Origin: Sporosarcina trichiuri
Lineage (GTDB): Bacteria > Bacillota > Bacilli > Bacillales_A > Planococcaceae
DNA length: 64,000 bases
Assembly: GCF_030406775.1 (NCBI RefSeq)
Contig: NZ_CP129119.1
Location: forward strand, 1,770,001-1,834,000
Reading direction: 5' to 3'
In this document: piece after piece, positions 1 through 64,000 of the stretch
How the letters are laid out: every line of letters starts with the position of its first letter
Position numbering within the stretch: position 1 is the stretch's first letter
Translations under genes and position numbers: made by a program
Notes under the pieces: generated by a model
What the model saw: the letters and a program-made list of their open reading frames with translations, nothing else
What the model was told of the DNA's origin: nothing
The model's database searches: none

Positions 1-113
1 AAAAAGATTGCTGTTTCGTGCTCGCTCGCAGCTGCAGCGGTTGCGATATTGAATACTTTGTACGCATCGAACAGGCTGCCGTTCGACGCGATGATGGCTG
101 TGCGGTTTGTCAT
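1..113 (-). CDS. DsrE/DsrF/DrsH-like family protein (5' part, runs off the window)
   Basis: Only the first 37 codons are in the window; the gene continues beyond base 1. The start ATG is at 111-113, preceded on the minus strand by GAGGAA. The visible N-terminus (MTNRTAIIASNGSLFDAYK, then a run of alanines) resembles the start of DsrE/DsrF/DrsH-like small proteins, which take part in sulfur relay or persulfide handling in the cytoplasm. It lies 27 bp downstream of a rhodanese gene on the same strand, an arrangement common for sulfurtransferase clusters in Bacillota. Family assignment rests on a short N-terminus and the neighbour, so the exact subfamily is not certain. Confidence 0.65.
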   Translation of the reverse strand, partial: MTNRTAIIASNGSLFDAYKVFNIATAAAASEHETAIF

Positions 114-140
114 GATGATTCCTCATTTCTTTTATCTGTT

Positions 141-437
141 TTATTCTGTAGGTCCGTTCCAGTCGAGCATGCCGCCTGTCATATTCATGACATCGTACCC
201 CCGGCTTTCGAGCAGTTGTGCAGCGCGACCGCTGCGTCCGCCCGATCGGCAGATAAGCACGTATGTGTCCTCTTTCGGCAGGTCCTGGAGCTTGAATTCC
301 AGAAGGCCGAGCGGAATGTGGATGACCCCCGGGATCTTGACTTCCTGCAATTCCTCGGTCTCCCTGACGTCGATCAGCCGGACAGGCTGCCGGGCGGCCA
401 GCATCTGCTCCACTTCCGTGGTTGTCACTTCTTTCAT
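141..437 (-). CDS. Single-domain rhodanese-like sulfurtransferase
   Basis: A 98-residue protein made of one rhodanese domain. The N-terminal LIDVRE motif and the active-site loop CRSGGRSGRA are both present; the cysteine of CRSGGR would carry the persulfide. The start ATG has a strong ribosome binding site (GGAGGAG) seven bases upstream. It is the first gene of a unit that continues into the DsrE-like gene, and it sits behind a promoter with CsoR/CstR-like boxes. Such genes in Bacillota move sulfane sulfur during hydrogen sulfide or polysulfide detoxification; this role is inferred from context, while the fold is clear from sequence. Confidence 0.9.
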   Translation of the reverse strand: MKEVTTTEVEQMLAARQPVRLIDVRETEELQEVKIPGVIHIPLGLLEFKLQDLPKEDTYVLICRSGGRSGRAAQLLESRGYDVMNMTGGMLDWNGPTE

Positions 438-453
438 TTGTTCTCCTCCTGTT

Positions 454-537
454 TACCCCTGCGGGTATAAATTCACTTAAAAAAATATAGGTTCATACCC
501 CACCCCGTATACTACAGCGTCATCCCCACCCTGTCAA
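454..537 (-). promoter_or_regulatory. Promoter of the sulfur unit with CsoR/CstR-like operator boxes
   Basis: On the minus strand a TTGACA (532-537) and TAGTAT (509-514) pair is spaced by 17 bp. The -10 runs straight into a C/G-rich box with ATAC...GTAT ends at 495-510. A second box, TACCCCTGCGGGTA (454-467), is a near-perfect inverted repeat just upstream of the ribosome binding site. TACCCC-N-GGGTA boxes are the usual target style of CsoR-family repressors, including the persulfide sensor CstR. The regulator gene itself is not in the window. Binding is an inference. Confidence 0.6.
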
Positions 538-568
538 TCACGTTGCTTCACGATCCTGCCGGCATGCG

Positions 569-600
569 AAAACCCCGTCCGCTGATAATGAGGACGGGGA
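569..600 (-). terminator. Intrinsic terminator downstream of glpD
   Basis: CCCCGTCC (573-580) pairs with GGACGGGG (592-599) around an 11-nt loop; read on the minus strand it is followed by TTTT. It lies about 90 bp past the glpD stop codon. Confidence 0.6.
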
Positions 601-688
601 CTTCAGATGGCAGTCAGTCGGCTGCCGGTGTGATGCATGGTTTCAGTTTCTCTTCCGTTTCCCGTGCTGTCCGAGTGATATCTACCTG

Positions 689-2332
689 TTATTTCCCGAT
701 CGCGTCAGAAATCCGGTCATCGAGCTCCCTCATGTGCTGCCGGCGTTCGCCATCGTCCCAGCCGAGGCGTTCGGCCATGTAGGCGGTGACCTGTTCTTTC
801 CACTTCTTGACCCAGTCGATATGAAAGTATAGCGCGCCCGTCCGGCGGATTAAATAATCGGACGGTGTCAGTGCCATCTCGAAATCGATTGCATACTGGA
901 GCGTCAGCCGGATGGCGAGCGGCAGCCCATGCGCCGGCTGTACCCGGGTGATGCCTTCCGCCACCTGGTTCGTGTTTGTGCCATACATCGAGGCAATATT
1001 GAGCCCGTCCTGATATGAGATGCCGAGTTTCACAAGTTCCCGTGCCCGGTCTTCAACATAGACCGGATAGTCTTCCGGCCGACTGAACGCGCCGCCGGAT
1101 AATGCAAGCGTCGCCGTCATGCAAGGGCCTGCCTGGATGCCGAATTTCCGGAGTTTCCGGCTGACGAGGTCGGTGACGTCCTCCGCCATCTTGCGGTACC
1201 CCGTCAGTTTGCCGCCCGCCACCGTCAGCAGGCCGCTGTCCGCTTCCCAGATCTCATCCTTGCGCGAAATCTCGGACGGCCCTTTGCCTTCCTGCCGGAT
1301 GAGCGGCCGCACGCCGGACCAGGAGGATTCGATATCCGCCGGACGGATCCCCGCCTGCGGGAACATCTCCGAAATGGCGGTGAGGATGTACCGCCTGTCC
1401 TCCTCCGTCACGCCCGGATGTATCAGGTCCTCTTCATAGACCGTATCGGTCGTGCCGACGTAGGTCTTGTCAAGACGCGGAATCGCAAAGATCATCCGGC
1501 CGTCCGGCGTATCGAAATAGACGGGCTGATGGAGCGGCAGCCTGTTCCGATCAAACACGAGGTGGACGCCTTTCGTCAGCAGCAGCCGGCCCGACTCACC
1601 AGGTCTGTCCAGTTCCAGCACTTGTTCAACCCATGGGCCCGCCGCGTTGACGATGATCGGCGCATGCGCGTTATACCGCCGGCCTGTCAGGACATCCTTC
1701 AGCTCAACGCCGGTGACGCTGCCCCTTTCATCGGATGAAAACCCGGTGACCATCGTGTAATTCAGCAGATCTGCACCTTCTTCGCGCGCTTTCTTCGCGA
1801 CCTCGATCGTCAGACGGGCATCGTCGGTCCGATACTCGACATACTCTCCGCCGCCGAGCAGGCCATCCCGTTTCAGCAGCGGCTCATGCTCCGTCACTTC
1901 GGTCTTCGTCAGCATACTGCGCCGTTCTGATTTTTTCACACCTGCCAGAAAGTCATATACTTGCAGGCCGAGTGACGTAGAGAAACTGCCGAACGATCCA
2001 TTCTTGTAGAACGGCAGCAGCATCCATTCAGGATGGGTGACATGCGGAGCATTCGCGTACACGACCGCCCGCTCCTTCCCAACATCCGAGACGAGCTTCA
2101 CTTCCAGCTGCTTCAAATAGCGGAGTCCGCCATGGACGAGTTTCGTCGAGCGGCTGGACGTCCCTGCCGCAAAGTCCTGCATCTCGACGAGCAGCGTCCG
2201 AATGCCCCGGGCGGATGCATCCAGCGCTATCCCCGTCCCCGTGATGCCCCCGCCGATCACAATGAGATCGTACCGTTCAGCAGAGAGCCGGCCAAGCAGG
2301 CGGCTCCGGTCTTCATGCGAAAAAGAGATCAT
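689..2332 (-). CDS. glpD: Aerobic glycerol-3-phosphate dehydrogenase
   Basis: A 547-residue FAD-dependent dehydrogenase oxidising glycerol 3-phosphate to dihydroxyacetone phosphate at the membrane and passing electrons to the quinone pool. The FAD-binding motif VIGGGITGTG is near residues 25-34, followed by the GlpD-type segment SSRSTKLVHGGLRYL and, later, RPLIRQEGKGPSEISRKDE. Length matches Bacillus GlpD (about 555 residues). The ATG at 2332 has AAAGGA 11 bases upstream, slightly long. It follows the mgtC-like gene by 45 bp and may be cotranscribed. No glpF or glpK is in the window, so it is separated from the rest of the glycerol pathway here. Confidence 0.95.
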   Translation of the reverse strand: MISFSHEDRSRLLGRLSAERYDLIVIGGGITGTGIALDASARGIRTLLVEMQDFAAGTSSRSTKLVHGGLRYLKQLEVKLVSDVGKERAVVYANAPHVTHPEWMLLPFYKNGSFGSFSTSLGLQVYDFLAGVKKSERRSMLTKTEVTEHEPLLKRDGLLGGGEYVEYRTDDARLTIEVAKKAREEGADLLNYTMVTGFSSDERGSVTGVELKDVLTGRRYNAHAPIIVNAAGPWVEQVLELDRPGESGRLLLTKGVHLVFDRNRLPLHQPVYFDTPDGRMIFAIPRLDKTYVGTTDTVYEEDLIHPGVTEEDRRYILTAISEMFPQAGIRPADIESSWSGVRPLIRQEGKGPSEISRKDEIWEADSGLLTVAGGKLTGYRKMAEDVTDLVSRKLRKFGIQAGPCMTATLALSGGAFSRPEDYPVYVEDRARELVKLGISYQDGLNIASMYGTNTNQVAEGITRVQPAHGLPLAIRLTLQYAIDFEMALTPSDYLIRRTGALYFHIDWVKKWKEQVTAYMAERLGWDDGERRQHMRELDDRISDAIGK

Positions 2333-2377
2333 CTGCAGTCAAATCCTTTCCTGGAATGTGCGGTCGGCACCGCCTCT

Positions 2378-3076
2378 TCAGCCGTTCACTTCAACAGTAT
2401 TGACATCGTCTATTTCTTTTATGGACCGATAGATATCGGGCAGCGGACGGTTCGCCGGCACACGAGCTTTGATTTCCAGAAGAAGCAGCTTTTCATCATC
2501 AAGATCCTTGATGCGGGATTGATAGATATGAAAACGCTGACGCCGCAATTCTGTCAGCACCAGCTCAATGCTTGCCTGGTCATTCACTTTGATGCGGAGG
2601 CCCATCTCATCACGCCTCAGCCGTTTCGGCCCGTATTTAATGACGAAATACGGCACAAGTTCGACACTGAGTATCAGCAGCAGGACGCCGAAAATGGCTT
2701 CTGCGAAAAAGCCGGCTCCGACCGCGATCCCGATACCGGCCGCCCCCCAGATCATTGCAGCAGTCGTCAGTCCGGAGATCTGATCATTGCCGCGGCGCAA
2801 GATGACGCCGGCGCCGAGGAAGCCGATGCCTGAGACAATCTGAGCCGCAAGCCGAAGCGGATCCATCTGGATTTTGACGCCGCTCGCGCTGTCCGGGAAC
2901 GAGTATGCCGACTCGATGGAGACGATGGTCAGCAGGCAGCTGACGATACTGATGACCAGGCTCGTTTTCAGGCCGAGCGGTTTCCTCTTCAGTTCCCGTT
3001 CCAGCCCGATGATCAAACCCAGCACAGCGGAAATGCTCAGCTTCGTCAGCATTTCGACTTCCAGCCAGAGGTCCAT
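2378..3076 (-). CDS. MgtC/SapB family membrane protein
   Basis: A 232-residue protein with four to five N-terminal membrane segments (first 145 residues, containing GLIIGLERELKRKPLGLKTS and SGIGFLGAGVILRRG, hallmarks of the MgtC/SapB domain) and a soluble ACT-like C-terminal domain. The start was moved to ATG 3076 because GGGGGAGG lies six bases upstream; the longer open frame upstream only reads through an intergenic repeat array. MgtC proteins in pathogens modulate F1Fo ATPase and magnesium-limited growth, but the role of the Bacillota homologues is not settled. Confidence 0.88.
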   Translation of the reverse strand: MDLWLEVEMLTKLSISAVLGLIIGLERELKRKPLGLKTSLVISIVSCLLTIVSIESAYSFPDSASGVKIQMDPLRLAAQIVSGIGFLGAGVILRRGNDQISGLTTAAMIWGAAGIGIAVGAGFFAEAIFGVLLLILSVELVPYFVIKYGPKRLRRDEMGLRIKVNDQASIELVLTELRRQRFHIYQSRIKDLDDEKLLLLEIKARVPANRPLPDIYRSIKEIDDVNTVEVNG

Positions 3077-3181
3077 AGGCCTCCCCCTCTCCAATTCGTT
3101 GTCTTCCATTCTACTTTCAGTGTACCCGAAGCATGACTGCCGGCGCCATGATGAGCGGGCGGCAGTCTGCAGTTCGTGAAG

Positions 3182-3309
3182 TATCGGACAGATCGCCCGG
3201 CATATCGGACATTTGAAGTGATGTATTGGACATTTAGGCGGAGTTGTCGGACATTTCAGCCGAGGTATCGGACATTCCGCTGAATTCATCGGCATCCACG
3301 CACAATTCA
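3182..3309 (-). repeat. 21-bp-period CCGATA/TATCGG array A, minus orientation
   Basis: Five successive 21-bp units begin TATCGGACA, TATCGGACA, TATTGGACA, TGTCGGACA and TATCGGACA at 3182, 3203, 3224, 3245 and 3266, followed in phase by CATCGGCAT and the reverse complement of the leader (ends ACAATTCA). The variable half of each unit differs. The array lies between the divergent mgtC-like and DUF2188 genes. This is the same family as the arrays at 32.6, 32.8, 47.6, 50.1, 54.1, 54.3 and 63.8 kb. Confidence 0.9.
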
Positions 3310-3393
3310 GCCCGTATGCGCCGTGTGTTTCATTTCCCCGCAATGGGGAACATACAAACTATAACCATTACATTTACAAAGGAGTTTTGCAGT

Positions 3394-3591
3394 ATGAATA
3401 TGTACAGTGTCGTGCCGAACCCCGAGATGACCGGATGGCTCGTGAAACTTGAAGACGTCGCGCCGGAACAGCAGTACGGCTCGAAGGACGAAGCACTGGA
3501 CGAAGCGAAGCGTCTCGCCAAAGAGAATACGCCGAGCGTCGTGAAAGTGCTCGATCAGGATCACAATGTCACGGATGAATTGACGTTCTGA
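3394..3591 (+). CDS. DUF2188 family small protein
   Basis: A 65-residue soluble protein. The start ATG at 3394 is preceded by AAAGGAG nine bases upstream; longer frames read through the repeat array. The sequence has the DUF2188 pattern: an early WLVK strand, a segment YGSKDEALDEAKRLAKEN and a final short VKVLDQDHNV strand, which in this family folds as a small alpha/beta unit. No function is established for the family. It is a single-gene unit closed by a strong terminator. Confidence 0.8.
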   Translation: MNMYSVVPNPEMTGWLVKLEDVAPEQQYGSKDEALDEAKRLAKENTPSVVKVLDQDHNVTDELTF

Positions 3592-3594
3592 CCC

Positions 3595-3639
3595 AAAAAC
3601 CCCCCGATCCTCCACAAATTGGAGCGATCGGGGGTTTTT
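3595..3639. terminator. Bidirectional terminator between DUF2188 gene and abgA
   Basis: CCCCCGATCCTCC pairs with GGAGCGATCGGGGG (one bulged base) around a short loop, flanked by AAAAA (3595-3599) and TTTTT (3635-3639), so it can serve both converging genes. Confidence 0.9.
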
Positions 3640-3640
3640 C

Positions 3641-4927
3641 CTATTCCCTGCCGTTCAGCGCAAGTGCCGTGTCATACAGCACATTCACCGCAACGAGCAG
3701 GGTGTCTTCATGGATATCGAACCGTTCGTTATGATGGCCGGCCGCAAGCTCCGTACCGAAGATGCAGTAGGTCGCCTGGCCGCCCTTCTCTTTCACACGT
3801 TCCATAAAATACGTAGCGTCTTCGGATCCTGCCGATGCATTGTCCGCGCGATGCACTTTCGAGATGCCGGCCGCCGTCTCTGCGACTGCTCCGGCCATTG
3901 CAGCAAGGCCTTCCGAGCAGGCGCAGCTGATCGCCTCACCAACAATGTCGATCGTGCAGTCCGTTCCGGTCATCATCGCGGCGCCCCGAATCACATTCTC
4001 CGCCTGGCTGCGCACATAATCGTTCACAACGGACGTTTCGCCGCGCGTCTCCACCTTCATATAGGCGGTGTCCGCAATGACATTGCGGCCGCCGCCGCCC
4101 GTCAATTCACCGACATTCACACGGGACGTCCCGCCGGAGTGCCTTGAGATCGCATGCAGATTGACGAGTGCATTGGCTGCAGCCAGCAGCGCATTACGGC
4201 CTTCTTCCGGCTGCGCGCCGGCATGAGAGGCCCGGCCGCGGAATGTGACATCCATCTTGGTCGTCGCCATGAAGCCGTTCGCTGCGGCGACGAACTCCCC
4301 ATGAGGAACGCCGGTGCCGATATGCGAGGCGATGAAGAAATCCGCGTCATCGACGACACCCGCTTCCGTCATCGATTTCGCACCGCGCGTCCCTTCCTCG
4401 GCAGGCTGGAAGATAATCCGGATGATGCCATTCAATGCATCCGGGTCTTCCGCCACCCGTGTCGCGAGCCCGATGCCGATCGACGTATGCGCGTCGTGCC
4501 CGCATGCATGCATGGAGCCGTCATTCAGCGACCGGAAGCCGAGCTGTCCCGGCAGGTGTTCGGGATGTTCCGATTCATGGATCGGCAGCGCGTCCATATC
4601 GACACGGAACACCGTCACCGGGCCGGGCCGGCCTGTGTCCCAGTCGGCGACAACCGCGGTGAATCCGTCTGTCAGCTGCGGCAGGAAGTCCTGATCCGCA
4701 TCATGGGCGACTGCCCAGTCATAATGCGCATCGAGCACCCGCTGTTCCGGCACGCCCATCCGTGCATCTTCCGTCATGACTTCCTTCCCGAGACGCACCC
4801 TGAAACCGAGACGCGTCACTTCAGCTGCCACTTTGGACGCCGTCCGCATTTCCAGGAATCCCTGTTCCGGATGCTGGTGCAGGTCGCGGCGCCATGCTTT
4901 CACTTTCTCTTCCAATTGATAGGCCAA
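3641..4927 (-). CDS. abgA: M20 amidohydrolase, AbgA-like p-aminobenzoyl-glutamate hydrolase subunit
   Basis: A 428-residue M20D zinc peptidase, close to the 436 residues of E. coli AbgA. Metal-binding motifs are visible: RVDMDALPI, MHACGHDAHTS and QPAEEGTRG. A TTG start at 4927 is chosen because AGGAGG lies seven bases upstream and no ATG fits. With AbgB it would split p-aminobenzoyl-glutamate, a folate breakdown product, into p-aminobenzoate and glutamate in the cytoplasm. It is the third gene of abgB-abgT-abgA. A generic aminoacyl hydrolase is the alternative, but the three-gene set argues for Abg. Confidence 0.85.
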   Translation of the reverse strand: MAYQLEEKVKAWRRDLHQHPEQGFLEMRTASKVAAEVTRLGFRVRLGKEVMTEDARMGVPEQRVLDAHYDWAVAHDADQDFLPQLTDGFTAVVADWDTGRPGPVTVFRVDMDALPIHESEHPEHLPGQLGFRSLNDGSMHACGHDAHTSIGIGLATRVAEDPDALNGIIRIIFQPAEEGTRGAKSMTEAGVVDDADFFIASHIGTGVPHGEFVAAANGFMATTKMDVTFRGRASHAGAQPEEGRNALLAAANALVNLHAISRHSGGTSRVNVGELTGGGGRNVIADTAYMKVETRGETSVVNDYVRSQAENVIRGAAMMTGTDCTIDIVGEAISCACSEGLAAMAGAVAETAAGISKVHRADNASAGSEDATYFMERVKEKGGQATYCIFGTELAAGHHNERFDIHEDTLLVAVNVLYDTALALNGRE

Positions 4928-4945
4928 TGATCTCCCTCCTGTCGT

Positions 4946-6469
4946 TTACTTCAAGAATGGTGTAATGCCCGGTCCGAACGGGATGCCTGCATAGAAGAAT
5001 ACGAGGATCAGCAGGATCCAGGAAATGAGGAAGCAGATCGAGAACGGCAGCATGAGCGAGATGAGCGTCCCGATTCCCGCTTTCTTATCATACTTCTGCA
5101 TGAACGTCAGCACGACGACCATGTACGGCAGCAGCGGTGTCACGATATTCGTCGACGAATCCGCGACACGGTAGGCCACCTGCGTGAACGCCGGATGATA
5201 ACCGAGCTGCATGAACAGCGGCACGAAGATCGGCGCTTCGAGCGCCCACTTCGCCGACCCTGACGTGATCAGGAAGTTCATGAGCGCCGTGAAGATGATA
5301 TAGCCGATGATCAGCCAGATGCCCGTGAAGTTGATGGATTCGAGGAACTCCGCCCCGTTGACCGCAATCCACGTGCCGATGTTCGACCAGTTGAAATACG
5401 CGATGAACTGCGAGATCGCAAAGATGAGGACGATGTATCCGGCCATATCTTTCATCGCTTCGGCCATGTAGCCGGCGATGTCTTTCCCGCTTTTGATCTT
5501 ACCGACAGTGATTCCGTACGTAACACCGACAGTCAGGAACAGGAACAGGATGATCGGTACGATGCCGCTGATGAACGGCGACGGGATGATCGTACCGCCC
5601 TCACCGCGCAGCGGACTGTCCGGCCAGAAGATCCCGACGACGAGCACTGCGAGATACAGCAGACCCGCAATGACGGCGAACAGGAATGCCTTTCCGGCCC
5701 GCGGATCGTCTTCTTCCATATCGACGTCGACCGCATCCCCCTCATATTTCCCGAGACGCGGCTCAATGAATTTCGTCGTGATGAAACCTGCGAGCAGTGT
5801 CAGCATGAAGACGGATACGATATTGAAATACCAGTTATCGACAGGCGTCACGACGATCGAGTCATCGACAATCTTCGCTGCTTCCGTGGAGATCCCGGAG
5901 AGCAATGCATCGGTTCCGACGATGAATAGATTCGCCGTGAACCCGGCGCCTGCGGATGCGTAGCCGACGGCGAGTCCCGCAAGAGGATGGCGGCCGACCT
6001 TATAGAAGATCATCGCAGCGAGCGGCGGAATGAGCAGCATCGCAGCATCCGACGCGATATTCCCCATGATACCGACGAAGGCGACGGCGTACGTCAGCAG
6101 CCACGGCGGGGATTTCAAGATCGTTTTCCGGATCGCATAGTCGAGCAGGCCGACTTTCTCCGTCAGCCCGATCCCGAGCATCATCGCCAGGACGATGCCT
6201 AGCGGTGCGAATCCGGTGAAGTTCGTGATCATTGATTCAAGGATATATTGCAGTCCCGCTCCCGAGAGCAGGTTGTTGATCGGCAGTGTTTCCCCGGTGC
6301 CCGGGTGTTTGACCTGGGCATCGAACAAGCTGAAGATCAGTGACGCCACCATGACGGCGACCGCCATGAAGACGAAGAGGATGAACGGGTCGGGCAGCCG
6401 GTTTCCGAGCCGCTCGATCCCATTCAATGCTTTGTTGAAGAACCCCCGATTCGATGCTTTCGTTTCCAT
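4946..6469 (-). CDS. abgT: AbgT family p-aminobenzoyl-glutamate transporter
   Basis: A 507-residue polytopic membrane protein with the AbgT signature: the N-terminal GIERLGNRLPDPFILF segment, a conserved NIASDAAMLLIPPLAAMIF helix and SGSAKWALEAPIFVPLFM near the C-terminus. Length equals E. coli AbgT (508). The ATG at 6469 is preferred over an ATG six bases upstream because AGGGGG then has a seven-base spacing. It lies between the two hydrolase subunit genes with gaps of about 20 bp, so it would deliver p-aminobenzoyl-glutamate to them. Confidence 0.93.
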   Translation of the reverse strand: METKASNRGFFNKALNGIERLGNRLPDPFILFVFMAVAVMVASLIFSLFDAQVKHPGTGETLPINNLLSGAGLQYILESMITNFTGFAPLGIVLAMMLGIGLTEKVGLLDYAIRKTILKSPPWLLTYAVAFVGIMGNIASDAAMLLIPPLAAMIFYKVGRHPLAGLAVGYASAGAGFTANLFIVGTDALLSGISTEAAKIVDDSIVVTPVDNWYFNIVSVFMLTLLAGFITTKFIEPRLGKYEGDAVDVDMEEDDPRAGKAFLFAVIAGLLYLAVLVVGIFWPDSPLRGEGGTIIPSPFISGIVPIILFLFLTVGVTYGITVGKIKSGKDIAGYMAEAMKDMAGYIVLIFAISQFIAYFNWSNIGTWIAVNGAEFLESINFTGIWLIIGYIIFTALMNFLITSGSAKWALEAPIFVPLFMQLGYHPAFTQVAYRVADSSTNIVTPLLPYMVVVLTFMQKYDKKAGIGTLISLMLPFSICFLISWILLILVFFYAGIPFGPGITPFLK

Positions 6470-6490
6470 CCCCATTCCCCCTAAATCGAT

Positions 6491-7930
6491 TTACTTGCCG
6501 AGCGGCGACGGACTGACATCCGCCGGAATCGGACAATTGTAAGGATTCTTCTGTGCAAACGCTGTGTACTCATCACGGATCGGTGCAAGCAGATCCGTAT
6601 TCCCAAAGATTTTGAGTGCGGTCAGCGCCATGGCGCCGCCCGCCCGCAGCATCCCCTTATGCGCGTTCGCCGACAGCCCCTGGCTCGTCATCTGCCACGT
6701 ATGGAGCGGCGTGCCGAGCGCGGAGGTCGACGTCGACAGCTGGGCGGTCGGCATGATCCAGCTTACATCCGACACGTCCGTCGAAGCCGTCAGGATATCC
6801 GGCAGCACCTCATACGGCGAGATGCAGTCCGAGACATATTTGCCCTCGAACTCCGAGCCGTCCCCGACATAGCCGAACCCTTTCATGACCCCGAGGTAAT
6901 CTTTCCGCTCCGCTTCCGAGAGGGATTCGAAGATGCCCCGGGCAAACTCTTTCTCCTCCTCAGTCGGCGGCTCGATGCCGATTTCGGACAGGCTGTCATA
7001 CAGGATGCGCTCGAGCGCCCGGTTCGGGATGTAGTTCGAACACGCCTTGTCGATCTCGACGGTCACGTCCGTCTCCGTCATGAGCGCCGCCCCTTCCGCG
7101 ACTTTGTTCACGCGTTCGAACAGTGACATGACACGCTCCGTATCGACGTCCCGGATGAGATAGAGCACTTCGGCATTCGCCTGTACGACGTTTGGCGCGA
7201 ACCCGCCCGTATTCGTGATGGCGTAGTGGATGCGCGCCTGATCCGGCATATGCTCCCGCAAATACTGGACCCCTGTGTTCATGAGTTCCACGGCATCGAG
7301 CGCACTGCGTCCGAGATGCGGTGAATTGGCCGCATGGGACGGCACCCCTTTGAACCGGTAGAACACCTGGATGTTCGCCAGTGTGCTGAGGCTCATGATG
7401 CTGTTTGTCGGTGACGGATGCCAGGTCAGCGCGAGATCCGTACCGTCGAAGACACCTTCCCGCGCCATGAATGTCTTGCCGGAGCCGCCTTCCTCCCCGG
7501 GACAGCCGAAGAATTTCACGGTGCCGGTCTGTCCGGTCTCTTCCAGATACGCTTTCGCTGCACAGGCGGCTGCGAATGCACCGGTTCCGAGCAGGTTATG
7601 CCCGCACCCGTGACCGATATGCCGCTCCCACCGCTGCTCCGTAATACTGTTCGGTTCCTGGCTCAGTTCCGGCAGCGCATCGAATTCCCCCAGAAATCCG
7701 ATGACCGGATGGCCCTCACCAAACGTCGCCGTGAAGGCGGTTCCAATACCGCCGACACCGCGCTCGACCGTGAAACCTTTCGCTTCGCATTGATCCGCCA
7801 AATACTTCGCAGACTCGTATTCTTCGAACCGTGTTTCCGGATGCCGGAAAATGTACTCGCTCACTTCCTCGAAATAGGCCCTGTGTTCATCCAGATACCG
7901 TTTCGTGAACTCCTGAAGACTCACCCGCAT
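6491..7930 (-). CDS. abgB: M20 amidohydrolase, AbgB-like p-aminobenzoyl-glutamate hydrolase subunit
   Basis: A 479-residue M20 family hydrolase; E. coli AbgB has 481. Visible motifs are FLGEFDALPELSQEPNS, GHGCGHNLLGTG and CPGEEGGSGKTFM, all with expected zinc ligands. The first codon is ATG 7930; a GTG at 7924 has a better spaced AGGGGG site and could be the real start. It heads the abgB-abgT-abgA unit, 15-21 bp from abgT, behind a recognisable promoter. The heterodimer AbgA-AbgB is the known active form in E. coli. Confidence 0.88.
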   Translation of the reverse strand: MRVSLQEFTKRYLDEHRAYFEEVSEYIFRHPETRFEEYESAKYLADQCEAKGFTVERGVGGIGTAFTATFGEGHPVIGFLGEFDALPELSQEPNSITEQRWERHIGHGCGHNLLGTGAFAAACAAKAYLEETGQTGTVKFFGCPGEEGGSGKTFMAREGVFDGTDLALTWHPSPTNSIMSLSTLANIQVFYRFKGVPSHAANSPHLGRSALDAVELMNTGVQYLREHMPDQARIHYAITNTGGFAPNVVQANAEVLYLIRDVDTERVMSLFERVNKVAEGAALMTETDVTVEIDKACSNYIPNRALERILYDSLSEIGIEPPTEEEKEFARGIFESLSEAERKDYLGVMKGFGYVGDGSEFEGKYVSDCISPYEVLPDILTASTDVSDVSWIMPTAQLSTSTSALGTPLHTWQMTSQGLSANAHKGMLRAGGAMALTALKIFGNTDLLAPIRDEYTAFAQKNPYNCPIPADVSPSPLGK

Positions 7931-7970
7931 TACCCCCTAATATATTGAATATAAACAATAGACTGATTAC

Positions 7971-7999
7971 ATCGTAAATAGAATCCAAGAATCCGTCAA
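7971..7999 (-). promoter_or_regulatory. SigA-type promoter of the abg operon
   Basis: On the minus strand TTGACG (7994-7999) and TACGAT (7971-7976) are spaced by 17 bp, 41 bp upstream of the abgB start. No regulator gene is adjacent. Confidence 0.55.
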
Positions 8000-8027
8000 T
8001 AGTCGACAGCATTTTTACCAAGGGAAA

Positions 8028-8069
8028 TTAAAATCCCCTTCCTCACTTTATGCGGTGAAGAAGGGGATT
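8028..8069 (-). terminator. Terminator after the amidohydrolase gene
   Basis: AATCCCCTTCCTCAC pairs with GTGAAGAAGGGGATT with one bulge; on the minus strand it is followed by TTTTAATTT. It lies just past the stop codon at 8077. Confidence 0.8.
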
Positions 8070-8076
8070 CTGCTGA

Positions 8077-9318
8077 TCAGCGGATATCTTTTTCGATCTT
8101 GCCGTCTTTCATGACCACCTGGATCGTTTCATGGCTGGAGAGTGACGCGATGTCCTCCAGCGGATTGCCTTTGACGATGACGATGTCTGCAAGCTTGCCG
8201 GTCTCGATTGTTCCGACTTGCTCCTCCCACCCGAGGCACTCGGCAGCCGTTTTCGTGGAGGCGACGATCGCATCCATCGGGGTCATGCCCGCATTGCACA
8301 TCAGTTCCAGTTCACGCAGGTTCGTGCCGTGCTTGAATACACCGGCATCCGTACCCATCGCGATCTTGACGCCGGCTTTGTACGCCTTCTGGAAACTGGC
8401 GATATGGTGGTCGATGACTTCCTCGGATTTCCGGACAGCGGTCTCCGGCATGCCGGTTTCTTCGGCCGTCTCGAGCACCGCGACCGGCGCGAGCAGTGTC
8501 GGTACGAGGAATGTGCCGTTCTCAAGCATGAGCTCGATCGCCTCGTCGTCGATGAAGATGCCGTGCTCAATCGAATGGATCCCTGCCCGCACGGCGTTCT
8601 TGATGCCTTCCGCTCCCTGGGCATGCGCCATGACACGTGTGTTTTTGCGGAACTTCCCTTCCTCGACGATCACTTTCAGTTCTTCCAATGAAAACTGGGT
8701 GAATTCGGGATGATCTGTCGCGCTCAGAACACCGCCGGTCGCGTGAACCTTGATGACTTCCGCCCCGGCCCGCAGCATTTCCCTCGTCTTCTTGCGTACT
8801 TCCTCCACCCCGTCACACATTCCGTGCGGCATGCCGGGATAGCCGGACGGCAGCAGCTCCACCGTCTGCCCTGATACCGTATAGCCGTCACCGTGCCCGC
8901 CCGTCGTCGTCAGAGCGTTGATGCTCAGCTGCATGCGCGGCCCTGAGATCAGGCCGTCCTCGACCGCTTTCTTGACGCCAAGATCGGTGCCGAGCGCATC
9001 GCGGACTGATGTCACCCCCGCTTCGAGTGTTGTCTTCAAGTACTTCATCGCCTGGTAGTACATGAACGAGAACGGCGTCGCGAGCCGTTCAGCGACAGAC
9101 GCGTATTCCATCATCATATGGACATGGGTGTCGATGAATCCCGGTACAATCGTGTTCCCACCGGCATCGATGACAGTTTCCTCACCGGACGCCGCATAGC
9201 CGCTCTCGCCGCCGACATAGGTGATGCGGCTGCCATCCACGACAACCACCTGGTCTTGCTGCGCCTCTTTCCCCGTGCCGTCAATCAGCAGTCCGTTCTT
9301 GATAATGGTTTTCGTCAT
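8077..9318 (-). CDS. Metal-dependent amidohydrolase, imidazolonepropionase/prolidase-like
   Basis: A 413-residue amidohydrolase-superfamily enzyme with two-metal TIM-barrel motifs: DTHVHM (HxH), EVIKVHATGG carrying the bridging lysine, MAHAQGAEG, SIEHG and the final GTDAGVFKHGTN aspartate. These features fit the group of cytosolic enzymes that cleave Xaa-Pro or related N-acyl/peptide bonds, but substrate cannot be read from sequence. CGGAGGG is six bases before the ATG. It lies 15 bp behind a membrane transporter gene on the same strand, so transporter and enzyme probably handle the same compound. Confidence 0.82.
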   Translation of the reverse strand: MTKTIIKNGLLIDGTGKEAQQDQVVVVDGSRITYVGGESGYAASGEETVIDAGGNTIVPGFIDTHVHMMMEYASVAERLATPFSFMYYQAMKYLKTTLEAGVTSVRDALGTDLGVKKAVEDGLISGPRMQLSINALTTTGGHGDGYTVSGQTVELLPSGYPGMPHGMCDGVEEVRKKTREMLRAGAEVIKVHATGGVLSATDHPEFTQFSLEELKVIVEEGKFRKNTRVMAHAQGAEGIKNAVRAGIHSIEHGIFIDDEAIELMLENGTFLVPTLLAPVAVLETAEETGMPETAVRKSEEVIDHHIASFQKAYKAGVKIAMGTDAGVFKHGTNLRELELMCNAGMTPMDAIVASTKTAAECLGWEEQVGTIETGKLADIVIVKGNPLEDIASLSSHETIQVVMKDGKIEKDIR

Positions 9319-9333
9319 ATGAATCCCTCCGGT

Positions 9334-10500
9334 TTATAATGTTTTGATCAGAATACCTGCAATGACGACCGACGCGACAGTGACTGTTGTGAATCCGCCG
9401 ATGATCATCGGTGCGAGCAGTTCATTGAAAATCAGTTTTTCCTCTTTTTCATTGCGGGCACAGCTCCGGCTCACTTCCTCACAGAGGATATAGTCGCCCG
9501 GGAAGCCGAACAATGCAGTCAATGCGACCGGCATCCCCTTGAACGGGTGCCACTTTACGAGTTTTGCCATCACGTAGCCCCCGGTGGAAATTCCGATTGT
9601 GCCGATGCCGAGAATGGCGAGGATCGCCGGCAGGTTGTCGAGCACCTGACCCGGTGTCACGCCTGCCATCGTTCCGATCACGACGAAGATGATGCCGAGC
9701 ATGGCGATCGTGAAGGAGTTCGCACGCTGCAGCTCGCTTGACTGGAAGATTCCGGCTTTCAGGCCGAGTATACCGATCAGCAGGCACCACAACGTGTAGT
9801 GGATCGGCGTCACCATGCCGAGCATTGTGCCGACAGCAGCGCCTGCGAAGACGAAGAACAATTTCAATACAGCACTTGACCGCAGCGGGCCGGCCTTCTT
9901 CTTCGGCAGTTCACCGTCCTCTTCAGCCTCCCCTGCCATCGGCACGAATGATCCGTCATCGATCTGCCCCTGCATGACACCTGCATATTTCTTCATGAAA
10001 TGCAGGGCGAGCGGCATGCCGACCAGCCCCTGGAATGCGACGACCAGTGCCGGAATGACGACGATCGACGTCAGACCGAGTTCTTCCAGCCGCTCGGACG
10101 TGACGAGCAGCGCGATGATCCCTCCGCTCACCGGGCCGACACCCGCAACGGCGGTCGGGTAGTCGAACAGCAGCGGCACGATGAGCAGGATCAGGATGCC
10201 TGATGTCACGACTCCGCTCAGTGCGATCAGCACCGCTTTGTATTGTGTTTTCACTAGAGATAGTGGAATCATCGTTCCCATATGGACAATTGCCGGACCG
10301 ATCAGAATCGCGCCAAGCGCGGCAAATTGTGATTTCTCAAGAATGTCTTTCGGAAAGATGCCTGTCCAGGTCAGGACCAAAAATCCGACCATCGCCGTGA
10401 GCAGCATCGGAATCCGTGCCCTTGAAACGATGGAGAGCCATTCGCCGAAAGCAATTAGCGCTAAAATCAGTACAGTTGCAATCAATGGGTTTGCCAGCAA
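9334..10500 (-). CDS. Putative polytopic transporter of unknown substrate
   Basis: An open frame of about 388 residues with roughly ten membrane helices and a charged cytoplasmic loop (EAEEDGELPKKKAG) in the middle. A glycine-rich helix pair with GPVSGGIIALLVTSERLEEL resembles the pore region of two-domain secondary carriers distantly related to glutamate/citrate symporters. I do not recognise a named family with confidence. A TTG start at 10500 is chosen because AAAGGA lies eight bases upstream; the longer frame (TTG at 10539) would begin inside an operator-like palindrome. It precedes and is probably cotranscribed with the amidohydrolase. Confidence 0.65.
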   Translation of the reverse strand: MLANPLIATVLILALIAFGEWLSIVSRARIPMLLTAMVGFLVLTWTGIFPKDILEKSQFAALGAILIGPAIVHMGTMIPLSLVKTQYKAVLIALSGVVTSGILILLIVPLLFDYPTAVAGVGPVSGGIIALLVTSERLEELGLTSIVVIPALVVAFQGLVGMPLALHFMKKYAGVMQGQIDDGSFVPMAGEAEEDGELPKKKAGPLRSSAVLKLFFVFAGAAVGTMLGMVTPIHYTLWCLLIGILGLKAGIFQSSELQRANSFTIAMLGIIFVVIGTMAGVTPGQVLDNLPAILAILGIGTIGISTGGYVMAKLVKWHPFKGMPVALTALFGFPGDYILCEEVSRSCARNEKEEKLIFNELLAPMIIGGFTTVTVASVVIAGILIKTL

Positions 10501-10520
10501 ATCGCTCAGTCCTTTCCCGT

Positions 10521-10551
10521 TTGTATAGTTTTTATACAATTCGAATTGTAT
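10521..10551. promoter_or_regulatory. Overlapping TTGTATA palindromes, probable operator
   Basis: TTGTATA-N5-TATACAA (10521-10539) overlaps a perfect 18-bp palindrome ATACAATTCGAATTGTAT (10534-10551), giving three TTGTAT half sites. A TTTACT...TATATT promoter pair with 17-bp spacing lies directly upstream on the minus strand (10561-10589). The position between promoter and start suits a repressor site for the transporter/amidohydrolase unit. The regulator is unknown. Confidence 0.6.
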
Positions 10552-10833
10552 TAGGTATGCAATATATCATTATAGAACTGCCGAGTAAACAACTTATTTT
10601 GATTACTTTCGAACTTTCTCTCAATTGAATCACCTTGTAACCGCTTCCTTCCCTGATGAGCCGGGATTTCAGTTTTCTATTATTTTTTCAGCTAGCTTGG
10701 TTGGTTTAGCAGAAAATGCGGAGCGGCAGCGGAGCACACAAGCTGGTTCTTAGGTTTCCATTGCCGGCCGGCCAACTTTGTGAGCGGAGGACGCATCCCG
10801 GCCCGCTGCCCAGCGTCGTCTGTGCCTGGCCCC

Positions 10834-10983
10834 TTATGAGTTTGTGAAGTTATGAGCGCTTTGAGGAGGTTTATGAGCGATTTTGCTGGGTTATGATCAC
10901 TTTTGCGTTTTTATGATCACTTTCTGCGATTTATGATCACTTTCACAGTTTTATGATCATTTCCAGCAATTTATGATCACATC
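10834..10983 (+). repeat. 20-bp-period TTATGATC/TTATGAGC array H
   Basis: TTATGAGCGA at 10871 is followed by TTATGATCAC at 10891, 10911, 10931, TTATGATCAT at 10951 and TTATGATCAC at 10971, an exact 20-bp step. Less regular TTATGAG copies at 10834 and 10850 precede them. The other ten bases of each unit vary. The 570-bp gene-free stretch around it (10552-11116) otherwise shows only the promoter region at its left end and the terminator near 11.06 kb. Confidence 0.9.
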
Positions 10984-11054
10984 CTGCCCTCGGCGAGCCC
11001 CTCTCCTTCCCCCAGCACAGCGGCGTCATATCCACCGTCATCTGCCGCACCGCG

Positions 11055-11087
11055 AAAAAGCACCCGCATGGTCCTCACGCGGGTGCT
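11055..11087 (-). terminator. Terminator of the deacetylase-dedA-glycosyltransferase unit
   Basis: AGCACCCGC (11059-11067) pairs with GCGGGTGCT (11079-11087); on the minus strand it is followed by TTTT. Confidence 0.85.
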
Positions 11088-11116
11088 GCTATGATTGCTG
11101 TATGGATATGAAGTGG

Positions 11117-12292
11117 TCAAGTGGTTGCAAACGAATGCTTCTCTTCTGTTTCCTTTTTCTCAGACGGCCGGGCTGCGAGGGATGGCAGCAGTTCACTGAT
11201 GATCGACACCAGTTCTTCATCTGACTGAGCGGCGAGTTCATCGGAATAGCGGTCCATCGCCCGCTTCCATTGGGCGAGCCGCAGGTCATCCGCGAGCACT
11301 TCACGCAGCTGGACTGCGAGCGGCCGTCCGGGCTGCAGCCGTTCGACAAGCCCCTTTGGGATCAGGGTCTCAAGGTTCATCTCCTCCTGGCCGGGCAGTG
11401 CAGAATGGATGAACATCGGCAGGCGTTTCCGCAACCCCTCGCTGACAGTCACGCCGCCCGGCTTGGTGACGATGGCATCGGCATCGTCGTAGATGGCGTC
11501 CATCTCCTCGCGCAGTGCGATATACGGCATCGCCTTCACATGCGCCAAGTTCCAGGACTGGATTTTCTGATACAGTCGCCGGTTATGTCCGCACAGGACA
11601 ATGAACCGGAAATCGTCCGCCTCCTTCAGCTCCCGGAACATCCGGGCCGGACAGCCGAGTCCGCTGTTGCCGCCTGCCAGCAGGATCACCGGTTTGTGTC
11701 CCGCCGTCTTCTTCAGCGGCCGCTCTGCTGGCCGGCGGATTTTACGGTGCACGGGGATGCCCGTGACGAACAGCCGTCCCGGGACGTTCGGATCGTCCAA
11801 CAGCTGATGCCAGGCTTCTGCGGTCGGCAGGAAATGCGCATCGATGCCGCGGTGCCCCCAGTAGTCGTGGACAAAGAAATCCGTATAGACGTTCACGACC
11901 GGCACGTCACACTGGCCGGCGATCTTCAGTTTGCTGAGCATGCAGGACGGCAGGCTGTGTGTGCAGAAGATCAGATCCGGCTGCTCCTCCTTCATGAGCT
12001 GTTTCAGTTTGTGCAGGAACAGCGGCTGATGCCATATATACTGTTCGTCGAGCGGCTTTTCGCTGAAGTACAGCTTCTTATAGGCCCTGCTGTACAGACG
12101 CGGGGCTAGTTTGATCCATTGTAAATAGCCGGTTTTGATCACTTTCTCGAGCAGCTGGTTTGTTTCCGACAGCAGATCGATCTTTTTCACTTCCGCCTCG
12201 GGATACTGCCGGTGGATCAGATCCATCAGCGCTTCGGCGGCCTGATGGTGGCCTGATTGCATTTGCAAGTGTGGAAAAAACAATACTTTCAT
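11117..12292 (-). CDS. UgtP/MGDG-synthase-like glycosyltransferase (GT28)
   Basis: About 391 residues. The N-terminal half carries the MGDG-synthase motif SGHHQAAEALMDLI and the C-terminal half the nucleotide-sugar motif VTKPGGVTVSEGL, followed by LPMFIHSALPGQEEMN, the order seen in processive diacylglycerol glucosyltransferases such as UgtP. It would add sugars to diacylglycerol or a similar lipid at the cytoplasmic face of the membrane. The start is ATG 12292 after GGGAGGT with ten-base spacing; a TTG two codons upstream would be better spaced. It ends a three-gene unit after the deacetylase and dedA genes. Acceptor identity is not determined by sequence. Confidence 0.8.
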   Translation of the reverse strand: MKVLFFPHLQMQSGHHQAAEALMDLIHRQYPEAEVKKIDLLSETNQLLEKVIKTGYLQWIKLAPRLYSRAYKKLYFSEKPLDEQYIWHQPLFLHKLKQLMKEEQPDLIFCTHSLPSCMLSKLKIAGQCDVPVVNVYTDFFVHDYWGHRGIDAHFLPTAEAWHQLLDDPNVPGRLFVTGIPVHRKIRRPAERPLKKTAGHKPVILLAGGNSGLGCPARMFRELKEADDFRFIVLCGHNRRLYQKIQSWNLAHVKAMPYIALREEMDAIYDDADAIVTKPGGVTVSEGLRKRLPMFIHSALPGQEEMNLETLIPKGLVERLQPGRPLAVQLREVLADDLRLAQWKRAMDRYSDELAAQSDEELVSIISELLPSLAARPSEKKETEEKHSFATT

Positions 12293-12314
12293 CAACAACT
12301 GCACCTCCCGTTCG

Positions 12315-12911
12315 TCAATTTGCATATTCTTTTTTCGTCTTCCATTTTTTAAAGAGCAACCGCCCGATCATGATGAGCAGAAATACAAATCCGACCAGAG
12401 CGGCGTAACTCGGATTGACTTTGAATGATCTGCCGAGAAAATAGCCGGCAGCGAGAAACGGCAGCACCCATCCTGCCGAGGCAGCGCCGCTGAGCAGTGT
12501 GAACTCAAGGAACGGCATTTTAGTAAGACCTGCAAAATAAGGGCTGATCTGCCGGATGCCCGGCATGTAGATCCCGAACAGGATGGTGCGTTTCCGTTTC
12601 CGCTTGAAGGACTGCTCCGCTTTCGCCCACCGTTCCTTCGTGAGACCGATGAACTTCCCGATTTTGTGAAGGAGCGGATAGCCGATATACCGGCCTCCCG
12701 CATACGCGGTCAGCATCCCCGTCCAGGCACCCGCCACCGCAGCTGCCGCAGACGGAATGGCGGACAGCTGATGACCGGCGATCAGCACGCCGATCAGGAA
12801 TGTCAGGGACTCTTCAGGAGACGGGATGCCGACGATACCGAAGAACAGCAGGACGAAGATGATGATGCTGCCATACTGCAGGATGGTATTTGTCAGCGAC
12901 TCGATGCTCAT
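12315..12911 (-). CDS. DedA family membrane protein
   Basis: A 198-residue protein with several membrane helices and the DedA pattern: GIPSPEESLTFLIG near residue 30, AYAGGRYIGYP near 70, and the conserved FGIYMPGIRQISPYFAG loop. DedA proteins translocate or recycle phospholipids and undecaprenyl phosphate and affect envelope integrity; the precise substrate here is unknown. The ATG overlaps the stop of the upstream deacetylase gene (ATGA), showing translational coupling. The pairing with a glycolipid synthase and a deacetylase supports an envelope role. Confidence 0.88.
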   Translation of the reverse strand: MSIESLTNTILQYGSIIIFVLLFFGIVGIPSPEESLTFLIGVLIAGHQLSAIPSAAAAVAGAWTGMLTAYAGGRYIGYPLLHKIGKFIGLTKERWAKAEQSFKRKRKRTILFGIYMPGIRQISPYFAGLTKMPFLEFTLLSGAASAGWVLPFLAAGYFLGRSFKVNPSYAALVGFVFLLIMIGRLLFKKWKTKKEYAN

Positions 12912-13633
12912 GGACCGTCCTCGTCACAATCGGCAATGCAGTCGGGCGGGAGGAAAACGATTCCCCGCTCCGCACTTTCCTGAAGGTACTCCCTGAGGAC
13001 CCGGAGCATATGGCCGGGTGCCTCGTCATCCGCGCCACTGTTGCTGCCGTCATCGTGCAGGACGACGATCGATCCGTCATCCGGCACATCACGCAGCCTC
13101 TGTAAAAGTTTCGAATCGCACATCGCCGTTTTCCAGTCACCGAGTATATGTGTCCAAAGAATTGTTTCATATGGTTTTGCGATATTCGGCAGGGCGGCCG
13201 TCAGACGCCCGTACGGCGGCCGGTAAAATCGAGGCCGGCTTCCTGTGATCCGTTCGATGACCGCAGCCGTCCGGCGTATTTCCCGGCGGGCCTGCCGAGG
13301 CGGCAGGCGCCATAGCGAATGATGATCGTAATGATGGATTCCGATGGCATGCCCTTCCGCATGCATACGCCGGAGAAGTTCAGGATGCTGCTCGGCATGG
13401 CGTCCTGTCACGAAGAACACCGCTTTTATGCGGTAGTGTGATAGTAGGGCAAGCAGCTGCGGTGTGTACTTTGCATTCGGTCCATCATCGAACGTCAGTG
13501 CAATGCCGCGCCGGGCTGCCGCTTTTTTACGTATCCCTGTTCCCGTCAGCCGCATGACCAGTGTGGCGCCTGCTGTATAGAAACCGTAGATGACTGTCAG
13601 GATGGCTGCAATCCGCCAGCACTTCCGTCCCAT
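12908..13633 (-). CDS. Polysaccharide deacetylase (NodB domain), membrane anchored
   Basis: A 241-residue protein: one N-terminal membrane helix (about residues 8-28), then a NodB domain from TFDDGPN onward. Catalytic and metal residues are visible as DD in TFDDGP, the histidines in GHAIGIHHYDHHS, the RPPYGRL loop and the C-terminal VVLHDD. The start ATG 13633 has AGGGGAG upstream; a longer frame is less likely. It would remove N-acetyl groups from an extracellular polysaccharide or from peptidoglycan. It heads the unit continuing to dedA by a 4-bp overlap. Confidence 0.88.
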   Translation of the reverse strand: MGRKCWRIAAILTVIYGFYTAGATLVMRLTGTGIRKKAAARRGIALTFDDGPNAKYTPQLLALLSHYRIKAVFFVTGRHAEQHPELLRRMHAEGHAIGIHHYDHHSLWRLPPRQARREIRRTAAVIERITGSRPRFYRPPYGRLTAALPNIAKPYETILWTHILGDWKTAMCDSKLLQRLRDVPDDGSIVVLHDDGSNSGADDEAPGHMLRVLREYLQESAERGIVFLPPDCIADCDEDGP

Positions 13634-13792
13634 GCGTCTCTCCCCTTTTGCTTTTCTTGTATACTTTCTTTTACCCATTCTTCTGACAATCGAACATGTT
13701 TAGTATGACAGCCATTTCTTTCCGTTCTATCAGTATAATTCTGAAGAATTCCTTAAGATGGGCACCCGTCACGGACGCCGGTTCATTCCAAT

Positions 13793-13822
13793 AAAAAAAC
13801 CGCACATCTCATGGATGCGCGG
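13793..13822 (-). terminator. Terminator of the subtilase gene
   Basis: CCGCACATC (13800-13808) pairs with GATGCGCGG (13814-13822) including a G-T pair, followed on the minus strand by seven T residues. Confidence 0.85.
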
Positions 13823-13841
13823 CGCTGCTGCCAGCTGGAGC

Positions 13842-15665
13842 TCAGCGGACAGTGAATTTCAGTTTTGTGTCGCGGTTCAGTGTCTTACCGGAATCCGCCG
13901 GGAGCCCTTTTTTGATCGTCAGATAGGAAGTCCCGTTTTTCCATTCCTTCAGAGGAGCAATGTACAGGAGCCGCGGATCGGCTGGATCGATCCGGACAGC
14001 CGCTTCTGCTGCAGCACCCGTACCCTCAGGATCTGATGAAATGCGGATGAACCCTCTATAATCGATACCGCGTTTCAGCGGCGTGTTGAATTTCACGGCG
14101 AAAATCTTCGTCTGGTCGATCTCCATATCCGGGAAGTCCCCGGTGAACGGGGCAATGGAAACAACGGATATCTCGGCTGCTGCTGTGAAGCTGCCGTCCG
14201 TTGTCGTTGCCGTGATGACCGCCTTCCCTTTGCCGACCGCGGTCACCTGACCGGTCTGATCCACGGCAGCGACACGCGGATCGGAAGTCGACCAGGTGAC
14301 AGTGCGGTCTGCAGCCGTTTCAGGCAGGACACGCGCAGTCAGTCTGATTGCCGACACAGTCGCCGGATTCCCGACTGTCAGACTCGCGGTCTTGCGGTCC
14401 AGCTCGATTGCCGACACGTGGATAAGTTTCGCTTTTTCCGGCTTAGCCTCCAGTGATGCAGCCAGTTTCCGCAGGTCGAGCACGCCCGCGCCATACAGCG
14501 GATCCCACCCCGGCGCTCCGAGATCCTTCGCAGACTCCATGAGCAGCTTTTTCGTCTCTGCAGGAGCCAGTCCAGGGAATTCCGCCTGCACCATGGCAGC
14601 TGCGCCGGCAGCAATCGGTGCAGAGAACGAAGTGCCGGACATCGAGACGAACCTGCCGCCCGGTGCATTCGTGACAATCCGCTCACCCGGGGCACTGAGA
14701 TCGACTTCGTCATTGTACGTCGAGAATGAGGAGTGCTGGTTCCTTTGATCGACAGACGCCACGGACAGCACTTTATCGTAGGCCGCCGGGTACATGACCG
14801 GATTGCCCTTGCCGGCGTCATTTCCGGCGGACGCCACGATGAGGATCCCGGCGTCTTCCGCCCGCTGGATCGCATCCTTCTCGATGACGGACGCTGCAGG
14901 ACCGCCCTGACTGATATTGATGATATCGACACCTCGTCGGATCGCGTAGTCGATCGCCTGGACATTCATCGACACGGTGCCTGTCCCATCCGCCTTGATG
15001 GTCTTCAGCGGCAGGATCTTCACGTCGTATGGTCCCATTATACCGGTGATGCCGTATCTGTCATTCAGTGCAGCTGCGATGACACCGGACACCGCGGTCC
15101 CATGACCGTTCACGTCCTGGACATCAGAAGTGCCGTCCGTGAAATTGTAGGCACCCGGGGCGATGCGGCCTGCGAAGTCAGGGATCGCGCTGTCGATGCC
15201 TGAATCGATCACAGCCACTGTGACCGGAGCCGACTGGCTGCCGGCATGGGGCCAGATGGCAGGCGCCTGGACATGGTCCACCCACCATTGCTGCCCGTAG
15301 AACGGATCATTGACCGTCATATCGACGGCCCTTTCGTAATTCGGTTCCACAGTCTCCACAAGCGGATTGCGCTGCAGCTCCGCCTCGGCCTTGCTCAGAT
15401 CTTCCGGAGTATCGAACGAAAGCAGCTGGACAGCAGGGGCTACGTCTTCGATCTCCTCGGTTTCAGCAGGCAGCGACGGGGCAGAAGCGATGGAACGCGG
15501 GAGTTCCTTATATTGGACGAGCAGTTCATGTGCATCTTGCGCAAGGGCATTTGGAGCGGATGGCTGTTCCGACGCAGAAGCAGCGGACGGGGCAGCCAGC
15601 GGATACGTACCGGACAGCAGCAGAACGGACAGCAGGGATGTCAGCAGAAAACGGGGCTTGGACAC
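13842..15665 (-). CDS. Secreted subtilisin-like serine protease with C-terminal Ig-like domains
   Basis: A 607-residue preproprotein. A signal peptide (residues 1 to about 32, ending APSAASA) is followed by an inhibitor-type propeptide (about 45-115), the S8 catalytic domain with Asp in VAVIDSGID, His in NGHGTAVSG and Ser in SGTSFSAP, then a BIG2-type Ig-like domain (ATVSAIRLTARVLPE, TWSTSDPRVAAVDQTGQ) and a final SbsA/Ig-like domain. The start is GTG 15665, five bases after AAGGAA. It is a single-gene unit. The added Ig-like domains suggest retention at the cell surface or on a polymer rather than free secretion; this is inference. Confidence 0.93.
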   Translation of the reverse strand: MSKPRFLLTSLLSVLLLSGTYPLAAPSAASASEQPSAPNALAQDAHELLVQYKELPRSIASAPSLPAETEEIEDVAPAVQLLSFDTPEDLSKAEAELQRNPLVETVEPNYERAVDMTVNDPFYGQQWWVDHVQAPAIWPHAGSQSAPVTVAVIDSGIDSAIPDFAGRIAPGAYNFTDGTSDVQDVNGHGTAVSGVIAAALNDRYGITGIMGPYDVKILPLKTIKADGTGTVSMNVQAIDYAIRRGVDIINISQGGPAASVIEKDAIQRAEDAGILIVASAGNDAGKGNPVMYPAAYDKVLSVASVDQRNQHSSFSTYNDEVDLSAPGERIVTNAPGGRFVSMSGTSFSAPIAAGAAAMVQAEFPGLAPAETKKLLMESAKDLGAPGWDPLYGAGVLDLRKLAASLEAKPEKAKLIHVSAIELDRKTASLTVGNPATVSAIRLTARVLPETAADRTVTWSTSDPRVAAVDQTGQVTAVGKGKAVITATTTDGSFTAAAEISVVSIAPFTGDFPDMEIDQTKIFAVKFNTPLKRGIDYRGFIRISSDPEGTGAAAEAAVRIDPADPRLLYIAPLKEWKNGTSYLTIKKGLPADSGKTLNRDTKLKFTVR

Positions 15666-15781
15666 GATGATTCCTTCTTCCTTGTGGTCTTTCCGACTAT
15701 ATCGGCACCCGCACCGCTTTATTCACATGAATTCAGCAAACTTATTGACATTATTGAGGCAGGACACTCGCGCAGCCCTCC

Positions 15782-16675
15782 TCATTCTGTCGGATTCGAT
15801 ATCCCGGCTTGCATCCGTTCCAGCAGCACTTCGATCGCCGGCGGACGATAGCGGTTCTTCATGCAGGCCAGATAGACGGTGCGGTCGAGACTGGCACTGT
15901 CCAATTCTTTGATGACGAGCATTTCCGGTACTGTGCTGCCGATATAATTCCGGGGAATGATGGAGATGCCGATACCGGCTTCCACCAGTGTGAGGATCGT
16001 CTCGAACCGGTCGGCATCCGAGCAGATATTGGGCACAAGCCCTTCCGCTTCGAACGCCTGCAGGATATTCGACCTCGTCTGGAACCCTTTGCCCGTGATG
16101 ATGAACGGTTCATCTGCGATATGCGTGAGTCCGATTTCCTCCATACCGGCAAGCCGATGCGCTGCACTCATGACAAGTACGAGCTTTTCCTCGTAAAGGG
16201 GCTGTGTCTCGATATCCTCTTCTGCTATGAATTCGTTCGTCAGGCAGGCGTGCACATCATAATTGCGGAGTGCATGCTCGATATCAGGCCGGGTGAGCAC
16301 TTCTTTCAGGGCGACATGCATATCCGGGAACTCCTGGCGGTACCAGCCGAGTACACCGGGAATCCAATTTTTCACGGATTCGATCATCCCGATACGGACC
16401 TCCCCGCTTCCTGCAATCTTCACTTCCCCGACTTCCTTTTCGAACAGATCCATTTCCGCCAGCACCTGCAGGGCCCGTTCATGGAACACACGGCCGGATT
16501 CCGTCAGGTCCACACGTTTGGTCGTGCGCTCCAGCAGCTGGAATCCGATCTGTTCCTCGAGCGACCGGATCGCTTTGCTGAGTGACGGCTGGGACAGGTG
16601 GAGCTTGGCTGCCGCGCCGGAGAACCCCCCTTCCGCAACGACGGCCGCGAAGTACCTGAGCTGTTTGATATCCAT
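15782..16675 (-). CDS. LysR family transcriptional regulator
   Basis: A 297-residue LysR-type regulator. The N-terminal winged helix-turn-helix is typical (MDIKQLRYFAAVVAEGGFSG, then LHLSQPSLSKAIRSLEEQIG), followed by a type 2 periplasmic-binding-protein effector domain. GGGAGGG precedes the ATG. It is divergent from hutG-gltS with a 130-bp gap, so it most likely controls that pair, possibly in response to a histidine- or glutamate-pathway intermediate. No terminator is obvious in the 115 bp between its stop and the protease start. Confidence 0.9.
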   Translation of the reverse strand: MDIKQLRYFAAVVAEGGFSGAAAKLHLSQPSLSKAIRSLEEQIGFQLLERTTKRVDLTESGRVFHERALQVLAEMDLFEKEVGEVKIAGSGEVRIGMIESVKNWIPGVLGWYRQEFPDMHVALKEVLTRPDIEHALRNYDVHACLTNEFIAEEDIETQPLYEEKLVLVMSAAHRLAGMEEIGLTHIADEPFIITGKGFQTRSNILQAFEAEGLVPNICSDADRFETILTLVEAGIGISIIPRNYIGSTVPEMLVIKELDSASLDRTVYLACMKNRYRPPAIEVLLERMQAGISNPTE

Positions 16676-16739
16676 ATACTCTTCCCTCCCTTTCCGTTTA
16701 ATTATAACCTGAATGCATAAGTAAATGAATGATAGGTAT

Positions 16740-16768
16740 TTGAATTAATAAATGAGCGCCCGTATAAT
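16740..16768 (+). promoter_or_regulatory. Promoter of hutG-gltS
   Basis: TTGAAT (16740-16745) and TATAAT (16763-16768) are separated by 17 bp, 38 bp upstream of hutG. The AT-rich stretch 16700-16740 toward the LysR gene is where a LysR site would be expected; I do not see a clean T-N11-A palindrome. Confidence 0.65.
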
Positions 16769-16805
16769 GGGGCGTATTGCTACGAAAAATGAAAGGGTGA
16801 TCACC

Positions 16806-17774
16806 ATGATGCAACCAGCAGATCCGCGAAATTGGAATGGCCGCATTGACGATGCGTCGAACCGTGCCGCATACCGTTTCCATCAGATTGTCCAGCTTGC
16901 GCCCCATAAAGAAAGCGTTCCCAATGAAAGGACTCTGGCATTGCTCGGGTTTTCATCCGACGAAGGCGTGCGGCGCAACAACGGCCGGACCGGCGCTGCC
17001 GAAGGACCCGACGCCCTCCGGAAAGAGCTTGCGAAACTGCCATGGCATCAGCCCGGGACCGATCGGCTGATCGACCTCGGGACCGTTGTCTGCGAAGGCG
17101 GCAGGCTGGAAGAGGCCCAGGCCGAACTCGGCGATGCAGTCTGTATGAGCCTTTCCGCAAATCAGAAGACGGTCATTCTCGGGGGCGGCCATGAAACCGC
17201 TTACGGCCATTATTCAGGCGTCCGGACATTTGCTGGCCCCAAAGCCCGGATCGGTGTCGTCAACATTGACGCCCACTTCGATCTGAGAAGCTACGCGGAA
17301 CAGCCGTCGTCCGGCACGATGTTCAAACAGATGCTCGATGGCGATGGCCCGGTTTCCTACTTCGTCGCAGGCATCCAGGAGTTCGGCAACACGGCTCTCC
17401 TGTTCAATGAAGCAGACCGTCTCGGCGTCCAGTACGTCACGGAGCGGGAGCTGGAAATGCTGCCGTTTGCGGAAGTTGCAGACCGTTTGCGGCAATTCAT
17501 CGACGGGCATGACGTCATCATGCTGACGCTCTGTTCGGACGTCCTGGATGCAGCCGCTGCACCGGGTGTCAGCGCCCCGTCGCCGTTCGGCCTATCACCG
17601 AAGCTGGTCCGGGAGCTGATCCGCTTTGCCGCGTCCGACTCGAAAACGCTTTCATTTGACATATCAGAAGTGAATCCTTCGCTCGACGAAGGCGGCCGCA
17701 CTGTGAAACTCGGCGCCTATCTGACGAACGAAGCGATCGTATCACTGCTTGGAGGTACAATGTATGACGATTGA
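16806..17774 (+). CDS. hutG: Formimidoylglutamase
   Basis: A 322-residue ureohydrolase that splits N-formimino-L-glutamate into glutamate and formamide, the last step of one histidine degradation route. Binuclear manganese motifs are present: GGGHETAYGHY, VVNIDAHFDLR and SFDISEVNPSLD, plus APGVSAPSPFG, characteristic of HutG rather than arginase or agmatinase. Start ATG 16806 follows AGGGTGA. The last 11 bp overlap gltS, implying coupled translation. The other hut genes are not nearby, so this is a detached hutG. Confidence 0.92.
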   Translation: MMQPADPRNWNGRIDDASNRAAYRFHQIVQLAPHKESVPNERTLALLGFSSDEGVRRNNGRTGAAEGPDALRKELAKLPWHQPGTDRLIDLGTVVCEGGRLEEAQAELGDAVCMSLSANQKTVILGGGHETAYGHYSGVRTFAGPKARIGVVNIDAHFDLRSYAEQPSSGTMFKQMLDGDGPVSYFVAGIQEFGNTALLFNEADRLGVQYVTERELEMLPFAEVADRLRQFIDGHDVIMLTLCSDVLDAAAAPGVSAPSPFGLSPKLVRELIRFAASDSKTLSFDISEVNPSLDEGGRTVKLGAYLTNEAIVSLLGGTMYDD

Positions 17775-18966
17775 ATTGAACCAGGTGACCACGCTGTTCC
17801 TCGCGATGGCCCTTCTCCTTCTCGGGAACCTGCTCGTCCGTAAGACGAAGATCCTCCAGAAGTTCTGCATCCCCGCGCCGGTCGTCGGCGGGCTGCTGTT
17901 CGCAATACTTGCCACAATTTTGAAAACGACGGGCATCGTCTCCTTCACACTGGATACGTCGCTGCAGAATCTGTTCATGCTGACGTTCTTCGCGACAGTC
18001 GGTCTCGGGGCAAGCTTCGCCCTCATTAAATTGGGCGGCAAGCTGCTGATCATCTACTGGATCGCCTGTGCGTTCCTTGCACTCATGCAGAACGTCATCG
18101 GTGTGTCGATGTCGTACCTGTTCGACATCCATCCGCTGATCGGTATGATGGCGGGAGCTGTTTCGATGGAAGGCGGCCACGGCGGTGCGACCGCCTATGG
18201 GACAACCGTCGAAGCGATGGGCATCGACTCGGCATTCTCGATCGGAATCGCAGCTGCGACGTTCGGTCTCGTTGCCGGCGGCCTTGTCGGCGGTCCGCTC
18301 GTCAAGTTCCTTATCAACAAATACAATCTGAAATCCAATGAAGCCGCGGACACGAAAGAAACATACGAATACAATGCCGAGCTGCATGAGCCTGCCATTT
18401 CGGTCGACAACTTCACGATGCAGGCATTTTTGATCGTCGCTTCCATGGCGGGCGGTTCGCTGCTCGGCGAATTATTCGGCAGGCTGACAGACGGGATTGC
18501 ACTCCCGAATTATGTCGGCGCCATGTTCGCCGCCGTCATCATCCGGAATGTCATCGACCGGTTCAACGGCAATCTCATCCATATGAAGAGCATCACACTG
18601 ATCGGTGATGTCGCGCTCGGCATCTTCCTGTCGATGGCCCTCATGAGCATCAAGCTGTGGGAAGTCGCCGGCCTTGCACTGCCGCTTCTGGTCATCGTTT
18701 TCGTCCAGGTCGTCTTCCTCGTGCTGTTCGCGGTGTTCGTCCTGTTCCGCATCCTCGGCAAGAACTACGATGCCGCCGTCATGTGTGCCGGATTCGCCGG
18801 CCACGGACTCGGCGCGACGCCGAATGCGATGGCCAACATGGCCGCCGTCACGGAACGCTACGGTCCGTCCCGCACGGCGTACCTGATCGTCCCGATCGTC
18901 GGCGCGTTCCTGATCGACGTCGTCTCGATGCCGATCATCATCACTACCATCAATATATTCTCATGA
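17764..18966 (+). CDS. gltS: Sodium/glutamate symporter
   Basis: A 400-residue membrane protein with the GltS inverted repeat: SMEGGHGGATAYG in the first half and CAGFAGHGLGATPNAMANM in the second, the two re-entrant pore segments. It imports glutamate with sodium. The ATG at 17764 has GGAGG eight bases upstream inside the end of hutG. Coupling with hutG makes sense because HutG releases glutamate, or because the carrier may also move a glutamate derivative; the second option is speculative. A strong terminator follows. Confidence 0.94.
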   Translation: MTIELNQVTTLFLAMALLLLGNLLVRKTKILQKFCIPAPVVGGLLFAILATILKTTGIVSFTLDTSLQNLFMLTFFATVGLGASFALIKLGGKLLIIYWIACAFLALMQNVIGVSMSYLFDIHPLIGMMAGAVSMEGGHGGATAYGTTVEAMGIDSAFSIGIAAATFGLVAGGLVGGPLVKFLINKYNLKSNEAADTKETYEYNAELHEPAISVDNFTMQAFLIVASMAGGSLLGELFGRLTDGIALPNYVGAMFAAVIIRNVIDRFNGNLIHMKSITLIGDVALGIFLSMALMSIKLWEVAGLALPLLVIVFVQVVFLVLFAVFVLFRILGKNYDAAVMCAGFAGHGLGATPNAMANMAAVTERYGPSRTAYLIVPIVGAFLIDVVSMPIIITTINIFS

Positions 18967-18971
18967 CAGAT

Positions 18972-19000
18972 CCCCGGCTTCCTGTGAAGCCGGGGTTTTT
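18972..19000 (+). terminator. Terminator of hutG-gltS
   Basis: CCCCGGCTTC and GAAGCCGGGG form a perfect 10-bp stem with a 4-nt loop, followed by TTTTT. Confidence 0.95.
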
Positions 19001-19030
19001 CCTGTCCGTCCGGCGGCTGCAGCCGGGAAA

Positions 19031-19136
19031 ATGATCATAAACTCTTCTTTCTGCTCATAAATCCCGGAAAGTGATCATAAATCCCGGTTTCCGCTCATAA
19101 ACCCCAGGAAGTGATCATAAATCCCGGTTTCCGCTC
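19031..19136 (+). repeat. 20-bp-period GATCATAA/GCTCATAA array I, left part
   Basis: GATCATAA at 19033, 19073 and 19113 alternates with GCTCATAA at 19053 and 19093, every 20 bp. A sixth unit begins at 19133 (GCTC) and is cut by the IS110-family element; its ATAA half resumes at 20907. It is the reverse-complement orientation of array H and directly follows the gltS terminator. Confidence 0.92.
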
Positions 19137-19511
19137 CCTCTTGAAACATTGATATACCAGGGGTTCACGGTGGTAAATGAGAGACAAAAAAATTTTTCTC
19201 TTCGATTCATGACCAGTTCCTATAATAAAAGTGAAAATATTGAAGGCCAAGCATACGCTACGCTGCCAAGGGTGGAGGTAATTTCCATCCCTGGCGGGAC
19301 TGGTATGCGATGCACTCTGGATCTCCGCGTTCCTTATACTGATGTACCCTCCCATGGCTCTTGGCGTCTAGGCGCTAACATTCCTTCGTCGGATCTAGTA
19401 ATAAGGCGGAGGCTGGCTATGCTCATAAGGGGACTCTGAGGTCCAATCGGAATTTCTTGCCTGCTTCTCCGTGTCATCCTGTTGTAGGTCTTACATTAGA
19501 AGGTACGTCGG
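19137..19511 (-). ncRNA. Candidate bridge RNA region of the IS110-family element
   Basis: This 375-bp stretch downstream of the recombinase gene has no convincing ORF and sits where IS1111-type members of the family encode their bridge RNA. It contains GCTCATAA (19421-19428), identical to the target unit, with TCCGC-like sequence on the RNA strand 10 nt further 3'. CTCTTG (19358-19363) repeats the left element end (19138-19143). AACATTCCT (19377-19385) gives an RNA segment able to pair over nine positions with the right end, one being G-U. Between the last two is GCG-N6-CGC, a possible small hairpin. Exact RNA ends are unknown. Confidence 0.5.
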
Positions 19512-20786
19512 TCAGCCTTGGGCCAGGGCAGGGATATCCTGTATCATACGTTGCGGATCAAATGCCCTGCGGTGTTTACACATACCGAAGAGAACATGGA
19601 GTAATTTCCGGCAGAGAACCACCATTGACTCTTTCTTCTTTAAAGGATTTTCAAGGCGTGTCGTGTAATACAGATGAAGCTGACGAAATGCTGGGTTGTG
19701 CTGAACCAATGGCAAGGTAACTCGATACAAAACAGAACGAAGACGCCGTCTGCCGCGCTTGGAGAGACGCTTCTGGCCCGTATGTTTCCCCGAAGAGCTT
19801 TCCCGAAGCATTAATCCCGCTAATTTCTCCAATTGGCGTGGATGCTTATAGTGGGTAAAGCTGCCGACTTCAGACAATAGATCGATAATAGTCGAGTCGG
19901 AAATTCCAGGCACAGAGTTTAAAATTTCATACTCATCGGTTGGCCGGATAATCGCCATCAAAGCGTCTTCCAACTCTGCCAGCTCCCGCTCTACCTGACG
20001 GAACCGACTGACAAGCGACTGAATCTCCAAGCGGGCAATCCGCTGGCCTTCAGACGCGCCGATGGTGTGCGACAACAGAGGGATCAGTTTCTTCACCTTG
20101 GCCATCTGGACAGAACGCAATCCGTCGGATTGGCGATAGAGACTACGCAAGTCATCCAAGGACTTCCCCTCGAAATCTGCAGGGAAAGGCGTGTAGGTCA
20201 GGACGGCCAATGCCATCTTGCCAAACGAGCCGAAAACCTTGCGGAACTCTGGAAAGTAGACATCCGTCCAGCGAATCAGCTTATTTTGCAGGGCAGTCCG
20301 TTCTTTGACCAAGCTATTGCGCAGCGTGGAGCCCACCCTAATATCTGCTTCATGATCCTTCAGGTGGCGCGGGTAGCTATACCGACCATCCTTCACAAGC
20401 TTAGCGATGACGATGGCATCTTTCTTGTCATTCTTGGTCTGGATGTTATCGTCCAGCTCCTTAGAACGCTTTACATGAAGTGTCTGAACAGCCACGAAGG
20501 GGATGTGCTGTTCGTGCAGGAATTGCCGCAAATTCAGGCCATAGTGGCCTGTCGGCTCGGCACCTACCAGCACATCGGTCTTGCCGAATTCCTTCATCGC
20601 GTTCTGGATCTCTGCCTGAAGAAAATCGAATCCTTGCCTGGACTGAAAGACCGGAAAAGGCTTTTTCAGCACAATGCCTCGATCGTTGACCATACAGGCG
20701 TAGTGCTTCTCCTTGGCGACATCGATACCAACTATCAAGGTTTGTTCTGTCACTTGCATGATTTTGTGATTTTGGGTATCATTCAT
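19512..20786 (-). CDS. IS110-family recombinase (transposase)
   Basis: A 424-residue enzyme, apparently intact. The RuvC-like DEDD quartet is visible as D22 (VGIDVAKEKH), E77 (VGAEPTGHYG), D120 and D123 (KNDKKDAIVIAKL). A central coiled-coil stretch (about 225-280) precedes the Transposase_20 domain with EILNSVPGISDSTI and the serine region RESSSGKHTGQKRLSKRG near 329-344. IS110 recombinases join element and target through an RNA that pairs with both. AAGGAGG precedes the ATG but lies in a predicted stem with CCTCCTGGTAT further upstream, which could limit expression. No frameshift or truncation. Confidence 0.95.
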   Translation of the reverse strand: MNDTQNHKIMQVTEQTLIVGIDVAKEKHYACMVNDRGIVLKKPFPVFQSRQGFDFLQAEIQNAMKEFGKTDVLVGAEPTGHYGLNLRQFLHEQHIPFVAVQTLHVKRSKELDDNIQTKNDKKDAIVIAKLVKDGRYSYPRHLKDHEADIRVGSTLRNSLVKERTALQNKLIRWTDVYFPEFRKVFGSFGKMALAVLTYTPFPADFEGKSLDDLRSLYRQSDGLRSVQMAKVKKLIPLLSHTIGASEGQRIARLEIQSLVSRFRQVERELAELEDALMAIIRPTDEYEILNSVPGISDSTIIDLLSEVGSFTHYKHPRQLEKLAGLMLRESSSGKHTGQKRLSKRGRRRLRSVLYRVTLPLVQHNPAFRQLHLYYTTRLENPLKKKESMVVLCRKLLHVLFGMCKHRRAFDPQRMIQDIPALAQG

Positions 20787-20807
20787 TTCGAGTCCTCCTT
20801 GGTATTT

Positions 20808-20868
20808 AGTTAGGGGTCATTTCGTCTAGGAACATGACACCCCCGAATCATACCAGGAGGGCTTTTTT
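20808..20868 (-). other. Nested inverted repeats in the recombinase 5' leader
   Basis: On the minus strand CCCTCCTGGTAT is complementary to ATACCAAGGAGG (one bulge) and, inside it, GGGGGTGTCAT is complementary to ATGACCCC. The outer stem covers the ribosome binding site of the recombinase gene. It could be a folding element that restrains translation or part of a structured left end. Confidence 0.5.
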
Positions 20869-20902
20869 GCGTGCAAGCCCTTTAAAAGTTCAAAACAGGA
20901 AT

Positions 20903-20950
20903 GCTCATAAACCGCAGAAAGTGATCACAAACAGGGCGAAAGCGCTCATA
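20903..20950 (+). repeat. 20-bp-period array I, right part after the insertion
   Basis: GCTCATAA (20903) is followed 20 bp later by GATCACAA (20923) and 21 bp later by GCTCATAA (20944). This is the continuation of the array cut at 19136. The 250 bp between here and the next gene contain a small terminator and otherwise nothing I recognise. Confidence 0.85.
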
Positions 20951-21032
20951 ACCGCCTGCCCTCATCCGTCCTGGCCCCATTGAATCCTCCCGCACAATTT
21001 GTCATACTGGAGATTCCCCCGATCACCACCAA

Positions 21033-21059
21033 GAAACCTTAAGGGGTTTCCCTTTTTTT
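21033..21059 (+). terminator. Small rho-independent terminator upstream of the GGDEF-EAL gene
   Basis: GAAACC (21033-21038) pairs with GGTTTC (21045-21050), followed by seven T residues (21053-21059). No gene ends just before it on the plus strand, so it may stop readthrough from the array/IS region or be part of a leader. Confidence 0.55.
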
Positions 21060-21207
21060 GCTTCCGTCGCTCCTATTTTCATCTATAAACAATCGGCAGC
21101 CCTTTACAATCCGCAGTTTCTGTCGATAAAAGCTGTAGACTGACGAAATGGGTAATTTACCATTTTTTCCAATCCTACTACTTCACAAAAGAAATGGCGG
21201 TTGCTGC

Positions 21208-22824
21208 ATGGAACAGACATCACAGCGAGGCACCATCCCGAAATTCCTAGTATCCGTGGTCGCCATCATCTTCCTGTCCAGCCTGGCCTCTGAAGTCCTG
21301 ATCGCTGTACTGCAATCGTATACAGGCAGTGTGCCGGGAGAAAGTTTCCTGAGAACAGGCATCCTGTTCCTGTTTGCTGTGCCTGCCCTGACAGTCGCAC
21401 TGAAACAGGGCAGCCGGGCGGAATGGCGTCTTCAGCGACAGCTCGAAGAGAACAGGCTGATCCAGAAACAGCTGATGCGGTCGAACATCGAATTGGAATA
21501 CAACGCAGCACACGATGCGCTGACCGGTCTGCCGAACCGTCTTAAGCTGTTCAGCGATCTGGAACTGAAAACTTCGTCATGGAAAGAGTTCAGCGTCCTG
21601 TCGCTGGATCTCGACCGGTTCAAGACCATCAACGATACGATGGGGCACTTATCCGGCGACCGGTTCATCAGACTCGTCAGCATCCGGCTGAAACAGTCGC
21701 TCCCGTCCGGCACATCACTGTACCGCCATGGCGGCGATGAATTCATCGTGCTGGCTGAACTTCCCAATGGCCGGATCGAAGAGGTCACCGAAGTGATCCT
21801 GTCCGTCTTCAAAGAACCCTTCGAAGTCGAAGGGACTCTCCTCTATACGTCCGCAAGCATCGGGATCAGCCAGTTCCCCGGGCATGGACCGGATGCGGCA
21901 GCTCTCATCAAACATGCGGACAAGGCCATGTATGAAGCGAAAGAACTCGGCGGCGGCAGAGCGCAGCTGTTCGAACATCCTGAACTCGATCAGAGTGAAA
22001 AGCTCATGCGGATCGAGAGTGATTTGCGGGTCGCACTCGATACGGACCAGCTGACCCTCCATTATCAGCCGGTCATCGAACTCGGGACCGCCCGGCTGGA
22101 AGGGTTCGAGGCGCTCATCCGCTGGCAGCACCCCGAGCTCGGCCTGGTCTCCCCTGCGGAATTCATACCGGTCGCGGAGCGTTCGAGCCTGATCGACGAC
22201 ATCGGCATGTGGGTGCTAGAGACCGCCAGCCGGCAAGTCGCCGGCTGGCACACAGCCGATCCATCCCTGCGGCTGGCCGTCAATGTGTCGATCCGCCAGT
22301 TCCGGAATCCGAAGTTCCCCGGTGTCGTCCGGAACGTCCTGCAAGTGACGCAGTTCCCGCCGGACAGGCTCATCCTCGAGATCACCGAGTCGATGATGCA
22401 GGATGATGCCGAATCACGGCTCGTCATCGAAGACCTCCGTGCACTCGGTGTCAAATTCGCAATCGACGACTTCGGGACGGGCTACTCCTCGCTCAGCAAG
22501 CTCGGGTTCCTGCCGATCGATTACTTGAAGATCGACCGGTCTTTCACGGCCGAGATGGGAACGCATCCGCCGATGCAGTCGATCGTCCAGACGATCATCG
22601 ATATGGGCCGCAACCTGGATATGCTCCTGATTGCAGAAGGCATCGAAGACGGCCTGCAGGCGGACTTGCTGAAGAAGGGCGGCTGCCAGCTCGGACAGGG
22701 CTATCTGTTCAGCCGGCCGGCTCCTCCCGAAACGATCGAACAGCAATATGGCCTTTCCCCGGTACATTTGGGAACTTACATGGCTTCCTCGCCGCAAAAA
22801 GCGGCCGCCGACATTCCTTCATGA
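21208..22824 (+). CDS. Membrane GGDEF-EAL protein (c-di-GMP turnover)
   Basis: A 538-residue protein: two N-terminal membrane helices (about 13-34 and 48-66), a short linker helix, a GGDEF domain (about 98-255) with intact RHGGDEF, and an EAL domain (about 275-520) with EALIRW, EITESM and DDFGTGYSSLS. Both a diguanylate cyclase and a phosphodiesterase appear catalytically complete. The ATG at 21208 lacks a good ribosome binding site; an ATG 60 bases upstream has none either. There is no sensory domain beyond the short membrane anchor. The stop codon lies in the loop of the terminator. Confidence 0.9.
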   Translation: MEQTSQRGTIPKFLVSVVAIIFLSSLASEVLIAVLQSYTGSVPGESFLRTGILFLFAVPALTVALKQGSRAEWRLQRQLEENRLIQKQLMRSNIELEYNAAHDALTGLPNRLKLFSDLELKTSSWKEFSVLSLDLDRFKTINDTMGHLSGDRFIRLVSIRLKQSLPSGTSLYRHGGDEFIVLAELPNGRIEEVTEVILSVFKEPFEVEGTLLYTSASIGISQFPGHGPDAAALIKHADKAMYEAKELGGGRAQLFEHPELDQSEKLMRIESDLRVALDTDQLTLHYQPVIELGTARLEGFEALIRWQHPELGLVSPAEFIPVAERSSLIDDIGMWVLETASRQVAGWHTADPSLRLAVNVSIRQFRNPKFPGVVRNVLQVTQFPPDRLILEITESMMQDDAESRLVIEDLRALGVKFAIDDFGTGYSSLSKLGFLPIDYLKIDRSFTAEMGTHPPMQSIVQTIIDMGRNLDMLLIAEGIEDGLQADLLKKGGCQLGQGYLFSRPAPPETIEQQYGLSPVHLGTYMASSPQKAAADIPS

Positions 22825-22842
22825 ATGTCAGCGGCCGCTTTT
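22796..22842. terminator. Bidirectional terminator overlapping the end of the GGDEF-EAL gene
   Basis: AAAAAGCGGCCGC and GCGGCCGCTTTT enclose an inner stem GACATTC/GAATGTC with a CTTCAT loop. The GGDEF-EAL stop codon (22822-22824) is inside it, and the opposing kinase gene ends five bases beyond. Confidence 0.92.
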
Positions 22843-22846
22843 CAAT

Positions 22847-23782
22847 TCACCTATCCATGCTGTCGATCTCACCGGCATACGGCATCGCGGACAGGGCCCC
22901 CTGCTTCGTCACGCACAGCGCGCCCATCCGGTTGCCGAACCGGATGATGTCCCGCCAGACTTGCGTGTCCGACGGCCAGCCGTGCTGGCGGATCTTGCAG
23001 AGGATCCCTGCCGTGAAGGCATCGCCTGCACCTGTCGTGTCGATCGCTTCCACTGGGATCGCGGGAACCTCGAACCGTTCTCCGCCGATCAGGGCCAGTG
23101 TCCCGGCTTCCCCGCGTGTCAGCAGGACAGCCGGAATGTCATAGGCAGCCAGCCGTTCAAGACCTTCTTCCAGGTCTTCCGCCTCCATCATGAACAGCAA
23201 TTCCTCTTCCGTCACTTTCACGACATCGGCCTGCTCCAGGAAGGATACGGTCACCTCCCTGCACCGCTCTTCGCTGTCCCAGCGCAGCGGCCGGATGTTG
23301 GCATCGAAGGATACGAGAGCACCTGCCTGCCGGGCGAGCCGGACCGCACGGCGTGTTGTCATAAGCGCTGCCGGGTGGAACATCGTCCCTGAACAGATAT
23401 GGAAAATGGCCGCATTGCTGAAAGTTCCGCTGTCGAGATCTTCTTCGGTCACTTGGATGTCCGGCGTTTCATTCACATAATCCGCGAACTCCCGGTCATG
23501 GTCGGCGGTCAGGTGCACATAGACGCCATTCACCCGTTTCTCAGGCCGGATGATGGATGGCGACAGATCGACGCCTTCCCGTTCCAGTTCCGCACGGACG
23601 AATCTTGAAGTCTCGTCGCTTCCCGTCACGGTGATGAATGATACCGGGGCGCCGAGACGCGCGGCCCCGGCTGCCGCATTGACTGTCGCGCCTCCGAGAT
23701 ACGGACGGAATGATGTATTGGCCGGATCCTGTGCGATATAATCGACGAATACATCACCGTAGACGACGACGGTTTTCTCCAT
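22847..23782 (-). CDS. PfkB family sugar kinase
   Basis: A 311-residue ribokinase-fold kinase. Substrate-site motif YLGGATVNAAAGAARLGAPV is near residue 30 and the ATP/catalytic motif DTTGAGDAFTAG near residue 250, with the catalytic aspartate in GAGD. Fructokinase or 2-keto-3-deoxygluconate kinase are both possible; sequence alone does not decide. The start ATG 23782 follows AAGGAGG by seven bases and lies within 15 bp of the end of the upstream ankyrin-TPR gene, so the two are probably cotranscribed although functionally unrelated. Confidence 0.85.
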   Translation of the reverse strand: MEKTVVVYGDVFVDYIAQDPANTSFRPYLGGATVNAAAGAARLGAPVSFITVTGSDETSRFVRAELEREGVDLSPSIIRPEKRVNGVYVHLTADHDREFADYVNETPDIQVTEEDLDSGTFSNAAIFHICSGTMFHPAALMTTRRAVRLARQAGALVSFDANIRPLRWDSEERCREVTVSFLEQADVVKVTEEELLFMMEAEDLEEGLERLAAYDIPAVLLTRGEAGTLALIGGERFEVPAIPVEAIDTTGAGDAFTAGILCKIRQHGWPSDTQVWRDIIRFGNRMGALCVTKQGALSAMPYAGEIDSMDR

Positions 23783-23796
23783 ATCCCTGCCTCCTT

Positions 23797-24957
23797 TCAT
23801 CGGGGTTCCGCCAGCAGTTTCTCGGACTGCTCCCGGTGGGTCACATACAGCGGATTGCCGGGCTGCAGTTCGGCAGCATGGCCGATGGCACGGATCGCTT
23901 CCTCATGACGGCCGAGAGAGCGCAGGCTGTTCGCCAGATGGAACCAGAAATCATACCGTTCCGGGTAGCGCCCGACGAGCTGTTCCATCACCTGCACTGC
24001 GTCCGCGTGACGGCCGAGCTCCCGTAAGTAGTTCGATTTGTGATAAAGGAAGAAAGATCCGTCATGGGACCGGGCCTGCCCCTCATCGAATTCACGGAGC
24101 GCCTCCTCCGTCAGGCCGAGCTGCCGGAAGCACCGGGCGATATAGAAGTGGAATTCCAGCGCAGCCGGCTCCACAGCGAGCGCCTGTCTGTAGAAGGCGA
24201 GCGCTTTTGTACAGCGTCCCTGTTCAGCCAGATAATAACCGGCATAGTAGAGCAGATCGAGATTGTCGCTGTCGAGTGCAAGCGCCTCTTCGACCGCTGC
24301 AGCGGCAGCCGCCCACCGCCCGTCCCCGGCAAGCACTTTTGCCTCCGTCACCGCAGGATGCACAGGATCTTCAAGAGTGCCTGTCAAAATGGCGAGTACA
24401 CGATCCTGCTTCTGTTCATCCGCATGGCGTACTGCCGATCTGCCGTCAAAGTCCTCCAGATGAGCAGAAGCACCCGCCTCCACCAACGTCTGGATGACGT
24501 CGGCGTACAGCCGGCCTCCGTCCCCTAAGATGACGGCTTCCAGCAGCGCGCTCCAGCCGAGATAATTGACATGATCGACCGGGACCCCTGCGGCCAGGCA
24601 TGCTTCCACCGTCCGTAAATACGCTTTTTCAGCCGCCGGCAGCAGGGCCGTCCCGCCGAACCTGTTCACGCTTTCCGGATCCGCGCCTGAACCCGCCATG
24701 AGCTGCAGGGATTCCGTGAACCCATTTGCCCCCGCGCAGATGAATGGCGTCAGTTCCGTATGGTCCCGCCGGTCCGGATCGCTCCCCGCTTCCAGCAGCA
24801 GCCGGACACATGTCGGATGATCGTGCTGGACCGCCAGGAAGAGTGCGGTGCGCCCCTCTGCATCCGCTGCCTGTACGTCCGCACCTTCTGCGAGCAGCCG
24901 GGCGGTCTCTGCAGCGTCCCCTATCCTCGCAGCTTGCAGTAATTCGTTCTCTGTCAT
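23797..24957 (-). CDS. Ankyrin-repeat plus TPR protein
   Basis: A 386-residue soluble protein without signal peptide. The N-terminal half holds about five ankyrin repeats (for example EGRTALFLAVQHDHPTCVRL and YLGWSALLEAVI), the C-terminal half from residue 205 four to five TPR units (NLDLLYYAGYYLAEQGRCTK, ALEFHFYIARCFRQLGLTEE, ERYDFWFHLANSLRSLGRHE). Both are protein-binding scaffolds; no catalytic domain is present. The combination in one bacterial protein is uncommon. GGGGATACGAGG precedes the ATG. Partner and role are unknown. Confidence 0.85.
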   Translation of the reverse strand: MTENELLQAARIGDAAETARLLAEGADVQAADAEGRTALFLAVQHDHPTCVRLLLEAGSDPDRRDHTELTPFICAGANGFTESLQLMAGSGADPESVNRFGGTALLPAAEKAYLRTVEACLAAGVPVDHVNYLGWSALLEAVILGDGGRLYADVIQTLVEAGASAHLEDFDGRSAVRHADEQKQDRVLAILTGTLEDPVHPAVTEAKVLAGDGRWAAAAAAVEEALALDSDNLDLLYYAGYYLAEQGRCTKALAFYRQALAVEPAALEFHFYIARCFRQLGLTEEALREFDEGQARSHDGSFFLYHKSNYLRELGRHADAVQVMEQLVGRYPERYDFWFHLANSLRSLGRHEEAIRAIGHAAELQPGNPLYVTHREQSEKLLAEPR

Positions 24958-25081
24958 CCTCGTATCCCCTTTTATCGTTTAGTCCTTCTCCTTTCAGTGT
25001 ACTTGAAAACTGTCCCGATTTCCTCTCCGGATCATTTCAGAGGCCCGCATGGTATAGTGGACACATAGAAAGGATGGTTGG

Positions 25082-26380
25082 ATGAATCATCAGCAAGCTT
25101 TGCAGCACACATTCGAACATGCACGCTCCTATTTCCCGAGTCTCGGTGACACCTACAACGGGCATCCCGTCCTGTTTTTCGACAATTCGGCGGGCGCACA
25201 AGTCTCCCGGTTTGTGATCGACCGGGTGACAGATTACTACATTCACCGCAATGCCCAGAAAGGGACGATCTTCAAGCGGACTGCCGACATGCAGCAGGTC
25301 ATCGTCGAAGCGAGGCAGCTTGCGGCCGACCTGATCGGTGCAGCAGGCCATGAAGAGATCGCTTTTGGACAGAACGCAACAAATTTCTTCCATCTGTTCG
25401 CCCACCATCTCGGCCGGGACTTGACAGCAGGAGACCATATCATCATCACCGAGGCCGATCATCATGCCAACGTCAACCCGTGGCTGGAACTGGCCGAGCG
25501 CGGTATCCATGTACATGTATGGCATGTGGATGAATACGGCAGCCTGGAGATGGAGCAGTACAGGGAACTTCTTGACCTGCGGCCGAAAGTCGTCGCGGCC
25601 GGCTGGGCGTCGAACGCGACCGGCACCGTCCATCCGATGAAGGAGATTGCACGGCTCGCCCATGAAGCGGGCGCACTCGTCGTCGCAGACGGCGTGCAGG
25701 CGGCAAGCCACCTGCCGATGGACGTGAAAGAAGCGGATGTCGATTTCGCTGCGTTCTCGACGTACAAGATCTTCGGTCCCCACATGGGATTCGGATATTT
25801 CAACCGCAGCCATCTGGAACGGCTGGACGGCTGGAAGATCCGGAAAGAGCTCGAGCAGGACGCCTATTTCTTCGAAGTCGGCTCCCAGAATCATGAAGGC
25901 ATCGAAGGGTTCATCGGCAGTACGGAATACTTGGCACAACTTACACGGGACGCCGAAGCGAACGGCCTGTCCCTCGCCGGCACTCCGTTCGCGGATGCGT
26001 CACCCGGACGCCGCAGCACAGCCGGGGCGATGCACTTCGCCCAGCTCTACGAACAGCAGCTGACGTCCTATTTCCTGAAGCGCCTCCAGGAAATCCCGGG
26101 TGTCATCCTGTACGGCCGCCCGGCAGAGGAACCGGCCGGCCGCCTGCCCGTGTTCGCTTTCAATATCGAGGGGATCGGCACGGATGCACTCGGACAGGCG
26201 CTGAATGACGCAGGCGTCGAAGCCCGCACAGGCAATTACCTGGCCATCTCCCTCATGGAGCGGCTCGCCGGGCCGTTCGGCGGCGGAGCGCTCCGCATCA
26301 GCCTTGTCCACTACAATACGATCGAGGAGATCGACCGGTTCTTCGGAATCCTGGAGACGGCACGTCAGAAGTTGACTTGA
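25082..26380 (+). CDS. Class V aminotransferase, cysteine desulfurase-like
   Basis: A 432-residue PLP enzyme. The PLP lysine is K229 in [12 protein letters not shown], with the cofactor aspartate D203 in [10 protein letters not shown] and [11 protein letters not shown] near 125-134. This fits the SufS/CsdA-like class V group that also contains isopenicillin epimerase-like enzymes; a clear catalytic cysteine loop (RxGxHCA) near the C-terminus is missing, the corresponding region reading [11 protein letters not shown], so desulfurase activity is doubtful. It is a single-gene unit with a strong bidirectional terminator. Confidence 0.82.
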
Positions 26381-26386
26381 AATACG

Positions 26387-26424
26387 AAAAAGCTTCCATC
26401 CGCAAGTGGGATGGAAGCTTTTTT
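26387..26424. terminator. Bidirectional terminator between convergent genes
   Basis: AAAAAGCTTCCATCC and GGATGGAAGCTTTTTT form a perfect long stem with a 7-nt loop. Confidence 0.95.
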
Positions 26425-26431
26425 CGATTCA

Positions 26432-27856
26432 TCATTTCCCGCAGCATTTCTTGTATTTCTTCCCGCTGCCGCAAGGACATGGGTCGTTGCGGCCCGTTTT
26501 CTTGGAAGGTTCGCGGCCAGCTGCAGGCTGCACGGATTTCGGTGCCAGTTCACTCAGCTCCCGCGGAGTGTAGCCCCGGTTCTCGATCATCCGGACCGTA
26601 TTGGACACCTGGATGGCGGCCGGCATGATCCGGTTGATGCTCTCCTCGGTCAGCGGGCCGGCCGATTCCATGAGGCGCACCGCCGCCTGCATGAAGTTCG
26701 CATGCCAGACGGACAGGTCCTTCATATACGTATGCAGGATGCGGTCGATCTGCATCTGCGGGACGTGCTGCTCGAGGAACAGGCGCTCCAGCTCTTCGAT
26801 TTCCGGGGTGCGCTCGATATACCCGGAATCCGCATAGCGGAGAAGCTGTTCTTTCGGCGGCTCGAAATACGGCTTGCCGTAGATCTCCTTGAAGAATTGG
26901 TCGGGATCGATGTGCACGAGTTTCGGCCCGAGGAAATGCCCGTTCCTGACGAAGATGACATCCTCCTTCAGGCTCGCTTCGATTCCGGAAGATGCCACAA
27001 GTGCAAGCAGATCGTCTGCAGACAGTGTCTTGCCGTTCTGTTCGCTGTACAGCGAGGCGACATGCTCGGCCTCGGCAAAACCATACAGATTGACCATCGC
27101 CCGGATGTACTGTTCGAGTTCCTGCTCCTCTTCGGAGAGGGCGGCCGGTTCAGCCGGAGCGGCTTCTGCAGCGGTCTCTGGCGCGATACGCCGGACAGAC
27201 GGCTCCTCCGCTTCGGAGTCCCGGTACGGATCGCTGAGGATCGTATGGTTGTCGTGATCGATCTTGTCCCACTCCGTCTTGCCGTATTTGATGGTCTTCA
27301 GCATCCGGTTGATATGCTGCTTGTCGTACCAGCGCCAGCCATTGCTCCGCGCCCAGGCGAGCATATGATCATGCTCCGGGTCGGCCGGATTCCGGATCGT
27401 CTCCAGGAAGGCTTCGAATCCGGGCGGTCCGCCGACGTCCTCGGGCGGCGCCTCCCCTTCTGCATCGAGCAGAGTCGGGAATCCGAAGTGGTAGTCGTCG
27501 ACGATCTCTTCCAGCTCGACTGCAAACCGCCAGCCGTCGCCGAGGTCATATTCGTAGATGAATTCTTTGAATTCTTCGATGTACGTATCGATTTTGAGAC
27601 GGGTCGGCTGTTTCGGCTTGAGTTCCTTATTGCCTTTCAGCTCGTCGCGCCGGACAGGGTTGTCCGTGATGCACAATCCGCCGACAATGATTTCGAAGAA
27701 GTGATACGGGCTGTCCGTGTAATAGCTTCGGAAGTTGGTGACGTGCTGGATGGTCGAGTGAAGCCGGTTGAATGTCGCGCCAGCCGGCATGACCACCCGC
27801 CGCCAGACGGGTTCAGGCATATCGAGCATTGTAAATTTCAGGATGTATGATTTCAT
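26432..27856 (-). CDS. Plasmid pRiA4b ORF-3-like protein with C-terminal SEC-C motif
   Basis: A 474-residue protein. Residues 1 to about 190 match the pRiA4b ORF-3-like domain ([20 protein letters not shown], then [11 protein letters not shown]), the middle is helical with an acidic alanine-rich linker (about 225-245), and the C-terminus ends in a zinc-binding SEC-C motif, [19 protein letters not shown]. The start ATG 27856 follows GAGGTG. SEC-C motifs often accompany proteins acting on nucleic acids or on secretion factors; no specific role can be assigned. Confidence 0.85.
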
Positions 27857-27931
27857 AGTGGCACCTCGAGTCAGTACTGATAGTTTTCCCTTTACGTAGT
27901 GTACCACAACCGGTCAACCTGCCGGGAGCAC

Positions 27932-28666
27932 CTATAGGACCGCTTTGACGAGAAGCTGCACGAGCAGTCCGATGATGACGAGACGCAGCAGCACCCGGAC
28001 ATGCACCGGATTGAGCTTTTCTGCGATCCGCACACCGAGTTGGGCCCCGGAGAGCGAGCCGATGACGAGCGCGATGGCGGCCGGCCAGATGATCTTGCCC
28101 ATATAGATGTAGCTGACAGCTGCGCCGAAGCCGCTGGAGAATGTCGCAAGCCGCATGAAGCCGATGGCCCGCAAGTACGAAACACGGAGATGGTTGAACA
28201 GGAACAGCAGCAGCGTCCCCTGGCCCGGCCCGAACAGGCCGTCATACAGGCCGACGCCGATGAAGCCGAACACCCCGCTGCGTTTCGGCTGAAGGGCCGC
28301 CGTCCCCGAAAAGTCGGCTTTCGAGAGGAAAGATGTGAAGAATGCGCCGATCAGCAGCACGATGGCGATATGGAATAAGGTTTTATCCGAAATGTGGGTC
28401 GCGAAGACGCCGCCGAGGACGCCGCCGGTCAGCGACACAGGCAGGATCCACCAGGACTCACGGAGGGTGATCTGCTTTTTGAGCAGCACGGTCAGGAATG
28501 TCGAGAACGAGCTGACCGTTGTCGATATTTTACTGGCGCCGATAGTGGAGTGGATCGGAAAGCCCATCAGGAGCATGGCGGGCATGGTGATCAGCCCGCC
28601 GCCGCCTGCGAGCGTGCCGAGCGTCATGGCGACCATCGCTGTGATGGAGAGAAGAACGTATTCCAT
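27932..28666 (-). CDS. TSUP (TauE/SafE) family anion exporter
   Basis: A 244-residue membrane protein with about seven helices and the duplicated TSUP signature: GTLAGGGGLITMPAMLLMG in the first half, GLYDGLFGPGQGTLLLFLF in the second. TSUP proteins move sulfite, sulfoacetate or other organosulfur anions. The ATG at 28666 has GGGG nine bases upstream; a longer frame is less likely. A 17-bp palindrome lies 57 bp upstream. It may act in sulfur export, but the window shows no linked sulfur gene here. Confidence 0.88.
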   Translation of the reverse strand: MEYVLLSITAMVAMTLGTLAGGGGLITMPAMLLMGFPIHSTIGASKISTTVSSFSTFLTVLLKKQITLRESWWILPVSLTGGVLGGVFATHISDKTLFHIAIVLLIGAFFTSFLSKADFSGTAALQPKRSGVFGFIGVGLYDGLFGPGQGTLLLFLFNHLRVSYLRAIGFMRLATFSSGFGAAVSYIYMGKIIWPAAIALVIGSLSGAQLGVRIAEKLNPVHVRVLLRLVIIGLLVQLLVKAVL

Positions 28667-28722
28667 AGGTTGTCGCCCCTTTCTTCTTCCAGTATACGCC
28701 CGGCCGCTCAATAAGGAAATTC

Positions 28723-28739
28723 GATAGTTATTAACTATC
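28723..28739. promoter_or_regulatory. GATAGTTATTAACTATC palindrome, possible operator
   Basis: Eight-base arms GATAGTTA/TAACTATC around a single central base, in the AT-rich gap between the TSUP gene and the adenosyltransferase-like gene. Size and symmetry suit a MarR/TetR-type dimer site controlling the TSUP gene, but a short hairpin cannot be excluded. Confidence 0.45.
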
Positions 28740-28765
28740 CTGATAATTAATTCTTATATCACAAG

Positions 28766-29326
28766 TCATGGCCTTTCAGCCGTTTGCGTCTGTGCGGAAG
28801 ACTTCTTTTTCCGGATCGGGTACGATTTGCTGACGAATGGGATTTCATCGACATGATGAGATTTGTTGACATAGACCGCCATGACGAACAGGACATTCGC
28901 CATGAGCTGGGCAAAGTCGAACAGGATATCCGGCACGTCCCGCTCGAGTGAGACTTTGTGCAGTGCGCGGACCGATTTCTTCGCCTCGCTTCGGCAGACG
29001 TGCAGCACGGTTGCAGCATGGGTGCCTTGCGGGAGGACGAACTGTTCGACAAGGTCACCGAGTTCGCCGACGTAGTCATCGTACAGTCCGCTCAGCTTCT
29101 CCAGGTCTTCCGGCGTGATGGCAAGCTTGCCACGGACGGACCCGTTCAGATGGTAGGCGAGCGGCTGCAGCCAGCGGAGGTCGGTGTGGACTTTTTCGAC
29201 ATCCTCCGTCAGTGAGAGGGCTTCGCCGATCCGTGTAGTCAGCGAATCGGTGCGGATTTCAAAATCGACCGTCGATGCGGATTCCCGCATGAACGGGTAG
29301 CAGATGTAGCGCATGTCTTTTTTCAT
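28766..29326 (-). CDS. Cobalamin adenosyltransferase-like (PduO-type) protein
   Basis: A 186-residue helical protein. The segment EQFVLPQGTHAATVLHVCRSEAKKSVRAL matches the core of PduO-type ATP:cob(I)alamin adenosyltransferases, whose conserved arginine falls in CRSEAKK. The usual N-terminal ATP motif TGDxGxT is not present; the corresponding region reads FEIRTDSLTTRIGEAL. It may therefore be a divergent or inactive relative. CAGGGA precedes the ATG. It is followed by the palindrome before the TSUP gene and has no cobalamin-biosynthesis neighbours. Confidence 0.65.
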   Translation of the reverse strand: MKKDMRYICYPFMRESASTVDFEIRTDSLTTRIGEALSLTEDVEKVHTDLRWLQPLAYHLNGSVRGKLAITPEDLEKLSGLYDDYVGELGDLVEQFVLPQGTHAATVLHVCRSEAKKSVRALHKVSLERDVPDILFDFAQLMANVLFVMAVYVNKSHHVDEIPFVSKSYPIRKKKSSAQTQTAERP

Positions 29327-29383
29327 TAGATATCCCTGCTTTCCTAGTCTTTCGGCCAGTATATCATACTAAGTGATAGGAGA

Positions 29384-29412
29384 TTGACAGGATGGTTGGT
29401 GCCTTGTACATT
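29384..29412 (+). promoter_or_regulatory. Promoter of the GNAT gene
   Basis: TTGACA (29384-29389) and TACATT (29407-29412) with 17-bp spacing, 83 bp upstream of the ATG. Confidence 0.5.
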
Positions 29413-29495
29413 TAAGGAAGTATTCAGACAGTTCACCAGGTACAACGGCGGAACTGGATGATTGCCAGAGAGAGACATACAGGGGGAGAACGGGC

Positions 29496-30329
29496 ATGCT
29501 GACAGAAGAACAGCTCACCGCCATCCGGCAGCTGCAGGAGGTTTGTGAGACGCACGACGGCGTGGAAATGAAGCTGAATTGGGATATGCTGAAAAGCCGC
29601 AAAGGCGATCAGGAGGACTTTTTCATATGGAAGGACGGAACGCTCATCGCCTATCTGGCATTATATGCATTCGGGTCGACGGTGGAAGTGTGCGGAATGG
29701 TGCTGCCACAGGAGCGCCGGCACGGCCATTTCACCCGTCTGTGGGAAGAGGCGCAGGAGGCCATCCGTGCCGGCGGATTCAGGAAAGTGCTGCTGAATGC
29801 ACCCGGTGAATCGCGTTCCGCCAAAGGCTGGCTTGCGGGACAGCCCTGCAGCTATTCATTTTCCGAATTCCACATGCAGTGGGCGGAACAGCCGGTCGGC
29901 GACAATCCGGGAATTGCCATGCGGCTTTCGGAGCCGGCCGACAAAGCATTCGAAGTGGAGCTCGATGCCGAAGCGTTCTCACTGACCGCTGCAGATGCCG
30001 AGCACTATTACGAGGAACGTCTGGCCCGGCAGGATGAACGCCGCTACATCATCGAAGCGGACGGAAACCCATCAGGCAAGATCCGGGTCGCCCGGAGTGC
30101 TGGTGAATCATACATCTCCGGATTCGCGGTCGCATCCGGCCTGCGCGGCCAAGGGATCGGCGGGGAGGCACTGCGCTGGATCTTGCAGCACGAAGCGCCG
30201 ACCGGCAACACGATCTGCCTGGACGTCGAAACCCGCAACGCCAATGCGCTGAAGCTGTACGAGCGTATCGGATTCGAACGCAAACAGCAGCAGGACTACT
30301 ATGAAGCGGCACTGCCATTCATCCAATAA
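29496..30329 (+). CDS. GNAT family N-acetyltransferase
   Basis: A 277-residue protein with two GNAT-like halves. The N-terminal half (residues 40-125) contains MVLPQERRHGHFTRLWEEA, a degenerate acetyl-CoA loop. The C-terminal half has the canonical acetyl-CoA motif SGLRGQGIGGEALRWIL followed by LDVETRNANALKLYERIGF, the usual motif B. Only the C-terminal half looks able to bind acetyl-CoA. The substrate is unknown. GGGGGAG precedes the ATG. Confidence 0.88.
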   Translation: MLTEEQLTAIRQLQEVCETHDGVEMKLNWDMLKSRKGDQEDFFIWKDGTLIAYLALYAFGSTVEVCGMVLPQERRHGHFTRLWEEAQEAIRAGGFRKVLLNAPGESRSAKGWLAGQPCSYSFSEFHMQWAEQPVGDNPGIAMRLSEPADKAFEVELDAEAFSLTAADAEHYYEERLARQDERRYIIEADGNPSGKIRVARSAGESYISGFAVASGLRGQGIGGEALRWILQHEAPTGNTICLDVETRNANALKLYERIGFERKQQQDYYEAALPFIQ

Positions 30330-30345
30330 TGAAGGAATACGCGCA

Positions 30346-30380
30346 AAACAGCTCACCCCGTTGGTCCGGGTGAGCTGTTT
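30346..30380. terminator. Terminator after the GNAT gene
   Basis: AAACAGCTCACCC pairs perfectly with GGGTGAGCTGTTT; T-tracts are short on both sides. Confidence 0.75.
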
Positions 30381-30419
30381 CTTATACAATCAGGTGACGG
30401 ACAGCTGCCCCTTATTCTT

Positions 30420-30722
30420 TCAAGACAGCCAGAATGCGAGGACTAACAGGGTCCAGCAAGTGATCAGGCCGCCCCCGAGCACTGTGGCCGACAGCATGAA
30501 GAAATAGATGAATGACGTCCGGTGCTCATAACTTGCAGTCCGCCAGATGATCAGCACCGATGATATGAACAGCAGAACACTCAGCAAGGAGATGCCGATC
30601 AAGTAATAGACTGCTTCCACAGCAGGCAGCCACTCGTTCATCCAATAGGCCAGATCTTGTCCGTCCTTGCTAAGAACAGCGCCTCCGATGAATAAGAGAA
30701 TCGCGATGATGTATGTCTTCAT
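30420..30722 (-). CDS. Small membrane protein of unknown function
   Basis: A 100-residue protein with three predicted membrane helices (about 3-20, 38-60, 70-98). ATG 30722 follows AAGGGG; the longer frame runs back into the preceding gene gap and is unlikely. It resembles no family I recognise. It lies 62 bp downstream of another small single-pass gene, on the same strand, and may belong to the same unit. Confidence 0.6.
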   Translation of the reverse strand: MKTYIIAILLFIGGAVLSKDGQDLAYWMNEWLPAVEAVYYLIGISLLSVLLFISSVLIIWRTASYEHRTSFIYFFMLSATVLGGGLITCWTLLVLAFWLS

Positions 30723-30784
30723 AGCTGATCGCCCCTTCCCTGCCGTCCGGCTGAATAATCTGTAGGGAACGGCATTCCATAGGT

Positions 30785-31183
30785 TCATTTCTTCACCCCG
30801 CCAATCGGCAGGATCGGATGGATATCTTGATATAGATCTCCGCCCCAGCTGCCGTTGGATACCGCCGTGCATGCGTCGTCGTCACACGTAAACCCATACG
30901 TGTCTTTATCCGTGACAATTGCGATTTCATAACTGTAAACGGATGACGGATCTCCTGAATTGAACCGGTCCACCCCTTGCTTCACGGCATAGACTGTCTC
31001 TTTTGCCGCGATAGCTTTGTACTGTTGGCTCTCCAGTACCATCATCGTCATTTCGCCTAGGATTGCCTGGTCTTCGATGTCGGGCGCGAAGGATCGGAAT
31101 ACATACCGGTCCGCCAGCAGATAGACGATGGACACAATGCTTGCATACAGCAGCACGGACAGAATGATCGTTGACTTCCTCAC
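30785..31183 (-). CDS. Hypothetical membrane-anchored protein
   Basis: A 132-residue protein with one N-terminal helix (about residues 4-24) and an extracytoplasmic domain containing a paired-cysteine turn TCDDDACTA. A GTG start at 31183 is chosen because AAAGGAG lies nine bases upstream; an ATG ten codons earlier has no such site. Function unknown. It follows the broken substrate-binding-protein gene by 48 bp. Confidence 0.6.
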   Translation of the reverse strand: MRKSTIILSVLLYASIVSIVYLLADRYVFRSFAPDIEDQAILGEMTMMVLESQQYKAIAAKETVYAVKQGVDRFNSGDPSSVYSYEIAIVTDKDTYGFTCDDDACTAVSNGSWGGDLYQDIHPILPIGGVKK

Positions 31184-31231
31184 ATCTTCCAGCTCCTTTC
31201 CCTTCCATTTCACTGACTGATCAAGGATGCG

Positions 31232-32395
31232 TCAATCCATCTTCCGGATCGGTGTAAAGCCCGATTTCTTCACGAGTTCCTGGCCTTCCTCGGACAGGAT
31301 CCACTCGATGAAACGGCCGGTTTCCGGATGTTCGGTGTTTGCGGTCACTGCGCAGATTTCCTGGGTGTATGGATACGTACCAGCACGGATTTCGTCATCC
31401 CCGGGATCTACCCCATCCACCTGCAGCAGTTTCACTTTCCTTTCCTCCACAAGCGGCTGCACCGTATTCCGGTACGAATAGCCAAGCGCGGCCCCCCTGT
31501 TCTGATATTCCGAGAGCTGGCCGACCCAGCCGTGTGAAAACGGGGTGACCGGCTCTTCATACGGAGCAGTCAGCGGCTCTCCGTCCATCACCTGCTCCAT
31601 CTGCAGCTGGCTCCTGGAATCGGGTTTGCGCTGATATGCAATGATGGCCTTCTTACGGCCGCCGACGTCAGACCACTCCGTGAGCTATCCGCTGTAGACG
31701 GAGCGGATCTCTGCTTCACTCAGACTGTCCACCGGATTCCTGTGATGAACGTAGAAGACGAACGCTTCCTTGACGATGGGTGTGCAGGTCAGCGCCACTC
31801 CTGCCTGCTCCGCTTTCTTCAGCTGCTGTTCCGTCGGCGGCGGTGCAAAGATGATATCCCGCTCGCCTGTGATCAGCCGGTGATAAGCATAACGGGGATG
31901 CTCATACAGCACCGTGCTGTCTCCCGAGAATTTCGTGTAGTCCCCTTCCGGATAGACGGCCCGGACGAACGCGGCATACATCGGGAAGTACGCCGGTGCG
32001 CCGTCCAGCTTCGGCAGCGTCCCGTCCAGTCGCAGCGACGATCCGCTGTCGAGCTGCACAGTTTCCGCAAACGGATTGGAAGTTTCGTACAAAAGGGGAT
32101 CCGCTTCCTCTGCAGCCGTGGGCAAATTTCCCTTATAGAAATCCTGTACCGGCACGAAGCCCGTAATCAGCAGGGACGCGGCAGAGATGCCCAGGAACCA
32201 GAGAATCCGGTCCCAGCGGGTGAAATACCGATTGAGCAGCAGGATCAGGCCGACCGCCACGAATGCAGGAGCTGTCATGGCAAACGGAATTGCATAGGGA
32301 GTCCCGTTCATCAGTAAGAGCAGGACGGCAAATATTGTGAATATGGACAGGCAACAGACAGCGAAGACGACGAAGAATAACGCTATGCCAATCAA
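31232..32395 (-). pseudogene. PstS-like substrate-binding protein gene interrupted by an in-frame amber codon
   Basis: One continuous reading frame of about 387 codons broken only by TAG at 31685-31687. The N-terminal part has three membrane helices, then a type 2 periplasmic-binding fold (SSLRLDGTLPKLDGAPAYFP, GERDIIFAPPPTEQQ). The break falls in the family motif EIRSVYSG-stop-LTEWSDVGG, where relatives carry a lysine, so an AAG to TAG change is likely. The rest (RKKAIIAYQRKPDSRSQLQM, then EEGQELVKKSGFTPI) continues in frame. The first codon is uncertain: TTG 32395 abuts its AGAAAGAGG. Either a recent pseudogene, a base error, or readthrough. Confidence 0.8.
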
Positions 32396-32413
32396 CCTCT
32401 TTCTAGTAACTTT

Positions 32414-32431
32414 TAGTGTATTATTACACTA
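32414..32431. promoter_or_regulatory. TAGTGTA-N4-TACACTA inverted repeat upstream of the broken gene
   Basis: Perfect 7-bp arms around four AT bases, 18 bp upstream of the first possible start of the substrate-binding-protein gene. It may be an operator. Confidence 0.4.
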
Positions 32432-32461
32432 TTAGTAATCGGAGTCAAGAGTGATTCGGCT

Positions 32462-32708
32462 AGAATGGCGCTCGCTTGCGGCTCGATTCCTGCAAGACCC
32501 TGTGCCCGCGGCTGCGCTCGTTGGCAAAATACACGCCAGGCCGCGCAGAAAACCGGCAATCCAGTCCTTTCCACGTGCCATATCGGACAAATTCTGTGAA
32601 GTATCGGACGTTTCATGTGAAGTATCGGACACTTCCCCCGAGTTATCGGACAAAACTTGTGAACTATCGGACACTTCGCCGAATTTGTCGGCATCTGGAA
32701 ACAATTCA
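32462..32708 (-). repeat. Composite repeat module 1 with 21-bp-period array B
   Basis: The left half (32462-32580) begins GAATGGCGCTCGCTTGCGG and contains GCGCAGAAAAC and CCTTTCCACG. The right half is an array with TATCGG at 32581, 32602, 32623, 32644 and 32665 and TGTCGG at 32686, exactly 21 bp apart, ending in the leader (ACAATTCA). The same order of blocks recurs in module 2. Confidence 0.88.
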
Positions 32709-32713
32709 AGGCC

Positions 32714-32922
32714 TGAATGGTGCTCGCCTGCGGCTCGTTTCCTGTCAGATCCTCATGCACGCGGCGTCTCCCTTTCGCCAAAACAAATGTAAATGGCGCG
32801 CAGAAAACGAGCAAGCCAGCCCCTTCCACGCGGCCGTATCGGACACTTCCCCCGACTTATCGGACAGAACTTGTGAACTATCGGACACTTCGCTGAATTT
32901 ATCGGCATCCTCGCACAATTCA
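32714..32922 (-). repeat. Composite repeat module 2 with 21-bp-period array C
   Basis: It begins GAATGGTGCTCGCCTGCGG, includes GCGCGCAGAAAAC and CCTTCCACG, and ends with TATCGG at 32837, 32858, 32879 and 32900 plus the leader. It has two units fewer than module 1. The two modules form a diverged tandem duplication filling the 580-bp gap between the broken gene and nupC. Confidence 0.88.
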
Positions 32923-32937
32923 CCTCCGCCGAAACGC

Positions 32938-32967
32938 GAAAAAGCACCCGCGCACAGCGGGTGCTTT
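32938..32967 (-). terminator. Terminator of nupC
   Basis: AAAGCACCCGC pairs with GCGGGTGCTTT; on the minus strand it is followed by TTTTTCG. Confidence 0.85.
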
Positions 32968-32978
32968 CCTACGTGTAG

Positions 32979-34208
32979 TTACATGAACATGCCGGCGATC
33001 GTACCGCTCATCAGGTTGGCGAGGGTACCGGCGAGAACGGCTTTGAAGCCGAGTTTTGCAACGACCGCCCGCTGGTTGTCAGCGAATGCCGTCATGCTCG
33101 CAATCAGGATCCCGAGTGATCCGATGTTTGCGAATCCGCACAGCGAGAATGTCAGGATGGCAACCGTCTTCTCGGACAGGGCATCGATCATCGGCTGAAA
33201 TGCTGTGAACGCAACCATTTCGTTCAAGATCACTTTCTGGCCGAGCAGGTTGCCCGCTGTCATCGCTTCCGACCAAGGGACTCCCATGACGAAGGCGAGC
33301 GGCGAGAAGATATAGCCGAGAATCTGTTCGAGCGAGATATCCGGATGGCCGAACCAGCCGCCGATCCCGCCGAGGATCCCGTTGACCATGGCGAGCAGGG
33401 AGATGAAGGCGATCAGCATGGCGATGATCAAGCCCGCCATCTTCAGTCCTTCCGCAGCCCCTTTTGTCACGGCATCGATCGCGCCCGGTTTGACGCCGCC
33501 TTCCCCGATCATTTCCTTCGGGGCTTCATCGACCGCATTGACCGGCACTTCCGTTTCCGGAATGAGGATCTTGGCGAACACGAGGCCTGCCGGCGCTGCC
33601 ATGAAACTTGCCGACAGCAGGTAGTTGATCGGAATCCCGAGTGCGGCATACGCGAGCATCGTTCCGCCCGCGACAGAGGCGAGTCCGCCGACCATGACTG
33701 CGAACAGCTCTGAACGGGTCAGCGTCTTGATGTACGGCTTGATGATGACCGGTGCTTCCTGCAGCCCGAGGAAGATGTTCGACGCTGCGGTCAGCGATTC
33801 CGGCTTGCTCGTACCGAGAAGTTTGGCCAGCCCTCCGCCGATGATCTTGACGAAGAACTGCATGATGCCGAAGTGGTACAGCAGCGAGATGAGTGCGGTG
33901 ACGAAGATCGCCATCGCCGCCACCCGGATGCCGAAGATGAAGCCTGTCGGTGCGGACGAATCCGCCAGACTGCCGAAGACAAAAGCGAGTCCTTCATTTC
34001 CGTAATGGATGATGTTCTGGACGCCGCCCGAGAACTTCTCAATGACCGCCCGGCCGCCTGAGGACTTCAGGACAAGGTAGCCGAACAGGATCTGCAGCAC
34101 AACGCCAATTCCGACGAGGCGGTAATTGATTTTCCGCTTGTTATCCGAGAGCAAAAAAGCTATGAACAGGATGACCAGGCATCCGAGCAGGCCCGTTAAA
34201 ATATTCAT
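32979..34208 (-). CDS. nupC: Concentrative nucleoside transporter (CNT family)
   Basis: A 409-residue membrane protein with NupC/CNT landmarks: GFIFGIRVAAMAIFVTALIS, IFLGLQEAPVIIKPYI (the conserved QE and P loop), SAAPA-like SFMAAPAGLVFAK and CGFANIGSLGI near the C-terminus. It takes up nucleosides with sodium or protons. AGAGGAG precedes the ATG. A LacI-type operator lies 37 bp upstream and the regulator gene is divergent, so expression should respond to a product of nucleoside breakdown. Confidence 0.94.
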   Translation of the reverse strand: MNILTGLLGCLVILFIAFLLSDNKRKINYRLVGIGVVLQILFGYLVLKSSGGRAVIEKFSGGVQNIIHYGNEGLAFVFGSLADSSAPTGFIFGIRVAAMAIFVTALISLLYHFGIMQFFVKIIGGGLAKLLGTSKPESLTAASNIFLGLQEAPVIIKPYIKTLTRSELFAVMVGGLASVAGGTMLAYAALGIPINYLLSASFMAAPAGLVFAKILIPETEVPVNAVDEAPKEMIGEGGVKPGAIDAVTKGAAEGLKMAGLIIAMLIAFISLLAMVNGILGGIGGWFGHPDISLEQILGYIFSPLAFVMGVPWSEAMTAGNLLGQKVILNEMVAFTAFQPMIDALSEKTVAILTFSLCGFANIGSLGILIASMTAFADNQRAVVAKLGFKAVLAGTLANLMSGTIAGMFM

Positions 34209-34244
34209 CAGATTCTCCTCTTATCAATGACATGTACGATGATG

Positions 34245-34258
34245 TGTAATCGGTTACA
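34245..34258. promoter_or_regulatory. LacI-type operator upstream of nupC
   Basis: TGTAATCGGTTACA, an inverted repeat with central CG typical of LacI-family sites. It matches the other two operators of this cluster (34353-34370 and 39867-39884). Confidence 0.75.
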
Positions 34259-34352
34259 TATAACTTACCACACGGTAATTAGGAGCGTCAATAACAAATA
34301 TGTGACATACTATTGGTCTTCCATTGAAACTTGTTCCTGTACTTGGTATATT

Positions 34353-34370
34353 TGTGTAAACGATAACACA
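34353..34370. promoter_or_regulatory. LacI-type operator before the regulator gene
   Basis: TGTGTAAACGATAACACA, ending one base before the GAGGAG ribosome binding site of the LacI-family gene. Its position suggests autoregulation. Confidence 0.7.
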
Positions 34371-34385
34371 TGAGGAGACCGGACA

Positions 34386-35375
34386 ATGGCCACTATCAAG
34401 GATGTTAGCAAGCTTGCAGGGGTATCGGTTGCGACCGTCTCCCGCTACCTGAACAAGAATGGGTACGTCAGCAAGGAGGCGGCGGAAGCGATCGCCGGCG
34501 TGATCGACAAACTGAACTACCGCCCGAATACGATTGCCCGGAGCCTGGCCGGCAAGAAGACGGCGACCATCGGCCTGCTGGTCCCCGATATCCTGAATCC
34601 GTTCTTCCCGGAGCTAGCCCGTGCAGCGGAAGATGCCGCCAATGAATACGGTTATACGGTGATGCTCGGCAACACGGATAACGACACAGCGAAAGAACAG
34701 CGCTATCTCGACACGCTCATCCACAAACAGGCGGACGGTGTCATCATCTCGTCTTATACGATCCAGCCCGACCACCTGAGAGGCCTGCAGAAGGCCGGTA
34801 TCCCGGTCGTGCTGCTGGACAACGTCTTCTCCAGTGATTCCGTCGTGTCCTTCACTGTGGAGAACAAGGAAGGCGGAGAGCTGGCGGTCCGGCATCTGCT
34901 CGAGCGCGGCTGCCGCAAGATCGCCCATATCTGCGGGCCGCTGTCGATCACGTCTTCCCGGGAACGGACAGCGGGGTATGAAGCGGTGAGCACCGGAACG
35001 GACTGGTTCACGCCCGGCCTCATCGCCTACAGCGACTTCACGGTCAAAGGCGGCCATTCGGCGATGCAGCAGCTGCTCGTCTCCCACCCTGACCTGGACG
35101 GCGTCTTCGCGAGCAACGACCTGATGGCGGCAGGTGCCCTGAAAGCCCTTCAGGAGGCCGGACGCCGCGTGCCGGAAGACGTCAAAGTCATCGGGTTCGA
35201 CGGCATCCAGCTCGAAATGATGTCCCCCGGACTGTCGACCGTCGCACAGCCGATCTATGAACTCGGCAAAACCGCGGTGGATGTGCTGATCGGTCTGATC
35301 ACAGAGCATCCGGATATCCCGGAGGACAAGGTATTTCCCGTCTCCCTCACTGTCAGGCAGTCGACAGGCGGATGA
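34386..35375 (+). CDS. LacI family regulator, RbsR-like
   Basis: A 329-residue LacI/GalR repressor. The helix-turn-helix and hinge are clear: ATIKDVSKLAGVSVATVSRY, then YRPNTIARSLAGKKT. The effector domain has DGVIISSYT and DLDGVFASNDLMAAGAL. It sits divergent to nupC and near a convergent purine/nucleoside/ribose unit, and TGTGTAA-N-TTACACA boxes stand before nupC, itself and rbsK. Ribose or a nucleoside-derived sugar is the likely effector (inference). GAGGAG is eight bases before the ATG; a strong terminator follows. Confidence 0.92.
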   Translation: MATIKDVSKLAGVSVATVSRYLNKNGYVSKEAAEAIAGVIDKLNYRPNTIARSLAGKKTATIGLLVPDILNPFFPELARAAEDAANEYGYTVMLGNTDNDTAKEQRYLDTLIHKQADGVIISSYTIQPDHLRGLQKAGIPVVLLDNVFSSDSVVSFTVENKEGGELAVRHLLERGCRKIAHICGPLSITSSRERTAGYEAVSTGTDWFTPGLIAYSDFTVKGGHSAMQQLLVSHPDLDGVFASNDLMAAGALKALQEAGRRVPEDVKVIGFDGIQLEMMSPGLSTVAQPIYELGKTAVDVLIGLITEHPDIPEDKVFPVSLTVRQSTGG

Positions 35376-35382
35376 TAAACTG

Positions 35383-35430
35383 AAAAACGCAGGACACCAG
35401 GCATTCAGCACTTGGTGTCCTGCGTTTTTT
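35383..35430. terminator. Bidirectional terminator after the LacI-family gene
   Basis: AAAAACGCAGGACACCA and TGGTGTCCTGCGTTTTTT form a 17-bp stem; it also touches the stop of the opposing permease gene. Confidence 0.95.
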
Positions 35431-36722
35431 CATCCGGATGCACGGCGTGCCCTCCTGCGTCCTGCCCACAGCTCCATCATGATCGACAGCATGACGCCGA
35501 CGAGCAGCCCATTGCTGACGAGCGGCTGTATGAGAACAGGGAAATCACGGAACGTTTCCGGCGGGACGTTCAGGATGCTGACACCGGTCAGCAGCGGAAT
35601 CGTCACCCGATACAACGACATCGACTCGAACGGCAGTTCACGGATTTTGTGCACGGCTGTGCCGAACAGCTGGATGTAGGCGACGAACAGCACGGCCGCC
35701 CCGATCGGCTCCGGCAGGCCTGAGAGGAAACCGCCGAGCGCCGGGATGAGCCCCATCAGGATGAACAGCACGCTGCCGAGCATGAACGGGCCTCGGTTGA
35801 AGATCCGCGTGCTCTGCAGGAACCCGATCGATGACGAGTACGGTCCGAACGGCACGAGACCGAACAGACCGCCGATCACCGTTCCCGCTCCCGTTACATA
35901 GTAGGATGCTTGGATGCGCCCATCCACCGACTTCTCCCCGAACAGCCAGCCGGCCGTCGAGATGGCGACGAGCGAATTGCCCATATTGATGAGCCCGGCC
36001 AGGAATGCGGTCAGCATGATGCCGATGTGCACATGCAGCCCGCCGAGCGGGAACAGACGGAACAGCGAGCCGCCCGCAGAGACACTCGGTGTTCCGCCGA
36101 TCAGGAGCATATACAGCACCGCCCCGCCGATCAGTCCGATGAGCACGGAAAAGTTCGCAATCCCCCGTCTGCGCGACAGTCCCATCAGCAGGACAGCCGC
36201 GGCCACCCCGATCGGCAGGAGCCCCTCCGGCATGGCGAGACTTCCGCCGTCACTGATGCCGAGCATGCCCTTGAAGAAGAACAGGATCAGCTGGACGGAC
36301 AGCAGGAACAGGTAAATCGCCAGAACGACAGGTGTGAAGATCCTCTGCAGGACGGACGTGAAGCCGGCCGCTCCGAGCACGATGGTCAGCACACCGGCCA
36401 GCACCATGCCGAGCGCCAGACTTCCGCCGACTTCCATATAGGACAGCCCCATGGCAGGAGCTGCGGCGCTCAGACTGAGCATCAGTCCCCACCAGATGCC
36501 GCCATGGCCTTCGAACAGCGGGAACCTATGGCCGAATCGGGCCTGCAGCAGGCTGACGACCCCTGCGACGACGAAGGATGTCCGGATGAGTCCGGCGGCT
36601 GCGTCATCGGACAGACCGAATGCCGTGCTGATGGACAGCGGGACAACGACCGTATTGACGACCATGAACAGCAGCCATTGGATGCCGGCAAGTGAAAACG
36701 CTGGAGCGGTTAAACGTGTCAT
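35430..36722 (-). CDS. Uracil/xanthine (NCS2) permease
   Basis: A 430-residue membrane protein with about 14 helices. NCS2 features include EGHGGIWWGLMLSLSAA near residue 70, GLINMGNSLVAISTAGWLFG in the substrate-binding region and GPYSSSIGFLQSTRI. Start ATG 36722 follows CAGGAA. As the last gene of the rbsK unit it would import, or export, the free base released by the nucleoside hydrolase. Base specificity is not clear from sequence. Confidence 0.85.
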   Translation of the reverse strand: MTRLTAPAFSLAGIQWLLFMVVNTVVVPLSISTAFGLSDDAAAGLIRTSFVVAGVVSLLQARFGHRFPLFEGHGGIWWGLMLSLSAAAPAMGLSYMEVGGSLALGMVLAGVLTIVLGAAGFTSVLQRIFTPVVLAIYLFLLSVQLILFFFKGMLGISDGGSLAMPEGLLPIGVAAAVLLMGLSRRRGIANFSVLIGLIGGAVLYMLLIGGTPSVSAGGSLFRLFPLGGLHVHIGIMLTAFLAGLINMGNSLVAISTAGWLFGEKSVDGRIQASYYVTGAGTVIGGLFGLVPFGPYSSSIGFLQSTRIFNRGPFMLGSVLFILMGLIPALGGFLSGLPEPIGAAVLFVAYIQLFGTAVHKIRELPFESMSLYRVTIPLLTGVSILNVPPETFRDFPVLIQPLVSNGLLVGVMLSIMMELWAGRRRARRASG

Positions 36723-36792
36723 ACAGTTTCCTGCTTTCTGTAATAAAATAACGGGAAAGAGTCCGGGGCACAATGCTCCGGACCCCTGTGGA

Positions 36793-37713
36793 TCACTTCC
36801 CTAACGTATCGACCAGCAGATCGATGAACCGCTTGCTGTCAGCGGCGACACAGACATCGACGTTCGGCTCTTTCTTATGCCAATTCGTGAAATCACAGAC
36901 GGTCTGGCCGTCGCACAGATCGCTGTTCGTCTCGATGTCGACATAGTATTTCTTCGTCTCGACGAGCGACCGGTCCAGGGCCGCTCCAACGGCCAGCGGA
37001 TCATGCATCGCACACGCATGGCGTCCGTTCAGGTTATAGTAATGGTTCATGTAATGGACGGTCGCTTCCTCTGTGAAATCGCGTCCCGCTCCAGGCTGGA
37101 TGCGCTCGACATCGTCTTTCGTCAACAGGGTGCTTGACGTTACATCGAGACCGACCATCGTGATCGGGATGCCGGAATGGACGACGATCTTCGCCGCTTC
37201 TGGGTCGATATAGATATTGTATTCCGCTGTCGGTGTGATGTTGCCCCGGTGATCGAACGCACCGCCCATGATGACAAGTTCCTTCAGCCACTCTTTGAGC
37301 CTCGGCTCTTTGCGGATGGCCAGCGCCATGTTCGTCAGCGGTGCGAGCAGGATGACGGTGATCTCACCCGCATGCTGCTTCGCCTGCTCGATGATGAAGT
37401 CCGGAGCGAAGCCTTCGTCACGGATTTCAACGTCCACTTCTTTCAGCGCACCGCCGATCCCGTCATTGCCGTGCACGCTCACTTCGAAGTGCGGATCCCG
37501 CAGGAGAGGACGCGCCGCTCCCTGGACGACTTTCAGATCATCCCGTCCGAGCAGCGTCGTGATTTTGCGGGTGTTGACGGTCGCCTGTTCCAAGGACGTA
37601 TTGCCGTTCACGGTCGTAATGCCAAAGATATCTGCCATGCCGCTCTTTTCGGCCAGCAGAAGTCCGATCGCATCGTCGATTCCCGTGTCCACATCGATAA
37701 TCACTTTTTTCAT
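36793..37713 (-). CDS. Inosine-uridine preferring nucleoside hydrolase
   Basis: A 306-residue nucleoside hydrolase. The calcium-binding motif DVDTGIDDA is at residues 7-15, followed by GNTSLEQATVNT, VHGNDGIGG, VIMGGAFDHRGN and the late HDPLAVGAAL, all expected for the IunH fold. It would split nucleosides into free base and ribose. It overlaps the upstream M20 gene by 4 bp (ATGA) and is followed 70 bp later by the base permease. RbsK in the same unit would phosphorylate the ribose. Confidence 0.93.
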   Translation of the reverse strand: MKKVIIDVDTGIDDAIGLLLAEKSGMADIFGITTVNGNTSLEQATVNTRKITTLLGRDDLKVVQGAARPLLRDPHFEVSVHGNDGIGGALKEVDVEIRDEGFAPDFIIEQAKQHAGEITVILLAPLTNMALAIRKEPRLKEWLKELVIMGGAFDHRGNITPTAEYNIYIDPEAAKIVVHSGIPITMVGLDVTSSTLLTKDDVERIQPGAGRDFTEEATVHYMNHYYNLNGRHACAMHDPLAVGAALDRSLVETKKYYVDIETNSDLCDGQTVCDFTNWHKKEPNVDVCVAADSKRFIDLLVDTLGK

Positions 37714-38909
37714 ATGCGTTCCGCCCCTTCTTCTGTCAATAATTCCAGCAGGCAGTGCAGCCCTGCTGCTGCCCCGTATTTCAAAGCATCGAGATTCACA
37801 TGGTAGTTCGCGTTATGCCAAGGGAAGTTCTCCTTTTCGAGAGAGCCCGTCCCCCAATACATGAAGACCGACGGCACCTCGTTCGCGACAATCGAGAAGT
37901 CGTCGCCGCTCATGTACGGGTGTTCGTTGACCGAGACGGTCGTCTCCCCGAACGCATCATTCAGCGAACGCGTGAGCCGCGCCGTCAATTCAGGATCGTT
38001 CCAGTTCGCCGGATACCCCTTGCTGTACGTGTATTCGTAGCTGCCGCCCCAGAATCCGGTGACGGACTGCAGCAGCCGCTCAAGCTGCGCTTCGATCTTA
38101 TCCTGCGTTTCCGGCAGGATCGTCCGGACCGTCCCCGAGATGTCGACCTGCCCGCACAATACATTCGATGCGGTTCCTCCCTGGATCGTCCCGAACGTGA
38201 TGACCGCGTGATCGAGCGGCGACGTCTGACGCGAAACGATCGACTGCGCCGCGGTCAGGAACTCCCCTGCCATCGCGATCGCATCGATCCCCTGCTGCGG
38301 AGCCGCTGCGTGACCCCCTTTGCCGGTCAGCGTCAGGTAGACCCTGTCGGTGTTCGCGAGCATGTACCCGGGTTTCATCTCAAAAGTGCCTGGCGTCAGG
38401 AACGGGTTCGTATGCAGGCAGAGCGCCGCGTCGACCGCCGGGTTCTCGAGGATCCCTTCTTCGATCATCGGCTTGGCCCCGCCCGGCTGCGCTTCCTCCG
38501 TCGGCTGGAACATGATCTTGACGGTACCGGTCCATTCCGACTTCCGTTCTTTCAGCACAGTCAGGATGGCGAGACCGATCGTTGTGTGGGCGTCATGGCC
38601 GCATGCGTGCATGACCCCCGGGTGGATGGAACTGTAGTCAAGTCCTGTCGCTTCCTCGATCGGCAGCGCGTCGATGTCGCAGCGCATGAGGACCGTACGG
38701 CCGGGTGCCGCCCCTGTAATTTCCGCACAAACGCCAGTTCCGGCCATCGCCCGGTGGCTGATGCCGATCCGGTCGAGCTCCTGCTGGATGAACAGCTGGG
38801 TGTTGTGCTCATCTTTGCTCAGTTCGGGATGCTTGTGCAAATGCTTGTACGTGTCCCGGAGATAGCCGTCGAGATGCTGTTCCATGTAGTCTGCAGTGAT
38901 CGTCTCCAT
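37710..38909 (-). CDS. M20 family amidohydrolase in the nucleoside unit
   Basis: A 399-residue M20D hydrolase with zinc motifs RCDIDALPIEE, MHACGHDAHTT and FQPTEEAQPGG and a dimerisation lid domain (about 180-300). Start ATG 38909 directly follows the rbsK stop codon, and its end overlaps the nucleoside hydrolase start, so it is clearly within the operon. N-acyl amino acids or N-carbamoyl compounds are typical substrates. In a nucleoside operon it might open a modified base product such as a ureido acid; this is speculation. Confidence 0.88.
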   Translation of the reverse strand: METITADYMEQHLDGYLRDTYKHLHKHPELSKDEHNTQLFIQQELDRIGISHRAMAGTGVCAEITGAAPGRTVLMRCDIDALPIEEATGLDYSSIHPGVMHACGHDAHTTIGLAILTVLKERKSEWTGTVKIMFQPTEEAQPGGAKPMIEEGILENPAVDAALCLHTNPFLTPGTFEMKPGYMLANTDRVYLTLTGKGGHAAAPQQGIDAIAMAGEFLTAAQSIVSRQTSPLDHAVITFGTIQGGTASNVLCGQVDISGTVRTILPETQDKIEAQLERLLQSVTGFWGGSYEYTYSKGYPANWNDPELTARLTRSLNDAFGETTVSVNEHPYMSGDDFSIVANEVPSVFMYWGTGSLEKENFPWHNANYHVNLDALKYGAAAGLHCLLELLTEEGAERI

Positions 38910-39824
38910 CTACTCATCCTCTCCTTTCAGTTCGCTCCTGTAGGGCATCCCTTCCTGCGCCCCGAATTTCGTCACAGCGCGTGCTGCAGCACGTGTTGCA
39001 AAACCGATCATCTCAGCCAGCGGACGTCCTTCCGCCGCCGCGATGGCCAGTGCACCGTTGTAAGTATCGCCGGCTCCCGTCGTATCGACTGCCTGAACCG
39101 GTTCAGCCGGTACGACGACGAGTTTCCCATCATCCAGATACGCACTGCCGTGTGCACCCAGCGTGACGATCAGCGTCTGATCATAGGCCGCTTCCCATTC
39201 CGCCATCAGGAGTGCGAGTTCACGCTCGTCCGAAAATGGCCGTTCGGCAAGCAGTTCAAACTCAGTTTCATTCGGCGTCAGAATGTCTGCATTCAGAAGC
39301 AGCTGTTTCGGCAAGGTCTGCGCAGGTGCGGGATTCAAAATGGTCTTCACGCCATTCTCATGGGCAATTTCCATCACTTTCTGGACAGTTTCCAGCGGAA
39401 TCTCAAGCTGAGCCAGCAGAACATCGGCTTCCTTAATCACCTGTTCGATTTCCGGAGTAATCGCATCGGGCGTAAGCGAGTAGTTCGCTCCCGGGACGAC
39501 GACGATGCAGTTATCGTGGTTTATGTGGAAGATGTCCGCAATTCCTGTCTTCACTTCAGGTGCCCGGCTGATGAATGCCGTATTCACCTGGTTCGTTTCC
39601 ATCTGGTCCAGCAGTGTGCGTCCAAACTCGTCCTGTCCGACCGCGCCGACCAGCGTCACTTCCCCGCCAAGCCGCGCACAGCTTACTGCCTGGTTGGCAC
39701 CTTTGCCCCCGGGCAGGTAGCTCACCTTTTCACCGAGGATCGTCTCACCGATTTGCGGCAGACGGTCCGTCGAAATAATTATGTCCATATTTAAACTGCC
39801 GACAACGACAATTCGTTTCCTCAT
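38910..39824 (-). CDS. rbsK: Ribokinase
   Basis: A 304-residue PfkB-family kinase. Motifs are LNMDIIISTDRLPQIGET, GGKGANQAVSCARLGG near residue 38 and DTTGAGDTYNGALA near 248, with the catalytic aspartate in GAGD; these are the RbsK forms. It phosphorylates ribose to ribose 5-phosphate in the cytoplasm. It is the first gene of the rbsK-M20-nucleoside hydrolase-permease unit and lies 43 bp downstream of a LacI-type operator. AGGTG is five bases before the ATG. Confidence 0.93.
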   Translation of the reverse strand: MRKRIVVVGSLNMDIIISTDRLPQIGETILGEKVSYLPGGKGANQAVSCARLGGEVTLVGAVGQDEFGRTLLDQMETNQVNTAFISRAPEVKTGIADIFHINHDNCIVVVPGANYSLTPDAITPEIEQVIKEADVLLAQLEIPLETVQKVMEIAHENGVKTILNPAPAQTLPKQLLLNADILTPNETEFELLAERPFSDERELALLMAEWEAAYDQTLIVTLGAHGSAYLDDGKLVVVPAEPVQAVDTTGAGDTYNGALAIAAAEGRPLAEMIGFATRAAARAVTKFGAQEGMPYRSELKGEDE

Positions 39825-39866
39825 TCCATCACCTGTTCCAATAGAGTAGGTCGTTCACCAACTAAA

Positions 39867-39884
39867 TGTGTAACCGATTACACA
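39867..39884. promoter_or_regulatory. LacI-type operator upstream of rbsK
   Basis: TGTGTAACCGATTACACA, extended by AA and TT on the flanks. It is the most symmetric of the three operators in this cluster. Confidence 0.8.
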
Positions 39885-40068
39885 TTTTCAGAATAGCATA
39901 CCTTCCTCTCAGCCGGCAATGCTTAACTCCAAGTATAATGAAAGAATTTTCTACCGGTTCTGCCGCCGGTCAGTTTCAAGTAATGAGGCATGTCAGCTGT
40001 TCCGCATTTGTCACGTGCCGCCGGAAACGCCCGCATATACTGAGGAGTACACCGGGGAGGCGGAATCT

Positions 40069-40638
40069 TTGCATCTGTTACTTGTGATTTTCCTTGGCAT
40101 TGCGGCCAATTTGGATAACTTAGGGATCGGGCTCGCATACGGCATTCAAAAGACGAGGATACCGCTCATTTCAAATTTGATGATTGCCGTGATATCCATG
40201 GCAGTCACCTCATTTTCAATGCTTGCTGGCGACCGGATTGCGGCGTTCATCACTCCCAATGCGGCGGACTGGATTGGAGGTCTGCTGCTGTGCGCGATTG
40301 GGGTCTGGATGCTGTGCCAGCCGAAATTCGGGCAAGTGGAAGCGTATGAGGATGCAAAAACAGCCGACACGGATGGGAATCGTGTGATTTCTGTACGGGA
40401 GGCCATCCCCCTCGGCTTCGTACTTGCAGCAAATTGCCTGGCCGCCGGGTTCGGAATGGGGGTAAGCGGCAGCTCGATGCTTGGAACGGTTTTATCGGTC
40501 GGATTTTTCTCGTTCATCACCATCGGGGGCAGCCACCGGTTCGGCACGCTGCTCGCACGCACGTGGATCGGCCGGTATCCCGCAGCTTTTGCAGGCGTTC
40601 TCCTGATCGTCATCGGCTTGGTTGAAATTATGTTGTAA
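40069..40638 (+). CDS. MntP/YtaF-like membrane protein
   Basis: A 189-residue membrane protein with six predicted helices. Two conserved segments, IAANLDNLGIGLAYGI near the start and LAANCLAAGFGMGVSG in the second half, mark the manganese efflux pump MntP / sporulation protein YtaF family. A TTG start at 40069 is chosen because GGGGAGG lies eight bases upstream; a longer ATG frame (39919) begins right after the rbsK operator and adds a non-membrane segment unlike the family. Monocistronic with its own terminator. Confidence 0.85.
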   Translation: MHLLLVIFLGIAANLDNLGIGLAYGIQKTRIPLISNLMIAVISMAVTSFSMLAGDRIAAFITPNAADWIGGLLLCAIGVWMLCQPKFGQVEAYEDAKTADTDGNRVISVREAIPLGFVLAANCLAAGFGMGVSGSSMLGTVLSVGFFSFITIGGSHRFGTLLARTWIGRYPAAFAGVLLIVIGLVEIML

Positions 40639-40640
40639 TC

Positions 40641-40681
40641 AAAAAGCGCAGCTGCCAAAAGTTTCGGCAGCTGCGCTTTTT
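40641..40681. terminator. Bidirectional terminator between MntP-like and SLH genes
   Basis: AAAAAGCGCAGCTGCC pairs perfectly with GGCAGCTGCGCTTTTT. Confidence 0.95.
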
Positions 40682-41994
40682 CAGTTCAATTGAAGTGCCG
40701 TGCGGATCGTGTCCCACATAACTTCATATCCTTTGGTTGTCGGATGAGGACTGGTTGTCTCCATCAGATCTCCATAGGCGGTATCCGGGTGGCTCTTGAG
40801 ATATGCAGTCATCGCATCATAATGGGAGATGAAGAGGTACCCTTCCTCCAGGCTGATCCGCTTCAATACGTTGTTGATACCTGCCGGGCTGAACCGGTAA
40901 TTGCCGATATCATTTGCAGAAGGCGGCGGCGCCATGACGACCAGCAGTCCGGACTTCGCATCCGCCTCTTTCAGCAGTTTGCGGACCGTCCGCTCATACT
41001 GTGCAAGCGTTCCGATGATCCGGTCGTTCGTGCCGATCATGACGAACACGACATCCTCCCGCGGCTCCATCAGCCGGTCGGCGCGTTCCAGCGCCCACTG
41101 CGCGGTTTTCCCGCTGACCCCGGCATTGAAGAAATCGATGTCTCCGAAGCGCGGCTGCCCCGCATAGGTCCGGAATGCATTCGCCCAGGATGCAGCGTCA
41201 AAGGACGCTTCCCGATAGACAGTCGATCCGTCTTCCAGGATGACCCGCCCATCTTCAGGCACTTGGTAGCCGTCCGCTCCCATACCGGCAGAGATGCTGT
41301 CGCCGATCAGTTTGATGGAACGGACTGTCCCGCTGTTCAGCTTGTCCGCAAGATCCGGATAGGTCTTCGGCAGCTGCTTCGTGATACGGTCCATTTCAGC
41401 CCGGTAGATGAACAGCGCAAATTCCCCTCGTTTCAGCCGATCCTGCGTTCCGAAGGCATCCTGTGTTTTCCCTTGTGCAATCGCAGCTCCGACCAATCCC
41501 GCGACTGCCTCTGCATACCGGCTGCCGACATCCCGGAAGGTGAGGCCGGACCCATCGCCGCTCAGCGAATAGGCATGCTCATGGCTCAGCATGAGCGCCA
41601 TTTCCCCGCGTTTCACCGGCTCGTCGAATCCGAAATAGCCCGGCCGTTTGCCGCGGATGATCCCGGCGGTCTTCAAAGCCGCAACCGCCTGCTCCGCACG
41701 CGTCGGGACATCACTGAATTCCCGGCTGCCCGGAGCAGGCATCGGCAGCTGCAGCGCCCGCGCCAGAATGACTGCGACACTGCCGCGGGTGATCGGCTGA
41801 TCGGTTCCGAACAGATCTGGCGCGACCCCGTTCGTATATTGCTGTTCCGTCAAATAGCTGACGGCTTCCGAGTAGGCGGGTGATACGTCACGGAACGGTT
41901 CTGCTGCGGCCTGATCAGGTAGAATCGCGGCGATCAGCACGCCAAGCACCGCCAGCACACCAAGCCGTCTCCACCATCGTTGTCTGCTGTCCAA
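40681..41994 (-). CDS. Surface protein with three SLH domains and an SGNH/GDSL hydrolase domain
   Basis: A 437-residue secreted protein: signal peptide (1 to about 31, ending DQAAA), three S-layer homology domains (about 34-210, each opening FRDV or FSDV and containing RGE/RGS motifs), then an SGNH hydrolase domain with GDSISAGMG (Ser), FNAGVSG, IGTNDR and the final SPHPTTKGYEVM (His). The start is TTG 41994, eight bases after GGGGG. SLH domains bind pyruvylated secondary cell wall polymer, so an esterase is placed on the wall; an O-acetyl ester of wall polymer is one possible substrate (inference). Confidence 0.92.
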   Translation of the reverse strand: MDSRQRWWRRLGVLAVLGVLIAAILPDQAAAEPFRDVSPAYSEAVSYLTEQQYTNGVAPDLFGTDQPITRGSVAVILARALQLPMPAPGSREFSDVPTRAEQAVAALKTAGIIRGKRPGYFGFDEPVKRGEMALMLSHEHAYSLSGDGSGLTFRDVGSRYAEAVAGLVGAAIAQGKTQDAFGTQDRLKRGEFALFIYRAEMDRITKQLPKTYPDLADKLNSGTVRSIKLIGDSISAGMGADGYQVPEDGRVILEDGSTVYREASFDAASWANAFRTYAGQPRFGDIDFFNAGVSGKTAQWALERADRLMEPREDVVFVMIGTNDRIIGTLAQYERTVRKLLKEADAKSGLLVVMAPPPSANDIGNYRFSPAGINNVLKRISLEEGYLFISHYDAMTAYLKSHPDTAYGDLMETTSPHPTTKGYEVMWDTIRTALQLN

Positions 41995-42211
41995 TTCGAA
42001 TTCCCCCTGTTGCTCTTTATCTGTCGGCCTTCTTTTTTCATCGGTCTGTTCGACCCGATCTGAATAGATTCTTGCCGGTTCGCGGATGGATCTGTCAGGT
42101 GATTTTTGTCGGAATCAAGTGAAAAAGAATCAGTTATAGGTCTTTGTACTCTTATACGTCTATTAGATAAATAGATATAATGAACGTACTATCACGTGGA
42201 GGTTGAACGTT

Positions 42212-42520
42212 ATGAGCTGGTCTGTTTTCGGTGTTTTTGTCCTTCTGGGCACATGGGGGTTTACACAATCGTTTTTTGCCGGTGCCGCGATTCTGCTGCT
42301 CTGCAGCGGTCTGCAGCTCGCCATCTTCTGCATACGCAGACTGCGCCGCAAGTCAGCGCTGCCCATCCGGTCGGCGCATGGTGCACGGCATAAGTTCCTG
42401 GCCGGTGAACAGGAACGCATCCGCGGTCTCCATGCATCCGGACTGCTGACGGAAGACGAATTCACCGAACAGAACCGCCTCCTATCCTCAAAAAACGAAA
42501 ATGCCTATGTGCAGCTTTGA
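42212..42520 (+). CDS. Small membrane protein with SHOCT-like tail
   Basis: A 102-residue protein: two membrane helices (about 3-22 and 24-42), a basic loop and a C-terminal SHOCT-like segment ERIRGLHASGLLTEDEFTEQ. ATG 42212 follows GGAGG by nine bases. The 217-bp gap upstream contains a TATAAT at 42175 and an inverted TCTATT/AATAGA pair beside it. Function is unknown; SHOCT segments mediate oligomerisation in other proteins. Confidence 0.75.
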   Translation: MSWSVFGVFVLLGTWGFTQSFFAGAAILLLCSGLQLAIFCIRRLRRKSALPIRSAHGARHKFLAGEQERIRGLHASGLLTEDEFTEQNRLLSSKNENAYVQL

Positions 42521-42551
42521 AAACCGGACGGAACCCCCCGTCCGGTTTTTT
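42519..42551 (+). terminator. Terminator of the SHOCT-like gene
   Basis: AAAACCGGACGG pairs with CCGTCCGGTTTTTT; it begins at the stop codon. Confidence 0.92.
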
Positions 42552-42613
42552 CCGACCAGCTGTCATAGGTGCACCCGGAAAGGGCAGACCCGTTTCAATT
42601 GCGGCCTGCCCTT

Positions 42614-43435
42614 TCACTTGATGATGCTTTCGAGTGCCAGCTTCACATTGCCGTAATAGCTGCGGCCTGCAAGTGCCTGTCCCGAATTGACGATGCTTTG
42701 TGCAAGGTGCGGCCGGATGCCTGTGGAGATGACGTGGATCCCCATCAGTTCGAGCGCCCCTTCGACCTGCTGCAGCAGATGCATGATATGATCATCGACT
42801 GCGGCAAGTCCCGAGAAGTCGGCGATTGTGCAGGTGACGTTCATCTCCGCCACTTTCGGGAGCACTTTGTTCATGATCGCATACGCCCGATCGTCCGTGA
42901 TCCGGCCGATGAACGGGATGATGACGATGCCGTCGTAGACAGGAACGACAGGCGCTGACAGTTCAGCAAGTTCATCCTCGGCATCCGATTGGTACAGCTT
43001 GGACAGCCGTTCATACGCATAGTATTTCTCCTGCAGGCTCAGATCGAGGAACCGGTTGACCAGCTTGCTCAGGTGCGCGTATTCTTTCAGCGACACGCCC
43101 AGCTGTTCACTGATTTCAAGCAGCAGATCCGCGATCGCATCCCGCGATGGCGGATATCTGTCCGCTACTGCAGCGATGGAGCCGCTGTTCTTCGTCTGGA
43201 TGGCCGCATTGCTCCGGCTCCATCTCATCAGGGCTTCAGGCACGCGCAGTTCACCGGTCCGCAATGTGTCCGCAAGCGCTTTCCATAATTGTGCGTACAT
43301 GAGACGCGCCTGTTTCAGCTCTTCGTCCGTGACATCCCCGAGCAGCCCGCTTACCCGTTCCACTACATCCTCCGCCAGTTGACCGGCATGGTCCGTCAAG
43401 AAGCGGATCAGTTCCCTGTTTGTCTCCACGATCAT
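42614..43435 (-). CDS. RsbR-type STAS protein, stressosome-like
   Basis: A 273-residue protein with an N-terminal globin-like sensor domain (about 1-145) and a C-terminal STAS domain (about 160-270) of the RsbR family. In RsbR paralogues two threonines of the STAS domain are phosphorylated by RsbT; at the aligned places this protein has Asp (AAVDDHIMH, about residue 216) and Ser (LAQSIV, about 248). It may join stressosomes but cannot be controlled in the usual way at the first site. No rsbS, rsbT or sigB is nearby. ATG 43435 is used; a GTG directly before it and a GTG two codons after it are also possible. Confidence 0.85.
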   Translation of the reverse strand: MIVETNRELIRFLTDHAGQLAEDVVERVSGLLGDVTDEELKQARLMYAQLWKALADTLRTGELRVPEALMRWSRSNAAIQTKNSGSIAAVADRYPPSRDAIADLLLEISEQLGVSLKEYAHLSKLVNRFLDLSLQEKYYAYERLSKLYQSDAEDELAELSAPVVPVYDGIVIIPFIGRITDDRAYAIMNKVLPKVAEMNVTCTIADFSGLAAVDDHIMHLLQQVEGALELMGIHVISTGIRPHLAQSIVNSGQALAGRSYYGNVKLALESIIK

Positions 43436-43579
43436 CACACCTTGTCAGTTGATGGCTTCCATTATACAGGAGTTGCAGCCTGCTGTCTTTCCTGCAGATG
43501 GCCCGGCCGATGAAATCCCCATGGCTTAAACAGCGCGGTCCCGGGTACAGTGTACATATGCAGAAAGGATGAAGGAACT

Positions 43580-44491
43580 ATGATCTATGATTGTGCCATA
43601 ATCGGCGGCGGTCCGGCCGGCCTGAACGCCGCGCTCGTCCTCGGCCGCAGCCGGCGGAATGTCGTGCTGTTCGATGACGATAACGCCCGCAACCGTGTCG
43701 TCCGGGAAGCGCACGGATTCCTGACAAGGGATGGCATCCGCCCGTCGGAACTCCGGAAGCTTGCCCATGAGGAACTGGCGGTGTATCCCACCGTCGAAGT
43801 GATCCGTGAGAAAGCCGTCGATGCCGAAAGAGTCACGAAAACACATTACGAGGTGACGTCGGCGTCCGGGAAAGTCTACCACTGCACGAAGATTCTGCTT
43901 GCGACCGGCCTGAAAGACGAACAGCCGAACATCCCGGGCATCGAGCGTTTCTACGGCACCAGCCTGTTCAGCTGCCCGTATTGCGACGGCTGGGAAGTCC
44001 GGGATGAGCCGCTTGCGGTCATTGCCGATAAGAACGTCTATAAACTCGCCAAGGAAGTGTTCACCTGGAGCCGGGACCTCATCGTCTTCACGAACGGGGA
44101 AGGCCGGCTGGAACTGGAAGATCGATCACGGCTGGAAGCCCATGGCATCCGTGTCTTCGAAGACATCATATCAGCCCTCGAAGGGACGGATGGCCAATTG
44201 GAATGCGTCCGGCTCGAGGACGGTACCCTGATCGACCGGTCCTATGGATTTGTCAGCCCCCTCTGGAGTCACGGCGATCATTTTGCAGAATCGCTCGGCT
44301 GTGAATTGAACGAAATCGGGGGGATCCGGACAGATGAGTACGGCCGGACAAATGTGTGGAACGTATATGCTGCGGGCGACATGGCCAATATCGTTCCGGC
44401 TCAGCTGATCGTAGCAGCCGGAAGCGGAAGTGCCGCCGCCATCGGAATTAACGGAGACCTGACCAATGAATTTTTCGACGGACCGACGTAA
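43580..44491 (+). CDS. Thioredoxin-reductase-like FAD/NAD(P)-dependent oxidoreductase
   Basis: A 303-residue flavoprotein. The FAD motif IIGGGPAGLNAALVLGRS begins at residue 8; the redox-active CPYC sits in FSCPYCDGWE near residue 136, and the C-terminal AAGDMANIVPAQLIVAAGSG contacts FAD. The order fits the thioredoxin-reductase-like group that includes small bacterial disulfide oxidases. The NADPH-binding glycine motif between is weak (LAVIADKNVYKLAKEV, no GxGxxA), so the electron acceptor may be oxygen rather than NADP. ATG 43580 follows AAGGA. Single-gene unit. Confidence 0.85.
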   Translation: MIYDCAIIGGGPAGLNAALVLGRSRRNVVLFDDDNARNRVVREAHGFLTRDGIRPSELRKLAHEELAVYPTVEVIREKAVDAERVTKTHYEVTSASGKVYHCTKILLATGLKDEQPNIPGIERFYGTSLFSCPYCDGWEVRDEPLAVIADKNVYKLAKEVFTWSRDLIVFTNGEGRLELEDRSRLEAHGIRVFEDIISALEGTDGQLECVRLEDGTLIDRSYGFVSPLWSHGDHFAESLGCELNEIGGIRTDEYGRTNVWNVYAAGDMANIVPAQLIVAAGSGSAAAIGINGDLTNEFFDGPT

Positions 44492-44504
44492 TTTTTGAAA
44501 CAGG

Positions 44505-44559
44505 AAAGACCGCACGGAACGGGAGGCTTCTTGTCCCGTTCCGTGCGGTCTTCTTTTTT
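44505..44559. terminator. Strong terminator after the flavoprotein gene
   Basis: GACCGCACGGAACGGGA pairs with TCCCGTTCCGTGCGGTC, followed by TTCTTTTTT. Confidence 0.95.
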
Positions 44560-44577
44560 CCAGCATGCACCCGTCAT

Positions 44578-45411
44578 TCATCGGATCCGGCTGTAACCGC
44601 TGCTGTAGCCGCGGTTCCGTTTTTTTCGTCGTTTGATAAGCACCCACAAGCTTAACAGCGCAAGCAGCAAGATGCAGATCGATACGGTCAGGATGATGCC
44701 GGGATAGTGCTCGTTCCAGCCATCCGGAGCAATGTGTTTGCTGTAGATTCCGATATAGGCCCAGACAAGAACAAAGCCATAAGGAGCACTCCATGTTCTG
44801 AGTATCGTCAAAATGCCGATGGCCACTCCGAGCAGCAGGACAATGACTGTCCATTTCGCATCCGAGAGCCCCCAACCGCTCCAGTCCGACTTGACGAGGA
44901 ACGCCGTGATATCTGCAATCGTCGCGACCGTGATCCAGCCGAAGTAGACGGTGAATGGCAGGCGCAAAAAGAACTTCTCTTTCATCGACAGCTCCGTTTT
45001 GCCCGTCATGGCAGTAATAACGATCAGGCTCACCAAGATGACCAGCATGAGCACGACCGAGAGGCCGAGCTTCCCGTAGTGCCAGGCCGCAATCCATAAG
45101 GCGTTCGCAACCGACGATACGGAAAACCAGACGGCCACCCGTTCCGTCAGCTGGCGCACTTTCGATCGTTCCCCAGTCCTGAAGAATCCGAGCTGATAGA
45201 TGACATGAAATGCAAGAAGTACGTAAATCAGGCCCCAGATAGCGAATGTATAGCCAGCCGGGGCAAATAGATTGCTGTACGAATCCGACACTTCCCCCGT
45301 CGTCATCCCATTCAGCGGCAGTGCATTTGCCAAGTAGTTCATGAGAATCATGAGGACGTATGTAATCAGCACGATCAGACCCGTCCTGCTGAATTTGCGT
45401 GTCCTTCCCAT
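44578..45411 (-). CDS. TspO/MBR-related tryptophan-rich membrane protein
   Basis: A 277-residue protein with about eight membrane helices, larger than classic TspO (about 160). It contains APAGYTFAIWGLIYVLLAFH near residue 50 and several tryptophans (SVANALWIAAWHYGK, FTVYFGWITVATIADI), which match the extended TspO/MBR-like proteins of Gram-positive bacteria. The role is unknown; small TspO proteins bind tetrapyrroles. AAGGAG is six bases before the ATG. It stands alone. Confidence 0.8.
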   Translation of the reverse strand: MGRTRKFSRTGLIVLITYVLMILMNYLANALPLNGMTTGEVSDSYSNLFAPAGYTFAIWGLIYVLLAFHVIYQLGFFRTGERSKVRQLTERVAVWFSVSSVANALWIAAWHYGKLGLSVVLMLVILVSLIVITAMTGKTELSMKEKFFLRLPFTVYFGWITVATIADITAFLVKSDWSGWGLSDAKWTVIVLLLGVAIGILTILRTWSAPYGFVLVWAYIGIYSKHIAPDGWNEHYPGIILTVSICILLLALLSLWVLIKRRKKRNRGYSSGYSRIR

Positions 45412-45478
45412 TTCTTCACTCCTTTCCTATTTGTATCTCTGGTTCAGTATTCCTTAGGGGGATCTCCATCAAACTTGG

Positions 45479-46963
45479 TCACCTGTTCTGTACGTCCTCT
45501 TGGCGGCCGTAATACCAACGGAGGAATGCAAGTGCTTCCTGAAGAGGGACATCCGGCAGGTCCGCATGCCGGACAGGATGCGCCCGATTGATGAACCGGA
45601 TGGTGGCAAGCCCTGTCATCTGCTGCAGTTTTGTCCGCTTGACTGATGCCTCGATGATTTTTTCACGGCGTGTCAGGAAGGTCGTTTTTTCAAAAACTCC
45701 TTCACTCAGCTGGATGTACACGCCGTCCATCGCATACTGCGTATTCCAGTAGCCTGCAGCCCGGCCCGCTGCGGTCAACAGCAGCAAAACAAACGCCACG
45801 AGCAGCCAGCCAAGCGTCAGCCCGAAGATGGATGGCCGGAAGTACACCAGTGCTGCCGTCACAATGAGCCAGACCCAATACGGTTTCATGAGCCGTACTG
45901 CGAGGGATTTTATCGGCAGCCGATGCATCCCTCCGAGCACTTTGAACTGCGGCAGCAGCTCATGGATCATCGTATGCGCCCGTTCGACCGGCAGGAACGG
46001 ATAGAGGGTGCTCACTTCGTGCTCCTCATCCCCCAAGTCGCCAGCACTGATCAATTTCACTTCTGCCAAGCCGAGCATCCGCTTCATGAACGACTGGGTG
46101 ATTTCTACCCCCTGCACCCTTCCTTTAGCAATAGTGAATGCTGTCTCGTCGACAGTCCCTTTCCGGATGAAGATCCGTTCATTATCCGAAGCGATTTCAT
46201 AGCTTCCATATTTCAAGAATGTCCATACCAGTCCCGCTATTACAGACAGCAGGACAAGCAGGATGACAGCAGCCGCAACGACCCAGCCGTTCGTCAGCAA
46301 GCCGCTGAACCGGCCTTTCAAATAGTCGTCAACGCTGAAGATCGAATCGAGCTTCGACAGAATCGATGCAGCCGCTGCAATCAGGACAAGGAAACTGAAG
46401 GATGTGAATGCGGCTTTCACCGTATCTTTCCGGGTCGGCGTGAAGTGGACAGTCCGGTCGGCAGGTGCAGCCGGGCCGCTGCCCTCCTCATCACTTGCCC
46501 CGCTTTCCACAGCGACCGGATGGTGTACAGCATGCACCGCTGCTTCCAGCTTGTCAGCTTCCGTGGGAGCCAGCACATCGAATTTGACACTTGCATTCAT
46601 ACCGGACGTGCCAGTTTCGAATGTCACCGAGGTCACCCCGAACAGTTTATGGAGCAGTGACCGATGCCGGTGGATATTCTGGATGCGGCTGTAATCGACA
46701 GTGCGCTCCGTCTTTTCAAACAGTCCTTCCTCCAGCCGGAACGCGTCGGTGTCTGCCGCATATCGATGCGTGAACCATTTCAGAATGCTGCTGATGACCG
46801 TCGCGGCAAGCGCGGCCAGCATGAGCCAGCGGCTGATCCGATTCAGCCAGGAGTCCGACTGGATGTTGAGCATCATTATGACGATGATGATCCCGAAATT
46901 CTTCAGGAAGCCAGCGATGCTGAATAGGATCGTCAGCGGATGATAGCGTCGGTATGTCATCAT
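45479..46963 (-). CDS. ydbT: YdbT-like bacterial PH-domain membrane protein
   Basis: A 494-residue membrane protein with repeated bPH2 (DUF304) domains: DTDAFRLEEGLFEKTERTVD, then ERIFIRKGTVDETAFTIAKG and GVYIQLSEGVFEKTTFLTRR, each preceded by paired membrane helices. Its start overlaps the end of the ydbS-like gene (ATGA at 46960-46963). In Bacillus, YdbS and YdbT are linked to protection against amyloliquecidin-like bacteriocins and to the SigW regulon; I cannot confirm SigW control from this sequence. Confidence 0.9.
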   Translation of the reverse strand: MMTYRRYHPLTILFSIAGFLKNFGIIIVIMMLNIQSDSWLNRISRWLMLAALAATVISSILKWFTHRYAADTDAFRLEEGLFEKTERTVDYSRIQNIHRHRSLLHKLFGVTSVTFETGTSGMNASVKFDVLAPTEADKLEAAVHAVHHPVAVESGASDEEGSGPAAPADRTVHFTPTRKDTVKAAFTSFSFLVLIAAAASILSKLDSIFSVDDYLKGRFSGLLTNGWVVAAAVILLVLLSVIAGLVWTFLKYGSYEIASDNERIFIRKGTVDETAFTIAKGRVQGVEITQSFMKRMLGLAEVKLISAGDLGDEEHEVSTLYPFLPVERAHTMIHELLPQFKVLGGMHRLPIKSLAVRLMKPYWVWLIVTAALVYFRPSIFGLTLGWLLVAFVLLLLTAAGRAAGYWNTQYAMDGVYIQLSEGVFEKTTFLTRREKIIEASVKRTKLQQMTGLATIRFINRAHPVRHADLPDVPLQEALAFLRWYYGRQEDVQNR

Positions 46964-47457
46964 TCATCCACTTCCCGGATTTTTGCATAGACTGCGATCA
47001 TGTTACGCAGTTCGAGCGCCGTCTCTTTCTTCAATGCCGGAATCCCATGGGTCGACCCCATGGTTTCAATTTCCAGTGAGTACAAGTTGTAGCGCCGCAA
47101 GATCGGTCCCTGATTCGTCGAGACCGCCTGGATTTTCGCCATTGGCACCAATTCATGGACTTCATGGAAGGCGCCGGATTTCAGCTGGAGAAACTCCTCA
47201 TCCGCACTGTAACGGTAGTACCGATGCAACAGTACAGGCCGAACCCCGATTCCCCAGACGGCGGACAGCAAAGTGAGTGCCGCCAAGATGGCTATCGTCC
47301 ATTCCGCCCAGCGGCCCCAAGAGAACCAGACATTCAGCCCGTACAAAACGGCCAGCAGCACTGCAGTGACGCCATGTCCCACCGTGGATCCGAGCCGCAG
47401 CGCCGGCACCGTCTGTTCCGCCAGCCGTTGCTCGGGCATTTTGATTTCCTGTTCCAT
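46960..47457 (-). CDS. ydbS: YdbS-like PH-domain membrane protein
   Basis: A 165-residue protein: two membrane helices (about 30-72), then one bPH2 domain containing RYSADEEFLQLKSGAFHEVH and VPMAKIQAVSTNQGPILRRY. The start ATG 47457 follows GGAGG with seven-base spacing; earlier starts are poorly placed. It is translationally coupled to the YdbT-like gene, and the pair likely forms one membrane complex. The unit has no obvious terminator in the 67 bp after ydbT. Confidence 0.88.
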   Translation of the reverse strand: MEQEIKMPEQRLAEQTVPALRLGSTVGHGVTAVLLAVLYGLNVWFSWGRWAEWTIAILAALTLLSAVWGIGVRPVLLHRYYRYSADEEFLQLKSGAFHEVHELVPMAKIQAVSTNQGPILRRYNLYSLEIETMGSTHGIPALKKETALELRNMIAVYAKIREVDE

Positions 47458-47550
47458 CCGCATCCCTCCGCACGTGATCATCTGTCTACATTACAACAAA
47501 ATTCGGAACGAGAATCAAAGATTGCGAGCGGCTGCCGCGGAGTAAAGTAT

Positions 47551-47684
47551 GGAATTGTGCCCAGTTGCCGATAAATTCGGCAAAGTGGCCGATAGTTCAC
47601 ATGTTCTGTCCGATATCTCCAGCCAAATGTCCAATAAGCGGCGCCAAACGGCCGATACTTCACACACTTTGTCCGATATACACC
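47551..47684 (+). repeat. 21-bp-period array D
   Basis: A leader (GAATTGTG, then TGCCGATAAATTCGGC) is followed by units starting at 47586, 47607, 47628, 47649 and 47670, each 21 bp. One unit is degenerate (TGTCCAATAAGCGG), showing drift. It ends 15 bp before the helD terminator. Confidence 0.9.
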
Positions 47685-47698
47685 TTCCGAACGCACTG

Positions 47699-47731
47699 AA
47701 GAACCCTGCCGGCACCGCCAGCAGGGTTCTT
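47699..47731 (-). terminator. Terminator of helD
   Basis: AAGAACCCTGC pairs with GCAGGGTTCTT around a CG-rich loop. Confidence 0.8.
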
Positions 47732-47738
47732 CCGTCTT

Positions 47739-49961
47739 TCACCCGAGCAGCGCATCCGCAGCGCGGCCGAGTATATGGAGCTCATGCATCGGGCGGGTCA
47801 TCGCCACGTAAAGGAGTTTGCGGTCGATCGCCGTATCGCGGAATGGATCGGTGTACGCCGCGATGAGCACCGCATCGAACTCCAGCCCTTTCGACAGGAC
47901 GCTCGGGACGATCAGCAGACGGGACTCATCGATATCACTGTCCGGCATCAGGAGCTGGACCGCCATCCCCGCCTGCTCAAGCGCCGCTGTCAGTGACTGC
48001 GCTTCCGCCATCGTCTTGCAGATCATCGCGACCGACCGATGGCCTCTAGATGCGATTTCCTCCAGAACCAGCTTCAGCTGCCCGCTGTCCAGCACGTCCA
48101 TCTCATGGAATACCGGAGGGATCCCATGCCGCACGACAGGTTCGACGAGCGGCAGGTCCTCATCCATCTGTGCAAGCACCGTGTTGGCGAGTTCCATGAC
48201 TTCGATCGTCGTCCGGTAGCTCTTCTGAAGCGTCGTGTACGTCGCTTCGGGCAGCATCTGCAGCACCGGCTCCCAGGACGTCAGCGCCCGGTAGCTGTGG
48301 ATGCCCTGCGCCAGGTCGCCGACGAGCGTGAACAGGTCCGTGCCGAGACCGTCATGCAGCGCCGCCAGCTGGTATTCGCTGTAATCCTGCGCTTCGTCGA
48401 TGAACACCGCGCGCATCTTCCATTCGCCGTCCAGTCCTTTCAACTGGATATGCAGGTCATAGAGCGCTGCCAGATCCTCGGACTCCCACGTATTCTTCGT
48501 ATGCATACCGCGGAATGCAGCTGTGAACTCCTCCGTCCACTCCGGCGCCAGTTCCTCCTGCAGCGCGCTGTCTGTCAGCCAAGTGCGGTACAGCGATTTC
48601 ACATTGAACTTCTTGAAGCGTTTCATATAGGAAGAGACTTTCCGCTTCCCTTCCCGTTCCACGGCAGGCAGCCGGACGTCCCGTTCATCCATGATCATCG
48701 TGATGCGCAGCCTGCGCTTTTCGTCGTCCTTGATGCCGTACAGCGCTTTGTCGAGCGCTTCTTCATATTTATCCGACAGCAGCGCATACAGCTGCTTCCG
48801 CTTCCGTGTCACTTCTGAGTTCATGATCAGACGTATCCGCTCCAGCCGTTTCTCGATCGGCAAGTATCCGAAATCCTCCAGGAAAAGATTCCGGAGCCGT
48901 TTCGCCCCCATGATCCTGTATTTGTCGATGAATACGTCTTCGAACAGCGCAGCCGTCTCAGCCTCGAGCTTCCGTATGTAGCGCTCCATGATCCGCCGGT
49001 ACTCCCCGGACCCTTTCAGCCGGGCGACCGTAATCGCCGGATCTTCAGCAGACGCCGAGGAAGCGAGCCGCTCCAGCCTGCCGTTCGGGTCTGTCAGGTT
49101 CAAGTTCAGTCCGGTGGCCGCCAGCACATAGTCTTCATACGTTGTCTGGTTGACGGCCCCGACGCCGAGCTCCGGCAGCACATCGGCAATATAATCCATG
49201 AACAGTTTGCTCGGCGCGAGGATCATCAATTTGTCTGCCGGGAAATCGGTCCCCATCGTATAGAGGAAATACGAAATCCGGTGGAGGGCGATCGTCGTCT
49301 TTCCGCTGCCGGCTGCCCCCTGCACGATGATCGGCTTATGGAGGCTGGCCCGGATGATGTCGTTCTGCTCCGACTGGATGGTCGAGATGATCTCGGTCAG
49401 CCGGACGTCCGCCTTGCCGGCAAGCGCCTCCTGCAGCAGTTCGTCATTCGTCGTCAGATCGATATCCCGGACGCCGAGCAGTTCGCCGTCCTCGATCTGG
49501 TACTGCCGCTTCGAATGCAGATGACCGTGGATCTGCTCACCGCGGACGTCATACGTCAGATCACCGAGCCGCCCGTCATAATAGACGTTCGCGACGGGCG
49601 AGCGCCAGTCGACGATGATCGGATCCTGCGTCTCCTGATGGAAGACGGACGTTTTGCCGATGTAGAGCATCTGGTCCTTTTCATCATCAGGCTGGAAGTG
49701 GATACGGGCGAAATACGGTTTCTGCTGTACCGCTTCAAAGGTTTCCTTCTGGGATCGTGCCATTTCGAAAAATCGGGTGTTCGTGAGGATGTTGATGTAG
49801 CTCAGACTGGAGTCCAAGTAGTCGAGATCGGCCATCGAATGGCGGATCTGCTCCTGTGAGGCATCCACGTCACGCTGCGATTCAGCCAGCAGCCGCTGCA
49901 TGTAGTGGATGGTATACTCCAGACGTTCAGCCTCAAACTCAAAATCGGGGTGTCTCTGCAT
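47739..49961 (-). CDS. helD: HelD-like RNA polymerase recycling helicase (UvrD/Rep family)
   Basis: A 740-residue superfamily 1 ATPase; Bacillus HelD has 774. An N-terminal antiparallel coiled coil (residues 1-70), which in HelD reaches the secondary channel of RNA polymerase, precedes Walker A (VQGAAGSGKTTIALHR, about 210). Walker B is DEAQDYSEYQLAAL, then LVGDLAQGIHSY and LSKGLEFDAVLIAA (motif V) and YVAMTRPMHEL (motif VI). HelD removes stalled RNA polymerase from DNA. GGAGGG precedes the ATG. Single-gene unit between two 21-bp arrays. Confidence 0.92.
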   Translation of the reverse strand: MQRHPDFEFEAERLEYTIHYMQRLLAESQRDVDASQEQIRHSMADLDYLDSSLSYINILTNTRFFEMARSQKETFEAVQQKPYFARIHFQPDDEKDQMLYIGKTSVFHQETQDPIIVDWRSPVANVYYDGRLGDLTYDVRGEQIHGHLHSKRQYQIEDGELLGVRDIDLTTNDELLQEALAGKADVRLTEIISTIQSEQNDIIRASLHKPIIVQGAAGSGKTTIALHRISYFLYTMGTDFPADKLMILAPSKLFMDYIADVLPELGVGAVNQTTYEDYVLAATGLNLNLTDPNGRLERLASSASAEDPAITVARLKGSGEYRRIMERYIRKLEAETAALFEDVFIDKYRIMGAKRLRNLFLEDFGYLPIEKRLERIRLIMNSEVTRKRKQLYALLSDKYEEALDKALYGIKDDEKRRLRITMIMDERDVRLPAVEREGKRKVSSYMKRFKKFNVKSLYRTWLTDSALQEELAPEWTEEFTAAFRGMHTKNTWESEDLAALYDLHIQLKGLDGEWKMRAVFIDEAQDYSEYQLAALHDGLGTDLFTLVGDLAQGIHSYRALTSWEPVLQMLPEATYTTLQKSYRTTIEVMELANTVLAQMDEDLPLVEPVVRHGIPPVFHEMDVLDSGQLKLVLEEIASRGHRSVAMICKTMAEAQSLTAALEQAGMAVQLLMPDSDIDESRLLIVPSVLSKGLEFDAVLIAAYTDPFRDTAIDRKLLYVAMTRPMHELHILGRAADALLG

Positions 49962-50113
49962 GGACAGACCCTCCGTTTCCTGAAATTTGTCCTGCCGTTT
50001 CCGGATTGCTTAGGGGAAATTTTAAACAGACGATGATTGTACCATTGCCAGCAGCCTGCCGCAACATGAATTTCGAAAATTCAGGTACAGGTATGTTCCT
50101 GACGACCCATTCC

Positions 50114-50248
50114 TTGAATTGTGTTTAAGTGCCGGTAAATTCGGCGATGTGGCCGATACTTCGTTCCATTCGTCCGATATCTCCGCCAATCTGTCCGATA
50201 CTTCGCGCCATGTGTCCGATACTTCACCCGATCTGTCCGATACCCCCC
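50114..50248 (+). repeat. 21-bp-period array E
   Basis: A leader with TTGAATTGTG and GGTAAATTCGGC is followed by units at 50150, 50171, 50192, 50213 and 50234, each starting YGKCCGATA. It lies between the helD start and the opuAC terminator; the rest of this 344-bp gap is helD promoter-side sequence in which I see no clear motif. Confidence 0.92.
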
Positions 50249-50271
50249 GGCCAGCACTCCTCAGCACATGT

Positions 50272-50298
50272 AAAAACCCCCGCCAGCCGGCGGGGGTT
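50272..50298 (-). terminator. Terminator of the opuA operon
   Basis: AACCCCCGCC and GGCGGGGGTT pair around AGCC; the minus strand continues with TTT. Confidence 0.9.
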
Positions 50299-50305
50299 CA
50301 AAGTG

Positions 50306-51217
50306 TTATTCCTTCAAGTCTTCAATTGAGTCGATATCCATGTATTCCGGTACTGTCAGACCGATCTTGACACCTTCCATGCTGACGCCGACATCTTCGA
50401 ACTTGCCGTCATACTTTTCAGCATACGTCTTGTGTGTCACCGGCAGCCATCCTGCGAGCAGGGCATCGGCACTGCCGTCAGCGACCGCTGTCCACATCGG
50501 ACCGGCTTCCACTTGTGACATCTTGACGTTATAGCCTTTGCTCTCCAGCACTTTCGCCATCACATTCGTGCTGGCCACTGTGCTGTCCCATGCAACATAG
50601 ACGAATTTGAATTCATCGCCGTCGACATCTTCCACACCATCTGTCCATTCCGCGACTTTGTCCGGATTGTCATCGATCCAGCTCTGTGCCGCTTCTTCGG
50701 GATCTTTCCCGTCGATGATGTCCACCATGACAGTCCCCATATCGTCCTCTTCCCACTTGAAGTTCGACAGGATTTCATGGGCTTCCGGCTTTTCATCTTT
50801 CAGCTTCATGCTGCCGATGGTATGGATCTCTTCATCGCCGCCGTACGAGCCTTCCGGGTCATCCAGATACTTCAGGTCGTATTTCGTGAACATCCAGTGC
50901 GGCGACCAGCCCGTCACGATGATCGGCTCCTCTTTGTCATACGCTTTCTTCAGAGCGGCCGTCATGGCAGCCCCGGAGCCTGTCGTCAATGTCCATTTGT
51001 CGAGGCCATAATCGTCGATGGCACGGTTCGTCGCTTCCATGATGCCTGCGCCCGGGTCGATACCGGTGATCTTGTAATCGACTTGTTCGCCGACCGGTTT
51101 ATCCGAAGATCCGCCGGATGCGCTGCCTTTGTCCGCGTCATCGTCGCCGCATGCTGCGAGCCCCAACGCCAATAGTGATACCGCACTGATTCCTGCTAGT
51201 TTTTTCGTCAATTTCAT
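50306..51217 (-). CDS. opuAC: Glycine betaine ABC transporter, substrate-binding lipoprotein
   Basis: A 303-residue lipoprotein: signal peptide with lipobox LGLAAC (Cys near residue 22), then an OpuAC-type fold with the ligand-cage tryptophans in VTGWSPHWMFTKYDL and AGWLPVTHKTYAEKYD. It captures glycine betaine or proline betaine outside the cell. The start ATG 51217 overlaps the stop of opuAB (ATGA). A longer frame upstream is only the opposite reading of opuAB. Last gene of the operon. Confidence 0.95.
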   Translation of the reverse strand: MKLTKKLAGISAVSLLALGLAACGDDDADKGSASGGSSDKPVGEQVDYKITGIDPGAGIMEATNRAIDDYGLDKWTLTTGSGAAMTAALKKAYDKEEPIIVTGWSPHWMFTKYDLKYLDDPEGSYGGDEEIHTIGSMKLKDEKPEAHEILSNFKWEEDDMGTVMVDIIDGKDPEEAAQSWIDDNPDKVAEWTDGVEDVDGDEFKFVYVAWDSTVASTNVMAKVLESKGYNVKMSQVEAGPMWTAVADGSADALLAGWLPVTHKTYAEKYDGKFEDVGVSMEGVKIGLTVPEYMDIDSIEDLKE

Positions 51218-52065
51218 GATTCGTTTCCCCCTTGTTTGGATCGTCCTGCATGTTGCGTAATCCTGTCGAGAATGATGGCGACCAATACGATGGCGACACC
51301 TGTTTCCACGCCGACCCCTGTCTTCAGCTGGGTGACCGCCTGATACACTTTCGTACCGAGCCCCGGTGCACCGACCATCGAGGCGATGACGACCATCGAC
51401 AGCGACAGCATGATGCTCTGGTTCACACCGGCCATGATGTTCGGCTTTGCAAGCGGGATCTGCACTTTCAGCAGGCGCTGCCAAGTCGTCGAGCCGAACG
51501 CCTCCGTCGCTTCAATCAAGTCCTGCGGCACCTGTTCGATGCCGAGCATCGTCAGCCGGATTGTCGGCGGCATCGCAAAGATGATGGAAGCGACGAGCCC
51601 CGGCACCACTCCGATATTGAAGAAGAAGATCGCCGGGATCAGATAGACGAACGCCGGCATCGTCTGCATCAGGTCGAGGATCGGTGTGATGATGCGACGG
51701 GCCGCCAGCTGCTGGGACATCCAAATGCCGATCGGCACCCCGATGATGATGGCGATGACCACCGACGTCAGCACCAGCGCAAGCATCTGCAGCATCGGGT
51801 ACCAATACCCCAAATAGTCGATGAACAGGAAGCCGAACAGTGTCAGCGCCGCAATTTTCTTCGTGGACAGCCACCAGGCGATCACCGCGAAGATCACAGC
51901 CAGCAGAATCGATGGCGGGAAGTCGAGCACTTCCACGAATGCTTCAACGGTCGTCTCCAAGCCGGTTGCAATGCCGTCAAACAATGGCCCGAACATATCG
52001 ACCAGCCAGTCGACCCCTTCATCGATCCAATCCGCAAACGGCAGTCTCGGAAGCAGTTCATTCAT
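51214..52065 (-). CDS. opuAB: Glycine betaine ABC transporter, permease
   Basis: A 283-residue permease. An extracytoplasmic N-terminal part (LPFADWIDEGVDWLVDM) precedes about six helices; the ATPase-contact loop EAFGSTTWQRLLKVQIPLA and GVNQSIMLSLSMVVIASMVG are typical of OpuAB/ProW. Start ATG 52065 overlaps the end of opuAA by 8 bp and uses GAGGTG in that gene. It is coupled at both ends to its partners. Confidence 0.95.
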   Translation of the reverse strand: MNELLPRLPFADWIDEGVDWLVDMFGPLFDGIATGLETTVEAFVEVLDFPPSILLAVIFAVIAWWLSTKKIAALTLFGFLFIDYLGYWYPMLQMLALVLTSVVIAIIIGVPIGIWMSQQLAARRIITPILDLMQTMPAFVYLIPAIFFFNIGVVPGLVASIIFAMPPTIRLTMLGIEQVPQDLIEATEAFGSTTWQRLLKVQIPLAKPNIMAGVNQSIMLSLSMVVIASMVGAPGLGTKVYQAVTQLKTGVGVETGVAIVLVAIILDRITQHAGRSKQGGNES

Positions 52066-53320
52066 GTGCAGCCACCTCCGCTTCCACTGACGGCTCTGCG
52101 TCGATCTCACCGTTTTCGTTGATGAACGAGTTGTCACCGGCGAGCGCGCCGATCAGTGCCCCGCGGATGATGATGCCTTTCATCCGATCCCTTTCATCCA
52201 CGACAGCCACCGGAATGACGGCTGTCGAGACGATGTCGAACAGCTCGGTCAGGACACTGTCCCCCGGCACGGTGATGACATCGGTGATCAGGACGTCTTC
52301 GATTTTCAGGTTCTTCTCCGCAGCCTTCACCGCATCCTGCGCAGTGAGGGCTCCCATCAGCCGGCCGCCTTTGTCGACGACATAGATGGAGGAGATGCGC
52401 AAGTTCTCCATGAGGCGCAGCGCCACCCGCGGGCCCCGGTCGATCTGGACGGTGTCCGCGTGTTTCATGATATGGTTCGCTGTCAGCACCTTGGAAAGGT
52501 CCACGTCCTCGACGAACCGTTCGACGTACTCATTGGAAGGGTTCATGAGGATTTCTTCGGGCGTGCCGATCTGTGCGATCACGCCGTCTTTCATGATGGC
52601 GATCCGATCCCCGATCCGCAGTGCCTCATCGAGATCATGGGTGATGAAGATGATCGTCTTGCCCATCTCTTCATGGAGCTGCAGCAGTTCGTCCTGCATA
52701 TCTTTGCGGATCAGCGGATCGAGCGCGCTGAACGCCTCATCCATCAGCAGGATGTCCGGATCGTTCGCAAGCGCTCTTGCCAGTCCGACCCGCTGCTGCA
52801 TGCCGCCGCTCAGCTGGCCGGGATACTGCGCTTCATAGCCGGCGAGCCCGACCTTGGCCAGGGAATTGACGGCACGTTCCTTCCGCATCACCTTATCGGC
52901 CCCTTGGATCTCGAGACCGTACTCCGTGTTCTGCAGGATCGTCTTGTGCGGGAACAGCGCGAAGTTCTGGAACACCATCCCCATCTTTTTCCGGCGGACC
53001 GTGCGCAGCTGCTCTTTGTTCATAGCCACGATATCGACGCCGTCGATCAGGATTTGGCCCGAAGTCGGCTCGATCAGCCGATTCAGCAGACGGACAAGCG
53101 TTGACTTTCCGCTGCCCGATAATCCCATGATGACAAAGATTTCACCGTCCAGTACATCGAACGCTGCATTGTTGACACCTACGGTCGAGCCGGTTTCCTT
53201 CAGGATCTCTTTCTTCGATTTTCCTTCTTTCAGAAGCTGAGCTGCGCGTTTCGGCGATTTGCCGAAGATTTTCGTCGCATTCCTCACTTCGATTTTCTTG
53301 GATGTACGTGCTTCTTTCAT
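52058..53320 (-). CDS. opuAA: Glycine betaine ABC transporter, ATPase with CBS domains
   Basis: A 420-residue ATPase: Walker A GLSGSGKSTLVRLLNRL, signature LSGGMQQRVGLARALA, Walker B ILLMDEAFSALDP, H-loop IIFITHDLDEA, then two CBS domains (about 275-400), which in OpuA sense ionic strength or c-di-AMP and gate transport. GGGGGG precedes the ATG. First gene of opuAA-opuAB-opuAC, behind a clear promoter and divergent from a GbsR-type regulator. Confidence 0.96.
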   Translation of the reverse strand: MKEARTSKKIEVRNATKIFGKSPKRAAQLLKEGKSKKEILKETGSTVGVNNAAFDVLDGEIFVIMGLSGSGKSTLVRLLNRLIEPTSGQILIDGVDIVAMNKEQLRTVRRKKMGMVFQNFALFPHKTILQNTEYGLEIQGADKVMRKERAVNSLAKVGLAGYEAQYPGQLSGGMQQRVGLARALANDPDILLMDEAFSALDPLIRKDMQDELLQLHEEMGKTIIFITHDLDEALRIGDRIAIMKDGVIAQIGTPEEILMNPSNEYVERFVEDVDLSKVLTANHIMKHADTVQIDRGPRVALRLMENLRISSIYVVDKGGRLMGALTAQDAVKAAEKNLKIEDVLITDVITVPGDSVLTELFDIVSTAVIPVAVVDERDRMKGIIIRGALIGALAGDNSFINENGEIDAEPSVEAEVAAHE

Positions 53321-53356
53321 GCGAACCCCCCGATTCAGTTTTTCTCACTGTTCCCA

Positions 53357-53385
53357 AGTATATCTGTAACATTATCGTAATACAA
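53357..53385 (-). promoter_or_regulatory. Promoter of opuA
   Basis: On the minus strand TTGTAT (53380-53385) and TATACT (53357-53362) are spaced by 17 bp, 37 bp upstream of opuAA. Confidence 0.7.
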
Positions 53386-53409
53386 GGTTTTTACTTAATT
53401 AATTTTATG

Positions 53410-53425
53410 TACAGTTTTTACTGTA
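53410..53425. promoter_or_regulatory. TACAGT-TTTT-ACTGTA operator between opuA and its regulator
   Basis: A perfect inverted repeat with 6-bp arms in the divergent promoter region, upstream of the opuA -35. It is the best candidate for binding by the neighbouring GbsR-type protein. A plus-strand TATACT at 53462 may serve the regulator gene. Confidence 0.6.
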
Positions 53426-53520
53426 TAAACAATTTGATTTCCGTTTCGCGTTATTCTAAGCTATACTCAACAGTTAGAAGTGAGACAGGAACTGCTAGTA
53501 GGGCAAGGAGGTCATCCCGT

Positions 53521-54063
53521 ATGGATGCAGAGGAAAAATTGGAAAAGTCCCGTAAACGAGTCACCGAGTCAATTGCGCAGAACATACATCTGTATGGCCT
53601 CCCGCCGTCTGCCGGCAGACAGTTCGGGATGATGTTCTTCGAGGATCGCCCGCTGACGCTGGATGATATGTCCGCTAAACTCGGGATGAGCAAAACGAGC
53701 ATGAGCACCTCCATCCGTGCCCTGTCGGACGGGAAACTCGTAGAGCGGGTCTGGGAGAAAGGCGTGCGCAAGGATCTGTACAAAGCGAAGGAAGACTGGT
53801 ACCAGATCTTCATCGACATGTTCACTGTCCAGTGGCGAAGAGCCGTCTCCCTCCATATTTCAGCCGTCCGGAAGTCGCTCCGTGAGCTGCGCGAGCTGAA
53901 AGGCGATGAGAGTCTGACGGAAGAACTCCTTCTGGAGATTGACAGTGATATCGAAAAGCTCGATTACACGCTCAATTATTATGACTGGCTCGACCGTCTG
54001 ATCGATGCGTTTGAGGATCATAAGATTTTTGACCTGGTCCCTTTGAAAGAAGATGAAAACTGA
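53521..54063 (+). CDS. GbsR/OpcR-type MarR-like regulator
   Basis: A 180-residue regulator of the GbsR subgroup: a winged helix with PLTLDDMSAKLGMSKTSMST (about 48-67) and GVRKDLYKAKEDWYQIF just after, then a helical dimerisation part. GbsR proteins bind choline or glycine betaine and repress osmoprotectant genes, so control of the divergent opuA operon is likely. AAGGAGG is nine bases before the ATG. Followed by a strong terminator. Confidence 0.93.
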   Translation: MDAEEKLEKSRKRVTESIAQNIHLYGLPPSAGRQFGMMFFEDRPLTLDDMSAKLGMSKTSMSTSIRALSDGKLVERVWEKGVRKDLYKAKEDWYQIFIDMFTVQWRRAVSLHISAVRKSLRELRELKGDESLTEELLLEIDSDIEKLDYTLNYYDWLDRLIDAFEDHKIFDLVPLKEDEN

Positions 54064-54064
54064 T

Positions 54065-54102
54065 AAAAACGGCAGTCCCGGGGTACTTGGGACTGCCGTT
54101 TT
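54065..54102. terminator. Terminator after the GbsR-type gene
   Basis: ACGGCAGTCCC and GGGACTGCCGT, followed by TTT on the plus strand and AAAA before it. Confidence 0.9.
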
Positions 54103-54105
54103 CCG

Positions 54106-54198
54106 TTGAATTTTGTCTGAGTGCCGATAAATTCGGCGATGTGTCCGATACTTCCCACCATATGTCCGATATCTCCAGCGAACTGTCCGATACACCCC
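54106..54198 (+). repeat. 21-bp-period array F1
   Basis: The leader starts four bases after the terminator (TTGAATTTTG, then TGCCGATAAATTCGGC). Units follow at 54142, 54163 and 54184. Confidence 0.92.
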
Positions 54199-54263
54199 GG
54201 CAAGCAGCCGCGGCCGTGGCTGGCCTTAACAGAAAACCAGCGGAGCTGGCACCAATCAGTCAC

Positions 54264-54398
54264 TTGAATTGTGTCCCGATGCCGATAAATTCGGCGATGT
54301 GGCCGATACTTCGCGCCATATGTCCGATATGTCCGCCGATTTGTCCGATACTGCGCGCCATGTGTCCGATACTTCACACGATCTGTCCGATATCCCCC
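54264..54398 (+). repeat. 21-bp-period array F2
   Basis: A second leader (TTGAATTGTG, then GATGCCGATAAATTCGGC) and five units at 54300, 54321, 54342, 54363 and 54384. F1 and F2 are in the same orientation, separated by 65 bp, in the gap between convergent genes. F2 ends 13 bp before the chemoreceptor terminator. Confidence 0.93.
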
Positions 54399-54410
54399 GG
54401 CTGTATGCCA

Positions 54411-54443
54411 AAAAGCCCGGCTGCCAATCGGCAGCCGGGCTTT
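54411..54443 (-). terminator. Terminator of the chemoreceptor gene
   Basis: AAAGCCCGGCTGCC pairs perfectly with GGCAGCCGGGCTTT around AATC. Confidence 0.92.
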
Positions 54444-54455
54444 CACTTCATCAAA

Positions 54456-56150
54456 TTACAATTTAAACGCACGCACCAGGCCGTTCAAGTCCTCCGCCAG
54501 CTGGGCGAGCTGCGCCGAACTGCCAGCGACTTCTTCCATGGAGCTGCTCGTCTGCTGGGATGCGGCGGATGTCTCCTGCACTCCGGCCGCGGACTGCTCG
54601 GAGATGGCCGCAATCTCTTCGACCGATTCGCTCATCTCTTCACTGCCTGCCGTGATATCTTCCAGGTTCTTCGAAATAATGTCGATATCCTCTGCCATCG
54701 CTTCCACTGCCTGGCGGATCTCTTCGAACGTCACCTGGGTCGTCTGCAGCTGTGCAGTACCTTTTTCGACTTCTTCATAACCAGTTTCAAGGGAACCGGC
54801 CACACTGCCGGATTCCTGCTGGATCGTACCGACGATGCCGGTGATATCCGTCACGGATACTGCAACCTGTTCGGCCAATTTCCGTACTTCCTCTGCGACG
54901 ACGGCGAACCCTTTGCCGTGCTCACCTGCGCGTGCCGCTTCGATTGCCGCGTTCAGTGCCAGCAGATTCGTCTGGTCCGCGATATCCTTGATGACGACAA
55001 CGAGTTTCGAAATCTCCTGCGACTGGGCGTCCAGCCCTTTGATCTTCTCAACGGCATCCTGGACGATCGCATCGATCCGCTCCATCTGTTCGGAAGATGC
55101 CCTCATGAGTTCGGATCCGGTTCCCGTCTTCACCAATACCGACTCGGACGCTTCCCGGACCGATTCCCCACGGGCGTTCGCATCTTCCACACGCTCCGCG
55201 AACCGCTCCATCACCATCGCCAGATCTGTCGCTGTATTCGCTTCACTCTCGATACCCGATGTCAATTCCTGCATCGTCACCGCAATCTGACGGGACGCCA
55301 GATTGACTTCGTTCGACGACTGGGTCAGCTCTTCACTGTGTGCCGAAACGGATGAAGACACGCCATCGATGTCATTCAGCATACTGCGTGTTCGGCTGCT
55401 CATCTCGTTCGTCGCCGCAGCCAGCTGGCCGACTTCATCCCGCGTGCGCACCTCGAGCGGTTTCTGGCTCAGATCTCCATCCGCAATCTGGTTCATACGG
55501 TCCATGACACGGCGGATCGGTGCTGTGATAATGCGTCCGGTCACCAGCGCCGCTACGATACTGACAACCAGCACCGCCAGCAGGACGATGAAAATCCAAG
55601 TGAGGGTCTGCTTCCCGCTCGCGATGATCTCACGGCCGTGGTCCATCGTCAGCTGTTCCCGATGATCCGCGATTTCATGATATTCATCGATCAATCCATT
55701 GCCTTCGACCGACAGGGACTTCAGGTTATCCGCCGCACGTTCCGGACGGTTCTGATCATACATATCGATGACTTCCGTCGTCAGCTTCTTCCGCCAGCTG
55801 ATCATCCGATCGACCAAGTCGCCGAATTCCCCCGACGTGCCGAGCTTTTCCGCTTCCGCCTGCAGGGCGATCCCTTCTTTTGTCAATTCCTCGAATTCCT
55901 GCTTATAGGAATCCTCCCCGAACAGTATGTATGCCCGCACCGCCGACAGACGGCCCGCCATCGTATTGGCGAGTTTCAGATCGACAGCCATCAGTTGCGC
56001 ATCCTGCTCCACAATCTCCTTCGTCATCTTGTTCACCGAATTGACCGAAAAGATCACATAGATTCCCATTCCCAAAACCATCAGGACAACAATCCCGAAT
56101 GCCGTCAGCAGACGGCCTTTCAAACTTTTGAATCCTTTCACGCGTTTCAT
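54456..56150 (-). CDS. Methyl-accepting chemotaxis protein
   Basis: A 564-residue receptor: membrane helix 1 (about 13-34), a helical extracytoplasmic bundle (about 35-180), helix 2 (about 183-205), HAMP domain ([20 protein letters not shown]) and a long signalling domain with the hairpin tip [20 protein letters not shown] and [16 protein letters not shown]. The four-helix sensor has no known ligand motif. GGGG precedes the ATG. No che genes are in the window, so it is an orphan receptor. Confidence 0.95.
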
Positions 56151-56340
56151 GACAGTCCCCTTCTTCTAAGCGTACCAATTGGCCGCTTTCATTTCTCTGA
56201 GATTTTGAACACAAGAGCTATTATAGTTCCACACAAGTCTAAAGTCACTAGTTTTTATATATTTTTAATGACTTTGTACCCTTTCCTCTTACACTTGATG
56301 GTTAGTTCACTTCCATTGGTGTGGTAATGTTTTCATACAA

Positions 56341-56369
56341 CAAAAACAGGCTGCGACGGTACACAGCCT
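56341..56369 (-). terminator. Terminator of the opp-carboxypeptidase operon
   Basis: CAGGCTG (56347-56353) pairs with CAGCCTG (56363-56369); the minus strand then reads TTTTTG. Confidence 0.7.
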
Positions 56370-56379
56370 GCTGTATATT

Positions 56380-57876
56380 TTAAAATTGGTAGATCGCCCC
56401 GTACTTCTTGGTGTAGAAATCAATCAGATACCTCGGGTTCAATTCCTCAGAAGTCGCTTCCCGAAGGAGCTCAAGCGGACGTTTCGTCTTCCCGTATTGA
56501 TGGATATGGTCGGTGAACCACTGCCGGACAGGCAGGAAGTCGTTCTCCTGCACACAGCTGCTGAAAGGGATCTCGTTCTGCATGGAATGATGCAGCTGAG
56601 CCGCGTACAAATAGCCGAGTGCATAGGATGGGAAGTATCCGAAGTCGCCGCTTGACCAGTGGATGTCCTGCAAGACGCCGTCCCGATCTGTTTGCGGAAT
56701 GATACCGAGGTGTTTCTCCATTTGCTCATTCCACGCACCCGGCAGCTCAGCCGCATTAAGATCACCGGTCATCAGACCTTTTTCCAGCTCATACCGCATC
56801 ATGATATGCATCGGATAGGTCAGCGGATCCGCGTCGATCCGAATCAGGGATGCCTGCACATCATGCAGCGCCAAGTAGAAGTCATCGAAAGCGACCGAGC
56901 GGAAATGGGACGGGGAAAATTCCCGGAACCAATCGTAATTCGTTTCCCAGAATCCCCGGTCTGCTGCAACGAATACTTCCCAATACAGCGACTGGGACTC
57001 GTGCATACCCATTGAGCTCGCTGCTGATAATGGTGTACCTTGCAGCCGGCGTGCGATATTCTGCTCGTACAGCGCATGCCCGCCCTCATGGATGGCACTG
57101 AAGACACTTGTCCGGAAATCATTTTCGTCATACTTCGTCGACAGCCGGACGTCCTGCTGGTTGATGGCGAAACTGTACGGATGGGCGGACGTATCGAGGC
57201 GTCCGTCTGAAAACCGGTAGCCGATCCGTTCCAGCAGCGCTTCACAGAACGCTTTCTGCCGAGTTGCCGGAAACGGGACCGTCAGCAGGGAAGTGTCGGC
57301 TTTCAGCGGACTCGCCTTCACTTGTTCAATCAGACCTGTGAGCGATTGCTGCAGCGCGGGAAATACCTCGTCGAGCATATCCACTTTGACGCCTGGTTCA
57401 TGGTTGTCAAGCAGTGCGTTATACGGATGCCCTTCGTATCCCCAGCGATCCGCGAACTCCCGGTTGAAGCTGACGATCTGCTGCAAGTACGGCTCGAACA
57501 GCTTGAAATCATCTGTTTTCCTCGCTTCTCCCCAGACCGCCTCCGATTTCGAACAGAGCGTCACGTACTGACGGTAGCGGTCATTTGGGATCTTCCGGCT
57601 CTTTTCATAGATTCGATTGCATTCCTCTGCAGCCTGGAGGATGAATTCATTCTCCGAAACGGCTTTCATTTCCTCGATCATGTCTTTCATACGGTCGGAT
57701 GTCTCCGACTCCTGGAGTTTCGCCGACAGGATGCCGGTCACGTCCGCCCGGCTGTCCACGCCGCCCGGCGGCATCTGCGTATGGGAATCCCACTGCAGTA
57801 CGGTCAGCGCTTCCTTGTAGGCGTTCTGCTCTTTCATCAGTTCCATGAACCGCTGTTCGTTCACGGTCAAGTCCAT
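56380..57876 (-). CDS. M32 family metallocarboxypeptidase
   Basis: A 498-residue zinc carboxypeptidase. Metal ligands are in HEGGHALYEQ and MGMHESQSLYWE (the M32 HExxH analogue HEGGH with downstream E), with the N-terminal YKEALTVLQWDSHTQMPPGG helix typical of the family. It removes C-terminal residues from peptides in the cytoplasm. AAGAAGGG precedes the ATG. It lies 28 bp after the last oligopeptide permease gene, so imported peptides would be its substrate. Confidence 0.93.
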   Translation of the reverse strand: MDLTVNEQRFMELMKEQNAYKEALTVLQWDSHTQMPPGGVDSRADVTGILSAKLQESETSDRMKDMIEEMKAVSENEFILQAAEECNRIYEKSRKIPNDRYRQYVTLCSKSEAVWGEARKTDDFKLFEPYLQQIVSFNREFADRWGYEGHPYNALLDNHEPGVKVDMLDEVFPALQQSLTGLIEQVKASPLKADTSLLTVPFPATRQKAFCEALLERIGYRFSDGRLDTSAHPYSFAINQQDVRLSTKYDENDFRTSVFSAIHEGGHALYEQNIARRLQGTPLSAASSMGMHESQSLYWEVFVAADRGFWETNYDWFREFSPSHFRSVAFDDFYLALHDVQASLIRIDADPLTYPMHIMMRYELEKGLMTGDLNAAELPGAWNEQMEKHLGIIPQTDRDGVLQDIHWSSGDFGYFPSYALGYLYAAQLHHSMQNEIPFSSCVQENDFLPVRQWFTDHIHQYGKTKRPLELLREATSEELNPRYLIDFYTKKYGAIYQF

Positions 57877-57904
57877 AAGTCGTTCCCTTCTTTCCTTGCA
57901 TATG

Positions 57905-58816
57905 TCATCGCCTGTTGCTCTTCGGGTCGAACGCGTCTCTCAGCCCATCACCGATGAAGTTGATGGCGAGTACGGTCACCAGGATGCCGAGACCGGGCGG
58001 CAGCCATACTTCCGGCTGATCGCGGAGCACCCGCAAGTTCTGCGCTTCCGAAAGCATGTTACCCCAAGTCGGAGTCGGCTGAGGAATCCCCATCCCGATG
58101 AAGCTCATCCCTGATTCCACGATGATCATCGTGGCCATCATGAGTGTCGCATTGACGATGATCGGACCTACCGCGTTCGGCAGGAAGTGTTTGCAGATGA
58201 TGCGCAGATCACTTGCACCGAGCGCTTTCGCCCCTGTGATAAACTCCTCTTCACGGATGGACAGGAATGCCCCGCGGATCAGCCGGGTCAATGTCGGCCA
58301 TGTCGTGATCGCTATGATGGTTACGAAGACACCGATGGTCACGTTATCCAGCAGCGCGATGATCGTCAGGGCAAGGACGAGGAATGGCAGCGCCAGGAAC
58401 AGATCCGCCATCCTCATGATGAAGCTGTCGACCTTCCCGCCATAGTAGCCGCTGATCGCTCCGGTCACCACTCCGATCGACAAGGTGAACAGCATCGCAC
58501 TGAACCCGACGATCAGGGAGACCCGTCCGCCATAGAGCAGCCGTGCCCAGTTATCACGTCCTGAACTGTCCGTTCCGAGCAGATGGCCATTTCCCGGCGG
58601 ACTGTCGACTGCAAGGAGGTCTCCCCGTTCCGGATCATACTGGGTGAGAAGCGGTGCGAAGACTGCCGCCAGGATGACCAGAAGCAGAACGATGACACCA
58701 GTCACCGCAAGCTTGTTTTTCAGGAAACGGCGGAGGGCCAGCTGAAACGGACTTTTCGGTTTCTCTTTCACGGCAGCATGCTGGTCCTGCACTGTGTCAT
58801 TTGGATAGGTTTGCAT
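57905..58816 (-). CDS. oppC: Oligopeptide ABC transporter permease, OppC/DppC-like
   Basis: A 303-residue permease. The N-terminal RFLKNKLAVTGVIVLLLVIL helix and the large loop FAPLLTQYDPERGDLLAV are OppC-type; the ATPase-contact motif EEEFITGAKALGASDLRIIC is near residue 195. It follows the oppB-like gene by 11 bp, with GAGGTG before the ATG. It pairs with OppB to form the channel. Confidence 0.93.
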   Translation of the reverse strand: MQTYPNDTVQDQHAAVKEKPKSPFQLALRRFLKNKLAVTGVIVLLLVILAAVFAPLLTQYDPERGDLLAVDSPPGNGHLLGTDSSGRDNWARLLYGGRVSLIVGFSAMLFTLSIGVVTGAISGYYGGKVDSFIMRMADLFLALPFLVLALTIIALLDNVTIGVFVTIIAITTWPTLTRLIRGAFLSIREEEFITGAKALGASDLRIICKHFLPNAVGPIIVNATLMMATMIIVESGMSFIGMGIPQPTPTWGNMLSEAQNLRVLRDQPEVWLPPGLGILVTVLAINFIGDGLRDAFDPKSNRR

Positions 58817-58827
58817 TCAATTTCACC

Positions 58828-59793
58828 TCATTCATAGCGGATTCTCGGATCGACAGCACTGTAGAGCATATCCGCCAGCAGATTGCCGACAAGGATCGTT
58901 ACCCCCAGCAGAAGGTTGATTGCCATGACAACCGGATAATCACGGTTGACAATCGATGTGATGAACAGTGTCCCGAGCCCCGGATAGTTGAAGACCTGCT
59001 CGGTGATGACTGCACCGCTCAGCAATGCGCCAAATTCGAATCCAAGCAGTGTGATGATCGGAATGATCGCATTCCGCAGCGTGTGTTTATATAAGATGGA
59101 TGATTCACTCATCCCTTTCGCCCGTGCAGTCTTGATGTAGTCACTGCCGAGTACATCGAGCACTTCCGAGCGCATATAGCGCATGTATGTCGCGGTGCCC
59201 GCCAGGCCCAGTGTCAGACCCGGCAGGATCATATGGTGCAGCCTGTCCAGGAACAGTGTAAAACCTGTCGCGTCCACGCTGGAGACCGTCCCCTGTGCGG
59301 GGAACCAGCCCAGACTGATCGCAAACACGAAAATTGCAATGAGCCCGAAGAAGAAGTTCGGCACTGCAAGCCCCATGAATCCGAACGCAGTAGCGCTGTA
59401 ATCGAGCATCGAATACGGATGCTTCGCTGAATACAGACCGATCGGAATCGCGACAAGCAATGTAATCGCCAATGCGAACGTACCGAGGTAGACGGTGTTC
59501 ATCAGCCGTTCGCCGATCAGGTCCGTAACAGACCGTCCATTGTATGTGATCGATTCGCCGAGATTCCCTTTGGCGACGGATCCGACCCAGTGCATATATT
59601 GCACAGGCACAGGATCATTCAGCCCAAGAGCCTCCTTTCGCAGTTCGTACACTTCCGGATCGATACTCGGATCGAGGATCTTTCCTGTGAACGGATCGCC
59701 CGGTGCCGCTTTCGCCAATCCGAAAATGATGACCGTCAGCAAAAACAGCATCGGGATGAAGACCAGGATCCTTCTGATAGCGTATTGAAACAT
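58828..59793 (-). CDS. oppB: Oligopeptide ABC transporter permease, OppB/DppB-like
   Basis: A 321-residue permease starting MFQYAIRRILVFIPMLF, the standard OppB N-terminus. The contact loop SDYIKTARAKGMSESSILYK lies near residue 215. Start ATG 59793 follows GAGGTGA; a frame starting 11 codons earlier lacks a site. It forms the membrane channel with OppC. The 52-bp gap to oppA upstream is the largest in the operon. Confidence 0.93.
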   Translation of the reverse strand: MFQYAIRRILVFIPMLFLLTVIIFGLAKAAPGDPFTGKILDPSIDPEVYELRKEALGLNDPVPVQYMHWVGSVAKGNLGESITYNGRSVTDLIGERLMNTVYLGTFALAITLLVAIPIGLYSAKHPYSMLDYSATAFGFMGLAVPNFFFGLIAIFVFAISLGWFPAQGTVSSVDATGFTLFLDRLHHMILPGLTLGLAGTATYMRYMRSEVLDVLGSDYIKTARAKGMSESSILYKHTLRNAIIPIITLLGFEFGALLSGAVITEQVFNYPGLGTLFITSIVNRDYPVVMAINLLLGVTILVGNLLADMLYSAVDPRIRYE

Positions 59794-59845
59794 CTTGCTC
59801 ACCTCTCTATCTTGTTGACTGCTCAATCGTCCGCATTCCGGCCGA

Positions 59846-61606
59846 TCATCGGCTGACCCACCAGTCCTGGACGTTGTTCATGATTGTGAACGGCAGCGGT
59901 TCGATTCCTTCAACACGGTCGTTCACGACCCATAGGTTGTCCTGCACGTAAAGGAACAGTGCCGGCAGGTCTTCCGAGAATTCCCGCTGCCAGTCAGCAT
60001 AGACTTCCTTCCTATAATCCTGATCGAATGCCTCCGGCGCTTTCATCGCCTGCTTCAGCAGGGCATCCGCCTCTTCGTTGTTCCATCGGGAATAGTTGTA
60101 GGCAGCTTCAGATGACCACAGGCTCGATGGATCAGGATCGTGGCTGTCGAGCGCCCAGCCGAGCAGGAATAGGTCCCAGTCGCTGTCCCTGTTTTCAAGC
60201 GCATCGATATACGCTGTCATTTCCTTCGGCTGCCGCATATTGACACGGATGCCCACTTCCTCCAATTGCTGCTTCAGCAGAGGCGCGGTCCGTTCCCTGA
60301 TTTTGTTGCCTGTCGGGAAATCGAGGTTCAGCACCCACTTGCCGCCATCCGGATCTTCCCGGAAGCCGTCACCGTCGCGGTCGGTATATCCTTCTTGATC
60401 GAGCAGCTGTTCCGCTTTCCCGGGATCGTGCGTATAGTCGACCGGTGCGTCCTCGCTGTATGCCCAGAACTGCCGGGCGATCGTAGTGTTCGTTTTCTCT
60501 CCGTGCCCATATAGAAGACCATTGATGATCCCCTCCCGGTTGACCGCATAGGCGATCGCCTGACGGACTTTCGGGTTGGCGATCTTCTCATTCACTTTCC
60601 AGCTGTCCGGGTCCTTCGCTTTCTGGTCATTGGCAGCCGGATCCCGGTAATTCATCTTGAATCCAAGGAATTGGTTCCCGAACTCAGGCTGTTCGATGAT
60701 CTGCAGATTTCCCATAACCTGGACGGATTTGTAATCCGCCGGCGACATGCCGTTCGGATCGGCTACGAAATCGATGTCGCCTGTCTTCAGCAGCCCTGTC
60801 ATGATCGCTTCATCGACGACTTTCCAGACAATCTTTTCGAGATGCGGGCGCCCTTTCCAATACTCGTCGTTCCGCTCGAATACGTACTGCTGGCGGTCGA
60901 CGATCTTCGTCAACTTGAATGGACCCGTACCGATGACCGACCCGCCTTTCAATGAGGCATCCGATTTCGGAATATCCTGGATGGGGATCTCCCCGAAGAT
61001 ATGCTTCGGGATGATCTGGAATCCGGCAGAGTAAAGCGGAGTTACATTCGGTTCCGCAAAACTGAATTTGACCGTATACGGATCGATCGCTGTCACGCCT
61101 TCGAACTTTTCCGTGTCGCCGGCGTTGTATTCGTCGTACCCTTTCAGTCCCTGCACATAGTCCGTCCGGAAACCGCCCGTTTCGACGTACAGCGGATCGG
61201 ACATCATCTGATAGGTGAAGACAACGTCCTCTGCAGTGAATTCCTCACCGTCATGCCACTTCACGCCTTCCTCTAATTGAAAGGTGATTTCCGTCTGGTC
61301 CTCATTCGTTTCCCATTTTTTTGCGAGCTGCGGGACGAATTCCAGCTGGTCGTTCTGGCTGACAAGGCTCTCATGCGTCAATCGCAGAATCGCTTCATCG
61401 TAAGCTTCTTCGTAGAATATCGGGTTGAACATCCCGGTCGGTGCGGTTGCCATTGCCCCGACGACGATGCCGCCTTCTTTCGGTTCTCCAGGTGCGGTAT
61501 CCGCCGATTCATCCGGCCCCCGGTCTTCCTTCAAACCGCAGGCGCCGAGCAACAGAATGGCAGCGGTCAACAGGACCAGCGTTCGGAATCGAATTCTTGT
61601 TCTCAT
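59846..61606 (-). CDS. Peptide ABC transporter substrate-binding lipoprotein, OppA/DppE-like
   Basis: A 586-residue lipoprotein with signal peptide and lipobox LLLGACG (Cys near 23). SBP_bac_5 features follow: ILRLTHESLVSQNDQLEFVP, WETNEDQTEITFQLEEGVKW and the ligand-pocket region FLGFKMNYRDPAAND. It captures peptides or similar cargo outside the cell. Its ATG overlaps the oppF-like stop by 4 bp (ATGA), which is unusual for a binding protein and implies tight coupling to the ATPase. Confidence 0.92.
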   Translation of the reverse strand: MRTRIRFRTLVLLTAAILLLGACGLKEDRGPDESADTAPGEPKEGGIVVGAMATAPTGMFNPIFYEEAYDEAILRLTHESLVSQNDQLEFVPQLAKKWETNEDQTEITFQLEEGVKWHDGEEFTAEDVVFTYQMMSDPLYVETGGFRTDYVQGLKGYDEYNAGDTEKFEGVTAIDPYTVKFSFAEPNVTPLYSAGFQIIPKHIFGEIPIQDIPKSDASLKGGSVIGTGPFKLTKIVDRQQYVFERNDEYWKGRPHLEKIVWKVVDEAIMTGLLKTGDIDFVADPNGMSPADYKSVQVMGNLQIIEQPEFGNQFLGFKMNYRDPAANDQKAKDPDSWKVNEKIANPKVRQAIAYAVNREGIINGLLYGHGEKTNTTIARQFWAYSEDAPVDYTHDPGKAEQLLDQEGYTDRDGDGFREDPDGGKWVLNLDFPTGNKIRERTAPLLKQQLEEVGIRVNMRQPKEMTAYIDALENRDSDWDLFLLGWALDSHDPDPSSLWSSEAAYNYSRWNNEEADALLKQAMKAPEAFDQDYRKEVYADWQREFSEDLPALFLYVQDNLWVVNDRVEGIEPLPFTIMNNVQDWWVSR

Positions 61607-62670
61607 GGCCGCGACACCTCTTTTTCGATCTGTTTCTGTAGTCGGTGCTCCCTGGCCGGCTCGGTATTCAAGTGGCAGGCAGCGAAATGACCATCCGACA
61701 ATTCCGTGAGCTCAGGTTTCTCCGTTATGCACCTGTCGAAAGCGAATGGGCAGCGTGTCCTGAACACGCAGCCCGACGGCGGATCCGCAGGGCTCGGCAT
61801 CGTCCCTTTCAAGATGATCTTCTCTCTGGTCCGCTTTTTTTCAGTGCCTCTGTCCACGACAGAGACGGAATCGAGCAGCGCCTGTGTATAAGGGTGTTTC
61901 GGGTTGTCATACAAACCCGATTTCGGGGCGATTTCGACAATGTTGCCGAGGTACATCACCACAATGCGGTCGCTGATATGCTTGACGACGCTCAGATCAT
62001 GGGCGATGAACAAATACGTCAGGCCGAGCTCATCTTGAAGGTCCATCATAAGATTCAGCACTTGCGCCTGGATGGATACGTCGAGTGCAGATACGGGTTC
62101 ATCGCATACGACGAACTTCGGATTATTGACGAGCGCCCTCGCAATGCTGATCCGCTGCCGCTGACCACCCGAAAATTCATGAGGATACTTTTGGAGATCC
62201 GCAACCCGCAAGCCGACTTTCTCAACAATCGCTTCCACTTTCCGTTTCCGTTCGGCTTTCTGCATATCGGTCTGGATGATCAGCGTCTCTTCGATCAGTT
62301 CCTGGACACTCATCTTCGAGTTGAGCGAAGAAAAGGGATCCTGGAAGATGATCTGCATGTCTTTCCGGATACTGCGCAGCTCTTTCTCTTTCAGTCCGGT
62401 TATGTCCCTTCCTGCGAAAGTGATAGTACCGTCAGTTGCGCTCAGCAGCCTGAGAATCACACGTCCGAGTGTGGACTTGCCAGAACCCGATTCTCCGACG
62501 ACGCCAAGTGTTTCCCCTTCCCGGATGCTGAATGACACATCATCAACCGCTTTGACATTTCCGGTCGTGTGACGGATGACTCCGCTTTTGATCGGAAAGT
62601 ATTTCTTCAGATGGCGCACTTCCAGCAGATGATCCGCGGAAGCTGCCTGATTAAAGTTCAAATCGCTCAT
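61603..62670 (-). CDS. oppF: Oligopeptide ABC transporter ATPase, OppF/DppF-like
   Basis: A 355-residue ATPase. Walker [18 protein letters not shown], signature FSGGQRQRISIARALV, Walker B FVVCDEPVSALD and the C-terminal oligopeptide motif with cysteines (SGCVFRTRCPFAFDRC), which binds an iron-sulfur cluster or metal in related transporters. The start overlaps the end of the oppD-like gene by 4 bp. Works with the OppD partner to drive uptake. Confidence 0.95.
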   Translation of the reverse strand: MSDLNFNQAASADHLLEVRHLKKYFPIKSGVIRHTTGNVKAVDDVSFSIREGETLGVVGESGSGKSTLGRVILRLLSATDGTITFAGRDITGLKEKELRSIRKDMQIIFQDPFSSLNSKMSVQELIEETLIIQTDMQKAERKRKVEAIVEKVGLRVADLQKYPHEFSGGQRQRISIARALVNNPKFVVCDEPVSALDVSIQAQVLNLMMDLQDELGLTYLFIAHDLSVVKHISDRIVVMYLGNIVEIAPKSGLYDNPKHPYTQALLDSVSVVDRGTEKKRTREKIILKGTMPSPADPPSGCVFRTRCPFAFDRCITEKPELTELSDGHFAACHLNTEPAREHRLQKQIEKEVSRP

Positions 62671-63647
62671 TTCTCCTCCTCCTCATACAAATGGCAGCGG
62701 GCGAAGTGGCCGGGACTGACTTCCAGCAGCTCCGGATTGCTTTCCAGGCAACGGTCCATGACGAACGGACACCGAGAAGCGAACCGGCAGCCCTTCGGAA
62801 AGTCCGTAGCAGCGGGCACAGCCCCCGGAACGGTCTTCAGGCGGTCTGTATCAGTGGTCAAATCCGGCATGCTGTCGAGCAGCCCCTGTGTATATGGATG
62901 TTTTGTATGGCGGAGCAGCTCTTTGGTCGGGGCCTGTTCCACGACCTGCCCGCCATACATGACGATGACCCGGTCTGCATAGTCGGAGACAACCCCTAAA
63001 TCGTGAGTGATCATAAGTATCGACATGTCCATCTTCTTACGCATGTCGTCGAGCAATGTGAGGATTTGTGCTTGGATGGTGACATCGAGTGCAGTAGTCG
63101 GTTCGTCTGCGATGAGTAATTTCGGCTGGCAGGAGATCGCAATGGCAATCATGACACGCTGGCGCATGCCTCCAGATAATTTGTGGGGATACTCATCGAC
63201 GATTTGCTCCGGGCGTGTGATGCCGACTTCTGCGAGAAGCCGGACCGCTTGTTCACGTGCCGCTTTCTTGCCCATTCTCTTATGCTTACGCAGCATTTCG
63301 GTGATCTGACTGCCGATTGTGAATACCGGGTTCAGCGCGGTCATCGGTTCTTGGAAGATCATCGCCATCTCCTTGCCGCGGATCCGCTCCAGTTCCTTAT
63401 CGGATAGCCCTGTCAGTTCACGACCATCCAGCCGGATGGATCCGTCTTCGATTCTTCCCGGCTTGCTGATCAGCCCCATGACGGAATTCGCCGTCATGCT
63501 TTTTCCGCTGCCGGATTCTCCGACAATCGAAAGTGATTCTCCTGGACGGATCTCGAAAGATACATCGTCGACTGCCTTCGCAATCTTCTGGTCGTCCACA
63601 TGAAAGTACGTTTTCAAATGTTCCACATTCAATACCGGACGCTCCAT
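62667..63647 (-). CDS. oppD: Oligopeptide ABC transporter ATPase, OppD/DppD-like
   Basis: A 326-residue ATPase. Walker [18 protein letters not shown], signature [16 protein letters not shown], Walker [13 protein letters not shown] and the C-terminal cysteine region [23 protein letters not shown] precedes the ATG. It is the first gene of oppD-oppF-oppA-oppB-oppC-M32, a variant of the usual order in which the binding protein comes first. Confidence 0.95.
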
Positions 63648-63691
63648 CTTCCCACCTCACTTTTAAATTTCAAGTTTAATCGCAATTAATT

Positions 63692-63752
63692 TGTAATCAT
63701 GATTACACAGTTTGATAAATTACATGCTAACATATAGAAATTAAGATAACAA
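63692..63752 (-). promoter_or_regulatory. Promoter region of the opp operon with a 16-bp palindrome
   Basis: TTGTTA (63747-63752) and TAGCAT (63724-63729) on the minus strand are spaced by 17 bp. Downstream of them lies a perfect palindrome TGTAATCATGATTACA (63692-63707). The palindrome resembles a TnrA/GlnR box (TGTNA-N7-TNACA) but has one base less in the centre, so that identity is doubtful. Confidence 0.55.
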
Positions 63753-63797
63753 TGAGTTTTCAGAACTAAGACAGCGCTTCCAATAGGTGTTCATCAC

Positions 63798-63929
63798 TGA
63801 ATTATGTCCCGATGCCGATAAATTCGGCGATATGTCCGATACTTCACGCGAAGTGTCCGATAACTCCGGCGAACTGTCCGATACTGGCGGACATATGGCC
63901 GATACTTCACACGAACTGTCCGATACGCC
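63798..63929 (+). repeat. 21-bp-period array G
   Basis: A leader (TGAATTATG, then GATGCCGATAAATTCGGC) is followed by units at 63833, 63854, 63875, 63896 and 63917. It lies upstream of the opp promoter. The last 70 bp of the window are very GC-rich and show no gene. Confidence 0.92.
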
Positions 63930-64000
63930 GCCGCCACCGCTGCCCCCGTGCTGCCTCCACCGTGTAAAACTGCCGGCCGGGCCTCCGCCGCGGCCGCCGC

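Follow-up and report, generated by a model that had tools for sequence, protein, structure and literature searches.

The window analysed here, a stretch of 64,000 nucleotides from Sporosarcina trichiuri (assembly GCF_030406775.1, contig NZ_CP129119.1, positions 1,770,001 to 1,834,000), carries on its minus strand an IS110-family element of 1768 bp (19136..20903, without its core copies), the ends of which, read on that strand as CATTCCTG...CAAGAGGG, were placed from the flanks of its copies and of its relatives. Comparison of junctions puts a core dinucleotide, AG, on either side: the upstream core (20904..20905) is preceded by the target sequence GTTTATG, and the downstream core (19134..19135) is followed by CGGAA. 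Beyond the cores lies a host tandem repeat, the target array, which runs along 19033..19133 on the downstream side and 20906..20950 on the upstream side. At the orthologous locus of a genome of the same species (L152) this array is uninterrupted, and that genome gave no match to the transposase. The transposase gene (19512..20786, minus strand) leaves 376 nt of non-coding DNA downstream (19136-19511) and 117 nt upstream (20787-20903).

The transposase, 424 aa in length, joins an N-terminal DEDD RuvC-like domain to a C-terminal Transposase_20 domain with its serine, the domain pair of the IS110 family in the broad sense (DEDD_Tnp_IS110 and Transposase_20; Pfam PF01548 at 110.6 bits and PF02371 at 78.7 bits). 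It scores 217.6 bits against the NCBIfam model NF033542, "IS110 family RNA-guided transposase," for which the cut-off is 140, and it gives weak matches to IS621 (8wt6, E 1.2e-9) and ISCro4 (9t56, E 9.1e-9). All 60 aligned rows share residues D22, E77, D120, D123, and S332; membership in the family suggests that these are catalytic.

Four identical copies of the element are found in the genome with a 1767-bp query, and all four share one insertion point, TTTATGAG|CGGAA: GTTTATG (three copies) or CTTTATG (one), with AG, stands before the element, and AG-CGGAA follows it. The DNA beyond the repeat unit is different at all four sites. The target of the element is a dispersed tandem repeat, TTTATG-AG-CGGAA, of which the pattern TTTATGAGCGGAA has 55 exact copies in this genome, against none for the reversed pattern. 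When junctions were compared over copies and relatives, no target duplication beyond the short core was seen; in relatives inserted in a hairpin repeat, described below, left cores are GAG or CAG and right cores GAG, with AG alone common to both. The core of IS621 likewise consists of two bases. At its downstream junction, the single copy in genome G210 (L043/L005) carries additional bases (GAGGGAGGGAG) that the other lined-up copies do not show.

The host repeat is intergenic, has a 20-bp period, and occurs in the window at 10870-10978 as well as at 19033-19133 and 20906-20950; it is also present in other genomes of the genus. Its arrays mix TTTATGAGCGGAA-like and TTTATGATCA-like units. Exact copies of TTTATGATCA number 187 in G000, 199 in G226, 183 in G199, and 12 in G210, and those of TTTATGAGCG number 400 in G210 and 118 in G000.

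The original prediction placed guide segments of a bridge RNA in the 3′ non-coding part of the element, and its coordinates are correct throughout: GCTCATAA at 19421-19428, CTCTTG at 19358-19363 and again at 19138-19143, and AACATTCCT at 19377-19385. An alignment of 46 rows, together with pair counts, now extends these segments to a predicted RNA body that runs from closing stem to closing stem (19309..19478, minus strand, as are all parts that follow). From its 5′ side, the structure on the 46 rows passes through the closing stem and the stem of the target loop to the right guide, then to a hairpin and the left guide, and finally to the long stem with the donor loop. The closing stem (helix 1) pairs GATGACAC (19471..19478) with GTGCATC (19309..19315) in 98.8% of cells, and the target-loop stem (helix 2) pairs GCAGGC (19459..19464) with GCCAGC (19412..19417) in 86.2%. 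Within the target loop lie the right target guide, RNA AATTCCG (19448..19454), complementary to the CGGAA right of the core; a hairpin of three pairs (GGACC...GAGTCC, 19431..19444; helix 3), paired in 100% of cells; and the left target guide, RNA CTTATGAG (19422..19429), whose TTATGAG, with the next C, is identical to the target. A long stem (helices 4-5), CTCCGCCTTATT (19400..19411) with ATAAGG...GCGGAG (19323..19337), is paired in 98.6-99.1% of cells and precedes the donor loop. There the guide for the upstream end of the element (AGGAATGTT in the RNA, 19377..19385) is separated by the hairpin GCGCCTAGACGC (19364..19375; helix 7, paired in 100% of cells) from a guide, RNA CAAGAG (19358..19363), that equals the element's downstream end at 19138-19143. 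In the 46 rows the donor loop reads AGGAATG(TT), a GCG/CGC hairpin, and CAAGAG; AGGAATGT of the donor guide is kept in 45 of the 46, and CATTCC is likewise kept at the listed element ends. The nine-base donor pairing that had been proposed could be traced by eye between AGGAAUGUU, the RNA of AACATTCCT, and AGCATTCCT at the end near the transposase; it amounts to nine pairs, a G.U pair and the AG core included, and the GCG-N6-CGC hairpin expected between the donor guides is helix 7. The right target guide (AATTCCG, 19448-19454 in plus-strand coordinates) was absent from that prediction.

Taken by itself, the sequence of the window is suggestive only. When the 374 nt at 19138-19511 are shuffled by dinucleotides, a match of 8 or more to a 15-nt target, on either strand, arises in 134 of 2000 cases, so that such a match is no rarity; the segment 19320-19480 folded alone, with the closing stem cut, does no better than shuffles (z +0.76); and a scan of 19100-20950 showed promoter-like sites at chance level (2, with 1.7 expected) and nothing resembling a terminator. 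Less easily had by chance is the donor pair GGAATG...AAGAG, which arises in 2 of 2000 shuffles. An Rfam search of 18900-21100 returned nothing up to E 1, a result that is uninformative for an uncatalogued RNA. We hold the guide matches to be real because of covariation over relatives.

The RNA structure was evaluated on the 46 aligned rows, which include the window and are hand-picked representatives of 151 loci, with L008 and L011 left out. RNAalifold paired the target-loop stem otherwise, and its version was replaced by the GCAGGC/GCCAGC stem seen by eye; one helix inside the donor loop was left out of the tested structure. Cells are paired in 97.0% of cases, compared with 94.4% in shuffles, and changes on both sides are seen at 15 of the 35 pairs, compared with 3.8 in shuffles; none of 500 shuffles reached either value. 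When the structure is slid by one to three columns, pairing falls to 22-40%, a comparison that favours the tested structure, since part of it was picked by eye from those very sequences. Of all the helices, the target-loop stem is the loosest: two of its six pairs fail in 26 and 11 of the 46 rows, respectively. Five of the six have changes on both sides, as does one of three pairs in the donor-loop hairpin.

Matches to the transposase at E ≤0.001, many of them distant, occur in 147 of 261 genomes of the family, its own included. From named genomes came 37 loci, and 80 further stretches were fetched, among which L117 is without its downstream part and L141 is cut by a contig end; altogether there were 151 loci. 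Insertion points were taken from element copies within genomes. The non-coding regions of the relatives align, with a mean column identity of 74%. Both target guides are among the most variable parts of the RNA, and they match the flanks; the remaining variable parts comprise the loops of the hairpins, an insertion within the target hairpin, and the tail at the 3′ end. For counting, the 151 loci were reduced to 87, then to 67 distinct sites and 33 guide sets; the 64 loci left out comprise 18 below 45% identity, eight without a left end, four without a right end, five without an anchor for the left guide, and 29 without one for the right guide. The left guide agrees with its own flank at 4.92 of six non-core bases, compared with 3.26 (sd 0.17) under permutation of the guide sets, and the right guide at 4.14, compared with 3.69 (sd 0.11); neither value was reached in 2000 permutations of the 33 guide sets, a procedure that ignores relatedness. 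Within the class of elements inserted in Shine-Dalgarno sequences (24 guide sets), the left guide still follows the flank (4.74 versus 4.14 permuted, 0 of 2000), while the right guide shows no such dependence on the individual flank (3.92 versus 3.88, 659 of 2000 permutations).

The guides themselves make the correspondence plain. Elements with the left guides AAAGGAG, TATAGGAG, TAAGGGAG, and similar sequences have such flanks; those with CGGGGCAG, CGGAGCAG, or TGAAGCAG are flanked by ACTAACGGGGCAG and similar sequences; and ATCGGGAG and TCCCGGAG are the left guides of further elements. On the other side of the core, TTCCG faces AG-CGGAA, ACTAAA or ACTAAC faces AG-TTTAGT or AG-GTTAGT, and GCGAGAC faces AG-TCTCGC. 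Covariation over homologous elements in different targets, which the original prediction had named as its check, thus supports the guides: the segment GCTCATAA, matched to the target in a single sequence, belongs to a guide that follows the insertion site from relative to relative, and the covariation of structure and of guides with targets together bears out a bridge RNA in the 3′ non-coding part. Relatives that sit in other targets and keep GCTCATAA, named there as the refuting case, were looked for and did not occur. TTATGAG is present in two of the 33 guide sets, those of the window and of its 82%-identical relative, both in the same repeat; the remaining sets have AAAGGAG, CGGGGCAG, ATCGGGAG, TCCCGGAG, and similar guides.

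The 82%-identical relative is in Sporosarcina sp. NCCP-2716, and a genome of the window's genus has an 82% relative with the same flanks. The left guide of the 82%-identical relative is that of the window, and its right guide is AAAAACG, the complement of CGTTTTT. The variant TTTATGAGCGTTTTT has 43 copies in the relative's genome and one in the window's, and TTTATGAGCGGAA has 17 and 55, respectively (the two patterns are 15 and 13 bases long). The right guide follows the repeat variant of the host, AATTCCG in the window and AAAAACG in the relative, although the relative's own right flank, AG-GGAGCGCTTTC, is an imperfect match with extra bases.

We are confident that positions 19478-19309 (minus strand) encode the bridge RNA, or seekRNA, of an IS110-family element and that this RNA guides insertion into TTTATG-AG-CGGAA. 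In the target loop, the left guide TTATGAG would pair with the bottom strand and the right guide AATTCCG with the top strand, around AG, while the guides of the donor loop would pair with the joined ends of the element, CAAGAGGG-AG-CATTCCT, in an excised circle. The DEDD/serine transposase, bound to the RNA, would then recombine circle and target at AG, so that the element would enter TTTATG-AG-CGGAA repeats in one orientation. Transcription, RNA binding, the circle intermediate, and strand exchange are presumed here by analogy with work on ISEc11, ISEc21, and IS621, and we infer that the element is expressed and active.

Covariation supports the element as an RNA-guided member of the IS110 family in the broad sense, with a predicted non-coding RNA that carries target and donor guides. 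The alternative that retains most plausibility, if still an unlikely one, accepts the bridge RNA and holds the element to be IS1111 proper, as described for ISEc11. The original prediction had called the layout IS1111-like, and as regards the position of the RNA and the order of the guides the description stands: the longer non-coding region is downstream, and AATTCCG, the guide complementary to the top strand, lies 5′ of TTATGAG, the one that pairs with the bottom strand. The same order is described for IS1111 elements and the opposite one for ISEc21 (PMC11187229), and the IS1111 RNA is downstream of the transposase (PMC11187229; PMC11208160). A profile of the clade also scores IS4321 somewhat above ISEc21 (56.3 versus 33.4 bits), although with a single sequence the order is reversed (25.1 and 31.7). 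The subterminal inverted repeats of IS1111, usually 11-13 bp as described for the group, were not found: no such repeat stands above shuffles in 11 of 11 elements (best scores 3-5, equalled or bettered by 66-200 of 200 shuffles). When exact runs of at least 8 bp were sought at both element ends, none was found in five of five clade elements (no run at all in one and runs of 8-10 bp away from the two ends in four), whereas the same search recovers an 11-bp run near the ends of IS4321. The proteins differ as well, the transposase here having 424 aa and the motif GL-L----SG where IS1111 transposases have 330-350 aa and GL-P----S(T)G (PMC11187229). The motif is present in 74 of 76 rows (GLMLRESSSG in the window; two rows lack a match to the pattern), while IS4321 has GLVPRQYSTG and ISEc21, an outside reference, GVSPVPVSSG. 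On inverted repeats, transposase length, and motif, we set IS1111 proper aside as unlikely. No named IS1111 element in plasmids was among the 60 of 3202 matches listed with ISEc21 as bait.

With the seekRNA elements of the IS1111 group (ISEc11, ISPa11, and ISKpn4; Siddiquee et al. 2024, PMC11187229) the element shares the downstream non-coding region and the guide order, and like ISPa11, which targets the dispersed extragenic repeat REP, it addresses a dispersed repeat, albeit a different one and without subterminal inverted repeats that we could find. With the bridge RNA elements IS621, ISCro4, and ISEc21 (Durrant et al. 2024, PMC11208160) it shares the DEDD and Transposase_20 domains and an RNA with target and donor loops, and with IS621 again a dispersed repeat as target, REP in that case; unlike theirs, its bridge RNA is downstream rather than upstream, and its guide order is the reverse of that in ISEc21 (PMC11187229). 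IS110-type elements with a downstream region are mentioned as exceptions in PMC11187229, some having such regions, no or short inverted repeats, and, in one subgroup, 395-455 aa, all of which resembles what we see. The clade may belong with these elements, possibly its nearest described grouping; the sections on the exceptions give neither guide order nor targets, both of which are worked out here. The bridge RNA is of a known kind; what is new is the combination of layout features and the existence of relatives addressed to Shine-Dalgarno sequences.

It is very improbable that the four copies spread by homologous recombination between repeat arrays instead of by guided transposition: the copies are identical and the arrays alike, as such exchange would predict, but the flanks outside the repeat unit are different at all four sites, and relatives obey the same junction rule in unlike targets. 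Least probable of all is that the matches arose by accident or are relics, that the 3′ region is a transcribed trailer, and that the transposase reads the repeat through protein-DNA contacts. This reading has the weak single-sequence statistics in its favour (the target match in 134 of 2000 shuffles, folding not above shuffles); against it stand guides that change with the target over relatives in a mostly constant RNA frame, and a structure that covaries.

Of 76 transposases placed on a tree, 60 have a target label, and the four classes of target require four changes along its branches; the least possible number is three, shuffled labels need 24.7 on average, and none of 200 shuffles was as low as four. 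The tree comes from a quick search, includes ISEc21 on a very long branch, and is used only for the clustering of target classes; labels were taken from left flanks, and L019, of the "other" class, is without a verified right end. The window's clade, two rows with support 100, lies among the elements inserted in Shine-Dalgarno sequences (SH-aLRT 94 and 93, not starred). The simplest reading, short of proof, is therefore that the window's clade switched from Shine-Dalgarno sequences to the tandem repeat. Two further kinds of target were seen: a hairpin repeat, and GC-rich sequences found repeatedly around copies of one and the same element. The hairpin repeat, ACTAACGGRGCAG, has 86, 77, 8, and 1 exact copies in four genomes and none in the window's. 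The sequences addressed by the clade seem to be ones that the host has in abundance.

The GC-rich targets belong to more distant relatives: L012-L015 and L018 (Thalassobacillus devorans), L134-L137 (G136), and L127-L129 (G198). Their sites, CCCGCGGGAG-TCTCGC, CCCGCTGGAG-TCGCCGCC, or TCCCGGAG-TCGATCG, recur around several copies, and the guides match them at least partly.

In G076 (L173, L174), the hairpin repeat CTTATTGAACTAACGGGGCAG-GTTAGTTCAATAAG, the target of relatives, separates small co-oriented ORFs at a spacing of 0.35-3.2 kb, usually with one ORF per interval and up to five; all 48 forward copies lie before 1.79 Mb and all 38 reverse copies after 2.11 Mb. The arrangement looks like a gene-cassette array. 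The core of the hairpin repeat, ACTAACGGGGCAG, occurs in published primers (PMC4403831; PMC6636781; PMC2440758) that are named Cat or CAT in two of these papers and serve the vector pRMC2 in one, and a partner primer in one of the papers contains TTAGTTCAACAA. Given those primers, a widely used cat (chloramphenicol resistance) marker may derive from such an array. A search of the literature with four sequence strings found one of them in nine papers and no paper on these repeats.

A large group of relatives has AAAGGAG as its guide and is inserted in Shine-Dalgarno sequences. The class counts 49 distinct sites. In 32 of them the core is followed, at a distance of 5-17 nt, by a start codon whose ORF has 50 codons or more, or 30 or more where it runs off the end of the stretch; the distance is 7-9 nt at 26 of these sites and 5-11 nt at 31, and no such ORF start is seen at the other 17 sites. 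An ORF start is seen at none of 31 hairpin-repeat sites, one of five sites of the window's class, and one of 13 others, the last (L045) being a Shine-Dalgarno site missed by the labelling. In flanking DNA, similar motifs stand 5-11 nt before an ORF start in 18 of 66 cases and arbitrary positions do so in 228 of 4720, compared with 31 of 49 insertion sites; the motif alone accounts for part of the enrichment at gene starts, not for all of it. Ten of the downstream ORFs, scanned with Pfam, were all above cut-off, which is not an unbiased rate, as they were picked from 26 (at least 90 codons) for recognisable N-termini; the matches include a threonyl-tRNA synthetase-like protein, an ABC ATPase, a sigma factor, EutC, and a glutaredoxin. 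The synthetase-like gene has matches in 86 of 121 genomes, and the best 12 of these 86 orthologous loci all have an uninterrupted AAAGGAG, 7-8 nt, and ATG. Once inserted, the fixed end of the element places GAGGGAG before the start codon, which we take to be a plausible ribosome-binding site.

At L121 the element stands between the start codon of the threonyl-tRNA synthetase-like gene and the leader, in which GGTGGAACCACGGG resembles a T-box. Four loci from Clostridia (L016, L017, L019, and L020; 38-39% identity) have left flanks TTAGAG, GAAGGAG, and TATGGAG before a AGCATTCC end and are perhaps Shine-Dalgarno targets too; their right ends were not recognised. In the open-access PMC literature we found no report of a Shine-Dalgarno target for IS110 or IS1111 elements, and the word "Shine" has no occurrence in PMC11187229 or PMC11208160.

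We think it probable, though with much less assurance than for the bridge RNA, that the Shine-Dalgarno sequence is the clade's commonest address, that the donor end GAGGG-AG rebuilds a ribosome-binding site upon insertion, and that the element in the window descends from such elements and was re-addressed to the tandem repeat. If so, the left guide AAAGGAG would make most gene starts lawful targets in principle, and a gene so entered would be severed from its leader yet remain translatable. The ribosome-binding site is a target class that we did not find in print, and insertion there may spare translation. The layout of these elements separates the downstream RNA and the IS1111 guide order from the inverted repeats of IS1111. 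In a larger context, nature has here repeated the re-addressing of a bridge RNA as if in a replicated experiment: the tree of a single clade with a largely constant RNA frame shows four changes of target class, with guides that fit each class.
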